Below are positions 1-64,000 of a stretch of 64,000 bases of DNA, in pieces. The DNA comes from Chaetoceros tenuissimus (Eukaryota; Bacillariophyta; Thalassiosirophyceae; Chaetocerotales; Chaetocerotaceae), in assembly GCA_021927905.1 (NCBI GenBank), contig BLLK01000027.1:496001-560000 (forward strand), written 5' to 3'. Below the pieces are notes generated by a model. The model was not told the DNA's origin and did no database searches. It saw nothing but the letters and a program-made list of their open reading frames with translations. The translations under genes were made by a program, and so were the position numbers. Position 1 is the stretch's first letter, and every line of letters begins with the position of its first letter.

Positions 1-1650
1 GACTGCAGCCAAGCGCAAGTATTTTGAAGATACCATTAGCTCATATGCTTCCCAAGCTTTAAGATGCGTTGCACTTGCGCATCGCTCCAACATCGACAAA
101 TTGGTATCGCCAGATACATGTTCTGTTGAAGAATGTGAACAGAAGCTTGAGAAAGACATGACTTTGAATGCACTCGTTGGTATTGTTGATCCATTGAGAG
201 GTGATGTAGTTGATGCTGTGAAAACCTGCCAGACAGCAGGTATCTTTGTAAGAATGGTAACCGGTGACAATATCGAAACAGCTAATGCTATTGCAAAGCA
301 GGCAGGTATTTTGACAGATGGTAAGTGTGAATATTTCAAATAAGATGTTTTTCTCTTCAAAAACTCATTATTTTCGCATGATGTACAGATGGTCTTTCAA
401 TGGTAGGAGAAGAGTTCAGAAAGCTTACGCCAGCACAATTAGACGAAATCCTCCCAAGATTGCAAGTTCTGGCACGTTCGTCCCCTGAAGATAAACACAT
501 ATTGGTCGAAAGATTAAATGGGGGGTTGATGCCAAAAACAAAGGAAGCATGGCTCGAGGCTCATCCAGGAAGAGATTGGGAGACTGAGAGAGATCTACTT
601 CTCCCAGGATATTATGAAGAATGGGCGAAAAGCCGTGATGGTGTAGGCGAAGTTGTAGGAGTGACCGGAGATGGAACAAATGATGGACCAGCCCTTAAGG
701 CTGCTGATGTTGGTCTATCTATGGGTATCAGTGGAACTGATGTTGCAAAGAATGCTAGCGACATTATCATTATGGATGACAAATTCTCTTCCATTGTGAA
801 GGCGGTGCTATGGGGCCGTTCTGTGTTTGATAACATTCGGAAGTTTTTGCAATTTCAATTGACTGTAAATGTGGTTGCACTAACCATCACTTTTTTGTCT
901 GCGGTGGCTGGATATCAACCACCTCTTAACGCTGTTATGATGTTATGGGTGAATCTCATTAGTAAGTTTCAAAGTGTATTTTTTCTAAATTCCTGAAACG
1001 ACTCAAATTTGCTAACAAGCGTCTTTTTAGTGGATACAATGGGCGCTCTTGCTCTCGGCACAGAGCCTCCAGCTTCCAATCTTTTGCTAAGAAGGCCTTA
1101 CAAACGCGATGCGTCACTCATTAATTTGCCAATGTGGAGGAATATTTTGGCACAGTCATCGTATCAGTTAGGACTCTTGATATTCTTACTTCAAAAAGGT
1201 CCGGAGATTTTTGACTGCGAATCAGGATCTACACGCCACTTCACAATCATCTTCAATGCATTTGTATTTTGTCAAATCTTCAACGAATTTAATGCTCGCG
1301 AGATTGGTGATGTGTTCAATCCATTCAAGAATCTTAGAGATAGTCCTATGTTCCTCGCAGTGATTATTTTCACCATCATTGCCCAATGGGTTATTGTTGA
1401 ATATGGTGGAGATTTCACACAGACTGCTCCTTTGAATCTAGAAGAGTGGAAGGTTACTAGCATGCTTGGAGCTATCTCGATTCCTGTTGGATTTGTCATG
1501 CGTCTCGTCCCTGTACACGAAGACCCAGAATCTTTTGCTGGGCTCAAGAGCAAGAATCAGATGGGTTCAAACAAGCAAGGATCTTCTTTAGTGACTGTTT
1601 TCTTTTTACCGGTTATGGCAGCTGTTGTCTACAAAATATTCTTCGACTAA
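1..1650 (+). CDS. P2B-type calcium-transporting ATPase (PMCA/ACA-like), 3' part
   Basis: C-terminal part of a P-type ATPase that would pump Ca2+ out of the cytosol; the 5' part lies outside the window. I read three exons: 1-320 (open at the left edge), 389-961 and 1031-1650, joined by GTAAGT...AG introns that keep frame exactly. The first exon carries the nucleotide-binding/P-domain stretch with the MVTGDN motif. Exon 2 carries the hinge [17 protein letters not shown] and the segment after it, then the first C-terminal membrane helices. The exon 2/3 junction rebuilds [20 protein letters not shown], a P2B hallmark, and exon 3 supplies the remaining helices. The DKTGT phosphorylation site would be upstream of the window. 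No long C-terminal calmodulin-binding tail is evident: the protein ends soon after the last hydrophobic segment. Membrane location (plasma membrane or vacuole) cannot be told from this part. Confidence 0.9.
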
Positions 1651-1858
1651 TTTAAATAAAATGAAAAATTGCTAACTTCAAATAGGATATATTAATGAAA
1701 AATGTCAATCAATTATCGAAAGTAAACTTCGCACAATTAATGTTGAAACTTTTCATAATGAACTCGGCCTCAATTACATGTAGTTTACAAAACAACTGCT
1801 TTAGTAGGAATTAGCAATAAATCTAACATCGGCCAGAGACCACATTTGACTACATACA

Positions 1859-3416
1859 TCAAATGCTCTTTTTCCTTATTAGTTGTGGAACTTTTCGAGG
1901 GTTTGAGTCTGCTCTTGATCGGTTCGCTGCTCTATTAGCTATCATTTGGTTCATTTGTGTTCGAGTCGCTTCAGCTTTCTTTTGATTGATACTGGATGGA
2001 CCACGCCCTGGTGTGAGAACAATTTTTCCAGGAGAATGTAACATACTATCCTTCGGCGCAGACTGTCCTTTTACCCATGGATGTTGTGACGCTTCTAATG
2101 CTGTAAATCTTGTTCGTGGGTTTGTATCTAAGAGTCTATGCAGTAGATCTTTTGCAGAGGGAGAAAGATTCCTAGCCCATCGAGGAAAGCGAAGGGTAAA
2201 CTTTGATCGGACCAATTCATCTGATGGGATATTCGAGTCATCGTCAAATGGTAGGCACCCTTTGTAATTTCGCAAAACGTGAGAAGAGTTCAGAATTATC
2301 TGACATTATGAAAAGAGAAATTAGATAACATACCGCAAAGCAAAACAAAAACAATCACACCAAGGGCCCATAGATCTGCGGCATAAGAATAATCGCGTCT
2401 TTGGAGCATCTCTGGGGCAAGATATCCTCTAGTCCCTAGAAAACTTTTCGCCATTGGCTGAGACATTGTCTGTGTTTTAAAACATTGATTAGTAGATCGA
2501 ATAAAAAAGCCTACACTGAAAGAAATTACACTTACTTTCGATAGCCCAAAATCTATGATTTTCACTTCAATGTCATAAATACTATTTGGTTTATGTTTCA
2601 AGAGTAAATTTTCCGGCTTCAAATCACGATGAATTATTTTCTGCTCGTGCATGTAGACAAGTGCATTTGTTACCATCCGGACAATTGTAGAGGCTTCAGC
2701 CTCAGCTGAAAAATTTAAAATGATCAGTAAAAATGAATCATGATCATACAAAATCTAAAGCACAAAGCGCTATAGAAAAATCCCTTGAAATACTTACTAA
2801 GTGTTCCTTTCTTCACAACATAATCAAAGAGTTCTCCGCCCGCCATTAGCTCCATAACAATGTAAATTCGCTTCGAAGTTGTGTACACATCATACAATCG
2901 AATAATGTTTGGATGTTTTAAGCACTTGAGAGCTTCTATCTCCGAATGAAATTGATCAATCATACCCTCAAATCTTTTTTCAATTTGCTCTTTATCAATC
3001 ACTTTACAAGCCGCAGCCACCCCTGTGGTCCGATTGACACAGCGATGGCAAACACTAGTCGATCCGACACCCAAAACTTCGCACATTTGCCATTTTTGAA
3101 GGAGTTTCTGCTCTCCATCATCTCCTTCGTATATATAAGTTGCTTCTGCATTTTTCATTCCATTGAATCCATTAGTGTTATCATCACCATTAGTTCTAAG
3201 CGTCGAATCTTCCTCTTCTAGACCACCATAAATTTGTTTGAGCTTCTTTTTATGACCAAAAGGTGTTGAAGGTAGAGGTGATCCTAACGGATCTTTTTCT
3301 CCCGGTGGACAGAAAAGAGAAAAGCAGCCCGTGCATGGTCCATCATCGTCGCTATCAGAATCATAATACGTTCCATTTTCAGTTTGGAAAGCATTTTGAC
3401 TTGTTGTTAGCCCCAT
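1859..3416 (-). CDS. CaMK-family serine/threonine protein kinase
   Basis: Four exons (3416-2798, 2705-2536, 2469-2334, 2259-1859) give about 441 residues; all junctions are GT-AG and in frame. A Gly-rich loop LGVGSTSV and the lysine in AACKVID precede HRDLKPEN, DFG and APE, with a full C-lobe, so an active kinase is expected. The layout and the 'KHPNIIRLYDVY' style resemble calmodulin-dependent or calcium-dependent kinases. No EF-hands follow the kinase domain, so it is not a classical CDPK. The tail is short, basic and Arg/Lys/Ser-rich. The N-terminus MGLTTS has Gly2 and Ser6, as in N-myristoylated proteins, and is followed by an acidic stretch and a Cys-containing patch; membrane anchoring is an inference. 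It is divergent from the CDK-like gene downstream, about 780 bases away. Confidence 0.85.
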
Positions 3417-4198
3417 CTGTGTATTATTAATATTCTAAGAAACACACTTTCTAGCTTGGAGAATATCTATAATATTTTACAGATATCTATTCTTCTTCTC
3501 TCGTTCAGACTCCCTAAAGTGCTTTTGGGCCAAGTATATATTATATTTCGGCTTATTTCGGTATTTTAATTAAAAGTGAAGTATAAAAATGAGTATGTGA
3601 CACAGAAGATATTCCAGGAATTAGGACGTGAGAACGAACTTGATGGAAATGGGAGAATGAAGAGCTGCTTTGGCGAGCGCAATGAAGACAAGAGCTGAGG
3701 TGCACGCCGGGGAGATAATGACAGAGATGCAGATGCATAACACTGTGAGCTAAGAATTACTTTTCCACTCTTCTTCTGTTCACATCGAAAATGGTTGTGT
3801 CATTATTCCGCAGAAACGAATTGTTTTGTTATTAAGATAAAAATATACTTATTCATGCCTTGAGAAACTACATGTCTTCAATTAAATTAGTGTAATTTCT
3901 GGTACTTTTCCTTTTCCCTCCTCTTTTTCCCTCCTCTTTTTCCCTTTTTTACTTTTGTCGAACTTTCTAAATCTTGGATCTTTTTGGTCATCATCACCAC
4001 ATCTACATCTATCTCCTTATTCTCATGTTTCATGTTCTACTCCGTGTATCATTCTCGTTTTTCATAATCTGGTATCAACTTCCTTTGCGATTATTTCCTA
4101 AACAAGTGCAAAACTTTAGTTAGCTAACTTTCATTATCCTCCAAACTTTGGAAATTATATGTTCGAATCGTTCAATTTACTTTTAAAGCTTACTAAGG
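3417..4198. other. Intergenic region between two divergent kinase genes
   Basis: No supported gene. The right part (about 3910-3950) is a strongly pyrimidine-rich tract with two near-identical copies of a ccctcctcttttt unit, probably promoter or 5' leader of the CDK-like gene. A 61-residue open frame on the minus strand here has no recognisable features. Confidence 0.5.
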
Positions 4199-5551
4199 AT
4201 GAATGAGAATCACCAATTGAATGATAACCACTTCAATGAAGTTATCTCCGAAGACGAGGAAATGGATGAAACTAATCTAGCAGGTGAAAACAATATTATG
4301 GTAGATGGAATGACTGTGAATCGCACAGAGGCTGTCTCTTACGGGCTTACCCAGCATCATGCTCATGCATCGCAACCAGATATGATGAGCCACGTCCAAC
4401 AACAACAGCAGCAAGCGACTGGAGTTCATCAACACAACACAGAAACACAGCAGCTAGCGGCACAACAGGGAGGAACAAGTGCGGACATGAATAATAACAA
4501 CAACGCCTCTACATCTAATGGAGTTGAACGTAGTGCTGATGATTCCTCTGATATCGATAATGAACCTGCACTAGACGGATATGAGCGTACGGATCGCATT
4601 GGACAAGGGGCGTATGGTATAGTGTATCGCGGAGTACAACGTTCAACTGGGATCACAGTGGCTATAAAACGTATCCCATTCGCGGATGCTGCTCCAGAAG
4701 GTGGTGTGCCTTGTAATGTCATTCGTGAGATATCTTTGTTGAGAGAATTGGAACATCCCAATGTTGTTCGACTTCTTGATGTGAATCAAGCGAGACCTGG
4801 CGAATTGTATTTAGTTTTTGAGTTTGTCGCTCATGATCTAAAGACTTTCCTTGATCGTTCCCAGCCCACTGGTGACGTGACAAGACGACAAGGTCTCCCA
4901 ATAGATGTTGTGAGGAGTTTTATGAGACAGATTTTGGAGGGAGTCGGATACTGCCATACATATAGAATTCTTCACCGAGATCTGAAACCACACAATGTGA
5001 GTAATCTATTGAAATCCATCATAGAACTTTCATATATTTTCTTTCTAACTTGTTTCAAATATGTGCAGCTCTTGATCAGTAGTGATGGGACACAAGTCAA
5101 ACTTGCAGACTTTGGTCTTGCGCGATTGTCAGGTCTACCAAGTGGCCCATACACTTCTGAAGTGGTTACTCTATGGTATCGCGCTCCTGAGCTCCTTCTT
5201 GGTGCAACCAGATATTGTGGACCAGTAGATGTGTGGTCAATTGGGTGTATTTTTGCCGAAATGGCAACAGGCTATGCTCTGTTTCCAGGAAGATCTGACA
5301 TTGATCAATTATTTAAAATTTTCCAGAGACGAGGAACGCCTACTGCTGATTCAGGATTAGCCAGATTGCCACATTTCAACCCTGAATTCCCGAAATGGCA
5401 GTCTAGGCCTATAACTGATTTTGTTGATTTGGATAGATTTGGGTCTCACCATGCAGCTGACCTACTAGATCAGCTACTTCATTATGACCCAGAAAGAAGA
5501 ATTATTTGCAGACAAGCATTGCATCATCCATTTTTCTTCGAGCGCCCATAA
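4199..5551 (+). CDS. Cyclin-dependent kinase-like protein
   Basis: Two exons (4199-4996, 5069-5551) give 426 residues; the intron falls inside HRDLKPHNLL. The catalytic domain begins near residue 127 with GQGAYGIVYRG and VAIKRI, followed by HRDLKPHN, DFGLAR and the CDK T-loop YTSEVVTLWYRAPE with its activating threonine. The cyclin-binding helix reads PCNVIRE in place of PSTAIRE, so the cyclin partner is unclear. In the Gly loop the inhibitory tyrosine is present but the preceding threonine is alanine. A 125-residue N-terminal extension rich in Gln, His and Asn is unusual for a CDK and looks disordered. A role in cell-cycle or transcriptional control is known for the family; which applies here cannot be decided from sequence alone. 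Confidence 0.88.
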   Translation: MNENHQLNDNHFNEVISEDEEMDETNLAGENNIMVDGMTVNRTEAVSYGLTQHHAHASQPDMMSHVQQQQQQATGVHQHNTETQQLAAQQGGTSADMNNNNNASTSNGVERSADDSSDIDNEPALDGYERTDRIGQGAYGIVYRGVQRSTGITVAIKRIPFADAAPEGGVPCNVIREISLLRELEHPNVVRLLDVNQARPGELYLVFEFVAHDLKTFLDRSQPTGDVTRRQGLPIDVVRSFMRQILEGVGYCHTYRILHRDLKPHNVSNLLKSIIELSYIFFLTCFKYVQLLISSDGTQVKLADFGLARLSGLPSGPYTSEVVTLWYRAPELLLGATRYCGPVDVWSIGCIFAEMATGYALFPGRSDIDQLFKIFQRRGTPTADSGLARLPHFNPEFPKWQSRPITDFVDLDRFGSHHAADLLDQLLHYDPERRIICRQALHHPFFFERP

Positions 5552-5752
5552 TGTTGTTTATTCCAAATTGAGAAAAAAGACCGAAGAAAAGCGATATTAG
5601 ACTGGACCAGCATTTCAAGCATAATTTAATTTTATTTCAGATAACTTATGTAAGAAGATTGATTTTAATTGTTGGAAGCAAGCTCTGGAGCAACAGGATT
5701 AGACTTATGACCATTATTTTTCTTTGCATTGGTCGAGTTCGGCTTCAACATG

Positions 5753-8698
5753 TTATCCTCTTGACGAATGCCGAGATAAGTCCATTCCTCTTGTTGAATG
5801 TCTTGAGCTGTCCATGTTGCTTCTCTGTGACATACTCGAGCCTGTTCTTCTATGTTTAGGGATAGCAGCTGTAGCAGCATGTCTCGACTGATCAAGAAGA
5901 GTTGGCTGCAAGTCGTCAATCATCCCGAAACTTGGTTGACGAGCAACATGAGAAGGTTTCGGAACACCCAAATCTGAGCTACTGAGCTTTCTACGAGAGC
6001 TGCTGGCTTTAGAAATACTAGAATGCTCAGTACCGTCGAGGTTTCTTGGTTTCACAGAAGAGCCAGCACTTGTCGTGCGATTGTGCACTGGCGGTGCAAT
6101 GACATCCACATCCTTATTTGTAGAAATCATCTCATTTCCATCTCCATCAGAATCGTCTTCAGACAGGTCAGATCCACTATCATCTTCATAAGAAAATTGT
6201 GAACCAGAAATTGAGTCTTCATATTCGTAGTCGAATGCACGACCTTCTTTGTTTGGTTCGCACAAAACCTCAGGAATGGCTACAATATCTCCTCTGCTCC
6301 GCTGTTTTCCATAGAAAGTGGTATCTCGCGCCAAAAGCAATGGAACAAAGCAGGCAACAACCAAAAGTGGGAAAATTGCTGAGTAGTCACCTGCCATCGG
6401 ACTTTCCTTCGTTTCATTTGTGAAACTAGTGATGGTGAGTGTCAATACCAACATAATTGCCATATGACACCTATAGGTAACAACATGTGTTGCTCCCATG
6501 ATACATATTACTGCCAAACAAGGAAACATTGCACACTGGCTAACATATGGAATCTCCACTGGAAGCATACCACAAAGATCAGTGAAAAAATGTCCGGCTG
6601 CACATCCAACATACAAAGGCCCCCAGAAGTGACCACCACATACACCAGTTCCAAGACTTAGACCAATAGTCAAAATCTTTGTGAAGGACAGCATTCCAAT
6701 ACATGCAGTGCTGAAGCCTTTAATCTGATCTCTTGCATCATTTGGATCAATCATACAATATCCATATGCAGTCATAATAGAGGTAGGCCCTTCGTATTCA
6801 AATACAGGAAGAGGAGTCTTTCCCCTGTCGATCAATGTTTGCAACTGAGCTTCACCCCAGAACAATTGATGCGGCAAAAACATGCACATCAATCCAACGA
6901 CAATTCCGACCATTACACCAGCAACCGCCGCCCTGGTCGGCTCATGATGGTTCGCGAAGAAACGACTATATGCAGTTGACATTTTTTTACAAAGACTAGC
7001 CTTTGATTTTTTTTCAACAAGGGTGTCCTCCGAGAACATTGAGTCGCCAATCAGGGCAGATTTCTCATTTTTGTGCTCATCTTCATCATGATGTGGTGCA
7101 TGAGAATGATCATCATGCGGTTCATGGAACCAATCATGAACCCAATGTTTACAAAACAAACAACCCTCAGCATACAACCATCCAACAAAGGTTCCGAAAA
7201 TACCATAGATAATAGCTGTCCAGTAAATATCACTTGGGAGCGATTTGTCAAGGAAAGGGTAGTCGAAGTATCCCTCGACGTGTTTCTGGGTGACAAGTCG
7301 ATTTACGATAACTGAAACAATACTTGCAATCACACATGGAGAGAGAGCTTCGAAATACTGAAGGCCCATTCTATGAGGCAGTTCTAGAACAAACAATGCA
7401 CCACCCATTGGGAAACCAAAGAAGCCACCGATTGCTGCGGCAGACGCTGTAAGATTCAGAACTCGGGAGGAAAGCACAGATTGCTTAGTTTTCAGAGCAA
7501 TCCACGACCCGACCATGCCACTTGCCAAAACCAACGGCATTTCGGGTCCTAAAGAAAGTCCAGACGCCATACCAAGTGTTGACATAACAACTACTGGAAT
7601 GAAACGAGAATGATCCATGATACCAACACGGTGCAACGATTCAATCCATTCATTCTGCCCTGGAATGGTGATCTCTTTCTCGGCATATTTTGCAGTAATG
7701 TAAGAGAGGATCTACAAAAGTTTATTGTGAGAGGAATTGTATCATTCATTTGGATTGATATGAAGTCAGAGTGTACTTACACCTCCAAATATGGCTGGAC
7801 AAATCCAGAAGTAGTGTGGTAATGGTAATCTACCATTTAAGTCAGTGAAAACCCCTTGTTCAAGTAGGTATTCTGGAATAGTAGCCCATACAAATTCCAC
7901 AGACATTTCAACAGCAATGCCCCAAACTGCGGTAAAAATACCCATCATGATTCCAATGATTGCAGCCCATACATTCTGCTGAGAAGAAGTAAATTCAGGT
8001 TTTGTGTAATCGTAAATCAACGTTCTGAACATTTGCTGAAAAAAACTAGGCTCATCGAAGAAATATTCATCATCAAATGAATATCCTTCACTCATATCTT
8101 CTCCTTGTTCCCAGGAGTTTTCTTGTGTACCATAGTGTGAGTATTTGTTGTTCTTCCCGGAAGAAACAGCAATCATCGATGAAAATTTCTCCATCTCCTT
8201 TTCTCTTTCCGCTCTATGGATGAGGTCCTCGCGTGTAGGCTCATGGTGGCTAAACACAAGGTTTGAATCGCTTGTGCTTTGGCGCTCATGTTTTCTTGGG
8301 CTATGTGTTTGTTGGATATCTCTGAAGAAAGGATGATCGTTCGCACCAGCTTCCTCATCAGGGCGATAATGGGAGTGACCCATATGCACGTTTCTAGGCG
8401 GAGTCTTCTTGTTTATGTTGCGATAATTACCTTTCATAGCAGCTGTTTGAACCTCATAAATCTTATCATGCTGTTTGTGTGCATCTTGCACAGGCATTGG
8501 GCCGAAAGCACCTCTCGTAGATCCATTGGAAAAAGTTCTATCTCGATTTGTGAACTGCTGTGGTTTCACTTCTTTTCTCTTTCGAGCATGATTACCACTT
8601 GGTGGTGGTAAACCACCTTGACCTTGCATGATGGGAGACAATGTTCTCAATAGAGAATGGGAATTAGAAATTGTAAAAGGATCGAACTTTGTCACCAA
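5753..8698 (-). CDS. CLC-family chloride channel or anion/proton exchanger
   Basis: Two exons (8698-7781, 7711-5753) give about 958 residues. The first ~215 residues are hydrophilic, then a multi-helix membrane domain follows. The pore motif reads GLSLGPEMPLV, the CLC variant in which the usual GxEGP is replaced by SLGPE; a second motif, GTGVCGGHFWGPLYVGCA, matches the GxFxP region near the centre of the channel. A His/Asp/Glu-rich cytosolic loop (about residues 490-520) interrupts the membrane domain. The C-terminal tail is acidic, then Ser/Arg-rich with short SSRHS-type repeats; I do not see paired CBS domains. It would move chloride or nitrate across an internal or plasma membrane. It is head-to-head with the FUN14-like gene, starts 312 bases apart. 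Confidence 0.88.
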
Positions 8699-9010
8699 TA
8701 GTCACCATAGTCGAAAGATGAAAGGGAGGCCAGCCACAATTTTTCAGAGCATTTCGCGCCTTTTTCCGCCCCTTACAATCAAGGGGGTGCTAAAAGATAC
8801 AATCAATGAAGCGTGTCCAATAATAGATACGTGTAACGTGGTGTAAGTACAACTGATACTAATAGATAGATATCTCAATTACCTTCACATCTTGATTCTC
8901 CGTAGTCTCGTACAATTGATTCCAAACACCACGGTTACCACAGGTGTTGAGATAGATTGAGTTATATACATAAATCTTTTACCAATTTTGCCCTTTCAGT
9001 CTTTTTCAAA
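8699..9010. promoter_or_regulatory. Shared promoter interval, CLC and FUN14-like genes
   Basis: 312 bases between two divergent start codons. No open frame or repeat of note. It must hold both 5' leaders, so a bidirectional promoter is inferred from geometry only. Confidence 0.4.
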
Positions 9011-9619
9011 ATGAGTTTCGTTAATTTCATGACATCTATTGGCTTTTTCTTCATTCTATTCCTATCACAACACGTAGCAAATGCTTCATTTGATGAAACA
9101 TATGAGAATTTAAAAGAGAAAACCGCGATAGCCATGCAGCCGATAGTGGAAAAGTAAGTATCGCAATTGTGATTTGGAAGGCAGCATTATTTAATGATCA
9201 CCTTACTCAGATTCAATAATCTTTGAAGGTATGAACAGCTTCCCCCTCAAGGTAAATTTGGAGTTGCTTCTATCGGAGGTTTTGTTGGTACAAAAATTTC
9301 CATCCGCAGTACTGGAAAGTTGCTGAGGATATCTGGTGCTACTTTTCTGCTATCCGAAGTGATGCATCAAGCTGGGTTATTGGATGAAATTGCGAAGAAG
9401 GGTGATGAATTTGTTGACATCAATTTGACCGCCGAGGGAGAAAATGCTTTGAAAGGAATAAAACAAAGAATATGTAGCACGGTGAATGAATGTAGGATGA
9501 AAGTGAGAAAAGAACTTAATATGGAGAAGATCCGTTCCCATTATCAAGAGCTTCTAGAAAAAGATAAGTTGGGCACACTTGGGTTTACAACTGGTGCAGT
9601 TTTCGGTCTATTGGTTTAA
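9011..9619 (+). CDS. FUN14-domain-like membrane protein
   Basis: Two exons (9011-9153, 9229-9619) give 177 residues. The chosen ATG at 9011 is the first one in frame. The N-terminus has a hydrophobic segment ending VANA|SF that looks like a signal peptide or anchor. The body then shows the FUN14 pattern: GKFGVASIGGFVGTKIS, a second hydrophobic stretch ending in a short loop (HQAGLLD), an amphipathic charged region, and a terminal glycine-rich helix GFTTGAVFGLLV. Animal FUN14 proteins sit in the mitochondrial outer membrane. Here the extra leader suggests a different, possibly secretory or plastid-envelope, location. The assignment rests on pattern only; an unrelated small membrane protein is possible. 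Confidence 0.6.
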
Positions 9620-9853
9620 CATAACATAAAGGCGATGAAAGATTGTGTTAAAAGCAAATAGTTGGAGCTAAAAAATACCGCTAAAGATTCCAAGAATTAG
9701 TGTCAAAATCTTCTTGCACGCTTTTCGACAATTCTTTCATTCTTCCCATACACTTTTATCTCAAAATATTCCAGAGGTGTTGCTTCCAAAGTCTTGTACT
9801 TAAAACTTGATTTCGATACTTTAATTTACATAAAACCATCAAGCAAAGGGATT

Positions 9854-10214
9854 TCAATTCGTGGACTCCATAACACTAGTATCAGAAGGATATAAATTGC
9901 CCACAATAACCTGTCGCCTCAAAATAGCTAGTTGCTCTTCTCCTTCTTGAATCGCAGCCATCTTTGCATCTCTGAGACATATTAGTAATCGGAAGAAATC
10001 AGTTGAGAAAGATGTAAGGAAAGGTGCATTTAGTTGTGCGATACCTGTAAGATACTGATAGAAGTGCTTACCCTTCTAACCCAGAATTCATCTTAAAACC
10101 AGCCTTTACTCTTCTTATAGCATACGAACGAAAGTTGTAATCATTTACTTTATGTGCTTCACGAAGTAATGATCGGAGAAGAGAACGAGAGGATGATGAA
10201 GTAGTCGTGATCAT
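9854..10214 (-). CDS. ISD11: LYR-motif protein ISD11 (LYRM4-like)
   Basis: Small gene split by a 100-base intron: exons 10214-10072 and 9971-9854, 86 residues. It starts MITTTSSSSRSLLRSLLREA and continues NFRSYAIRRVKAGFK, matching the 'LYRxxLRE...YNYRTYAVRRI' core of ISD11; the usual LYR is LLR here. The C-terminal half has EEQLAILRRQVIVGNLYP, corresponding to the 'RRQVxIGxLY' end of the human protein. ISD11 binds and stabilises the cysteine desulfurase Nfs1 in the mitochondrial matrix for Fe-S cluster assembly. Length matches the family (about 90). It lies tail-to-tail with the FUN14-like gene. Confidence 0.87.
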
Positions 10215-10588
10215 GATGTTGATTTATTTCTATAAAATAAAGATAGAGATAGAAATAGAGAAATGGTGAGAAGAACGACTGACGGAAAGAAAAAATATTG
10301 CTCCTTGAGAAATACGTGGATTTATTTGCTATTCTTTATGTTTGGAAGACATACCAATTAAAACGAAATGGAATACCCAATTAATGAAACGATGATGCTC
10401 ATTATGTTGTGATGAGTAGTTTCCGATTGAAGATGAGGATCATTACCTATTACTTTCAATACAATGACGTAGATAAAAATATGGTGTAATTTTTTAGTTT
10501 TTCGATACGTACCAGAAAGTAGTTACTTCTGATAAATTCAATAATGAAATTCTTGTCACATCTCATCATCCTGTAATCTCTTTATATT
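10215..10588. other. Intergenic, A/T-rich
   Basis: 5' flank of the ISD11-like gene and 3' flank of the next minus-strand gene. I see no gene, repeat or RNA motif. Confidence 0.4.
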
Positions 10589-11732
10589 TTAACATTTAAT
10601 CAATCTGCCATCATCTCCACGTCGAAATAAAACTCCTTTCGTACGTGGTTTCCGAGTTCGTTTTGTATCCGCAACTCTTTTGTGGAATTGTTTGTTACAA
10701 AGCTGAAACTCCTCCTCTTTTTCGGTTCCAACCACTTTCTTATCATTATACGGATTGGTTTTCTCCATTAATTTACCGTCTTCCACATTGTGATGAAATT
10801 CTCTTTGTCCAAAACGTTGATGAAAACGATTTTCTCTCGCAGCTTCTTTTGAAATATAACTTTTGCTATCTCTACCGCAAGGGTAATAATGTCGTTTAAG
10901 ATTCTGAAAACCGTGATAATCTCTGTGAAGCATCTCAGTTTTGTTTCCTCTTTGATGTACTTTGAAGCTATCTTGTCCGTTTTCCAAAGGATGTCTTTCA
11001 TAATTATTTCCATCCCTAGAATCCTTGAAATAATGTAAGCCATTCTTATGATAACCTGGCATCCTTCGATCTACATCGTCTACATCATACATAAATGGTT
11101 CGAGACAAAAATTGTTTGTTATATTTCTCTCTTCATAATGACATCTAGGAGAAGATATTGACGTAGACTTGGACGTAGATTTCGAAAAGTCATTGTGCCT
11201 ATGCAGAGGCACTGAAAATTCTTCATGTGATCCTTCAACAAGATTTGAATTATGTGAGAAAATAAGAAAACTTATCCAATACATGCACTTTTTGAAGTCT
11301 CTCACCTTTCGATATTGCTTCGTGACCGTGAAAGTGATCATTGTGACAATGTGCATCAGCCCAACTATCAGCCCCATCATCAAGATGAATGTCGTTTAGT
11401 ATAGACTGTACTCCAGACAAATGAAAATAGGAATCCATTGCATTTGAAGGGCAGAGTAGGTCAAGATGAGCATGATCTTTTATATGACTTTTTCGCAAGC
11501 TCTCTGTATTCAACGGAGGTGGAACAGGAGAGGGAAACGTGCCGTTTTCTTTTCTTCGAAGCGAACCAGCCCAAGGAGAAGCACTACAGCTTTTTGATTT
11601 TGGCCAATTTGATATCTGTAATAAATCTTCGTTGTTATTGTTTGATGTTGTCTTCCATGTTGAAACTTGATCAAATGATTCTTCTGTATCGATGCGAACT
11701 TTGCGGGATGTGAAATGATTTTGATTACTCAT
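10589..11732 (-). CDS. Hypothetical His-rich hydrophilic protein
   Basis: Two exons (11732-11306, 11232-10589) give 356 residues; the GTGAGA...AAG intron joins them in frame at a Gly codon. I do not recognise a family. The protein has no membrane segment. It is rich in His, Arg, Lys, Asp and Asn, with clusters such as HCHNDHFHGHE near the junction and a basic end RKPRTKGVLFRRGDDGRLIKC. Low sequence complexity suggests disorder, perhaps nucleic acid or metal binding; this is inference. An in-frame methionine 9 codons further upstream is possible. Confidence 0.55.
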
Positions 11733-12110
11733 AATGTGAATGTGGAAGTAAATAGTCAATCATTTGATTTGCACTATACACCTCTCTGTGGTAGCTGCAA
11801 TTCGTTGAAATGAAACCTAAGTTGTTCTATCTCAGAACTGTGGTTGTTCTATTACCTTCTATTTGTGTTCTATTATTTCCATATGAACAAAAAGCTTCAT
11901 GCTTCATGGAATTTCTCAATATCTCATCAAGATTGGCTGAGGTTGACACTTTGACAGCTGCTTGGACTAGTACCCTTAGTACGTAGGGCTACAGACGAAA
12001 AAACTTGTACAAAATTAAAAATCAATAAAGTAATGAATTGGAAACAAAACCTTGATGCTAATGTACAATTTTAAATATTCAAGCTACTTTTCTTATAAAG
12101 TTACCGTTGT
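11733..12110. other. Intergenic
   Basis: 5' flank of the His-rich gene and 3' flank of the ubiquitin fusion gene. No coding or structural signal seen. Confidence 0.4.
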
Positions 12111-12781
<671 letters not shown>

Positions 12782-13184
12782 CTTCCCAAGCTGTTGCACA
12801 AATACAATTTAATTGCTAAGTGTGAGATGTAGTGGGCTAAAAGCTCTCTGCGTTTCCAGTTGTGGAAAAGTAAGAAGGTAAATCAACCCAAACACCAACT
12901 TAATAAGGATAATGGTGGGGGTTGTTTTTCACCCCTTCCTCTGAAACCTTTTTGGCTAAGTACCTAGCTAATTAATCTGTTTTTTGCATATTATGATGTA
13001 CCTGTCATTGGGTAGTAGTAGCACACAGTACGAAACACTTTCATATTTCCCACATTTTTGTCCTCTTTGATACATCAAATTTCAAAAAGCTTATATTTTA
13101 GATGAGATAAAAAATAATAGTTGAAGTTTTAGAATTTAAAAATTATGTACAGCTCCGAGAATCATAGCGGAGAATGATGTTTCA
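12782..13184. other. Promoter side of the ubiquitin fusion gene
   Basis: About 400 bases with no open frame of note; it holds the 5' leader and promoter of the ubiquitin-eS31 gene and the 3' end of the SGNH hydrolase gene. Confidence 0.35.
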
Positions 13185-14771
13185 TTACCTTTGATCCATG
13201 ATTTTTAAAAGCTCTTTCCCTATGATTCTACCAAAGTAATCATACCCGACATCATTTGGATGCACTGCATCATGTGAAAAGAGGGATCCAAACATCATAT
13301 TTTCCTCATGCTTTGCTCTTCCTCTACTGTTGTAAAAATTGGACATGTCCCTGGCTTTTCCCTCGCATTGAGATTTGGCTTTGTCATTTATTTGAACTAG
13401 TATCTCCTCTTCATAAAGCATGTCGCGGAGAGAACCTGGTGTCGTAACACCATCGATAAAATCTTGGGTGGTTTTATCATCAGCATTCGGAACAATGTTG
13501 ACATTCTCATGCTTGTTTGCAATCTGCTTCTTAAACGAATCCAGCAAGCCTGTTGATCTTACAGCGATCCATCTGAGAATTAGACCCACTTTTACTGGGA
13601 CGTGCTTCGTAGGAAATGAAGGAAGTAAAATGAATGGCTTTTTGTTACAACTCGTCGCTTTTGTTTCGTTGCCATCCAGTAGACTACCAGTTGCATTTAA
13701 ACCTTTTACAAGACGGGTGAGATCTCCTCTAAATCCCCATTCTACCTCATCATCTTCGTGAAAAACACTCTTACTGCTAGCATCGTCTGTAACTAAAAAT
13801 GGAACGAGAACCCCTTTAATATCATTCACGCCTGATAGTGCAACTATATAATCATATCCTGCAAAGGAATTTGCTTCGTGAAGCATACGATGGTATTCCA
13901 GGTTTTGTGTCCATTGAATTTTTGGATTGCTACTATCTTTCATTTCTTTCAGTTCATGAAAAGAGCGAAACTCATCTAAAGTAACACTATTAGTTTGAAG
14001 AACGGATTCTTCACGAACTTTGCTTGCTAACCATTTCGTTGTTGCACCAGGTTCTCCAAAGGCACTCCAATATACAGGTGCTCCTCCATGATGCTTTGAT
14101 AAGATTGCACCGAAAGTTTCTGGTAGAAGAGGATAACATGAAGTCATTTGACCTACTCCTCTTGCAATTGAATCTCCAAGTAAAAGTAATCGAATAGGTG
14201 CCTTTCCTTTAGTATGATCTAGGTCTGTATTAGATTCGCTGAATTTCTTAATAAAGAAATCGCTTTCGCCGTCAATATCCCCCAGCTTTGTTTCAGTTGA
14301 GCTAATTAATGACTTATCAATTGCAGCAACTACACCATGACTTGGAGAAAAGGGTATTGGGGCCTCTTTTCCAAAAAACTTCCTATAATCCATCAAACAA
14401 GAAATTCCTTGATAAAAAAGAAGGAATACAATGAAAAGTGGCAATGCAATCAACAATTTCAAAGCTGTTTTGACTGCTTTGAATTTCTTTCCACTCTTTA
14501 GAGCATTATTTTCAACCATGAGGGTTTCTTCATTCTCTATTGTAGACTCTCCCGAAGTTGATTTTCGTGAGGAGTCAGTAGATGCTATTTCTCTCCGTGA
14601 TTCTTTTCCTGAGAGCACCGCATGGGACAAATTCTTCTCAAGGGAAGAACATTTTTGAAGCGAATCTTCAGATATTGATGTTGATGACACTTCTTCTAGA
14701 GCATCAAAATCAGATGAGCTTCTTGCTTGTATACTTTTGACTCGCATATTTTCCTTGTGTATATGATGCAT
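13185..14771 (-). CDS. Membrane-anchored SGNH/GDSL-type hydrolase
   Basis: Single open frame of 528 residues; an alternative start at Met9 (14747) is equally possible. After a Ser-rich N-terminal region there is one hydrophobic segment near residues 105-127, so a type II anchor is likely. Then come the SGNH blocks: LLLLGDSIARGVG (nucleophile Ser), GEPGATTKWL (Gly), LSGVNDIKG (Asn), and DAVHPNDVGYDYFG near the end with the Asp-His pair. All catalytic positions are present. The family cleaves esters such as lipids or acetylated sugars; the substrate here is unknown. The middle holds an insertion of about 100 residues relative to small SGNH enzymes. Confidence 0.82.
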   Translation of the reverse strand: MHHIHKENMRVKSIQARSSSDFDALEEVSSTSISEDSLQKCSSLEKNLSHAVLSGKESRREIASTDSSRKSTSGESTIENEETLMVENNALKSGKKFKAVKTALKLLIALPLFIVFLLFYQGISCLMDYRKFFGKEAPIPFSPSHGVVAAIDKSLISSTETKLGDIDGESDFFIKKFSESNTDLDHTKGKAPIRLLLLGDSIARGVGQMTSCYPLLPETFGAILSKHHGGAPVYWSAFGEPGATTKWLASKVREESVLQTNSVTLDEFRSFHELKEMKDSSNPKIQWTQNLEYHRMLHEANSFAGYDYIVALSGVNDIKGVLVPFLVTDDASSKSVFHEDDEVEWGFRGDLTRLVKGLNATGSLLDGNETKATSCNKKPFILLPSFPTKHVPVKVGLILRWIAVRSTGLLDSFKKQIANKHENVNIVPNADDKTTQDFIDGVTTPGSLRDMLYEEEILVQINDKAKSQCEGKARDMSNFYNSRGRAKHEENMMFGSLFSHDAVHPNDVGYDYFGRIIGKELLKIMDQR

Positions 14772-15507
14772 ATTGGATTAAATGAGTTTGTGATTACCAA
14801 GGATATACGCAGTTTACGACACGCTGAAAATGATGGAAAAAGAAAGTTTTTATGTCTTTCTTGCGTAGACAAGAGAAATGCTATAGCTGCTGACTTCCGA
14901 TCAATAACCACAATGAAAAGAGGATAAAATTTGTGTGTTTTTTAGGAAAGTACTGTAGTGACTTGAATAGTGATAAGTGATGCAGGAAGCAGAAAAGTTA
15001 ATTAAGTTCTAATTGTTCTCGCATTTTCATTTTGTTGCTAGAACTATGGTAGTGAAAGTAGCTGTTGGCGATGAAGAACACGCTCGATACTTCATGTATA
15101 CGTACGTAAATAAAATAGTTCCCGTAAAATAACGGTAGGGAAAAAATAGTAAAGATTTGGTGATGAATTGAAGCAAAATTCCCTCTGTATTTTCACTGCA
15201 GTTTGTCTTTTTTTCATTTCGTATCTCTACAACACATCATGAAATAGATTATAAAAAAAGTGATTTTTCTTCAAAATCGTATTCTTATCTAGACCTTTGA
15301 TCTTTCTAAAACCATGCTATATTAGTATGTCTCAATCACAATACGTTGAAAGTGGAATTTTGCAACTAAAAGCACTCTTCTTGTATATGTACTATAAAAG
15401 ATTTGTATTTTTTTAAATTAACTGGACAATACCTAGTGATGTAATAGACTAAATCTTCTATAAAATTAGTAGCGCTGGATGATCGCTAACGCTAATATTT
15501 TTTTCAG
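14772..15507. other. Intergenic, A/T-rich
   Basis: 5' flank of the SGNH gene and 3' flank of the next minus-strand gene. No credible gene: a 66-codon open frame overlapping the left side has no features. Confidence 0.4.
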
Positions 15508-17547
15508 TCAAAGTGCCCCCTGCAATACCCGATTTTGTTCTTCTTCTTCCAAACATGCGCATGCGATTAATTTTACTAAATTTTCATCGCAAGACTTCAT
15601 AATATTGATATATTTTTGAACGGCAGGTGATGGGAACTGGAAACTCACTGCCGAAATATCTTCAAATGACTGCTGGATGAAAGATAAATTTTCTTCAATT
15701 GTACTCAATGAATCATCACATGAGATTGATTTCTGTATCGACTCCTCGTCTACGGACTTGGATTTCCTGTGTGAAAGTCTCAATCGGACGCATTCGTATG
15801 TTTTCCCAAACATCAAGGCTATCACATTCAAGGGTGCTCTCATTTTATAGTGCAATCCCAGCGTCTGTATCTCCTCCTCTTTTGCTGGACTGTTTCCTTT
15901 GAGATCTTGAGTAGTAGAATTCATATCGTCGACATGAATCATTTCCAATGTAGATCTTAAAAATATTTGCGCCGGTTGGAATATTGTATCCATTCTCTTT
16001 ATGCGTCTCTTCTTTTCTACAATCGTTTCTTCTGGTGGAATCAATGTTTCCACAACACTTTGTTTTGGTTTACCAATGCATGTATCAATTGCTACAGCTT
16101 CCGCATTAACGTTGTCACCTTCAACCTTTTTTCCTGCTTTCTTTTTTATTTCAACTTTGGCCCAAATGACGTTCAAACCTAGCATAATAGGGTGTTCTTC
16201 TAGATATAGCCATTGCTGAAGCGCAACCTTTCGACCTTCAATTCTTGCTCGGAATCGTACTAAATATTGTACTTTTCCAATATCTCTGTCAAGTAAAACA
16301 TTATTGATCGACGACTCCATTGCATGGACAGTATTGTTTGTAGCCTTTTTTTCATGTGCATATGAGTAGTCGCTTTTTGTTTTATCTTTGATTCGATCAC
16401 TGCCAATTTCATCCGAACTTCTTGCATCAATGATTCGTCCAGTGTGATAGGAATTTGTAATATAGGAAAAAAGACGCACAGGCTGGCCAATCAAACTGAA
16501 AGCATCAATTGAATCTCGATCTAGTTCCAAACCATTGCAAGTATACTCAAACACATCACGGATCCTCTCAAGAGTAATTTCTGTGGGCTTGACCTTGGAT
16601 ATTTTCGAAAGATTCTGTTGAGAAATAAGATATTTGACAAAACTGTTCTTTTCGATGATATCATTTGGCAGATGATTTTCTTTCGTAGTTTGCTTCTCCA
16701 TTAGTGGATGCATCCAATCAGCTGCTTCTTCGTCTTCATAGTATCCACATTTTGCCCATCGGAAATTGTGGAAGTATTCTCTCAAATATTTCGTCGTGCC
16801 TTGTACATCACATGCATTACACACGAATGGGTTTGAAATTTTAGCGTCTTTTCTCGAAGAAGAAGAAGAGGAAGGAATTGGAGTGTTTCTTCCACTATTG
16901 GTTCCTTGAACGCTTATATCGTTATTGCTTTTCCTTCGCTCCAAAGGAATTGTGTCCGGTAAATGTGAACTTCTTGGTATAGTTTCTGTCTTGTCATTGT
17001 TTTGTAGCTTCAATAAAGCAAAAGTTGTTTCGTTTTCATTTTGTAACGATTTCGCTGCTGCCTTTAATTTCTTTTTCTTCTTTTGTTCTTCTTGATCTTC
17101 TATGAACTGACATACATTACTGTACAAAGTACTTTTTGGAGGTATAAATGTTTGTAGACATGCCAAATGATAGTGGGGAGACTTATCCTCGGAATCAAGG
17201 GCTTTACAGCATTGAATTTCAGCCGATGCATAAGAACATGATACAATCGCCTTTGGATAGGGCAAGTCAATATGATCAGTTGTAGAATTACATTCGGGTT
17301 GAAGATTTGTAGGCGATTCTGATACAGTTCGCTTTGTTTTCGACGGAGGACCACTTACTGAATCGTGATCATTTCCTTTTGTGTTGGCATTTACTCCATC
17401 ATCTACACTATTTGAAATGGGTGGAATGGTCGTGCTTTTTGCATTCTCTGGTTCGTGTAAAGGCTGCCTACATAGCCCACAAAGATTATGGCAAGAATGT
17501 GGATCTAATGATGCAGTAGATGATAGACGCCTCTTGTTCGACGTCAT
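15508..17547 (-). CDS. Zinc-finger protein, PHD-like, probably nuclear
   Basis: Single exon, 679 residues. The N-terminus has paired cysteines (CHNLCGLCRQPLHEP). Around residues 110-135 lies CSYASAEIQCCKAL with a His and Cys pair (HYHLAC), and near residue 245 FVCNACD. The order C-C-C-C-H-C resembles a PHD or extended-PHD finger interrupted by a ~110-residue disordered, Ser- and Lys-rich insertion. A later segment (about residues 350-480) reads like a Tudor/chromo-type barrel: GQPVRLFSYI...TGRIID and VQYLVRFRARIEG. I could not place it in a named family. Chromatin reading is an inference from the finger pattern. Confidence 0.6.
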   Translation of the reverse strand: MTSNKRRLSSTASLDPHSCHNLCGLCRQPLHEPENAKSTTIPPISNSVDDGVNANTKGNDHDSVSGPPSKTKRTVSESPTNLQPECNSTTDHIDLPYPKAIVSCSYASAEIQCCKALDSEDKSPHYHLACLQTFIPPKSTLYSNVCQFIEDQEEQKKKKKLKAAAKSLQNENETTFALLKLQNNDKTETIPRSSHLPDTIPLERRKSNNDISVQGTNSGRNTPIPSSSSSSRKDAKISNPFVCNACDVQGTTKYLREYFHNFRWAKCGYYEDEEAADWMHPLMEKQTTKENHLPNDIIEKNSFVKYLISQQNLSKISKVKPTEITLERIRDVFEYTCNGLELDRDSIDAFSLIGQPVRLFSYITNSYHTGRIIDARSSDEIGSDRIKDKTKSDYSYAHEKKATNNTVHAMESSINNVLLDRDIGKVQYLVRFRARIEGRKVALQQWLYLEEHPIMLGLNVIWAKVEIKKKAGKKVEGDNVNAEAVAIDTCIGKPKQSVVETLIPPEETIVEKKRRIKRMDTIFQPAQIFLRSTLEMIHVDDMNSTTQDLKGNSPAKEEEIQTLGLHYKMRAPLNVIALMFGKTYECVRLRLSHRKSKSVDEESIQKSISCDDSLSTIEENLSFIQQSFEDISAVSFQFPSPAVQKYINIMKSCDENLVKLIACACLEEEEQNRVLQGAL

Positions 17548-18239
17548 AATATAGGTACTTGTTTTGCTTCAAAAAACCTTTAAAAATGTGACATGTAATT
17601 TTTGATGATTGTGTACTAGCGGCGTCCCCTGCGATTAATGCGTAGGAAGTTGGTCTTTTCAAAATTTGATTTGTATTGGAGTGATTGTGATTTCTTTACA
17701 GATTACTTTAATTGTTTGAAACTGTAAAGCAAAGTAGAAGGGAGATGTATGGTACTACTAACTGAAGTTTACATTGTAAAATAAATACTGACCGTCGTGC
17801 TTTTTGTGCAATGTGCAACCTTTTATTTTGAACGAGCGTGATGTGTACTACTCCTCCGTCCGCCCTCCGCCCTGCAGTACGTACCTCTGGGAAGATGTCT
17901 CTGCATCCTACCACACCATCAGTTGATCCCATGTATCGTGAGTATCCGATAGAGAAATTCTTCTAAGTGAAATTTTCGAAGTTTCATTTCGTTTCTTTGT
18001 TTTTCCCTCAAATTCCATTCGCAAGTTAAAGACAAAACTAAGAACCAACGACCATACCCTACATACATAGCTTCAAGTAGTTACAGTAATAATCCAATCA
18101 AATACTCGTATACGAGTAGCGAAAGTTGAAAAAACGAACTGTCTAAAATAATCTCTTAGAATGCATACCCTTGTGATATTTCGTTAGATAAATTTAAATC
18201 CTCTTTGCAAAGTAAATTACTGAATTTTGTCTTAACAGT
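17548..18239. other. Intergenic
   Basis: About 690 bases between two minus-strand genes. I see no gene, repeat or RNA structure. Confidence 0.4.
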
Positions 18240-20744
18240 CTAAGATCTTTCCTCTCCTTTCTTATTCTTCAATGCCAAGAACGCCAAATATCTTGGTACT
18301 ACTATCATAACTACCAAAATTCCGAGATTGAAAGCAACCGAGCCTTCACTCACCAAGAATTCCAAGATTTCTTTCGGACTAGCTGTACCAACATCACCTC
18401 CGTTGCAAACACTGAGAATACCAGATCCATCACACGGGATTTCTCTATCAAAAACTAAAATCTGGGCCGCTTCGTACCCAGGTTTAAATGGCGACGTATA
18501 TTTCAGCCAAACCAAGAAAGAGGGAATATTTTTCAAATAGAATCCTCCGGCTGCCATCTGAGTAAGACTTATGACTACCATGACGGTCATAGCTTTCTCA
18601 AATCTAAAACAAGTGCGCCGCAGAGTAGACCATAACTCTCGCCTGCAAGAACAGCCATTAACGTGCAACCTAGCGTCCCCAGAAATACTTGGAAAGTAGG
18701 GTTCAAACCGGACATCCAAAAAGCAAGAGTCCAAAACATGGATGGTAGTAAAAGTCTTGTTGGCATTTCGCTCAAAGTCTTTGATAAGAAATATGCAGAC
18801 AAACGATAGCTTCCACTTGCTCTCTCCTTAAAAATAATTGTTCTTTCCATTGGGAAAGTAAATATTGCACTGAATGTCCCATCAAAAATCCTACAGTACA
18901 AAAAAGTAAAATAAGTGCAATTTAAGCAATGCCAAAACCAAGGTATTTTATTTTGATTGACTCACCAATATGTGATTGCAAAAAACAGGAAGGATCCCCT
19001 ATCTGGAATTGTACTTTCGGTCAAATCTATCTGATACCATAGTAGACCAGTTAGCAGACCAAGAGCGACAGACTTGATAATGTTGATAGGAGTTAGGATC
19101 GCCGAGCGAGAGTTTTTGAGAGATCTGTGTAATAATACTTTGAATTGTGTTGTCCAACTTGTGTTGAACTTTTTCGGAAAATCATCTCCTTCCAGGTGTC
19201 CATTTGAGTTACGCGAATGAGTTGAATTTGTAATTAGATCTCTACATTCTTCCATCTGCTGAGCAAAGGCGTCAACATCCCAATTATTGATTAGTATCGC
19301 CTTTGAGGTTTCCTTCCCAAGGTACGCTTCGCGGTTAAGTTTAGTTAACAACTCGATAGATACTTTATTTGCTGTTGTGATTGATGACATCTTACGGACG
19401 ACTGATTTCACACTTTTGTAAAGACCAGAGTTTCGAAGTAGACTTTGCCTCTTTCTATCTCCGTCCGTGATAATTTTTGATTCAAGAAGATTAGGGTTTT
19501 GGGGCTGTTCAATATCATTCTCGTAACTCTTGATACTTCCTTCGGCGTCATGTATCACATCAAGCGTTATTGGGAAATGCGAGGTTGACGAAAGATATTC
19601 ATCTTCATCTTGTGCAACATTTGCTTCGCTACTGATAGTGGAGTCTTCTACAAGCAAGTCCCTATTGACGTTCAAGATGAGGATTTTTTCAGGGAAAACA
19701 GCATCAAAAAGTATTTGAACTAACACTTACATCCAATGATCAGCAGCATTATACCCATCTGGGCATTTGAGACCTAGCTTTTCACAGTAAGAAAGAGATT
19801 CAGTTGGGGTGCCATGGAAGACAACGCAACCATCTGCAAGAAATAAGACATTATCAAACTTATGAAACACAGCACTAGAAGGCTGGTGAATAGACGTAAT
19901 AATCGTTTTCCCATGATCATGGGCAAGAGAGACAAGTAGTTCGACAAGAGCAACAGCTGATGTGGAATCTAATCCTGAAGTTGGTTCTACATCAATATTA
20001 TTGTCAGATGTGTTCATGCTAGAAAGCAGGGAATGGCAACTGAAATAGAAAGTACTACTCACCATCCAAAATAATTAGATCCGGATTAGTAAGTAACTCT
20101 GTCCCTATGTTGACCCTTTTTTTCTCGCCACCAGATACTAATCTTATCGGCGTGTCTGCGCATTTTTGAAGTCGCAGCAGTTCGATAACTTTATCTACCT
20201 CGTTCTTCTTTTCTTCTTTTGTATAATTATCACCCAACCTTAAGAAAGCTGTGTATGTAAGTTGATCCCTCACAGTCAAATGATCAAAAAAGATATCTTG
20301 TTGTTTGATGTATGCAGTTCTACGTTTGAGAGCCTTAATCCTACCTGCGTTCCCTGTAATTGGTAAACCATTGACATACACATCTCCTTTTTGATAAGTT
20401 GATCTTGTAGAGAGAATATCCAAGAGTGAAGTCTTCCCTGAGCCACTAGGCCCCATCAAAGAACTAATAGTCCCTTGTCTTGCAATTCCACTAACTTGAT
20501 TGAGAATAATTTTATGCTGTGCGATTGGAGATGATGAGATAGATACATTTGTATTGTCAGCAATACTAGTACTGCCGGCAATGTTTGTCTTCACTAGACC
20601 TCCAGGATTTTCTTTCAACTCTACTGATTTCACAATGTTAGAAAAACTTAAAGAGCAGGAGTTCTTATTCTCGGCTTTCTTGAAATCAAGCGTTGGCTTT
20701 GTATTTGCAAGTGGTTCTGTTTCTTCCTTCTTTGGACTATTCAT
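18240..20744 (-). CDS. ABCG-family half-transporter, one frame offset in the last exon
   Basis: Four exons: 20744-20063, 19986-19731, 19661-18966 and 18890-18240. The nucleotide-binding domain comes first: Walker A GPSGSGKTS, signature SGGEKKR, Walker B LIILDGE and, across the first intron, EPTSGLDS. A long charged linker and an ABC2-type membrane domain follow, the order typical of ABCG/White half-transporters, which dimerise to export lipids or small molecules. In the last exon the frame changes near 18600: the upstream frame ends LVLDLRKL and stops, while the next frame carries on with KAMTVMVVISLTQMAAGGFY, as in ABCG proteins. The exon lengths sum to a multiple of three plus two, so a single missing base explains it (about 761 residues otherwise). 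It may be a sequencing error, a null allele or a real frameshift. Confidence 0.88.
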
Positions 20745-21109
20745 GGTTGTCGGGTTTATTTAGGATTATAAATAATCAGTTATATGATGATGGTGTAGTA
20801 TGTTATATATTTATATATTGTCCAGCAGCCAGTGAAATAAGAAAAAGGAAAGATGAGATGGTGGTGTAAGGAACAAAAATGAAAATGACGACATCGAGAT
20901 GGTTCATCCTTCATCCATTCGTGGTTTCGTTGCAGACTTCTTCTCTCCCCCTTCTCTTCTTTTTTCCATACCTTCATTACTAAAGATCAGTGTTCAGTGT
21001 TCAGTTGTTGGTTAATTCTAATTTGCAATACGGTTTTTCAATACTGTAAGGTACCTTTCACCTAACTGTTTGCTTCTACGTTGTTGAGTTTTAATTTTGT
21101 GTATTGAAG
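20745..21109. promoter_or_regulatory. Shared promoter interval, ABCG and CCDC124 genes
   Basis: 365 bases between divergent starts. No gene. The part near 20940-20970 is pyrimidine-rich. Bidirectional promoter inferred from geometry. Confidence 0.4.
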
Positions 21110-21877
21110 ATGGCAAAGAAACAAGGCGTTAACGAGAAAAAGCAAAAGGGAAATGAAATCAAGGCAGCAAATAAAGCCAAAAAGGATGCTACAGCTGCAG
21201 CTGCGGCAGCAAGAATAGAAGATGCCAACTGGAAGAAGGGATCCAATGTAAAAGGAGAAGCTAGAGCAAATGCTGCAGCAGAAAAGGCTGATGAACAGGC
21301 TCGGAAGAGAGCTGAGAAGGCGGCACTTCTTGCAGCAGAAGAAGATGCACTGTCTGGAAAGCCAAAGGTCAAATTAACTAATTTGAAAAAGAAGGGAGGC
21401 AAAAAGAAGAATGACTTGTCTTTGTTGGAAGATGCTTTAGTTGGTAATGCTGATAAGAAGGCGAAAGCAGAAAAACGGGCTGCTAGATTGAGAAAAGATG
21501 CAGAAGAATTACGTCGAAAAGAAAAGGAACAAAAGAAGAAGGATGAGATGAAGAGTTTGGATCCATTAATGGCCAATACCAATGCGATGATAGGTAATAG
21601 TATTGGCAATGAAGGTAGATTGAATGAATCTTTAGATCCTACTGCAATTGAGGCTTCTGGTATTGATTCTGCACTTGCAAATATGAAACTTTCGAGTGGT
21701 GTGGTGGATGATCATCCAGAAAAAAGAATGAAAGCGCTACACAAGGCTTTCGAAGAAAAGATGATGCCGCAAATGAAAGAAGAGTACCCTGGATTAAAGA
21801 GATCGCAATATCTAGAAAAAATATTCGCTTTGTGGAAGAAATCCCCAGACAATCCAATGAACTGGCCCAAAGAATAA
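21110..21877 (+). CDS. CCDC124-like ribosome-associated protein
   Basis: Single exon, 255 residues, starting MAKKQG. The N-terminal 160 residues are Lys/Glu/Ala-rich coiled coil, with DANWKKG matching the 'DAYWKDD' spot of human CCDC124. The C-terminal 60 residues carry the diagnostic block: HPEKRMKALHKAFEE, then LKRSQYLEKIFALWKKSP and DNPMN. CCDC124 (Lso2 in yeast) binds idle or recovering 80S ribosomes near the P site. The length is close to that of human CCDC124. It is divergent from the ABCG gene. Confidence 0.93.
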   Translation: MAKKQGVNEKKQKGNEIKAANKAKKDATAAAAAARIEDANWKKGSNVKGEARANAAAEKADEQARKRAEKAALLAAEEDALSGKPKVKLTNLKKKGGKKKNDLSLLEDALVGNADKKAKAEKRAARLRKDAEELRRKEKEQKKKDEMKSLDPLMANTNAMIGNSIGNEGRLNESLDPTAIEASGIDSALANMKLSSGVVDDHPEKRMKALHKAFEEKMMPQMKEEYPGLKRSQYLEKIFALWKKSPDNPMNWPKE

Positions 21878-22968
21878 TTAGGCACCAATATCTTTTGCTC
21901 AATAAGGTTTTCAAAAATATCTACAGGAGTTTGAAAATAGACCAGTCTCAAAAAAGTCTAGTAACATTTTTAAAAATATATGAAGTACCACTATTACACT
22001 ATTACATTTTCTGTTCCATCTGTTTTTTTTTGTTCAAAATGAGAGGAAATTGGCAGAAAAGTTTCACAGAAAAATCAGAAATTGTACTTTTATGATGATA
22101 AATTGTAAGTGAAATACTATTACGAGATAATTGTAGATGGTATCTAATGACTGGTCAAGGGCAACGAATAATCGAATAATGTATATCTGCGATCAAAACC
22201 TTTTTCATGTCATTGTAATTTGATATCATGCTTATTTACATCACATTGTCAATGAAGTACAAATTTCAAACCTTTCGATGGTCGAAAGTTAGAGAATAAG
22301 ATATTGTTTTCGGCACCGAATGTATGGTGTTATACGGATTTGAAGAAGCAACAGTGAATAAAATAATGAAATGAAAATACAAACTCCTATATGCGCGTAC
22401 GTACAGGGGTTAATAGAGACTTCTCGTTGAGCTGACATCAAATATGGAAGATCTGGGACTCTCTTCATACGTACGTTGTTAATCAGAGAAAATGTCCCTT
22501 AATTGAGGATTTACGTCTACGTACGTAACCTCCAAACCAAAAATGACATTTTTACAGACGGAATCGGAGGGAATAGCTTTTCGCATACCACTCTGAACTG
22601 TTCTGGTACGCGTAGAAAACCGAAACATCTGATGAAGAACATCTATTCGCAAGAACAGTGGACTGAGGAAAAATACAACTTCAACTTGATGAAGTTCTCA
22701 CAAAACTGACTGACTCGACTCGAGAAAAACCTTTTGCTTGGCTAGCTAGGTAAACTAATAGAGTGTTGTTGTTGTTATTTCTATTTGGTGCGGTTATTGA
22801 AATAATATGAAAATGTTTCCCCTTATTTTATTTTTATAAAGTATAAAGTGACCTTCCATAATTTGTTTGAAACAAAGATGATGTTGACGATTCTTCACAC
22901 AAAGTCTTCTAAATAAAACATTTTAACATTTATAGTAACAAATCAAGTAATCATATACATATTCGTAA
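21878..22968. other. Intergenic, about 1.1 kb, tail-to-tail genes
   Basis: Lies between the 3' ends of CCDC124 and the HSF gene. It contains several acgtacgt palindromes (for example near 22395, 22470 and 22520) and a run of T near 22022. A 68-codon open frame at 22503 has no coding look. No gene supported. Confidence 0.4.
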
Positions 22969-24496
22969 CTATGGATTTGGTCTCTGATTGTTTATTGAAT
23001 TCATCAAAAGTTCGAGTAGCATTTGCTGTTCTTCATCACTTCGAACCGCACTTGACACTGCAGCTGTGGTACCAGAACTTGCTGACCGTAAAAAGCCCTG
23101 AGGAGGTGGCTGAATTTCTGGATATGAACTTAAACTTGCAAGTAGGATTCTTTCCATGCTATGCATAGAATTAGAGTTTGTTGAATGAGCAACCGAGTGT
23201 TGATTTAAAAAGTTCTGGAGCTGCATTGACGCAATAGCTCGCTGTTGGACCAGAGACTCAAGTGCTGATGGTTGAGGCTGACGCGGGTATCTAAGACCAT
23301 TCAACATGTTCATTGAGATCTCATTTTGAGTGCTCATATTGCTGCCACTAACAGGTGAAGATGTGTTCAGGCTTGAGATCGAGCTTATCTGGTCTGGGGT
23401 ATCATATCTGTTTCCAATGGAGGGAAGATTCCTACCAAGTAATTGGAGTAATTCTTGGGTATCATTGTGTGAATAGTTTCTTGGTCTCATTGAACTTGAA
23501 AATTCAGAGAGCCTCGCACGGGCATAATCAGGTACAAGGTTTTGTGAGAGTGATTCTCTCGCCTGAGGATGGGAAAGAAACGATGAGAGTGCATAGGCAT
23601 GAGTTAGCTCATTTTCGGGTTGCCTTGCGATCATCGATGAGCTCTTTTTCTCGACTAAGGATGGGCCTCTATTGGTTGTGGTGTTCCTTAAGAAAGGAGA
23701 TGCAACTTTGATATCATCATCTTTCCCAGTACTTCTCACACCCCCAGAAACACTCGTTTCGAACTTATTGATGGCTGTCTCAGATGATTGAGATTCTCCA
23801 ATACTTGGCATGACATAAAAGTTTGGTTCTTCGTTGATTTGTGTGGTGGAACTGCTTTTTTTGCTATTAGCTCTCTTCATATTCTTGACAAGATCTGTTC
23901 GACCTCTAATAAACATCTGAAAAAAATAAGTTTAGAATAGAGATTAAAGAGAAACCTTACAGACACAATTCCAACGAATCGGAAAAACTTACCTCGTGAT
24001 AATACGCGTTTGTATCGAGACCGCTACGAATTCGCTTGAATCCCCAAGCATTCACAAGACGAATGAAAGAAGCATATCTTGGTGAGTCAAAAAAGTGAGG
24101 CGCCACTTTCTCAATGAAGTCCTTTGGAGATAGAATCTTCCATGCTCTTCCGTGAGGCATCCATGTGATGATATCCGAAAAACATTTCTGAGAGAGAATC
24201 ATGGCAAGTTTCACAGGAAATACTTGGGCTCGTACATCTATATTTGAGATCAAATCGGTATAGACATGTTCTTGTTGAGCGTTATCAACTTTTGGCTGAT
24301 CAGCACCATATTCACAGTGTTGAACCATATTCGAGGAATGTCCAACTCGGGGTTCTGAATTGTTAGTGCTTGAACCTTTAGTCAGTGTGTCACTACTACT
24401 TCCTTCACGCTTGATTTGGGCTAGTGTCTCGGACTCATTGCTTTGACAAATCTTATCGATTGTATTCTCCGTAGATTCGACCTCTTTATCTTTCAT
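22969..24496 (-). CDS. Heat shock transcription factor (HSF)
   Basis: Two exons (24496-23993, 23916-22969) give 483 residues. The winged-helix DNA-binding domain spans about residues 93-185: FPVKLAMILSQ, ITWMPHGRAWKI, FIRLVNAWGFKRI and, across the intron, YYHEMFIRGRTDLV. The intron falls just after YYHE. HSFs bind GAA/TTC repeats in the nucleus; diatoms carry an enlarged HSF family. The C-terminal 290 residues are Ser/Gln/Asn-rich with no clear heptad oligomerisation region. The promoter contains GAAnnTTC dimers (see 24604), consistent with autoregulation, and a Harbinger element lies about 230 bases upstream of the ATG. Confidence 0.94.
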
Positions 24497-24603
24497 CTTT
24501 ATCCCAGGCTTGTCTTCTATGATTGATGTTTACTGTTTGTGCTGCTTCAATATTATTAAAGCTTCTCTCTATGCATTCTAAAGGCTTCCGCAATAAGATG
24601 AAG

Positions 24604-24624
24604 GAAGCTTCAACTTGAAGTTTC
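24604..24624. promoter_or_regulatory. Heat-shock-element-like GAAnnTTC dimers upstream of HSF
   Basis: Two perfect GAAnnTTC sites, GAAGCTTC (24604-24611) and GAAGTTTC (24617-24624), lie about 110-130 bases upstream of the HSF start codon. A related cttcaacttgaag block recurs near 24676-24689. This is the binding pattern of HSF proteins; function is inferred. Confidence 0.5.
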
Positions 24625-24814
24625 ACTAAAATGTCGTCGGAAACGCATTCTCGCTTTCCTTTCAGAAGTTGTTACTTCAACTTGAAGTTGTTTGGAACTA
24701 TTTTTTCAAAATTCTATCAAAATTCTGAGGGTCGTTCCCAGCAACCATCACGACCATCACGACAAACCAATCAGGTAATGAGTCCCCATTTACTAACTCT
24801 ATTGGGATAAAAAT

Positions 24815-24890
24815 GGTGATGGTACCATCACACGTGATGGTTGTGATGAAAAAAATCATCACGACCATCACACGTGATGGTACCATCACC
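24815..24890. repeat. 76-bp subterminal hairpin of the Harbinger element
   Basis: Arms 24815-24849 and 24856-24890 are 35-base inverted repeats with about three mismatches around a 6-A loop; they are made of ccatcac/gtgatgg units also found in the terminal repeats. Such subterminal motifs are typical transposase or accessory-protein binding sites; that role is inferred. Confidence 0.75.
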
Positions 24891-25375
24891 AAATTGGCAA
24901 ATCCAAAAATTAATCTTGTAAACAAAAAATGAGACTAACATATCTAAATATATGAATTTTAATAATCATGGCGCCACATTCATTTTACAACACAAAACAT
25001 GGCACCAATTTCTGGCGTGAGGTGTAATGCCATAAAATACAATCATGAACGAGGAAGCAGTTCCAATCTCAATCACCACCAGAACCAATAGTATTGATTC
25101 AGAGTCTTCTATATCTGTATCTTTGTCTTCTCCAGATCATAATTACTCGTGGCCTTGAGAGGTAAAACCTCGCTATCCTCTCCGAGTTTGTTACAACTCA
25201 GAGAGAGATGGAGCTAGTAATTAATCACCACCACCACTCTACGATATCATCGTCGCAGTCTCCCTAGTGTAAGCTAGCTTTGAAAGAACATAAGGGCAGG
25301 AAGGTTATTGAACCAACCTGTACCAGTTGGGGACAGCTGTAAAAATCTTGACGATTGACATTTTATTATTATAAT

Positions 25376-25670
25376 TTATACTGATGGAGAAAAATATTCT
25401 AAATCTATCATGTCTGCATCCAAGTTTTCCTGTAGCAATTTGTATCTCTCTTGTCGTACTCTATTATGGTGTGGCCTTTGTAACGAATTTTGATGTATCA
25501 AATCAACCAATGCTTGTCGGAGTATAGAGGATCCAACCGGGGATTCAAACTCTTCTGGAATTGTAGGCATATGCAAGGTCAAAGGGTGCATTTGTAGAAA
25601 CATGTGATCCGCTGGACAAGGATTCATCATCCTCAGATGCCCATATATCTTTAACTTTTTTGTCATTATC
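25376..25670 (-). pseudogene. C-terminal remnant of the Harbinger transposase
   Basis: Minus-strand coding remnant on the far side of the LTR element. It starts directly at the insertion point with DNDKKVKDIWASEDDES and ends EERYKLL-type helical sequence (near QERYKLLQENLD) before a stop at 25376. There also appears to be a change of frame between its two parts, so the transposase was probably already damaged or has drifted. No separate gene is claimed. Confidence 0.6.
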
Positions 25671-25829
25671 TGTAACACACAAAAAGAGGGATGATAGTAT
25701 CTTATAATTAAAGCTATTTGTTCGTTGTTTGGATATGTTGTTTGATATATTCTTCGGAATCTTGAGAATAATGAGGCGCATCACCGATAGACATCAATCG
25801 TGGAGCTATATTAGTAAATGAGTGTTACA
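25671..25829 (-). repeat. LTR, left copy (3' LTR by element orientation)
   Basis: 159 bp with TGTAACAC...GTGTTACA ends; matches the copy at 29240-29398 throughout. Confidence 0.88.
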
Positions 25830-26401
25830 TCGGTTCTTCTTCTCATGTATAAAAAACTCATTGGAAAACTTTCGAAATTCCTTATGGGAAATTCGTTTAG
25901 ATATGGGCTCATGTTTTATTCCAATTTTGAGAAAAAATATGAGAAGATTTCCGGTAGCATAGAGAGGGAGAGAAAGGAGATGGTGGTTGTGCAATGAAAA
26001 GGTAAAATATGATCGGGAAAAATAGAAATGTCAAGTGAGATACTGTACCAATGTGCTTGAGATGTCGAATGAAGTAATGAGGAGTAGTAGAGATTGAAGT
26101 CTAAAGAAGACCGTCTGGCATAAATAGGGCGTGTTTCTGTCAACTTAAAAGTCTGGGAATATGTCCATAGGGTAAGAGGAAACGGTCATTCTCAGAAGGT
26201 AGCTAAACAATGCCAATATAAAAATTATATTTGAGGTCGAAATTGTCGTTGATGAAGGAATAAGATGGAGTTCCAGATCGAAGAAACTGAGCGTTCCGAA
26301 GAGATACCATGTCTGGTCCGAACTTGGTCCAAGCTTCCTGATGAAGAAGAGGGTAACAAAGCAAAAAAGATGTGAGTTTTAAAACTAAATGCAATACTTT
26401 G

Positions 26402-26940
26402 CCTCGAAGTAATCCTAGCGAACGTAAAATACGATAAGCTAAAGAAAACTCGTCCTCAGCAGTTGGCGATTGGAGATTGGAGATAAAAGTTGTTGCCTCG
26501 AAGTAATCCTAGCGAACGTAAAATACGATAAGCTAAAGAAAACTCGTCCTCAGCAGTTGGAGATTGGAGATTGGAGATTGGAGATTGGAGATTGGAGATT
26601 GGAGATTGGAGATTGGAGATTGGAGATTGGAGATTGGAGATTGGAGATTGGAGATAAAAGTTGTTGCCTCGAAGTAATCCTAGCGAACGTAAAATACGAT
26701 AAGCTAAAGAAAACTCGTCCTCAGCAGTTGGAGATTGGAGATTGGAGATAAAAGTTGTTGCCTCGAAGTAATCCTAGCGAACGTAAAATACGATAAGCTA
26801 AAGAAAACTCGTCCTCAGCAGTTGGAGATTGGAGATTGGAGATAAAGTTGTTGCCTCGAAGTAATCCTAGCGAACGTAAAATACGATAAGCTAAAGAAAA
26901 CTTGTCCTCAGCAGTTGGAGATTGGAGATAAAAGTTGCCT
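26402..26940. repeat. Array of ~85-190 bp modules with ggagatt heptamers inside the LTR element
   Basis: Five copies of a module beginning cctcgaagtaatcctagcga start near 26402, 26496, 26667, 26761 and 26853. Each ends in a run of ggagatt heptamers of variable length; the longest run (about 26556-26654) has roughly 14 units, accounting for the size differences. Copies are nearly identical, so the array is young or homogenised. Confidence 0.85.
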
Positions 26941-28479
26941 CAAATAGAAGGAGTAGATTGGTGATGTCTAGTAGTGTATGTCTTGATAGTGTAGCAATTA
27001 AATACGGCGAAGAGCTCTAGAAGTACTCGGAGGTCCGAAGAAAGATCTTGATTCATGCATAATACGAAAGTCGATACTAGGTACTGTCGATTGCATGGGC
27101 TGATACGAACTTGTCTATACGTCTGTCTAAGATTCCTGAAAAAGAAGGGAGTAACAAGATAAAATAAGATGTGAGTCGTAAAAATAGATGCAATACTATA
27201 CCTTGTAGACCTGCTGTCCAGATGAATGAAATGAAAGAGAAGCAAGTGTGGTCCAAACGAGACCCAGACTATGAAGCAAAGTGTAAAAAGAAGAAACTTG
27301 GAGATAGAGACTGTAGAGATTGTTCCAAAATGAGAAATAGCTGTGAATGAAGTGTCGAGATGGAGAGGGAGATGAATGAAGTAGAAGTAGAGCGTTCCGA
27401 AGGTAGAGTGGGCTTGTGAGGGTAGACATACTCGTGAACTGTAGACCGTAGCAATTGTTCCAAACGTAAAATGAGCTGGTCGCAATATTATTCACTGAGG
27501 TCTGAAGCAAATGCGTATCGAGATGTAGACTGACTTTGATGCAAACTATGAAGGTAGAGACTTATCCAAAGACAATAATAGTTGCTCCAAGGCAGGTACA
27601 AATGTGTGTCATCTATCAGAAGAGAGTTTTAGAGAGCGATTAGATTGTGAGTCAAAAGCAATTGTAAACTATACCGAATAGCCAAAAATGATTGCGAATG
27701 AAAATGCGTTTTAAACGTGACGTCAATGAAATATATGGCGACAGAAACTCGAATATATTTCGAATGATTGCGAGAAAGAATGTAGGTGAAGCAAAACCTG
27801 ATCATGGCCAAAACTGCAAAGGTAGGGTCCTCGGTACCCTGTGATGGATTGAAAGTAATTGTAAAGCAAATGTAAACAGCTAGTGACGAAGGATATGAAT
27901 GGGGAGACTTGAATTCGTAGTTGAAATTTGTAGTTCTCGTGAATGAAAGTATATTGCCGAGGTAGAGACAAGGAAAAAGAAAGCGGATGCGTTCCGATTA
28001 TGCGGAACTGGAAGGGTGTAGCGAAGTATTTGCAGCGAGTAGAGTAGTAGTGCCAATAGGGGACAGTAGCAGCTGCTCGACAATGATCTAATCCTTGCGA
28101 TATATAGAAGTTGATAAACACGGACAAGCTCAGAAGTAATACAAACTTGTTGTCATCTATTGGAAAAGAGGGTTATAGAGCAAAGTAAATTGTAAGTTGA
28201 ATATAATTGAAATACTATACCGAGTAACAGCGAAGAAAATCATGCGTGTGAAGCGTGACGTATGACGCGAGATATGAAGGCAATGACTTGAATGCGTAGG
28301 CGAGATCTTTATTCTTCCAAAAGACTGTAGCTATTGAGATATCGCAGAAGTGAAGGCAAAGGTAGACACAAGAATTGCATCCTAGGACTGAATCTTGAAT
28401 GGCGCAAAGTACGAAACTGTGTCCATTACTGTGAAGTGTCAGACCCCACATAGAAAATCAAAATGTTAGTAAAATAAAA

Positions 28480-28970
28480 GAGTTGCTTCAAAGTAATCCT
28501 AGCCAACGTTAAGTAACGAATATAGCTAAAGAAAACTCATCATCAGCGATTGTAGATTGTAGATGCCTCAAAGTAGTCCTAGCGAGCGTTCACAACGACT
28601 TAAAGCTAAAGAAAACTCATCATCAGCGAGTAGAGTTGTAGAGTTGTAGTTTTGCCTCAAAGTAGACCTAGCAAGCGTTCACAACGACTTAAAGCGAAGG
28701 AAAACTCATCATCAGCGAGTAGAGTTGTAGAGTTGTAGTTTTGCCTCAAAGTAAACCTAGCAAGCGTTTATAGCAAGCTAAGAAGACTCATCATCAGCGG
28801 GTTAGATGGTAGATAAAAGTTTTGCCTCAAAGTAGACCTAGCATGTTCATATAAGAAGCGAAGGAAAACTCATCATGGACGAGAGTGAAAGAAGATTACA
28901 GCAATGACTCAAAGTAGACCTAGCAAGTGTTCATAACGAACGAAGGAAAACTCATCATTGACGAAACTGG
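28480..28970. repeat. Second, diverged array of the same module family
   Basis: About six copies of a related unit (cctcaaagtagacctagcaa followed by aaaactcatcatcagcg), each 65-90 bp, with more differences between copies than in the 26.4-kb array. It lies near the other end of the LTR element interior. Confidence 0.75.
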
Positions 28971-29239
28971 AAAGAAAGAAAAACATTCCTGTAATTATAA
29001 AGGAAAGGAGTGAGTGTAATACTATAAAATAATAAAAACTATCAGAGGGAGATGAAGAGGCGATTATGAGCATGAATCTTGACACTCCTCAACACAAAAT
29101 TGAGTAAAACTAGTGAGTACATCAATCGCTGTTCTGCAAAGTAAAATAAAACCATCATTCAGACTGTTAGCTCGGAGCACATATATCTCGCGACTCATAT
29201 AACATATCGGTGGTTGGGTTTGATGAACATTCGGTGCCA

Positions 29240-29398
29240 TGTAACACACAAAAAGAGGGATGATAGTATCTTATAATTAAAGCTATTTGTTCGTTGTTTG
29301 GATATGTTGTTTGATATATTCTTCGGAATCTTGAGAATAATGAGGCGCATCACCGATAGACATCAATCGTGGAGCTATATTAGTAAATGAGTGTTACA
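29240..29398 (-). repeat. LTR, right copy (5' LTR by element orientation)
   Basis: 159 bp, same sequence as 25671-25829; followed on the minus strand by the likely primer-binding site TGGCACCGAATG. Confidence 0.88.
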
Positions 29399-30575
29399 TA
29401 TCAATAACAAAATTGTGGAGTCTTGCGCATGCCATTAGAATTTTTGAATTTGTTTCCAAAGAATTTTGCAACGTTGAAGTCAAAATCCACCACTTTCGAA
29501 CTAATCTTGCAAAAGCCATTTCAATTCTAATTCTCAGCTGTGATAAAAAAAAGTTGAAGGCATCCTTATCATTGTTTGCACGTTGGCTACCAGTGAAGGG
29601 AATGAGAAGTCGATCAGACAAGTCATACGCAGCATCGCCAACAACATATTTCCCCAAGTCTAAACCATTTATGTAATTGAGTAGATCATTACAAAATGTA
29701 ATGGAAACACTGTCGTTTGTCTTTCCAGGTGCAGCAACTGCAAAGAAAAGAAATCGTAACTTGGCATCACACATAGCCTGTACATTCAACCCGTAGTCTT
29801 GGTAATGGCCAGAGTAGTATGCCCCTGGGTTGAAATTTGACTCAGCCATTGTAGGGCACTTGCAACTCTGGAAGAAACCATCAACTGCACCTACAACTCT
29901 ACCATTGTGTATATCACAAGTTGATATTTCTGTGAAACCTCTCGCAACATTTTCAATCTCTTCATTGGTCGAAGGTAAGCAAATCCTCAATTCCTCACTA
30001 TTCAAGACTGCATCAATAAATTGGTCACGGCATCTATATGTTTCAGTTCTTGAAAGGTTGAATATATCCATTAAATCAGTGTATTTTGAACCAGCAAGAT
30101 AACGAAGGCCACATGCAGCTATAATCTCAGGGGGGACAAATTCACCTCTTCGTGATTTGGTGATATCCCTATGTAGAAACGGAGCTAGTATTGAAATCAA
30201 CAGTTTGAAACATTCATATGACATGCGGTATTTTGCATGGAAACTTTTTTCATGTAAAGATTTGTAAACATGTTCTTCCCACTTCAATCTACTCCTATAC
30301 CAATATTGGACTTTTTCAGCAAGATCTGCTGTATCAAAAAGAAGATCTTCTTCATAGTCTTCAATATTGCAAAACGCCTTTATTTCTTCCTCATCAAACA
30401 ATGTCTCCATAAGTACTTGTAAGGTATGCACGTCAAGTTGAGAGAGCCCATGACTGATGTCAGCTGATAATAGATTGCCCATGGTATAATGATTATGTCG
30501 ACGTCGAGCATGTATTTTTGTATTTCTCATCGCTCTCATATCTGAAAGATGATTCGTGAAATAAAATGGCGCCAT
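29399..30575 (-). pseudogene. Harbinger transposase (DDE_Tnp_4 nuclease), interrupted at its C-terminus
   Basis: Open frame of about 390 residues from an ATG at 30575 that ends where the LTR element inserted. An N-terminal helical region is followed by the DDE nuclease fold: first Asp in VVGAVDGFF (near residue 230), second Asp in YVVGDAAYD (near 311), and Glu in RIRIEMAFARL (near 350), all three catalytic residues present. LARLHNF-type sequence (ARLHNFVID) marks the usual family end of the core. The rest of the coding sequence lies at 25376-25670. Harbinger transposases usually need a Myb-like partner, not seen here. Confidence 0.85.
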
Positions 30576-30747
30576 ATTTTTTGAAAATGATTATTTATTC
30601 TAGTTGGGCACCCTCTGAAGGATTTGGGGGGGATCATATGACAATGGAGATGATTTTGTTGGAAACGGATCATCACAGGAGATGCTCCAACACGGATAAT
30701 TTGGTGATGATATCATCACACGTGATGGTTGTTGGGAACGACCCTGA

Positions 30748-31140
30748 ACCCGAAGTCCTGACATGCGGCACCAATTTGAAATTTGACCAATTTCAATTGC
30801 CAACATTGTCTTCCAAATGTACTAACTAACTACTCTTAGGTGTTATCCTTAAGGTTTTAGACTTTCACTAAGAATCTAGCCACAGTTTACTATACAAATT
30901 CCCCAAACAATAATGAAAAGGAAGTGGTAGGAGATGTACTTCCACCCATACAAATGAAATGAGTCTGGTTTCGATCGCGTACGTACTTACGATATTAGAA
31001 AAACAAAAAAGAAAAGTAGGGGATGAAATAAATCTAAATAATAATTTCACTTTTACTTGCATTGAAATCGTCATGGAAGAGGAGTTAGGAGTTGATTGTA
31101 TACCACTACTATCGATACTAAATGACCACTTATTGACTTC
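30748..31140. other. 5' flank of the DUF218 gene
   Basis: About 390 bases right of the Harbinger end. No gene or repeat; contains a cgtacgtacttacg stretch near 30977. Confidence 0.35.
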
Positions 31141-32274
31141 ATGACTTTTGTATCGCATATACAAATGAAAAAAAGAGTTAGGATGAGGAAAAAGACTTCA
31201 AGAAATCAGACTCAGCTAGCAGCAATGTGTCTGCTGTCTTTTATCGCTATTATCTCGATATATTTTTTAATTTTCGAAGAAAAATCAAAGGAGGAAATGC
31301 AGTGGGTGTCTGTCAACTCCCAATCATTCAATGAAAATGGAGCGGCTGAAGAAGCAAATCACCTGATAATGGTAGCAGGCCATAGCGTAACAATCTCAGG
31401 TACGTTTTTACTTTTTCATTTCAGTTCTTTCAGGATATTTCTAATTTTTGAAATTGTATATTTCCAAAAAATAGGGCATCTTCAGGATGCAGGTATCGAT
31501 GAATCAGACTGGTTTTTGCTACCCTATCAGAAGGGGAAAGGTTTGCCGCAAACAATTGTGGGACATATTCGAGAAGGAATTAAGATTGCTGCAAATGATC
31601 CAAACAGTTTGCTGATTTTCTCTGGTGGAGAAACAAGGTTTGTATGAAAAAATATTTATTATTACATGTTATGAAACAAGAGTAAATCTGAGTGATCTTT
31701 CTCGCCATCTTATCTTAGAGAATTAACGGGTCCAATCAATGAGGGCACATCGTATTTTCGTGTCGCAGATGCAATGCATTTGTGGGAAGAAGGTGCTGCT
31801 TTCGGAAAGAGTGTTAGAGCCCGAACATTATCGGAAGAGTTTGCGACTGACAGTTATCAAAATCTTTTATTCAGCATTTGTAGATTTAAGGAGATCACAG
31901 GTCGATATCCTGAGAAAATTACAACCGTTTCATTTACATTTAAAAGGAGGAGATTTGAAAGTATGCACGCACCAGCATTACTTTGGCCTGCCGACAAATT
32001 TGTTTATATTGGTGTTGATCCTGATCCTTCAACTGGTTTCAATCTTTCTGAGGCAGAAAAGGGAGAACAAGAGAATGCAGCAAAACCTTTCGAAGCTGAT
32101 CCATATGGGTGTCACACAAATGTTCTTATTGAGAAAAGAAAAGGTAGAAATCCATTCCATCGAACGCCACCTTACGAATTAACGTGTCCTGAGATGAAAG
32201 AATTACTACAATGGTGCGGCGTAGAAATTATTCCAGGAGAAAAAGTCCCATGGGGTTATGCTTTTGGTAATTAA
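31141..32274 (+). CDS. DUF218 (YdcF-like) membrane-anchored protein
   Basis: Three exons (31141-31399, 31475-31637, 31719-32274) give 325 residues. A later in-frame ATG at 31165 is also possible. A basic start is followed by one membrane helix (about residues 24-43). The DUF218 fold comes next: HLIMVAGHSV, WFLLPYQKG, LLIFSGGETR, then DSYQNLLFSICRF and GRYPEKITTVSFTFKRRRFE. This is the fungal/plant branch of the family, similar in layout to yeast and plant DUF218 proteins of unknown reaction. Bacterial relatives act in envelope metabolism. Intron phases are consistent, and the gene looks intact. Confidence 0.85.
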
Positions 32275-32813
32275 GAGATGGATCGTCAAGAGGTTTGTTA
32301 AATATAGGCTGATGTTTAGATGAACTCGTTAAAAAGAATGAGAACACTCAAGATTGGATCCAAAAGCTACTGAAATGAGCTTGCAGCGGTAATATGAAGG
32401 CAAACACTAGAGTGCAGTAATTACAAGTGTACCATGAATAATGTAAGAGGATTCTATGATGTCAACTCACTATCTCCAAAAAGAATTTAAATTTATTCAT
32501 GCAAGATTCCCGTTTTTGGTCCCATTTCTAGAGTCGTGTTTCCACCAAAATCAAAAAGGGAGAGAAAAAAAATTATGGAAGAATTGAGAACAGGAATATC
32601 AATGCATCATGGCAAAACAACACTCAACCTTCAAATATCTAGGCAGGGAACTGTTAGGAAAACCGAGAATTGTCATCCATAAGTTGGAATATACAAGTGC
32701 CAGGATAGGACTCATTTTGGTAGGATAGTAATAAATACTGAGATCTATAGCTGGAATTTTAAAGTACACACTCTTCACTGTAGATTTTCTGCAGAAACAA
32801 TCAACAATCAGAT
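32275..32813. other. Intergenic
   Basis: About 540 bases between two plus-strand genes. No coding or repeat signal found. Confidence 0.35.
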
Positions 32814-34724
32814 ATGAAATTGTTAGGAATGTTAACCAGGAAAGAACGAAGTGACGGTACTTCAAACAGTAGTCCTTTCAAAAAATCAAAACAAAGGAAG
32901 TCGTCAAGACAGCATACAAATTTACACTCTGTTTCTTCTCTATGTGGACCTAGTGCTAATTCTGTGGTTTCCATTCCATTAGAGAATAATGATGATAATA
33001 CCATGGTCGGCTCCAACACTTTATATGAATGGTCGGTCGCGGATAATGCACCATCAATCGGTTCGGCTGGGGAGATATTTCTTTCTGAAGAACAAAGGCG
33101 ATGGAATGAGATGAGAAGAAAGCATGCAGGAAAAACAACAAACAATCCAGATTCTAGCAGTGATGAAGAGGATGAAAATGACGACGATGAAAGTCAGAAC
33201 CTTCAATTTCTTCAATATATTAAACTATCAGATTCTCCTGCCCGATGCAAGCATGATTTAGAGAAGCAAAAAGATGCCGATGCTACACCTGTTCGGAAAA
33301 CGAGCAACCGCGGTAACAACTTGATTTCTGGAATTGAGTCGGAGAAGCTGTCAAGTCCCAACAACATCAAATCTCGTGTACAAGAGTTTTGTACAAGCCC
33401 TCTCTCCTGTCCCATTTCGTTAAAAGCAACAGCATCCATGCTGACTGCAGGATCATCTGGACCTATTGACGTTGATGATTTGACAGAAGAAAGGCAGTTT
33501 GATAACATCAAGGCAATGGAGGAAGCAAATAAAAATGATAAGTCGTGTTCAAAGAACTGTCTGTCAATCGAGTTGAAAGGAAGGATAGACGCTGCATATG
33601 ATGATGAAAATGAAATAGTAGATAATTCTTATGATGAATTCTACCCTGTCGATAGCCCATCAACAGTTGGATCGATTGATTGTTCTTCCATGAAAAATGT
33701 GGGTAATGAGAATAGTCCGTTGCATTCTACAGGCAAACCAACCAATGAAAGAATGAAAAGTAATTCAACACGCAACATTCAAGATGAGAATGAAACAACT
33801 TTCAACATGATCCGTAAACAGATTCATGATGCTGAACCTGAATTCACATTTTCGATAAGCGAAGAAGACCTTTTTGCTAGTGATGATTCAGAATTGATAA
33901 CTGCAACAGCTTGGCTTTTGAATGACAACGATCGTGGCAATAGTAATGATACATCTGGCTTTGTACTCAAAGATAGCAAAAGCAATGTTAGGGGTGAAGA
34001 TGTTAGAGGTATTAGTCTGATGCGTCAGAAAACAAGTAGAACAGTAATGACGGAAGCTGCGGTGGTAGGCGATGATGATTACTTAAATGCTGTGCCTGAC
34101 GCCAAAAACACAAAAGACCTTGCTTCTAGTAAGAAAGGGTTTATGAAAATGAAGTCTAGATTGAAATCTATTGTGAAGAAAGCTGGTAACATTACCTGCA
34201 CTGACAGCCACCCTGAGGGTAAAGCTTCAAGTCAATTGAAAAAGGCTAAAATGAAACGAGACCAATCAGAAGTGTCACTGAAGCCTTTAACAGGTATTGA
34301 AGACAATTCAAAGATACTCGGTAGATTCAGGAAAGACAATGTTTTGGTTAAGGAGATGAAGAGAAGGAAATATATCGAAAAGCTCAATGTGCAAAAATGC
34401 TGTGAAAAGAAAGTGCCAGTGGGGAAGGAAAGGTTAAAACTGAATACTGCTAGGAGATGGATGGATTCTTCAGGTTTGAGTTTCAGTGCAGACTTTTCTG
34501 ATGAAGAAACAGAAACTCCTCAAGCCTCAGTTCCAACTAAGCATGACTTTACGTGCGTAATCTGCCAACAGAACGAACGCACTCATCTATCTATTCCTTG
34601 TATGCATTTTAGTTATTGTGGGAATTGTGTGAATGACATAGAAATTAAGCAATGTCCTACTGTCACCATTCGCTGCGCTGTGTGTGAAGAAGAAGTCACT
34701 AAGTATTCAAAAGTATTCTTTTAG
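32814..34724 (+). CDS. C-terminal RING-finger protein, probable E3 ubiquitin ligase
   Basis: Single exon of 636 residues. The first ~570 are hydrophilic, acidic and Ser/Asn/Asp-rich, with no recognisable domain; they look disordered. The last ~55 form a C3HC4 RING: CVICQQNERTHLSIPC, MHFSYCGNC and CAVC. The finger sits at the very C-terminus, as in MGRN1/neuralized-type and many plant ligases, and would recruit an E2 enzyme. The substrate is unknown. It ends 76 bases from the 3' end of the enolase gene on the other strand. Confidence 0.78.
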   Translation: MKLLGMLTRKERSDGTSNSSPFKKSKQRKSSRQHTNLHSVSSLCGPSANSVVSIPLENNDDNTMVGSNTLYEWSVADNAPSIGSAGEIFLSEEQRRWNEMRRKHAGKTTNNPDSSSDEEDENDDDESQNLQFLQYIKLSDSPARCKHDLEKQKDADATPVRKTSNRGNNLISGIESEKLSSPNNIKSRVQEFCTSPLSCPISLKATASMLTAGSSGPIDVDDLTEERQFDNIKAMEEANKNDKSCSKNCLSIELKGRIDAAYDDENEIVDNSYDEFYPVDSPSTVGSIDCSSMKNVGNENSPLHSTGKPTNERMKSNSTRNIQDENETTFNMIRKQIHDAEPEFTFSISEEDLFASDDSELITATAWLLNDNDRGNSNDTSGFVLKDSKSNVRGEDVRGISLMRQKTSRTVMTEAAVVGDDDYLNAVPDAKNTKDLASSKKGFMKMKSRLKSIVKKAGNITCTDSHPEGKASSQLKKAKMKRDQSEVSLKPLTGIEDNSKILGRFRKDNVLVKEMKRRKYIEKLNVQKCCEKKVPVGKERLKLNTARRWMDSSGLSFSADFSDEETETPQASVPTKHDFTCVICQQNERTHLSIPCMHFSYCGNCVNDIEIKQCPTVTIRCAVCEEEVTKYSKVFF

Positions 34725-34800
34725 TTCCAACAACTTTAAATTACCAACAATTTAAATAATAGCAGTTAAAACACTTAAGTTACTTTTTATTCAAATAAAT

Positions 34801-36434
34801 TTAACCCATCCAGGAAGTTTGTCTGAATCCCTTTCCTGCGTAGATGGTATTCTCAGCTCCAAGTTCCTCTTCAATTCTAAGAAGTTGGTTGTATTTAGCA
34901 AGACGTTCACTACGGCAAGGTGCTCCAGTCTTGATCTGTCCAGTACAAAGACCTACTGCCAAATCAGCAATGTATGTGTCCTCGGTCTCTCCACTACGAT
35001 GAGATGTCATAACTCCCCATCCTGCTTGTTTGGATTTGGTCACAGCATCGATAGCCTCAGAGATTGATCCAATCTGATTCACCTTCAAAAGAAGACAAGT
35101 ACATGATTTCTCATCAATTGCACGTCCAATTTTCTCTGGGTTGGTCACAGTAAGATCATCCCCTACTACTTGGAATTGCTCTCCATTCTTTGCAGTGAAT
35201 TTTGCCCAGTTCTCCCAATCATCTTCGTCAAAAGGATCCTCGATGGTAACAATTGGGAAGTCAGCAGCAAGCTCTTGGTAAAGATTTCCTAGTTCTTCAC
35301 CAGAGATCTTGTTTCCGTCATACTTGAAGTCAAGATCGTAAGCATCTTCTCCCTTAACCTTGAACTCAGACGCAGCAACATCAAGACCAATGGTACACTT
35401 ATCCTCATAACCGGATTTCTTCAATGCCTCCATGATAAGTTCACATCCCTCACGGTTGTCACATGGTGGAGCGAATCCTCCTTCATCCCCAATCAATGTA
35501 GCATCTCCTCCGAACTTTGCTTTGATAATCTTTCCAAGAGTATGGTAAACTTCGCATCCAATTTGCATAGCCTCTTTGAAAGATGATGCACCAGTTGGGA
35601 TCACAAAGTATTCTTGGAACGCAAGCTTGTTTCCAGCATGACTTCCTCCGTTGATAACATTGAAACATGGAACTGGCATGGTGTATTTTCCCTCGGTGTT
35701 TCCTGCCAAATCAGCATAATGCTTGTAAAGAGGAACTCCCTTCGCTGCAGCACCTGCCTTGGAAACTGCGAGAGATACTCCCAAGATAGCATTAGCACCA
35801 AGCTTAGACTTGTTTGGGGTTCCATCGAGTGCAATCATTGCATTATCAATATCACGCTGAGAAGTTGGGTTGAGGCCCAAGATAGCAGGTCCAAGAACAG
35901 TGTTCACATTGTCAACTGCCTTTAGAACTCCCTTTCCAAGATAACGATCGCCTCCGTCGCGAAGCTCGCACGCTTCATATGCTCCGGTGGAAGCCCCAGA
36001 TGGTACAGATGCGCGGAAAGTTCCTTGGTTGGTGGTTACTTCAACCTGTATCGGTGTGGGAAGTTATGAATTAGGCAAATGATGTGTGCGGTTTTGAGTC
36101 ATGGAAGAATCTGATGACATCGTACTTACCTCTACAGTTGGATTTCCTCTGGAATCAAGGATCTCTCTTGCCAATACTCCAGTGATTGAAGCATCTCCTC
36201 CACCAGGAGCCATAGCGAGGCATGATTGTACAGCTTGTGTGTTTCCCATTTTGTTTACAAGGCTTGAGGGTCTAGAAGTGACGAATGCAAAAGTATTACC
36301 TATCCAATGGAAAAACGTGTTAGTATCCAATGTTTATGAGAGGATTAATAACAAGAATGTTTCCTTTCTTTTTGATAATTAGTTTACTTACTCGAAACGA
36401 GAAATAGTGCGAAAAGTGATTTCAACTGAAACAT
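34801..36434 (-). CDS. Enolase with plastid-type presequence
   Basis: Three exons (36434-36392, 36299-36130, 36045-34801) give 485 residues. Mature enolase (2-phosphoglycerate to phosphoenolpyruvate) is complete: [14 protein letters not shown], the GASTG loop, [10 protein letters not shown], the [13 protein letters not shown] signature and SHRSGETED. Exon 1 and the start of exon 2 add about 45 residues: a signal peptide [16 protein letters not shown], then [11 protein letters not shown] with Phe at the cleavage point and a Ser/Arg-rich stretch. That is the bipartite diatom plastid signal. An internal start at MAPGGG could in principle give a cytosolic form. It is divergent from phosphoglycerate mutase, the enzyme acting just before it. 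Confidence 0.95.
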
Positions 36435-36942
36435 GGTTCTAAACTACGCACTACTACGCAGATGTGTGATGCGTTGAAATTATAAAATTTGGGTTGGAGG
36501 GTCTTTAAAGTAAAATCGAAAGTATCTTTTCCTTCAGAGAAGATACGTATGGCGGAGCTTTGATGCGCTCCTTCTGGATGCAATCTTGAACTGAAATTAC
36601 AATTACGTACGTACTCACTTACATATCAACTGGGACTTATCCTTGACAAGTAGGGGTATCGATATGCTGCTTCTTACCGTTCCTTTCCTTCCTTTTTCCT
36701 TCTAAACAATATCGACCATCTGGACCAATCAAAAAGCATCACGTCGATGCTTCAATGCGAAAAGATACATCATCACCACAAGATTCAAGTTGACACCATC
36801 TCTCTTTTCCTCTGTTTTGTTGAATTTTCAAACATCGGCCAATGAAATTTACAATCTTATAGGCAACACATATCACCTCATCCATCTCTGGTTTTATTGT
36901 TCTTTCAACTAAAGCAACAATACCATAGTCAATTCTATCACC
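36435..36942. promoter_or_regulatory. Shared promoter interval of enolase and phosphoglycerate mutase
   Basis: 508 bases between two divergent ATGs. It contains no gene. A ccttccttttttcc pyrimidine tract lies near 36690-36705 and an acgtacgta palindrome near 36606. The arrangement suggests joint control of two consecutive plastid enzymes; inferred. Confidence 0.5.
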
Positions 36943-38078
36943 ATGTTCTTACTCAAATACCTTCTTACAAGCTTTGCTGTTGCAAATGCTTTCATGTCTA
37001 CTCCGTCGCAAAAGACTTTGACTCCTTCTCGCACATTCGGAAGTCAAATTGAACAAAGGTATGTATGTTACATGGAATGACATGAAATCTAATAAATTTA
37101 TTTGCATATCATTTCAGGTAATGGAAAAGTAAAAAACGAAAATGGGAGCGTTGGCAAAGTTGGCATATTAGGAAGAAATCATTGCTTCATTTTTATGTTT
37201 TTTATGCCACTTGTATGTTCCATCTAATTTATCATTTCTGCTTTCATCACATTCGTAGAATATCTCAAGTTCGGAAACATGCAACTCGTGCAAGTACATC
37301 CCTTGCAATGAAGTATACTCTTGTACTAGTAAGACACGGAGAATCTACTTGGAACAAAGCAAATCTTTTCACTGGATGGGCTGACGTCCCATTGTCTGAA
37401 AAAGGAGTTGAAGAAGCAACTGCAGGTGGTAAGCTGTTGGCGGAAGAGGGATTTACTTTCGATGTAGCATATACCTCTACTTTGAAACGTGCAATTAAAA
37501 CACTTTGGATAATCCTTGAAGAAATGGATCTCATGTACATTCCTATTGTTAATACATGGCGTTTGAACGAAAGACACTATGGTGCCTTGCAGGGTTTGAA
37601 TAAGCAAGAGACTGTGGACAAGTATGGAAAAGAACAAGTCTTAATTTGGAGAAGAAGTTACGATATCCCACCACCTGAGTTAGAAAAAGATAATGAGCAC
37701 TACCCAGGGAAAGATCCACGCTATGCCGATGTTGCAGAGGAAGATCTTCCACTTGCAGAATCTCTAAAGTTGACAGAGGATCGTTTTATGGTTGACTGGG
37801 AAAAGACTCTTGTTCCAGAAATTAAATCGGGAAAAAAGATTCTAATTGCCGCACATGGCAATACTCTTCGAGCACTTGTGAAACATTTAGATGGTATTTC
37901 TGAGGATGACATCACTGGATTAAACATTCCAACTGGAATTCCACTAGTTTATGAACTCGATGAGGATTTACAACCAATTCCGCATTCTGATGCAATTGCG
38001 CCACTCTCAGGACGTTACTTAGGAAACCAAGAGGAAGTAAAGGCGCGTATTGGTGCTGTAGTTGCACAAACTAAATAA
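36943..38078 (+). CDS. Phosphoglycerate mutase (dPGM type) with plastid-type presequence
   Basis: Two exons (36943-37058, 37259-38078) joined by a 200-base intron give 311 residues. The N-terminus [22 protein letters not shown] is a signal peptide with Phe at the cleavage point, followed by a basic Ser/Thr-rich transit stretch. The catalytic domain has [10 protein letters not shown] (phospho-His), [39 protein letters not shown] and the second catalytic His in [13 protein letters not shown]. All residues needed are present, so a 2,3-bisphosphoglycerate-dependent mutase interconverting 3- and 2-phosphoglycerate is expected. The first exon is essential for the targeting call; starting inside exon 2 would miss it. 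Confidence 0.94.
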
Positions 38079-38217
38079 TTCTTTTCGTCCCTACTTTAAT
38101 TATCCAAATAGCAAGTGAAATACTAATGAACAAGCACAAACAGGAACCAATCAATAGAAAAATCTTTACTTACGCGATATTGAATCTTTAAATATAGATA
38201 CCATTATTCAGATCACA

Positions 38218-39760
38218 GACATGTTGTATTCATTGAGCTATTTAATGCTCAAAAAGAAAGGATTCTGTGACAGTTTTTGGCATACATACCTTTCAAAAAT
38301 TCTCCTCGAGCAAGTAGGTTTTGCCTTTATAGATCATGCCGACCTTATTCAATCAGGAGAAGATCCAGATGAGGTTCTTGACAAAAAATAGTCACTACTA
38401 GATAAATGGCAACAAATGATGAAAGTTACAGGAAGAGCTATTGAAATGACTACCGAAAGCAAAAGGGGAATTGAAAGGCATATAATCCAGACACTGGGGA
38501 AGAGGAACTTACTGTGTCAGACAAAAGGAATACTTGCTGGCTGCTCAACAGAAGGTTTGTCCTGCAACATAGTAGCAGAGATGATAGCTCAATAAATGGA
38601 GATACATCAACTGAAATAGTGCAACTCGATCTCATCGTTAAAGAGGAGTGGCTACCACTAGTACAAGCGGGGCACTATACTTAGGAAGTAATTTATAGGA
38701 GGTAATTTGAATAGAGCGAGCGTCGTTATTAAAGACGACTGTATCAAGAAGCAAGGGATTAGTCCAGCAGACATTATATTTTAGAAACGCCCACCGCAGA
38801 ATTTTTCACTTTTGGTCCCATCACAGTTTCCCAGCCGTCATGTCCTTGGATGCTGAAACATAGACAATGGAGGATCTATGGCAAGACTTTATCTCTGTGA
38901 CAAACATTTTCTGGTCTCTGATGGCTCTTTCTTCCTAGATGAGAATGTAGGAGCAGCAGCATGGACATTAAGCTCAGCAGACGGAACACCACAATTGGAT
39001 AGCTGGAGGAGGTAGAATTTCAGAACCAGCAGAGGTGCAGAGTGCATATTGTAGCGAACTTGGTGGAAAAAACAGCAGCAGTGGATTTTCTTTCCCATAT
39101 GTCTCTCCCACAGCAACAACCACAAGTGAATATTACAACAGCTTTGGATGGCAAAGGAGCAATGAATATGTGCGGAAAGGAAAGAGAGTGGGTACGCTTA
39201 GGCTCGGATCATTTTGATCTCATCGGTATTAACTCTTCCTTGTGGAGTCGAGTCGTAGTTCCTTCAACATCAAGAAAGAACATGTATTTGGACATCAAGA
39301 TACGCTGGGACGACCTCTCACTCTTTTGGAAAATTTAAACTAAGCATTTGATATCAAAAGGCTAATCCAATCACAAGGAGAGCTATCTCCCACAATGATC
39401 TGTTCCATCTATTCTTCCTCTCGATAGAGATCATATAGAATAGGAAAGATCACTTACCAAGGAAAATACATCACCTCCAGCTTCCAAACTTTGATGTATA
39501 CATCTATCACGCATTTCCAATTTTACCAAATATCTTGCGGGCAGAATATTTGAGGTACCTACTCTACAGTTCAGACATTCCATCCATCTTCGAAGACTCA
39601 ATTCCAGACGAAGTGAGATGGCATGGGGTACAAATTCGATTACAGCATCTCTGGACTATCCTGTATGACTATGGATCCTCCGTAACGATGCTTTACACTC
39701 CTCTACAATCAATGATTATCATGGAACTACTGAACTTCGCTCTGCAGTAGTAGTATATAA
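38218..39760 (+). pseudogene. Decayed reverse transcriptase/RNase H element (LINE-like)
   Basis: The plus strand shows disjoint coding scraps in order. One (38310-38400) reads VGFAFIDHADLIQSGEDPDE, close to the FVDDTDL region of a reverse transcriptase, but with an altered catalytic site. A second (38900-39060) reads like an RNase H start, with SDGSFFLDENVGAAAW-type and SAYCSELGG sequence. A third (39200-39330) has DHFDLIG and matches the later RNase H/GHQD region loosely. Several interruptions separate the pieces, so this is an old dead copy. The non-LTR class is my best guess; no terminal repeats or poly-A tail were found. Confidence 0.55.
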
Positions 39761-39817
39761 GCTCACTTTTCCGCGTGAAAGTGATTCGATAATATGTTAC
39801 TCTTTTACTTTAGTATT

Positions 39818-40561
39818 TTAAAACAAAGTACGTAAATTAGGAGTTTTCTCCTTAATTTTTTGAAGTATTTCCAAATTTCTTTCTTTGGCTATCTCAGTTG
39901 CAAATAGAATGTTATCATCCATTGTTGTATGGATCTCTTCAAGAAGCTCCTTTCTTTCGTTATCCCATGAAAAACTGCATGGGTAGATATCTCCGGTAAT
40001 ACCAGTCTTCGCTAGCGCAGCACAAGGTTCTCCCAAACTGGATTTATTTTGTTTGCTAATACAAGTGATTGTATTTCCTCCCAATACATAACAGACACTT
40101 GATATTCGAATTTTCGCAGCGCCACACTCTTTCACTATATAATCATTCTTGTCCTTCCTCTTGTTTCTGTATCTCAAAATGTGAGGTGGATCAATAATAG
40201 GATGAACTGGAGAGATTCCTAGTCGTAGAGTCAATGAAAGTGTTGCAATACAACAATTTCCCATAGTTTTTTTGGGATGCAAAAGTGTGGAGACGCGAGG
40301 AAAACACCAATATAATTCCATCTCATCCTCAACATACTCGGCTAATGGTGGTTTTCCTTTCGCTAATCTAAAGTACAGCTCTATTCCTTCATCTGTTTGT
40401 CGGAAACAAACAAGATTAAACATAGGGTCATATTTCAATTGTTCTTTCTTGTTCCATCGGCATCGTTTGTCACCAGTGCACGCATCATCAATAATTTTCT
40501 GTTTATGTTGTTCAGAAATTTTAAAAACCTGCCTCCGGCATATGCCACCTTCTTCACACAT
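39818..40561 (-). CDS. Hypothetical protein
   Basis: Open frame of 247 residues beginning MCEEGGICRRQVF. I do not recognise it. It is mildly basic, has about ten cysteines spread along its length and no clear membrane helix. The second half contains GGNTITCISKQNKSSLGEPC and a charged C-terminal helix. The N-terminus may be incomplete: an upstream exon is possible because a tag splice-like end lies just before the ATG, but none is evident. It lies in a repeat-rich stretch, so it could be a lineage-specific or relic gene. Confidence 0.45.
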   Translation of the reverse strand: MCEEGGICRRQVFKISEQHKQKIIDDACTGDKRCRWNKKEQLKYDPMFNLVCFRQTDEGIELYFRLAKGKPPLAEYVEDEMELYWCFPRVSTLLHPKKTMGNCCIATLSLTLRLGISPVHPIIDPPHILRYRNKRKDKNDYIVKECGAAKIRISSVCYVLGGNTITCISKQNKSSLGEPCAALAKTGITGDIYPCSFSWDNERKELLEEIHTTMDDNILFATEIAKERNLEILQKIKEKTPNLRTLF

Positions 40562-41434
40562 TACCTTCTATCGAGGAACTCCTACGGAAAGTACAGTGTA
40601 TTTGAAGAATTGGTTGCTTGTGGTTAGAACAGCACGAGAATCGTATACAAGTACGTTTCTACGTTATTGTTTCTAGACAAATCCGGTCCTCCGCGCCCAA
40701 TCAGCGAACAGGGAAAACTGAGAGTCCCTGGATATCCGCAACCTTTATTTTTACAAGCTTTGTGATTCGATGCTTCTTTAGTCATCTCAACACAGATTTA
40801 GGCTTTTCCAGTGCTTTAAGTTTCCATAGAGGAAGTTATCATCGAGTTTTAATCATTATTCCTTCTTGGGAAACCATTTTGAATTGAGACCAGATGATAG
40901 GTGAATTGAGATCAGATGATATGGGATAGATCAATAGCAGATATATATTGCAGTTGATGCAGTTTACTGATTCTCAAAGCTATCACATTAATGAAGTAGA
41001 ATGGCACGCGGAGTTGCTGACCTCATCATAGTAGATTGACACAACATTGACAACATGCTTCACACAAAATCATTGTCCAGAGGAATCAGTATGCTTACAA
41101 GCAAAAACAGAAACCAATGAAGAGTACTCCATTTGGATTGGAGCGATGCATTACATATCCCTCAAGGTGTTGGACTCTAGACAAAGGAGGAAGAATGGAT
41201 CAATAAGTGGTCTTGGTTTCAAGTAAAAGCGATAGCAAGTTTTGGTAAAATAGAGACAATGTTTGGTTCACCTACATACAACAGGCATAGAAGAAGTAGC
41301 ACAGGATACAAGTCAGGGTTAGGGTCACTTGTGATGCCCGATAAGCATCACAAGCGATAGTGGAATTTGATTGTGACTAAATGTAAATGGTTCATAAACA
41401 AACTTTGCTATTAGCTCAACAGAGAAAGATTTAG
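40562..41434. other. Intergenic, no gene seen
   Basis: About 870 bases upstream of the truncated decarboxylase-like gene. I looked here for its missing N-terminal exons and found none. A cagggttagggt motif near 41316 resembles telomere repeat. Confidence 0.4.
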
Positions 41435-42055
41435 GAGAAATTATTGGATGTTTTGACCAAGATTATTACAGAATACATGTCTGCGCAAGAAGAGGCTGGA
41501 GCACATATGCTTCAGCTTTTTGAAGCTATGGGAATGATGTTGGAAGAGAAGGAATTCTATGAATTTGCTATGCCATGTCTTGAAAAGATTGCTACTGAGT
41601 TGAAGAGCAGATATCCAGATGTTCCTCTCATGGTATTTACTCGTGGAGCTTGGTAAGTGTGACTGTAATGTTTTTGAAACGGACTTACTTGCTGTAATGA
41701 ATCGCTCATAATGTCATCTTTTAGCTATGCGAATGAAAAGCTCTCCAAAATGGGATTTGATGTTGTAACAATGGACGGAGATGTTGACAGAAGTACTGCT
41801 AGAGCAACCGTTGGAGATAGATGTGGACTTCAAGGAAACTATTATGCAGCTGAATTGATTGAAGAGAATGGAAAGACACCAGAAACTGTGAAGGAGACTG
41901 CAAAGGCATTGATTGATGAATTGGGACCACAGAGACTCATTGCAAACCTTGGAGAAGGTCTTGGACTTGGAGGAAAGGAAAGTACGGATTTGGTACAAGT
42001 TTTCGTTGACACAATTCATGAATATAGTGAAGCAAAGATTAAGGAGTCGGCATAA
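41435..42055 (+). pseudogene. Uroporphyrinogen decarboxylase-like gene, C-terminal half only
   Basis: Two exons (41435-41652, 41725-42055) with a good GTAAGT...TTAG intron encode about 183 residues that match only the second half of UroD: AQEEAGAHMLQLFEA, VPLMVFTRGA, GFDVVTMDG, QGNYYAAEL and GPQRLIANLGEGL. The family's 'NLGHG' has Glu in place of the His that in human UROD is His339, an active-site residue. The first exon seems to begin at a splice acceptor (ttag at 41431), but no upstream exon with the N-terminal barrel was found. Frames are otherwise open. It is either a 5'-truncated copy or a gene whose first exons lie out of reach. UroD acts in heme and chlorophyll synthesis. Confidence 0.7.
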
Positions 42056-42447
42056 ATATTTGACAAGAATATGTAAAGTCGTGTAATTATCCTTACTTGA
42101 TTCGATGAAATTACTCAATATTATGCAAGAAGTTTTTTTTGCTTCAATCAAACTGCCATCCCAGTGCTTTACAAGTTAGTCTGCACATGGTGTAAACTCG
42201 TCACTGAAATTGAGTTTTGTTCCAAAAGTAGTGCAAGATTTCCATAAAGTCACGCAAATACACAAATATGTTTTCATTTATATTCTCGTTATTATCAGGT
42301 AATCATTACTTGCTTTTATTACACGAATACGAATACCAACGAAAGAATCTATATTCCAGAAACAAGATCATTTACTCATATCATCACAAACTAGTACTTC
42401 ACGAGACCCAAAGGCTTCACACTTCATATTTCATTTTGTTACCTACT
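42056..42447. other. Intergenic between convergent genes
   Basis: 3' flanks of the decarboxylase-like gene and the MYND gene. The part from about 42200 on is similar to 44220-44330, showing that the 3' flank was included in the MYND gene duplication. Confidence 0.45.
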
Positions 42448-43840
42448 TCACAAGCTGACTTTCTCCAATTGAAGGGAAATCTCCTTGACCTCCAGCTCTA
42501 GCTTTCGAAAGTGCCTCTCTGCATCTTTTTTGCATTGCTTTGCAGTTTTATTCTGGATGACATTCACTCCACAGAAAACAGTGTATTCAAACCCAAAACA
42601 TATCTCGCAGTCTACAAACAAAATCTTCATTGCCATTTCGGTACATGAAGGAGGGTCGAGACTCAGTGTCCTCCACATGAATGAAAATTTTCTCATTATC
42701 TTCTTTGAAATTTTTTAATTCGATAAAAGATACGATTCCATATTCATCAAATTGTGAAATCTGACCAATCTCTGTTCCCATATTCATATAGACTATGACT
42801 CGATGGGTATTTTGCAAAGATTTGTTACAAAAGAATTGCAATGCATTTTGTACAAATACATTACAGGATTGACCAAGCTTCATTTGCTCCATTAGCTTCT
42901 GCAGATTGTTTCTTCGGATGGATTTCCATCCACGAAACAAATGTGATTTTAGACAGACGTGTGCACATACATTGCGAAGTTTGGGCATGCCAATATCCAT
43001 ATGATTAGCATTCATCCGATCTAACGCGTTCCTGGTGATTCCTATCCCTGCATAATAAAAAGGAAATTTTTTCCCAAACTCTTTAATAGAAAGAAAGACA
43101 AAGTGATTGTATCTCTGGTCAATTCCTCCAGCTACTACTGTCCTTTCTTTCAATATTCTTTTGACACTTTCTTTACTCTCTTGATCCAAATCATCAATTG
43201 CCACGGCTCTTGGTACTTCTGCCGCAACAAAAGTTTGAGCATTGTAATCAAATTCAACTTCTACAAGGACAGCTTTCCGAGGTGGTTGCTGCTCAATATC
43301 TTTTTTCTTGAAGGCGAGATAGACTACGTTACTAAAAAAGTTCGTTGTCATTGTTTTCGATAGCCATGTTTGAAAGAGATTATGAATATCCTTCTCCCTT
43401 GAATCAAGAGATCTTTCCATACTCTTTGTAACTTCACAATAATGCTTGCACATACGTTTATGTTTTGGCCAGTCTTTCACTTGGCATTCACGGCTGCAAT
43501 AGTACGCAGACTTACATTTTGAGCACACGCTCAATTTGGATCCAATATCAGCATGTGTTTTCATGCAATTAGTACATGCAGAGGATTCTTCATATAGTCG
43601 AAGTCCCTCCTCCCCTTCTGCTTTAGTCTCCTTGCTTGCAGTTGGCAAGTCGCCATTAGATGTTTTCTTGCATACTAATTTATGAGTCTTCCATAGCTTC
43701 ACCTGACACTCGCGGTCGCAGAAGAATACATCAACGCCGGCGTCACGACAAGGGACACATCGTAGTACTGCTCCTTCCTTGTTGCAGGCTGCACATGGGC
43801 CAATAGGCTTCTTCGTGGTAGTAGTTGTTGTAGAGGACAT
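42448..43840 (-). CDS. Two-MYND zinc-finger protein with a C-terminal frame offset
   Basis: The frame from 43840 encodes 417 residues and stops at 42587. It opens with two MYND fingers: CAACNKEGAVLRC...FFCDRECQVKLWKTHKLVC (residues 18-57) and CTNC...YYCSRECQVKDWPKHKRMC (about 88-131). The rest is an unrecognised globular domain of about 280 residues. A second frame, 42696-42448, carries CTEMAMKILFVD, FGFEYTVFCGVN and a coiled C-terminus ending KVSL. These are conserved in the neighbouring copy (44516-45207), so the real C-terminus is probably this second frame, one base out of register near 42660. MYND fingers mediate protein contacts; the role here is unknown. Confidence 0.75.
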
Positions 43841-44515
43841 AGTTTAGATGATGGACTTTAGCATTGATTACGACGATGTAATGCTCTAGATAGGTAGGGT
43901 ATGCAACTCATATTGCTCTCTCTCTCTCATTTCAGGATCTTCGTTTTCTTAGAGTGTCATTGTGCATTGGTGTCAATGTCGTCATTGCAGTCTGCTGCTA
44001 CCTGTCAATAGTATACTTTAGCATACATCTGTATTGGTCCCACCAAGAAAGATTTCAACTTTTCAACCCCGAAGAGGGTAGAAAAAAGGCTGATATTCTT
44101 GATCTAAGCACCACGATTCATGGGTGAGAGTTGAGACACTTGGACATCGTAGGTCCAGATCATCAATTAAGATCATAATCAAATCGGAAGTGGTCTTTCC
44201 CAACGTAAAATTGTTCACTCAAAGTGATTTTAGTTCCAAAAGTAGTGCAAGATTTTTCGATTGGCACATAATGAAATGTTTTACTGGTCTATTATAAATC
44301 TTTCTTTTCTTTGCCTTCTTCTCGCGAATGTATGCAATGTTATTGTATTTTACTTGCCAATATGAATTTCAACAACAACAAAAAATCCTATTTCAAAAAC
44401 AAGATCATACTCAAATCATCACAACTTAAATACTCCACGAGAAATTCTCAAGTCCCCATGCCAAAAGAATTTCTAGACACCTCAAATTCATGTACATTGA
44501 AACTATTTCCTTATA
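43841..44515. other. Intergenic between the two MYND-type copies
   Basis: Promoter side of the MYND gene on the left and the duplicated 3' flank on the right (from about 44200). No separate gene. Confidence 0.45.
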
Positions 44516-45213
44516 TCACAAACTCACTTTCTCTAATAGATCCGCGGGCATCTCCTTGACCTCCCGCTGTAGCTTTCGAAAGTGTTTGTCCGCAGCTTTT
44601 ATACATTGCTTAAAAAGTTTTATTTTGCGTAACATTCAACCCACAGTATACAGTGTATTCAAATGCAAAACGTGCCTCAGGATCTACAAAGAAAATCTCT
44701 ATTGCCATTTCGGTACATAGAGGTGTTCGAGGTTCAATTACGTCTTTCCACATAAGTTACAAATTCTAAAGCATCTTCTTTGGCTATTTTGAATTCAGCA
44801 GTAGTCTTGACACTATATCTCAGTATCTGTGCAATCTGACCAATCTCTTGTCCCATTTTCATCAACACCATGATTCGATGGGTATTTTGCAGAGAATTGT
44901 TGCAAAAACAAAGCAATGCATTTTAAACGAATGCAGTAAAGGATTGTCCAAGTTTCATGTGTTCCATTTGCTTTTGAAAATTGTTTCTTCTGATGTAGTA
45001 TCCATCCATGAAAAAATCTGATTTTAGACGGACGCTCTCACACTCATCGCGAACTCTTTCCATGTCGATATTAGCAACATTCATCTGATCTAATTGACTC
45101 TTTGTGATTCCTAGTGGAAAATAAGATTGATATCTTTGCCCTAACTCCTTAGTAGAAACGATGGCAAATTGAGTGTATATCTGGCCAAAATCTCCAACCC
45201 TGGGCAACTTGGC
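44516..45213 (-). pseudogene. Truncated tandem copy of the MYND-protein gene
   Basis: Matches the C-terminal ~230 residues of the gene at 42448-43840: YIRRNNFQKQMEHMKLGQSF, NNSLQNTHRIMVLMKMGQEI, EMAIEIFFVD, FAFEYTVYCGLN, and an end KVSL-stop at 44516. The two MYND fingers and the rest of the N-terminal half are missing; similarity stops a few bases before the satellite at 45234. Frames are interrupted more than once, so this is a pseudogene. Both flanking UTR-like sequence and coding sequence are duplicated, which means a DNA-level duplication. Confidence 0.78.
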
Positions 45214-45233
45214 ACTGTTGGAATTCTAATGAA

Positions 45234-46015
45234 ATGTCGATTCACTTATACGCTCTTACAAGAGCAAGATTTTTAAAAAATAGTAGTTAGTGAAATCAGA
45301 TGTAAAAAAATGCAACGCAAAACTAAAAATGTGAACTACAATAATTTAATAAATATTCGTACCAACATATTTTTAATAATCATGTAAGAAACCCTAACCC
45401 TTTAGGAATTCGTAACTGAGAGTTTATTGAAATTCATTTTTCTACTTCTATTATAAAGGATTAAAATTTTGATATTTTGCTCAGTTGAAAAAAAAAATGT
45501 CGATTCACTTATACGCTCTTACAAGAGCAAGATTTTTAAAAAATAGTAGTTAGTGAAATCAGATGTAAAAAAATGCAACGCAAAACTAAAAATGTGAACT
45601 ACAATAATTTAATAAATATTCGTACCAACATATTTTTAATAATCATGTAAGAAACCCTAACCCTTTAGGAATTCGTAACTGAGAGTTTATTGAAATTCAT
45701 TTTTCTACTTCTATTATAAAGGATTAAAATTTTGATATTTTGCTCAGTTGAAAAAAAAAATGTCGATTCACTTATACGCTCTTACAAGAGCAAGATTTTT
45801 AAAAAATAGTAGTTAGTGAAATCAGATGTAAAAAAATGCAACGCAAAACTAAAAATGTGAACTACAATAATTTAATAAATATTCGTACCAACATATTTTT
45901 AATAATCATGTAAGAAACCCTAACCCTTTAGGAATTCGTAACTGAGAGTTTATTGAAATTCATTTTTTCTACTTCCATTATAAAGGATTAATTTTGATAT
46001 TTTGCTCAGTTGGAA
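45234..46015. repeat. Three tandem copies of a 263-bp satellite
   Basis: Copies start at 45234, 45497 and 45760, each beginning atgtcgattcacttatacgc and separated by exactly 263 bases. The first two look identical; the third differs at a handful of sites near its end. Each contains aaaccctaaccctttagg, a telomere-like CCCTAA motif, and an A-run at the junction. The unit is A/T-rich and noncoding. The array directly abuts the truncated end of the MYND pseudogene. Confidence 0.93.
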
Positions 46016-49000
46016 TAAAATAGAAAGAAATCAAACAAAACTTTTTCCGTGATAAATAAAATCTGATCAAGCGATGCTGAATTAATTCCTGTACAATTCA
46101 CACTTCAAAATTCATACTTCAAATGAATTAAACCCTTTTCTGCCGTGATTCACGAACAAAACACACATATCCTTAACACAAACACTACTGTAAATCCATA
46201 ATGAAATCTTCAATCTCTTTTAAATTTTACAAAATACTCTCAGTAAGTAGGGAGTGAAGTCGGGGTTTTTCTATTATGTAAAACTACTTACAAAATTCGC
46301 CGTTCTAGCACGATGAGTGGTTTTGAGTCAGTTTCAGCGATGATGTTACATATGGCTATGTATCTGACGACAGAGTAGCCTAATCCATACGCCCAGTACC
46401 TCCCGGTGAACTTGATGTATTCAGGAATGATCTTGAAGCGAGACCTGGGGAACTTGTAGGTCAATCCATCGAATACTCAAATAGTAGAGATACAAATGGG
46501 ATTGAAAAAGAACAATCATCTATTGACAATGAAAGAGTCTATATCACTTACAATATGCTTATTTTTAGTAGGAATTTGATTGAAGATCATCACAATGGTA
46601 TTCTTATATCAGTTGGGCGTATCAGATGGTATCATTGTTTATTTTTCTGGCTATTAGATTGATTTGTAGATCTACTCAGTGCTATTAGATCGATTTGTAG
46701 ATCTACTCAGTGGAAGATCCTTGATTCAAAACCCATCTAAGTTCTTAACTCATATCGTTTCAACAATGTTCAGAGAAGGATTTTGAGCTATCCAATGTAT
46801 TCATATCACCTTGTAATGCATATATGTTCACAAATAGCATCTTTTTGTATCATGTACAAGACCCCATGACTGGACGTCAATGGAAAAATATGTATTGAAA
46901 GTATACGATATCTCATCAAAGACATGTATGAAAATAATTATATTTTGCACACGCAATCATTTTAGGACATTCGCTTAAAATTGAGCAGTTATGACCAGCT
47001 AGGCAGAAAAGTTCCCTACAAGTCAAAAAGAGGGGTGACGTACGTACGTTGAAGATAAAAATCATCCCTGGATTTCGTATCATCCCTCATTACATCAACC
47101 AAAGTGAAAGAAATGCCGACGACCTTCAAAATTACCTCGCACATTAGTATTTAGAGTTTCAAGGCAGATGTCTTCAATATGAAAAATATTGGACAAGCAA
47201 GAAAAGAAAGATCTTTTGAAATTAAAAGCGAAAGATCTTCAAATATCATTGAATTTAAAAGAAGATGGACTTCCCAAGAGATGAACTTTCCAAATCGTTC
47301 AAGCATTAGCATTACTCTACAAAGAGGAAAAAGGTAGACCAGAATATGGCATTGTAAACAATAGCAATCAAGCTGCTCCTCTCTCTAAACTGCAGTATTT
47401 GGCAAAAGAAAATGGTGGTTGGTCTGAAATAATTGGCGTTTTACAAAGACTCTTCAATATGAAAAATATTGGACAAGCAAGAAAAGAAAGATCCTTTGAA
47501 ATTAAAAGCGAAAGATCTTCAAATATCATTGAATTGAAAAGAAAGATTAAACTTTCACAGTCAACCTATAAATAGTATTTTTAAACAGCCCACAATGGAG
47601 AACAATGACGTCAAACAATGAGAAAATCCTGGCTCATGTTTTCAGGTTCAGTCAGTGACTTTACATTTTCATTTTCAGATTACGTCGATCATTGTATATC
47701 ACCTCACTTCTAAATCTTTGCCCTGGAACCTCGATTGATTTCGGATAGAACCCTCCAAGATTTCGAGTAAATGAGCTGAAACAAATAATGGGTAGACTAC
47801 CTAGACTCTGGATTCGACTACACAGCGCGAAAAGCTCACTTTTGCTTTTATAGAAAAGTTGTTGAAAAATCGGTATAATTATGATAAGACGTTTGAGCAT
47901 TATTCCATATCTAAATTTCTCTTTTTCTTATTTCGTGTTTATCACTTTCTTTGTATTTTTTGCTTTCAAACTTACACAGATGGATTAACCCTTTTCTACC
48001 CAAGTGCACTATTTTCAATTTTTACCGTAAAATACTTAATTTTCATCAATTTCAAACAAATCAAACATTACCAAACTCACAACAGCATAACATAAACCAA
48101 AATAAAGCACTAATCCATGCAGTATATATTACAGTAATAAATCATAAAGTTTGTTGTTTCTTCTTGTAAAATAGAAGATCGCAAGTCGTTCCCTAGAAGT
48201 GCCCAAGTCTACAGAAAAACATGACATTTCAACCGAAATCACTCAGTTTGTCAACAACACATATTCTGCAATAAACAAACAAAAACTGCCTCTATTTCTT
48301 ATTGCATATGTGTTTAAAATTAAACGCTTATTTGTTCTTTGATCCTGATCATTATTTGTGCTTTGATCCTGATGATATAAACATGGTCGTTTGATGTGTA
48401 CTAGGTGTGAAAAGGTTAATAAACACAATCAATATCCGTCTGCATAAATAATTTTTAAAATGCGGTTGTTTGATCAAAACTTTTTTGTTTGTTTCACTTG
48501 TAATAACGTACGAATAAATCGACTTTCAACAAAGCTAATATACCTCAATCGATGTGCATTTTATTTTAACATGTAATGAGTACTGGGATTGGTGCTGTGG
48601 GTAAAAAGGCTATGTATTGTATTAACTGCTAACGGATCTACTCGACCACTATCATCATGTGAGAACTCATCAATTTGCGCATCCATATGTGCGCCTCTCT
48701 CTATACTAACAAAGCAACAGACATGTTTTTATAATTTATTACGTGTATCGAATGCGCATGTTTTTCGAGATAGGGCTTCCAGCACTATATTTTGTATAGT
48801 AGTATGTATTCGATGCGGAAATAGTCCGTTTTGAGAAGGCTTGAAGCCATGTGGTCAAATATGACAATGAGCATGGCCATACTTCTTCGTAATTATTTTG
48901 ATTTTGAGGGAAGGAGCATAATCTTCAAATTATTTTGAAAACACGCAGCTTATTGTATATTGTTGATGTAGATATGAATATAGATACAAATATTTAAAAT

Positions 49001-49392
49001 AGTTGTTTGTATTATTTTCTTCACAATAAAATCCATTCTTTTCAATTTTAATTATGCAGGTAAATGCCGATTTGTTTACTCAATCGCATATAATATTTTT
49101 GTAAAAACCCCTGTATTAAAAGTAGTCCAAATGAAATATAATTCTTACCATAATTAACAGAATGGAAGTTGATATTTTTTTAGACTATATATCTGGAATG
49201 CGGATTTAAAAGAAAGAATAAAGGCCTTGACAGTATCGGTTGAAAAATTGACCAATACTTCAGTTTAATTGTCAATGTCAAAAGACGTAGATCAGTTGAT
49301 AGAGAATATGGATGTGGATGGAGACAGATATTTCGGAAGTTTATTTATTTATGGTAAGAAGGTTTTAGATGACTTGCTTGGTCCATAAGGGA
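46016..49392. other. Gene-poor A/T-rich stretch with short duplications
   Basis: About 3.4 kb with no supported gene. It includes a 31-bp tandem duplication (46651-46713, gctattagat...ctactcagt) and a 93-bp direct repeat (47172-47265 and 47451-47545). The 47290-47550 stretch reads as a coding-like scrap on the plus strand (YKEEKGRPEYGIVNN, KLQYLAKENGGWSEI) without start or family, perhaps a dead gene. The 46320-46640 stretch also has disjointed protein-like scraps. Short open frames at 47859 and 48589 look random. Confidence 0.5.
47172..47545. repeat. 93-bp direct repeat pair
   Basis: Copies 47172-47265 and 47451-47545 share tcttcaatatgaaaaatatt and the following sequence almost perfectly (two or three differences), 279 bases apart. 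They lie inside a decayed coding-like region; an internal duplication of an old gene is the simplest reading. Confidence 0.7.
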
Positions 49393-50240
49393 TACTAGCG
49401 ACAAAGTACGTACAACGAAAGATCGTGTGTTTCGAATAAATCGAATTCAGTAGAATTGAATTTTTCTCCACTTTCAATCGGAGTTACATCCTTCTCTGTC
49501 TTCATTTTCAATCGGAATTACATCCTTCTCAGTCTTCGTTTTCAATCGATTCAAATTAAACTTACTCTCATCTGCTTCAATCCATTCCTTGACTGCAGAC
49601 TTTCCTTCCTATTGCAAGGATGGGTAAGCGAAGAGTGAAGAGAAACCATTCTTACTACGAAGCCAAAGTTCGCTCCTCAGAGCTTTTTGCTGTAAGATGT
49701 CAAGCATCTGAAGTGACTTCACTCGAATCTCTTCTTCGCATCTGTCGAGTAGCACCGGACCCTCTCAAAGATTGGCAAATGTACATTCAATACTACAAAA
49801 GTAACAATGACTTTGAACAAGAATTTCAAATTCAACAACGATGTGTCAGAAGCTGTATCTACATGCCGCAATACAAGAATAGTGTAGAATTTGTAAAGGA
49901 GTTTATACTCTATGCAAAATTGTGTCAGGATCCTTTACAAGAGTTTAAGTTAGCATGGGAATGCCGAGTTGGACGAGAGATGGCCATGTTTTGGATGAGT
50001 TGGACTTGGTTTGCGGAAAAGGCAAAGCATTATCGCTTTACGTTGAAATTGTTTAAACAGTCTCTTAAATGTGTAAAAGGAGAAAAGATGATTGTTGTCA
50101 AGGATCGATTTGCTTGTTTCAAATTGAGAATGAAAGATTTAGGGATTGACTTAGATTCTTTGAGATATGATGTAAAAGAGAAAGTGCAGACGACTCAGAC
50201 TCCTCGTAGTCGTTGTGCTTCTAAGGTGAATAAGGTGAGT
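49393..50240 (+). repeat. Inverted duplication, copy A
   Basis: Promoter plus first exon of the Mad3/BUB1-domain gene; matches the reverse complement of 54641-55514. The similarity runs from tactagcgacaaagtacgta through the first-exon splice donor GTGAGTT and stops there. Confidence 0.85.
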
Positions 50241-53124
50241 TGTAAAGGTGATGTTTCTTATGATCTTGTCCCTCTTGGTTTATAAGTCACTGATTTGTGA
50301 ATCTTTCATTTTATCTAGATTGAAGTACAAGATGAAACTCCTCTTCAGAAACGCAGCGCTCAAGGCGTATCTGCATCGACTACAGTCAGTGTATTGGCCA
50401 ACGTTTCTAACACTCCTACTGTCACTACAACCAAGAAAAGTCGATCTTGTAGTAAATCTACTAATGTCTGTAACACAAAGAAGCTTTGTGTGGACAATTC
50501 AAATATGGTTACCCCTCTCCCATCTTCTTCTACTTCTGTCAATGCAATTTCCAAAATCAAGCAAAGAACAAATTCTAGCAAGTCCCCTCGAAAAAAAAGG
50601 GTAGTCTTTGACTCATTGCTACAGAATGCCTTCAAAGAAGCTGTCAATCCAGATCTACTCCAATGCTTTGCAGATTGTGGAGAGCAGCTTTCTTTACAAG
50701 TAGCGAGAATTAGTGATCCTGAAGTGATTGACATGCCCCAATTTTTTACAAACTTTATGCAAAAAGTTGGAGTCAACCCTGAAGATCAAAAGGCATTCGG
50801 GAATAGAAGCGTTCAAGTATCCTTTTCCATCGAACAAGTAAAAGGGGAAAACAAATTGCCAGTGAATCTACGAAAGAATGGAATTTATGCAATTGTTGAA
50901 AAGATAGACGGCATCAAATATATTTTGAAGTTTGGTTGCAGTTTCAGTGGCAACCGGCATGGCGATTATAGGCTCACTCCGAAACAGAGTTTTGAAGTTG
51001 TTCATTTATTGGTTGGAGGATGGGATGACACCGAAGAGACAATGAAAAATGAATTATTTAAATGCCTCGCTAATTTAGCTGAATCAACAAACATGGATAT
51101 CTCTGACGAATTCAAGTCCTTTCTTTCCATGATTGTGAATGGAGGACACGAGCATGGTCTCCTTAGGCCAGTCGCATTTAGAGCAATTGAGACTTTTTCA
51201 ACTATAGAATGTCACATCCAAACACATCGGAAACACAACCCACAGGAATTTTTTGCTGGTGTTTCAAAGAAATTCTATCAGAAAACGAAAGAACAAGTGG
51301 AAGAAAGTGTTGATATCTTGTTTGACAATGTTCAAAGCATATGTCAATCTAATAACCTATCATCAGGAGATTATTTAAATACATGGAATGTTGCGGAAGA
51401 GTATTTGGAGGAAGAAAAGAGAGGAAAGTACGTTTCAGCACAAGTTTTGCTCTCAATGTATACAATTAGTCCTATTCCAGGTTATGAAAACAAGTTTGAG
51501 AACATGCTCGAGTGTGTTGAGAACCCGAAGTCTTTGTTTGACACTAACTTTTCCGACTCGCAGAGAGATGATGCCAATGTGAAGTTTACTGCTCGTCTTC
51601 AGACCGCAGAAAACCAACCTGCATCACTGTTAGTAGCTAATTACAACCCTGAAGCAACAGCTCATAGGAGTGAAAGGAATCTTCTAGAAGTTGCATATGC
51701 TAACGGTTGGAAACCTGTTACGGAAATTAAATTTGGTGATGAGAGTGACAAAAATAACTCAAAGATTGTCTTGGTTTCGAAAAATCGTTCTGTCGTTATC
51801 TTTATGAACAGTGCAGGTACATGCCTTGATCCAACCGGAAAATTTTCGACAAGTTATCAGCGTGACGCGCTTTTTGCAATTCACGTAGTTCACAAAGTTT
51901 TAGATCGTTTCAATTGGAACGGAGAGAGCAGTCTTGGGAGTAAAGATACAGCATTCATTGCCGGAATGTGGAGAGATAGAATGGGTATGTTTAATGTACA
52001 AGCAAATGATATATCATTTAATTTGAAGGCGTTATTTGCAAGAGACATGTACGACGTCAACATGTATGATGGTAACTTTTCAAAACTAAAAAGGCGCAGC
52101 AAATACATTACTTCACAAATAGACAAAATGCAAATCCGTCCAAAGGTAAGTAAAAAGGATTCATTCAATGTCTGTTGGGATTCCTTCAACTCATCATATT
52201 CGAATTTTCTAGTTCGAAAATAAAAAAGTTCATTTAATGACTACTCGTAACAAAGATCTCTGGAAGTTTATCCACAAGGAATTCTTGGAAAAGGAATACT
52301 TGAAGAGAGTTAGGAATGAGTCAAGGAACGAGAAAGACTTTCAAAAAGGAGCTTTGATGCTATTACAATTCCTTATTGCAAAATACTTCGCGCAGAATAA
52401 TCATCCTGGCACAAACATCAGAAGTGATATCATTGGACATATGTTAGATCATAGATTTGGAGATCCCAAGAAAAATCTTGCAATGATTCAAAACAATGGT
52501 ATCTGGCGTTCTAACGAAGTTCAACAATTTCACGATAGTATTATGTTCTTTCATGAAGACCAATTAGAGGAGAAGATAAACGGAGGACTGAAAATAGAAA
52601 AGATTGCAATGGGAGTTCCAACAAGGTCAGATATAAATTGTTTCTTGTTCGTGTTTCTTTCAATACCTATTTCTTACAAATGTTTTTGCTTACAAAGGAG
52701 TGTTGTTCAATGTAAATGTTTTTGGAATGAAAATCTCAAACCTAAAATCAACAAGGGCAAAAAGGAAATGACATATGGAGACGCAATCAATGCACTTGGT
52801 CATTTGTTGAAAAAGTTAGAACTCGCGGAAAGACATAGTAATCATTTTATTAATTTTGGACGAGGCCAGCAAGGTTTAAGTACAGAACATCCAGGAAACC
52901 TTAGGGTACAAGAATTATTCCGTGCAAGATTGAGTAAATATCAAATGACTAACATGCGCACTGTGCGTAAGTTTACAAAACAATTCTGGAAAGATTTGAC
53001 AGGAGAGGGAATCGAATTATACAAATATGTTGATGATGGACCGGAATTGATTTTAATTGAAGAAGCGTCCAAGAAGGAAAAGTATTTGATGGAGAACATG
53101 CGATATTGGAAAGATTTGGAATAA
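49620..53124 (+). CDS. Large protein with a Mad3/BUB1-type N-terminal domain
   Basis: Four exons (49620-50234, 50319-52145, 52213-52625, 52698-53124) give about 1093 residues. The third intron is 72 bases and can be read through, but it is removed because its translation is hydrophobic and out of character. Residues ~55-175 follow the Mad3/BUB1 homology region 1 pattern: DPLKDWQMYIQYY, MPQYKNSVEFVKEFILYAKL, CQDPLQEF, the helix pair GREMAMFWMSWTWFAEKA, and FACFKLRM. This TPR-like fold binds KNL1 and other partners in the spindle checkpoint. No kinase motifs (HRD, DFG) are present, so it would be Mad3/BubR1-like and not Bub1. The remaining ~900 residues are unrecognised; a GKKRR-type basic stretch and a long middle domain of unknown fold can be seen. 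It may not be a true checkpoint protein. Confidence 0.65.
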
Positions 53125-54599
53125 ATAACTATGATGTAGAGTCTTAAGAGAGATCTAGAAGCTGGACTTACAGCAAATCGTTGTTGCTTACAAACGAAGT
53201 AATGTGCATAAATTGATAGTATTTACTGCTTATTCATCATCCTTTTACGTCAGTAACAGCCACTGCCAACAAAGCCTACCTCAAAACCAAGCGCTCCTCC
53301 TACTCATCACCCTTCTTCAAAGCCAAGTGCACGTCTGACTCCTTCACCTTCTCACATCCCGGAGATCCAAAAGAACTATGTCCATCCATCATAACAAGAA
53401 TATCGGTCTTAATAATATTGGCGCATTGGAAAGAAAGAAAACTTTAGAAATTCTTTGATCAGGTAGTGCCCCGAAAATCCAAAAGTATATTTGTTGAAAA
53501 TTGAATTTTGACAACATTATTTCCGATTCCAAAATGGCTCAAAATTCACTCGATTTCATAGACCAATGACGGACATTGTTGGTACAGTCTGTATGTACGA
53601 TAAAGAATCAAAGAAAAAATGGTTGAGAATGCTATTGCGATATCAATATAATAATGATTCTATGGCTAAACTAAATACATGTTCATTTAGACAAACACTG
53701 CAAGAATATATTTGTAACTTCTCAGAATCGTCAAATCTTTCTGTAGCGAGAAATATGGTTTTGATTAACGGCGAGATACCTTTACAGTAAGAAAGCTTCC
53801 GACATTTTTTCGACTACAGTTTTGAAACAAGCGCAAAAAGAGCTTTTAGAAAGGTATTACTATTTTGTCAGTCGATTGGAGCCAAAATTAGATTTTTCAT
53901 TTGCAGCTAAACCTCACAAAAAACAGGTATTCTTACGTGACGCCACTGTTAAAGCTCTGTCCAATCTTCTTGTAACAAGACCAAGACGTTGTCATCTTTA
54001 TTATGGCAGCATTGGACAGAAAGAAAATAAGAGACCTCACGATTCTGAATTGAGTTTGGGTTAGGGTTAGGACGTTTACAAACTCTGGGCTGTTTTAACC
54101 AATGAGAAAGACCCCTTACAGTGAAAACAAGTATTGATGATATAAATTGTGAAGAATGAAGCTACAATCGAGTGCTATTAGATGTTTTCAGAGAAGTTTT
54201 GAGGAGGCTTACCCCGAGATTTCTTTCATATCAAAGCGTTTCTTGGTGCGATAGTTGAAAGGATGGCTTGTAGAAATAGGGCCAGAGACTGCACAGGTTG
54301 CAGTCAAAGGAGACTGTCTAGCTATTGAGATATTGGGAAAATCCATGTTGCGTATTCGCTTTCAACGAGATGGATGTGCTTTGTGACAAAGAAGCACTTC
54401 TGATAATTGTCAATGACATTCGACGCCACGCTTGGGCCAAGATGGGATTACATTCAGGAAAGGAAATAGAGCTGAGCATGGATAATATGAACAGTCACAG
54501 TTATTCATTTGGAAAGAATAACTTTGGCATCGGGACTCTGTAAATGGGAGTCAGGAGGGAGTACTTTGTACTAATTACGACCCCATTGCTCTTTTTAGG
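53125..54599. other. Gene-poor stretch between gene and inverted copy
   Basis: Three short plus-strand open frames (near 53566, 53822 and 54325) encode 60-80 residues each with no family; the scraps lack a common start or splice logic. A gggttagggttagg telomere-like motif is at 54058-54072. I see no gene I can support. Confidence 0.4.
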
Positions 54600-55302
54600 C
54601 TAGAGAGCAAGCGCAACATGGAAATCCCTGATTTCTGTATAACTCACCTTATGCATCTTAGAAGAACGACGACTATGAGGAGTCTGAGTCGTCTGCACTT
54701 TCTCTTTTACATCATTTCTCAAAGAGTATAAGTCAATCCCTAAATCTCTCATTCTCAATTTGAAACAAGCAAATCTCTCCTTGACAACAGTCATCTTTTC
54801 CCCTTTGACACAGGTGAGAGACTGTTCAAACAATTTCAAAGTCAAACGATAATCCTTTGCTTTTTCCGCAAACCAAGTCCAACTCATCCAAAACATGGCC
54901 ATCTCCCTCCCAACACGACACTCGCATGCAAATTGAAATTCTTTCAAAGGATCCTGACATAATTTAGCATAGTGTATCAGCACCTTTACAAACTCGGTAT
55001 CATTCTCGTAACTCGGCATGTAGATACAGCTCCTAACATCGTTGTCGAAGTTGAAATTCAACTGCAGGGTTATTGTATCTTGTCATGTAATAATAGGAAA
55101 TGTACTCCTCCCAATCTTTCAAAGGATGAGATGATACATTACAGTCACGAAGAAGAGTTTCAATTGGAGTTCCATCGGATGCTTTGAATCGTTTTGCAAA
55201 AAGTTCGGAGGGACTAACTTTGGCTTCGAACGCTTTGATTCTTCGGTCCGGTGAAGAAACCGCTTTTGGAGAATGGTTTCTCTTCCTACTGCGCTTCCCC
55301 AT
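54600..55302 (-). pseudogene. Inverted, frame-broken copy of the Mad3/BUB1-domain first exon
   Basis: Minus-strand copy of exon 1 of the gene at 49620: MGKRSRKRNHS start, HPLKDWEEYISYYY, YENDTEFVKVLIHYAKLC, the same GREMAMFWMSWTWFAEKA helix pair and FACFKLRMRDLG. One base is missing near 55031 relative to copy A, so the frame breaks after QLRQRC. The donor GTGAGTT is retained but no second exon follows. Residue differences are numerous (about 70-75% identity by eye), so the duplication is not very recent; a gene converted to a pseudogene is the simplest reading. Confidence 0.8.
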
Positions 55303-55514
55303 CCTTGCAGAAGGAAGGGCAGTCTCCAGTCAAGGAATGGGTTGATGCTTGTGAGAGTAAGTTCAATTCGTTTTGATTGAAAATGAAGTCTAATTCGATT
55401 GAAAATGAAGACTGAGAAGGATGTAATTCCGATTGAAAGTGGAGAAGAATGCAATTCTACTTATTCGATTTTTGAAACACACGATTTTTTGTTGTACGTA
55501 CTTTGTCGCTAGTA
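54641..55514 (-). repeat. Inverted duplication, copy B
   Basis: Reverse-complement partner of 49393-50240, including about 210 bases of 5' flank. The two copies point toward each other and enclose the intact gene body. Confidence 0.85.
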
Positions 55515-57114
55515 CTAATATTGAATATTTATTAGAAGACGTGAATCCGTTTGTTAAATAATACGCTCCATAATCAGCAAAATAGAAGACATGAATGCAT
55601 TTGTTGGATAATATGCTACATACATATGAATCTAATCACTTTTCATCAGAAAGAAGCAAGCTACGCGACGCGATGAAAGTGACGAAAACGAAGTTTGAAA
55701 AAGAAAGGCAACTTAACTTTGTAGAGGTATGTTAGATTTGGCAATAGAGGCAGAATATCTTTCCCATCTGTGAAAGAGTTGGAGTATTTTTAATCCTAGA
55801 TCGATTATATTGAGACTTCAGATGAAAGGAGTGCATTAAAATGACCAAAAGACTGGTCCATTTGCTTTCATTGGGAATGACAAATCGAAATCGAGACGTC
55901 TTTATCTTGATCGCCTAGTAGTAGCTCACAGTTTTTCAGTAAATAGAAAAAACGGACCCCTCAGGAATCCTTTGATTCAGGCTCCAATGAGTATTATCAA
56001 AGGCTTTCGTACAGATGCAAGTTTTTTTTATGGAGACCTATCAGTAACGATGCTATCTCACTCATGATGAAAAATCAAGCAACCGGAAAAGGTCTTGAGG
56101 TCAAAATGTAAATCTGCAAAATGTGGTAGATTAAGCGGATTGATCCCCTTTATTCAAATCTTTGAAGAACAGCACAAGAATACTTGTAAGCTTGGTCTAC
56201 AAAACGATGGACGCATTCATGTTTACTTCAAGTCTGACGACTCAAGAGAAGCTGCCATTGAAAGGCTGTGAAATACTATAAAAGTAATGATGCAAGCACC
56301 AGTATACGACCAATATTTGAAGATGAGGACGATGCTAGTATGTAGTTTCTATAGGAGTTAGAGAACCCTGTGGTATTCATAGACTTATAGAAAGTAGATA
56401 CGTGTGTTTTACCAGCATGTGTTTTCGACAAAGATATTTCTGGCACAGATGATTTAGCAACTGGTAGAGCATCCGAACCAAACTTCCAAGCCATGAACTT
56501 TGACTGACTCAATGCGATCTTATTCTGGCATAATGCACTCAAGCCTCAGACCTTTGCGGTAGCATATGAAGAGAATAAGTGCGTCGCGCCAGCAGCATCA
56601 GAGTCTGATTGCTTCATTGCAGGTACAAGAGGCGTAGTCTATGATGAACTCATGGCTATAGAACGTAGAACTCATGAAATGGATGATTTCTCTTGATGAA
56701 CCAATTTCAGATCGCTCATGGGCATCGTATTGCTTTGATGTCTTGGATAGTTCAGATGAGAGTATCGAAATGAGAAACCTTATTGTTTATTATGCCATAA
56801 TCAAAGAGAAAGTAAAAAAATGATAACATTTGAATAAAAGAAGGCCCTTTTAAACGTTAGTACTGGAAATTAATACGTACGTACGCTAACCTGAAATCCT
56901 GCGATGCTGCACTTGAACTTGCAACTAGACTACCTGCTAGACTATCTACTGAAAAAGCTTCTCCGAATTGCAATTGAGATGTACGAGTAGCATCTATTTG
57001 CATTTAAGAACACGTATTAAACTCACAAAACAAAAAGAGTCGCTCTCCTTTGAATTACTGGAAGACAAAATTAGTTCCTCAAGCTCTATTCGTAAACGTG
57101 CTACTCATTCCAAG
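55515..57114. other. Decayed coding-like stretch and 5' flank of the SNARE gene
   Basis: Near 55530-55640 a ~52-bp unit (gaagacgtgaatccgtttgt and a variant) occurs twice in tandem. Between about 55830 and 56700 the plus strand carries disjoint protein-like scraps, for example NQLSLIPFIQIFEEQHKN-like and EPNFQAMNF, with several stops between them. I could not identify the parent family. No intact gene is present. Confidence 0.4.
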
Positions 57115-57828
57115 ATGGAGGAATTTGATGCACTCCGACGTGAGGCAACAAAACTCGAACGTAGCCTAGAAGACAAGATCTCTCGGTACCATCTCCTTGC
57201 TCAAAAGATCCAGGTAGACTCTCCACTCAACCATAGGAGTGTTTCGAGTAGTAGCGGTGGCCTTGATGCCGCTGAATCTGGGACAAATACAACTAGTGAA
57301 GAAAACCTTTTGGCTAATGAAATCAACAGAACTTTGAGTCAAATGAACGACCTAATCAACACCAAAATGGCTCCTGTTGCGGAAAGGTCAAACAAAGCAC
57401 AACATGCACTTTTAGTGAAGCGTTATAGGGAAATTTTGTTTGACTCAACTAATGATTTTAAAAAGGCTTCTGCGGCAATCCATCGGAAACGAGAGTCATT
57501 GGAGTTATTTAGTGGAGCAACTACCAATGGCATGCAGGTAGAAGACCCTGCCATGGAACAGCTTCTGAGAGAACGCAATGCCATTGGAAACTCCATAAAG
57601 AGTGCAACGAGTGTTCTGAATCAAGCCAGTGATATCAGGAACGAGATCAGAAACCAAGGTGTCGCTCTTCGTGGCGTTGGGACAAAGGTTCTTAACATGG
57701 CCGGTAAAATCCCTGGTTTAAATGGGATAATTGATAACATACGAAGGAGAAGAGGTAGAGATGATATGATTGTGAGTGTTACAATTGCATGTTGCATCTT
57801 ATTCACATTGTGGTATGTTCTGGGTTGA
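57115..57828 (+). CDS. Golgi SNARE of the GOS1/GOSR1 (Qb) type
   Basis: Single exon of 237 residues; the ATG at 57115 gives MEEFDALRREATKLERSLEDK, the normal GOS1 N-terminus. A Habc-like helical region includes LVKRYREILFDSTNDFKKA, matching 'LQRHREILxDYTQEF'. The Qb SNARE helix covers about residues 150-215 with LLRERNAIGNSIKSATSVLNQA and the zero-layer glutamine in that stretch. The C-terminal hydrophobic tail anchors it in the membrane. GOS1 acts in intra-Golgi transport together with a syntaxin, Ykt6 and Bet1-like SNAREs. It is convergent with the SecE-like gene. Confidence 0.9.
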   Translation: MEEFDALRREATKLERSLEDKISRYHLLAQKIQVDSPLNHRSVSSSSGGLDAAESGTNTTSEENLLANEINRTLSQMNDLINTKMAPVAERSNKAQHALLVKRYREILFDSTNDFKKASAAIHRKRESLELFSGATTNGMQVEDPAMEQLLRERNAIGNSIKSATSVLNQASDIRNEIRNQGVALRGVGTKVLNMAGKIPGLNGIIDNIRRRRGRDDMIVSVTIACCILFTLWYVLG

Positions 57829-58273
57829 AGGAATACAGATTTGTTTTATCCAGAGTCATTTTCTCCGAAACATCCTGCAATGCTATTTTTGATAAAAATG
57901 AATTGAACGATCTTTTCAATAATACTGAAATGAAAGTAAACTAGATTCAAAAACATATTGCCATGTAAAAGTAGGACATTGTGCATCGTTCTTTACTTGT
58001 TCGGTAGTTTCTCTTTTAAATTTTACTTTACATACCGGTCTCTAGCGTAAGAAGTGTAAACAAAAGTAAAAGTGATGGAAAAATTGCAACACAACAAGCT
58101 TATGAATACTTTCCAATTTCTTAATGCAAATAATGGAATAGATTTGAGAAATAGTAATTTATAAAATCGCTTTGTCACAAGTCTACGAGTGAGTAAGGGT
58201 ATAATTAGTCTCGAGTCTCGAAATTATAAATCTCTTCATTACTTTAGCATATATATATGTCAACCATTTATTT
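57829..58273. other. Intergenic between convergent genes
   Basis: 3' flanks of the SNARE and SecE-like genes. No gene, repeat or RNA motif. Confidence 0.4.
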
Positions 58274-59014
58274 CTATAGATTTGATAAGTCCTCTTCGGT
58301 CATCTGATCCGTGAAGCCTTCTGGTAGAGTAAGATCACTATAATCTAGAACTTCACCCGATCTCGGAATGAACCCCCAGTCAGTGTACTGGAACCTCAAG
58401 AATTCATCAGCTTTCAAAATAAGAGTAGCTGTTACCAAAAAAATAACAATCATCAAACCTGCTTGCTTCAATGTAGCATCAGGAGTAGGAAATTTTGTGT
58501 TCTTTAATTCTTCCTTGATTTGTTCAATGATACTCATTTGCCCAACTTTGTCGATCTCTTTCATTTGTTCATCTGTTAACTCATCCTCTGGATCATCAAA
58601 CACATTATCACTGAATTTACTCAGATCTACAGTTGGCTGTGATGCCTGTTCACCTGCTGCAGCTTTTTGGGTTGCTGCTTTGATGGCTTCTTGAGTTGCA
58701 ACCGATTTGTTCATGTTTAAATCAGATGCACGAGCACGAATTTTCTCTCTCATTGCGTCATAAGTAGCCTTCTTTTCTTGATAACGTTGTGCATCCTGTT
58801 CCATCATTTGTCCTCTCGCCGCTGCCTTGATTGAATCCTCCTCTTCCTTCAATTTTGCAGTAGCATCTTCAAACGAAAGTGGGGCATCTTTATCTTCTGA
58901 AGTAGTTTCCTCATTATGAAGCCTAGTTACAAAATTGGTCTTTGCTGACGGTACAAATGCAGCTGTGTAGTGAAGAGAAAGAAAGAAAAGAAATATATTC
59001 CATCGATTGTTCAT
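58274..59014 (-). CDS. Plastid SecE-like membrane protein
   Basis: Single exon, 246 residues from ATG at 59014. The N-terminus is a signal peptide ending YTAA|FVPSAK with Phe at the cleavage point, the diatom plastid signal. An acidic/Lys-rich soluble part follows, with a coiled stretch (residues ~45-130). Near residue 170 comes IIEQIKEELKNTKFPTPDA, then one membrane helix LMIVIFLVTATLIL and a short tail. This matches SecE ('KEELKKVxWPxxKE' followed by a helix), the small subunit of the SecYEG translocase in the thylakoid membrane. The match is short, so other single-helix plastid proteins remain possible. It is divergent from RPS1. Confidence 0.6.
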   Translation of the reverse strand: MNNRWNIFLFFLSLHYTAAFVPSAKTNFVTRLHNEETTSEDKDAPLSFEDATAKLKEEEDSIKAAARGQMMEQDAQRYQEKKATYDAMREKIRARASDLNMNKSVATQEAIKAATQKAAAGEQASQPTVDLSKFSDNVFDDPEDELTDEQMKEIDKVGQMSIIEQIKEELKNTKFPTPDATLKQAGLMIVIFLVTATLILKADEFLRFQYTDWGFIPRSGEVLDYSDLTLPEGFTDQMTEEDLSNL

Positions 59015-59378
59015 GATTTCGGTTTTGTTTTTCAATTGTGTGTGCAATTTAGAATGCAATTAGCAGATAATTGATAATAATTTTTTTGAGTTCCAAACAG
59101 ATGAAGGTTTTGATGTGTTGTATCTTGAGGTTGCTGTTGGAGCAAGATTCCAAAAAATCAGAGAAATATAGGAAATTTTAGCGGAGGAAGGAATCTTTAG
59201 TCAAGCTCAGTACCTATTCCAAGAGATCCCCAGCCTTCACGTGACGCACGAAGATGCGGCTGACCATCAAATCAATCTCCCTCTTACTCAGCTTTCATTC
59301 GGTTTTTAGTTCTTGCACCCATCACTCTACACTGTGCAACGACAACAGCAACACAAAGAAATCATCATTAGAATCAAC
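59015..59378. promoter_or_regulatory. Shared promoter interval of SecE-like and RPS1 genes
   Basis: 364 bases between divergent ATGs of two plastid-directed proteins. No gene. Co-regulation is inferred from geometry. Confidence 0.45.
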
Positions 59379-60862
59379 ATGAAGCTTTCTATCGCGCTCA
59401 CCTTCTCTATGGCAATGGGGGCATCTGCCTTCGCACCTTCTATGCAACCGTGAGTTCAGAATTTTGTAGAGGAGAATACTGAAGAAATTTCTCTAAAAAG
59501 AAAGAAATACTTGTTGTTTTTGAGCAACTATTTCTGTGGTCTGAATTGGAAGAGTGAAATGCGCCACCCATTTCATTCATGAAAATAACTGGTGGAAAAA
59601 ATGGTTTTGAATGAAATGCATAACGTTCTTCTCAGCTGCACATGTCTGTACTTGTTGGGCTCCGAAACTAGTCGCTTTCTTACATCTATTTCACTCTTTC
59701 TTCCGTGTTTATTTCGTTTTTGGTTCAACATATTTCTAACCTATCTCTCTTTTGTAGAAAGCAAACCTCTGCATTGAATGTTGAGACTATGACCCGTTTT
59801 GATCGCCTCAAGAAGAACTACAAGGGACCAACTATTGTTACCTCCACTGAGGGACTTGACTTCTCTTACGAGGATTTCGATAAGGCAGTTGCAGAGACTG
59901 ACTACTCTTTCAACCGTAATGATGTAGTAAAGGGAAATATTGTTCAATACGATAATGGTGGAGCAATTGTTGACATTGGAGCAAAGGCTTCTGCTTTCCT
60001 TCCAACTCAGGAGTCCTCCCTTTTCCTTGAACAGGGAGCTTCTATCGAGAGTACTGTTGACCTCGACCAGGAGATGGAATTCCAAATCATCTCTGAGGAG
60101 GATGAGAACGGTCAGCTCCTAGTATCTGTCAGACGTATTCAGTACCGTCAGGCATGGGAAAAGGTAGTTGCTCAGCAGGCTGAGGATGAAGTTTTTGAAG
60201 CTGAAGTTGTTGCAGTGAACCGTGGAGGAGCTATCTGCCTTGTAGAAGGACTTAGAGCATTCCTTCCTGGATCCCACCTTACTGGACAGCTTCCAACCGA
60301 AGATATTATTGGACAGAAGCTTCCACTTAAATTCTTGGAAGTAAACCAGGATGATAACAAACTTGTAGTTTCTAACCGTCGTGCAGTTGTTGAACAGCAA
60401 ATGTCTGACTTGTCCCGTGGTGATATTATCCCAGGTCTTGTTAAGGCTCTTAAGCCATATGGAGCATTCGTTGAGGTTGGAGGTATGTCCGGACTTCTTC
60501 ATATTTCACAAATTTCTTACGACCGTATTGAGGATCTTGAGAAGGTATTGCAACCTGGACAGCAGGTCAAATGTATGATCATCGATCATGACAAGGTGAA
60601 TGGAAGAATTGCTCTTAGTACAAAGACTCTTGAGCCAGAGCCTGGTGACATGTTGAGGGATTCTGCAAAGGTATTTGAACTTGCTGAAGAGACCGCAAAG
60701 AAATACCACGAAAGAATGGAGGCAGAAAGAAAGGCTAGAGAAGAAGCTGCAAAAGATATTGTAATGGGATTGGGAGACTCACTTGATGATTTGAGTTCCG
60801 ATGATGACAGTGAAGATCCATTGGCTGATGTTTCTGATAATCTTGATTCCCTTCTATCATAA
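59379..60862 (+). CDS. Plastid ribosomal protein S1 (bS1c)
   Basis: Exon 1 (59379-59449) encodes MKLSIALTFSMAMGASAFAP, the textbook diatom plastid signal with cleavage before FAP. A 308-base intron follows, and exon 2 is 59758-60862; total 391 residues. Three S1 (OB-fold) domains follow: VKGNIVQYDNGGAIVDIG, EAEVVAVNRGGAICLVEG, and a third with IPGLVKALKPYGAFVEVGG. The C-terminus is acidic. S1 binds mRNA leaders at the small subunit of plastid ribosomes; the plastid form has three domains rather than the six of bacteria, which fits. Codons are A/T-poor in third position relative to neighbours, as expected for high expression. Confidence 0.95.
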
Positions 60863-60967
60863 ATGAAGAAAATAGTGAAATTGAATAAAAATAAATAAAA
60901 CTGTGCTTATTTTTCCCTTTCTTCTAAAGTTAACTGCTAGTGTTAATTGTGTTTGATCTGTAAACCC

Positions 60968-63900
60968 TTATGCTAAGCCCAAAGCCTTTAGCTTTTCCTT
61001 GTTTCTTGCTACACGCTCTGCTCTCATTTTCTCGTATGCACTCATTTCAACTTCCTCCTCAGACTCTTCCTCTTCGTCCAATGCCTGCATTGCTTTCTTT
61101 CTCTTTACTAACACCTCGTAAGGGCATTTCTTCCCGTTGTAAAAGTAGACATGATTGATGAGTAATAGAGGCTCATTCTCGTAAGAACTGAGAGAGTTTC
61201 GTTCCCATTCAACTATGTGACCACTTGCAACTAAGCCGCGCAATACCCAACGAATTGCGGGAACTATAAATTCTGGATTAATTTCCCAAGTTACCTGATC
61301 GGTATCATCACTTACATTGGGAACAACCCGACCAAGAAAAGGAGGGAATGACGAATCGGTGAAAATGCCAGTGCCCTTATCTGACATGCTCTCCATCACC
61401 ACTGGATTACTAGTATTAGATGCGGAGCAATATTTGTAAAAGAGCTTAGCATAGTATTCTTCATGAAGAATTTGACGCATTTTTTCCACTTTTTCCCTAC
61501 TTGTAGTTTCCGGTGCCAGCGACCCTAGCTCCTGACGCAAGTCATCATCCCTATTGAGAAGATAGAATTCAACACCAGAAAGGGCATCGCTCATTTGATG
61601 TCCACCAGTCTTCCCAGAGGCCATTTGCTGTGCTCTTGATGACCTTCTTATCGATGCATTATGCTGATCATTAATCTGACTGTAAATCATTTGCAAATCT
61701 TCGCGCTCCTTGTTCGTGTCATTAGACTCATTTGTTTTCATTACATCTTCAGTTTTAGTCCCATTCACATTTCTTGTAATTCTACAACTCCATTCTATCG
61801 GTAAAGAAAATTTCTTGGGATTTGTTTTCAATGGAAGGGATGCAATGAAGGAACTATCTGTGGTATTCTGAAATCTGATAGGATGCTCTATTGCTCTAGT
61901 TGCATAGTCCTCCACTTTCGATGGTTTAGACCTGTTTCGCTTTTTGCTCCTACCTTTGCTTCTGAATTCATCATCGTAATCACTTTCGTATTCATACATA
62001 TCTACGTCGCTGTCCTCTGCAACATAAACGCTAGAAGACTTCTTCCTGCGTGAATTTCCACTGATAGATGCATACGCATTGGCCTGTGATTCTGCTTTAT
62101 TTGAGAGAGTTGTGATTTTTTTGGAAGTTAGAGCTTTCAAATTTGCTGCAACGTTGTGAATATAGTCCCCATTTGGATTAAATAACATTGCATTGTCAAA
62201 TATGAGCATGATGTCTTGATAAAATGGGCCATGAAGCATTTTCCCGACAGAACTAGAGTATTCTCCTCCAGGTGGAATTCTCCCATAATCTCCATTGGCC
62301 AATTTCTTCTTTACAGTAGAAATATCCATTGGGTGCTTGATGATTTCAGGGTACTCAGGAATACCAAGTGCAATGGGGTCAACAGGTTCCAGAAATGGAC
62401 CAACAGTTGCATTGCCTTCTAGATACTCAACTACAGATTCACATGCTGCATATGCCGGTGAAGATGGATGGTATTCCTGTGCCTCGATCCGGTATGTAAG
62501 TCCACTCTCACTAACTTTCAGCTGAGAACCGTCTGAAGATACAGTTCCCCAGAAACCATGTCTATTGTGCGATTCATGAGTTGAAGTTGGGAACACTAAA
62601 AGGTGAAAGTCAACTCCTTCTCTTTCTTTTTTCTTTGTGGTTTCGTGCCCAGCAACCATCGCCTGCAAAGGGGTCTTTTCATCGCCTTCAATTGGACGTA
62701 GAAGAATCCCCATTCCTTCCATACCATCAAAAGGATGGGCAATGGGTTCAGGAGGTTCTTCTAAATTTTTTCTTCTGCATAATTCTGCTGCTTTTAATCC
62801 AGCGTCCACTTGGGCTTCAGTAAGGATAAGATATTCATTGGAATCTTCCTGAGATTCGATGGAACCTTCCCATACTGCCTTGAAACGAGTTCTACGTCCC
62901 ACTGATGCACAATCAACAACATTCAAATCAGAATTTGTTGTATCCTTTGTATTATCTACATCATCATCGTCAACATCTACTTCCTTTGAAGGACAAAATG
63001 CCACAATCTTGTACCAGTAACAGGTGATAGTTGAGGCATCGACGTTTAGCATACTGTCTACGTTTACGACGGCCGGTCTGTAAACACTTTTTCCAATATG
63101 GTCATGACCTTCCTTTATCCATTCAATGTCGCCACGTACTTCTTTTGTTACATTGCCACTTTCATCCTTTTGGAAAAAGAATACCTTGTCAACACCTTCA
63201 GAGTCATTCTCACGCTCGTCAGCAGACATTGCTAAAACGACTGGTGTTATTTGCTGTAGAGTGTTGTTACCTCTAGCCGACCTGTAGTGACTAAGGAGAA
63301 TCGAACGTATTGATAACTCTGTAACATGTAGCGTCTGAATATATTTTTGCAGTTCATCTAGTTCTGTTTCGCTAGACGGAACAGCAGTATCATGATTAGC
63401 ATTTGAAATATTTGAAGAACTGTATACAGTGTCGTTCGCCTCTCCTCCTTCCTTGATCTCTTTACTGACTTGGGAAACAAATAGTAAAGATATCAACTGC
63501 TCGGATGCAATACTGGTTCGTAAGGTCTTTTCAATTTCAATGTCAAGAAATAAGCGATCGAGTTTTCCCATGCGGCACACAAGTTTACCGAGTGCTGTGC
63601 GAACTCTTTTCAACTCTGTCATCGCATTGTAATTGCTAATTTCACTATCCCCCATGATTAGAGTTTTCAAGTCCATAACTGTCATTCCTTTGGGGTATGA
63701 TTTCACTGTAAGTCTCTGAATTGTATCTATAATTTGTTGATGAGTGAGAGATTGATTTGAACCATAGAAAACAGGCCCATCGGCCCCATCTCCTCTTGTC
63801 GTCCTTCTTGCACGACGGGAGGTTGTTGTTGTAGTCTCTGCCAGTGCTTGAGCTAAAGCCAAGTCATTTGTCGCTTGTTCGCCTGTTTCATTTGTGCCCG

Positions 63901-64000
63901 TAGGCGGGTCCACAGAATTCGAAGTTTCGTCAGCTACTTCCTCTTTTTTGAACTCTTTCAACTTCTCGTTCGTGTAAAGACTCCAACTGGGCCAAACAGT
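60968..64000 (-). CDS. Bromodomain protein, N-terminus off the window
   Basis: The open frame extends to the right edge; no ATG is seen in the last 37 bases, so the start is outside. At least 997 residues are visible. A bromodomain occupies about residues 515-610: YPEIIKHPMDISTVKKKL and, after an insertion of about 15 residues, a C-terminal helix with FNPNGDYIHNVAANL, including the acetyl-lysine contact Asn region. N-terminal to it are helical and mixed regions with no known domain. A Ser/Asp-rich stretch and a Lys/Arg-rich putative nuclear signal (residues ~640-690) follow. The last 200 residues form a charged domain ending in a basic tail. Chromatin association via acetyl-lysine binding is the likely role. 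Confidence 0.85.
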   Translation of the reverse strand, partial: TVWPSWSLYTNEKLKEFKKEEVADETSNSVDPPTGTNETGEQATNDLALAQALAETTTTTSRRARRTTRGDGADGPVFYGSNQSLTHQQIIDTIQRLTVKSYPKGMTVMDLKTLIMGDSEISNYNAMTELKRVRTALGKLVCRMGKLDRLFLDIEIEKTLRTSIASEQLISLLFVSQVSKEIKEGGEANDTVYSSSNISNANHDTAVPSSETELDELQKYIQTLHVTELSIRSILLSHYRSARGNNTLQQITPVVLAMSADERENDSEGVDKVFFFQKDESGNVTKEVRGDIEWIKEGHDHIGKSVYRPAVVNVDSMLNVDASTITCYWYKIVAFCPSKEVDVDDDDVDNTKDTTNSDLNVVDCASVGRRTRFKAVWEGSIESQEDSNEYLILTEAQVDAGLKAAELCRRKNLEEPPEPIAHPFDGMEGMGILLRPIEGDEKTPLQAMVAGHETTKKKEREGVDFHLLVFPTSTHESHNRHGFWGTVSSDGSQLKVSESGLTYRIEAQEYHPSSPAYAACESVVEYLEGNATVGPFLEPVDPIALGIPEYPEIIKHPMDISTVKKKLANGDYGRIPPGGEYSSSVGKMLHGPFYQDIMLIFDNAMLFNPNGDYIHNVAANLKALTSKKITTLSNKAESQANAYASISGNSRRKKSSSVYVAEDSDVDMYEYESDYDDEFRSKGRSKKRNRSKPSKVEDYATRAIEHPIRFQNTTDSSFIASLPLKTNPKKFSLPIEWSCRITRNVNGTKTEDVMKTNESNDTNKEREDLQMIYSQINDQHNASIRRSSRAQQMASGKTGGHQMSDALSGVEFYLLNRDDDLRQELGSLAPETTSREKVEKMRQILHEEYYAKLFYKYCSASNTSNPVVMESMSDKGTGIFTDSSFPPFLGRVVPNVSDDTDQVTWEINPEFIVPAIRWVLRGLVASGHIVEWERNSLSSYENEPLLLINHVYFYNGKKCPYEVLVKRKKAMQALDEEEESEEEVEMSAYEKMRAERVARNKEKLKALGLA

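What the first reader, a model, noticed from the sequence alone, without database searches (positions are those of the whole stretch)
34801..38078. Head-to-head plastid-type enolase and phosphoglycerate mutase
Two enzymes of consecutive steps (3-PG to 2-PG to PEP) are divergently transcribed from a 508-bp interval. Each gains, through a short first exon, a signal peptide with an aromatic residue at the cleavage point (TFA|FVTS and ANA|FMST). This would give the plastid its own route from 3-phosphoglycerate to phosphoenolpyruvate, which not all algae have. Sharing one promoter would keep the two enzymes in step. The enzyme domains and leaders are seen directly; co-regulation and plastid location are inferred.
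Basis: partly seen in the sequence, partly recalled or inferred. Interest (0 to 1): 0.8.

Follow-up and report, generated by a model that had tools for sequence, protein, structure and literature searches.

The report
Head-to-head plastid enolase–phosphoglycerate mutase gene pair
Two diatom genes for neighbouring steps of sugar breakdown inside the chloroplast sit back to back and may share a control region; the enzymes themselves are already known, and the side-by-side placement is the only part that may be new.

Summary
A three-exon enolase (485 aa, minus strand) and a two-exon 2,3-BPG-dependent phosphoglycerate mutase (311 aa, plus strand) have 508 bp between start codons. Both carry a signal peptide ending A|F, the diatom plastid-import pattern. 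Short public contigs encode both proteins with the leader exon spliced in, one residue different each. The genome (41.03 Mb, 38% GC) fits Chaetoceros tenuissimus. Its only other enolase locus found is mitochondrial-type and has no mutase beside it. The plastid 3-PG-to-PEP route is not new: Dorrell et al. 2024 placed both enzymes in the Phaeodactylum plastid and reported co-expression, r = 0.868. What my searches did not find in print is the physical pairing. It is probably not confined to one species: names in C. neogracile read as genes 11 and 12 of one scaffold, and clusters of the two proteins share a longest contig of 23,631 bases. Orientation there, deeper conservation and a shared promoter are untested; the spacer shows no significant shared motif. 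Real, mostly explained, with a modest new arrangement worth testing.

The parts
36392..36434 (-). cpEnolase exon 1 (start codon, N-terminal part of signal peptide)
   Evidence: leader present in P0002
36130..36299 (-). cpEnolase exon 2 (cleavage region TFA|FVTS, transit peptide, start of enolase domain)
34801..36045 (-). cpEnolase exon 3 (most of the enolase, to the stop codon)
36435..36942 (.). 508-bp spacer between the two start codons; candidate bidirectional promoter
   Evidence: length; function inferred
36943..37058 (+). cpPGAM exon 1 (signal peptide ANA|FMST and first part of transit peptide)
   Evidence: leader present in P0121
37259..38078 (+). cpPGAM exon 2 (rest of transit peptide, 2,3-BPG-dependent phosphoglycerate mutase, stop codon)
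36522..36531 (-). GAAAAGATAC on the sense strand of the enolase, upstream; weak candidate motif
   Evidence: an inverted repeat this long arises in 45 of 500 shuffles, so not significant
36759..36768 (+). GAAAAGATAC on the sense strand of PGAM, upstream; weak candidate motif
   Evidence: as above

Best explanation
The two genes are the nuclear genes for the diatom plastid enolase and plastid phosphoglycerate mutase. Both proteins enter the complex plastid by a signal peptide followed by a transit peptide that begins with phenylalanine, and together interconvert 3-phosphoglycerate and phosphoenolpyruvate in the stroma. The divergent layout puts both starts within 508 bp, so that one open promoter region probably drives both and helps keep the two enzymes in proportion. 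Shown here: gene models, leaders, splicing (from transcript-like contigs), enzyme families, neighbourhood; adjacency in a second Chaetoceros is likely from names and contig length. Shown elsewhere for the P. tricornutum counterparts: plastid location, reversibility, co-expression. Inferred: import in this species and sharing of the promoter.
For: Gene models and transcript-like matches; family assignment; leader conservation in 65 of 73 and 77 of 87 extended homologues; one other enolase locus found, with a mitochondrial-type N-terminus by eye that fails my leader rule, and no PGAM match on its contig C38; the window PGAM groups with 20 other diatom homologues at 100/100, apart from the three own-genome paralogues put in the tree; C. 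neogracile names scaffold437 .11 (P0004) and .12 (P0122), and the equal longest contig 23,631 of P0004 and P0145; GFP, co-expression and reversibility of the counterparts (PMC11371179).
Against: No significant shared element in the spacer. Divergent neighbours with short gaps are common in this window: four of five minus-then-plus ORF neighbours have gaps of about 1.1 kb or less (ORFs only). Outside the neogracile contig no further enolase and PGAM clusters shared a contig length above 5,000 bases in the 120 rows listed per search, compared by eye. The C. neogracile enolase entry P0004 starts at an inner Met and lacks the leader, while its PGAM entry P0122 has one. No expression data for this species. 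Two own PGAM-like loci (L025, L027) also pass my leader rule with F, so this pair may not be the only plastid PGAM-like set.
Confidence: 0.72

Rival explanations
1. The enzymes are plastid enzymes as stated, but the adjacency is neutral: a chance juxtaposition in a Chaetoceros ancestor, kept only because short intergenic spaces are seldom broken. Each gene has its own promoter.
For: Compact genome, 18,705 genes in 41.0 Mb if it is C. tenuissimus (PMC8613185); minus-then-plus ORF neighbours with short gaps are common in the window; no significant shared motif; the paper on the co-expressed P. tricornutum counterparts does not call them adjacent in the passages searched, so linkage may not be needed for co-expression.
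Against: A rough estimate of 1/18,704 x 1/2, about 3 in 100,000, for these two named genes to be head-to-head neighbours by chance; probable adjacency in a second species whose proteins are 85-90% identical.
Confidence: 0.25
2. Dual products: the Met just before each enzyme domain (LAMAPGG in enolase, LAMKYT in PGAM) is also used as a start, giving cytosolic enzymes from the same locus, so that the pair serves two compartments.
For: A Met lies just upstream of the domain in 64 of 73 extended enolases and 73 of 87 extended PGAMs; the genome search found only one other enolase locus, mitochondrial-type; 41 of 120 enolase and 32 of 120 PGAM hits are listed without the leader.
Against: The near-identical transcript-like contigs contain the leader; an L-x-M at the end of diatom transit peptides may be a processing site or a relic of the original start (recalled, not tested). 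The short homologues may be mere ORF calls on genomic contigs.
Confidence: 0.1
3. One or both proteins are sent to the mitochondrion or stay in the secretory path and do not reach the plastid.
For: Stramenopiles have mitochondrial lower glycolysis with the same enzymes (PMC6198282, passages seen).
Against: Hydrophobic signal peptide and A|F junction in both, found in most extended homologues; the own mitochondrial-type enolase lacks both; GFP of the counterparts lies in the plastid (PMC11371179).
Confidence: 0.03

Closest known systems
Diatom plastid lower glycolysis: cpEnolase (Phatr3_J41515) and cpPGAM1A (Phatr3_J17086) of Phaeodactylum tricornutum, PMC11371179
   Same: Same two enzymes, same kind of plastid targeting, same reaction pair; co-expressed there (r = 0.868).
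   Different: In the main text 'head-to-head', 'synten', 'chromosome', 'locus' and 'gene pair' occur 0 times (sections 6 and 7 read, supplements not seen), so no adjacency is described. Whether the window PGAM is 1A or 1B was not resolved: I saw no P. tricornutum PGAM among the listed hits.
Mitochondrial lower glycolysis of stramenopiles (PMC6198282, passages seen)
   Same: Same enzyme families; the own genome holds a mitochondrial-type enolase (C38).
   Different: Different targeting; that enolase has no PGAM match on its contig.
Nitrate reductase and J39656 of P. tricornutum, putative bidirectional promoter of about 647 bp (PMC6779911, passages seen)
   Same: Divergent, co-expressed diatom genes with a short shared spacer.
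   Different: The spacer there carries five copies of a regulatory motif; the partner is of unknown function, not the next enzyme of a pathway.

Membership tests
Enolase (phosphopyruvate hydratase) | Full-length match over curated cut-off | tested here: met
   TIGR01060 529.6 bits, cut-off 300
2,3-BPG-dependent phosphoglycerate mutase | Full-length match over curated cut-off, RHGE motif | tested here: met
   TIGR01258 361.9 bits, cut-off 81.7; NF010713 383.4, cut-off 305; RHGES present
Diatom plastid-targeted proteins (signal + transit peptide, A|F junction) | Hydrophobic signal peptide followed by F at +1 after small residues | tested here: met
   Own simple rule; dedicated predictors (SignalP, ASAFind, HECTAR) not available
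Diatom plastid-targeted proteins (signal + transit peptide, A|F junction) | Protein found in the plastid | not testable with these tools
   Counterparts in P. tricornutum by GFP, PMC11371179
cpEnolase clade of Dorrell et al. 2024 | Groups with plastid-targeted diatom enolases, not with mitochondrial ones | tested here: inconclusive
   Most extended best hits bear plastid-type leaders; no enolase tree was built
cpPGAM1A clade of Dorrell et al. 2024 | Groups with Phatr3_J17086 | not tested
   That sequence was not seen among the hits; the window PGAM groups with diatom PGAMs most of which bear plastid-type leaders
Bidirectional gene pair | Opposite strands, starts under 1000 bp apart | tested here: met
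   508 bp between start codons; transcription starts unknown, they can only lie inside or beyond this
Bidirectional promoter | One region drives both genes | not testable with these tools
   No expression or reporter data
Evolutionarily conserved gene pair | Adjacency in other species | tested here: inconclusive
   One second species by gene names and contig length; DNA not seen, orientation unknown; genomes of other diatoms could not be searched

The most novel reading that the evidence does not exclude
The head-to-head cpEnolase-cpPGAM pair is an ancient, selected module of Chaetoceros or a wider group of diatoms, in which one bidirectional promoter fixes the ratio of the two enzymes that open the plastid 3-PG-to-PEP route, giving a cis basis for the co-expression known from P. 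tricornutum, where the genes may have separated.
Probability: 0.3. Interest if true: 0.55.

Novelty: new member of a known kind. Interest (0 to 1): 0.38.

Why it matters
Plastid lower glycolysis links carbon fixation directly to the pyruvate hub in diatoms (PMC11371179, abstract), and its two special enzymes are co-expressed in P. tricornutum. A physical pair would offer a simple cis mechanism, a natural two-gene promoter for diatom engineering, and a synteny marker to date when the two enzymes began to work together.

Tried and rejected
Viral contigs: the enolase query found nothing; the PGAM query found one locus, L031, whose neighbours look bacterial by eye. Prokaryote genome contigs with the enolase: 80 kept of 553 loci, bacterial or archaeal by title, best 62% identical, so no contaminating diatom contig was gained. 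The idea that the plastid pair arose by copying an already paired mitochondrial set: the PGAM search lists no stretch on C38, where the mitochondrial-type enolase lies, so no support. Independent-type PGAM: one weak match, 30.4 bits. PPDK: two weak stretches of one locus, 44.5 and 37 bits against a cut-off of 843; PEP to pyruvate would then rest on pyruvate kinase; not pursued. Spacer motifs: longest inverted repeat 10 nt, reached in 45 of 500 shuffles; the sigma-70 type scan says nothing for a eukaryote. No Rfam family at gathering score and no tRNA in the window. Pfam was run on 20 of the 31 ORFs of the table. The first tree, with two very divergent paralogues, was distorted and was rebuilt without them; the rows dropped are ownC21_L030 and ownC19_L025. 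Other PGAM loci (L027, L028, L029) were in neither tree. The first leader count had a faulty PGAM pattern and a stricter window (58 of 73 enolases with F) and was replaced (65 of 73).

Full report
What is there. The window is G000:C19:496001-560000 of a 41,027,912-base genome in 68 contigs; the window has 38.4% GC. This fits Chaetoceros tenuissimus NIES-3715, nuclear genome 41.0 Mbp, 38.9% GC, 18,705 genes (PMC8613185, passages seen); the identification is inference, no name was given. Splicing the minus strand at 36391-36300 and 36129-36046 gives a 485-aa enolase; splicing the plus strand at 37059-37258 gives a 311-aa phosphoglycerate mutase. Both score above curated cut-offs.

Exon 1 is used. 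Without splicing both leaders meet in-frame stops. Yet P0002 (contig 1,603 bases) and P0121 (longest contig 1,126 bases) encode the whole leader-plus-enzyme chains, with A9T and I40T as the only differences. Such contigs must derive from spliced transcripts; the tool does not state the source type, so this is inference, but a strong one.

Targeting. By a simple rule (hydrophobic core, small residues, then F) 65 of 73 extended enolases (of 120 listed; 6 lacked the core motif, 41 had a short or odd N-terminus) and 77 of 87 extended PGAMs (of 120 listed; 1 lacked the motif, 32 were short or odd) carry a plastid-type leader. As a comparison, the own mitochondrial-type enolase and PGAM loci L024, L028 and L029 do not pass; L025 and L027 pass with F, L030 passes with L only; L023 and L026 were not tested, their start exons were not determined. 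SignalP, ASAFind and HECTAR could not be run.

Paralogues. PF00113 matches two loci: the window and C38:720019-720897. The second starts MLASSATNAIRRAASTAGRR, a mitochondrial-type presequence by eye; its neighbours, by eye, are an unrelated ORF upstream and a transporter-like ORF downstream, and the PGAM search lists nothing on C38. TIGR01258 gives 18 matching stretches, which I group into nine loci over the cut-off including the window, plus two weak stretches (C34:1475040 and C54:789822) that were not studied. In the eight further loci fetched, the best matches to the window PGAM are 59% over 256 residues and 61% over 175 residues; one 55-residue exon piece reaches 65%. In a tree of 24 rows the window PGAM and 20 diatom homologues form one side (100/100) and the three own paralogues included form the other; the place of the window PGAM within its side is not resolved.

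Is the pairing chance? Head-to-head layout alone is ordinary: in the table of 31 ORFs of at least 180 codons five neighbours run minus then plus (one overlapping ORF pair left out), and four of these five, this one included, have gaps of about 1.1 kb or less; these are ORFs, not gene models. That these two named genes should be neighbours in this orientation has a rough chance of 1/18,704 x 1/2, about 3 in 100,000 (my arithmetic on the gene number); any of nine PGAM loci would give about 2 in 10,000. More telling, the hit lists hold a Chaetoceros neogracile enolase named scaffold437_cov288 .11 (P0004) and a PGAM named scaffold437_cov288 .12 (P0122), 90% (over 94% of the query) and 85% identical to the window proteins, and P0004 and the PGAM exon-2 form P0145 both have a longest contig of 23,631 bases. 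I read the numbers as consecutive genes of one scaffold. C. neogracile is a synonym of C. neogracilis. The DNA could not be fetched, so orientation and spacer are unknown; the enolase entry lacks the leader exon, the PGAM entry has it. By eye, no other enolase and PGAM clusters in the three lists share a contig length above 5,000 bases; as only 120 rows are listed each time this says little.

Shared promoter? The spacer is 508 bp, 38.4% GC. Its best symmetrical feature is GAAAAGATAC on the sense side of each gene, but an inverted repeat of 10 nt or more arises in 45 of 500 shuffles. So the promoter claim rests on distance, and on co-expression of the counterparts in P. tricornutum.

What is known. 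Dorrell et al. 2024 (PMC11371179: abstract, sections 6 and 7 and searched passages seen; supplements not) describe this plastid route: plastid versions of both enzymes in 60 of 101 diatom libraries with identified sequences, GFP in the plastid, co-expression r = 0.868, origin from mitochondrial isoforms. Thus the statement that the pair gives the plastid its own 3-PG to PEP route is right but not new. In that text 'head-to-head' and 'synten' occur 0 times; 'bidirectional' refers to the reactions. Diatom + cpEnolase found this paper only; diatom + enolase + bidirectional promoter none; Chaetoceros + enolase + phosphoglycerate mutase five papers, of which only this one is on the subject by the listing; enolase + phosphoglycerate mutase + divergently transcribed five papers, on bacteria or pathway prediction by the listing. 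Of the 46 papers holding diatom, enolase, phosphoglycerate mutase and plastid (25 listed) I opened two, PMC11371179 and PMC6198282, the latter only in passages. So I found no report of the gene pair, but the search is of an open library, mostly by listings. A precedent for a putative bidirectional promoter in a diatom is nitrate reductase with J39656 (PMC6779911, passages).

Verdict. A real, well-formed pair of plastid enzyme genes; the enzymes are new members of a known kind. The arrangement is the only part that may be new, likely shared by two Chaetoceros species, with co-regulation plausible and untested.

Noticed in passing
G000:C56:52882-55962 (L130): Two pyruvate kinase genes lie head to head, about 0.7-0.9 kb apart, apparently an inverted duplication without plastid-type leaders by eye; a second divergent glycolytic pair in this genome.
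   Followed up: partly
G000:C19:222203-224251 (L025) and G000:C34:2051233-2053181 (L027): Each locus holds two consecutive PGAM-like stretches on one strand, the first with a signal peptide + F leader; possibly double-domain proteins.
   Followed up: no
G000 whole genome: No pyruvate phosphate dikinase above the NCBIfam cut-off, only weak stretches on C46; independent-type PGAM also only weak.
   Followed up: no
34725-34800: The enolase gene and a RING-finger gene (32814-34724, +) converge tail to tail with 76 bp between the coding ends.
   Followed up: partly
36130-36299 and 37259-37320: A Met just before each enzyme domain occurs in 64 of 73 and 73 of 87 extended homologues, perhaps the original start codon before the leaders were gained, or part of a processing site.
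   Followed up: partly
L031:168-914: An IMG/VR contig with a dPGM 62% identical to the diatom-type protein P0145, in a neighbourhood that looks bacterial by eye.
   Followed up: partly
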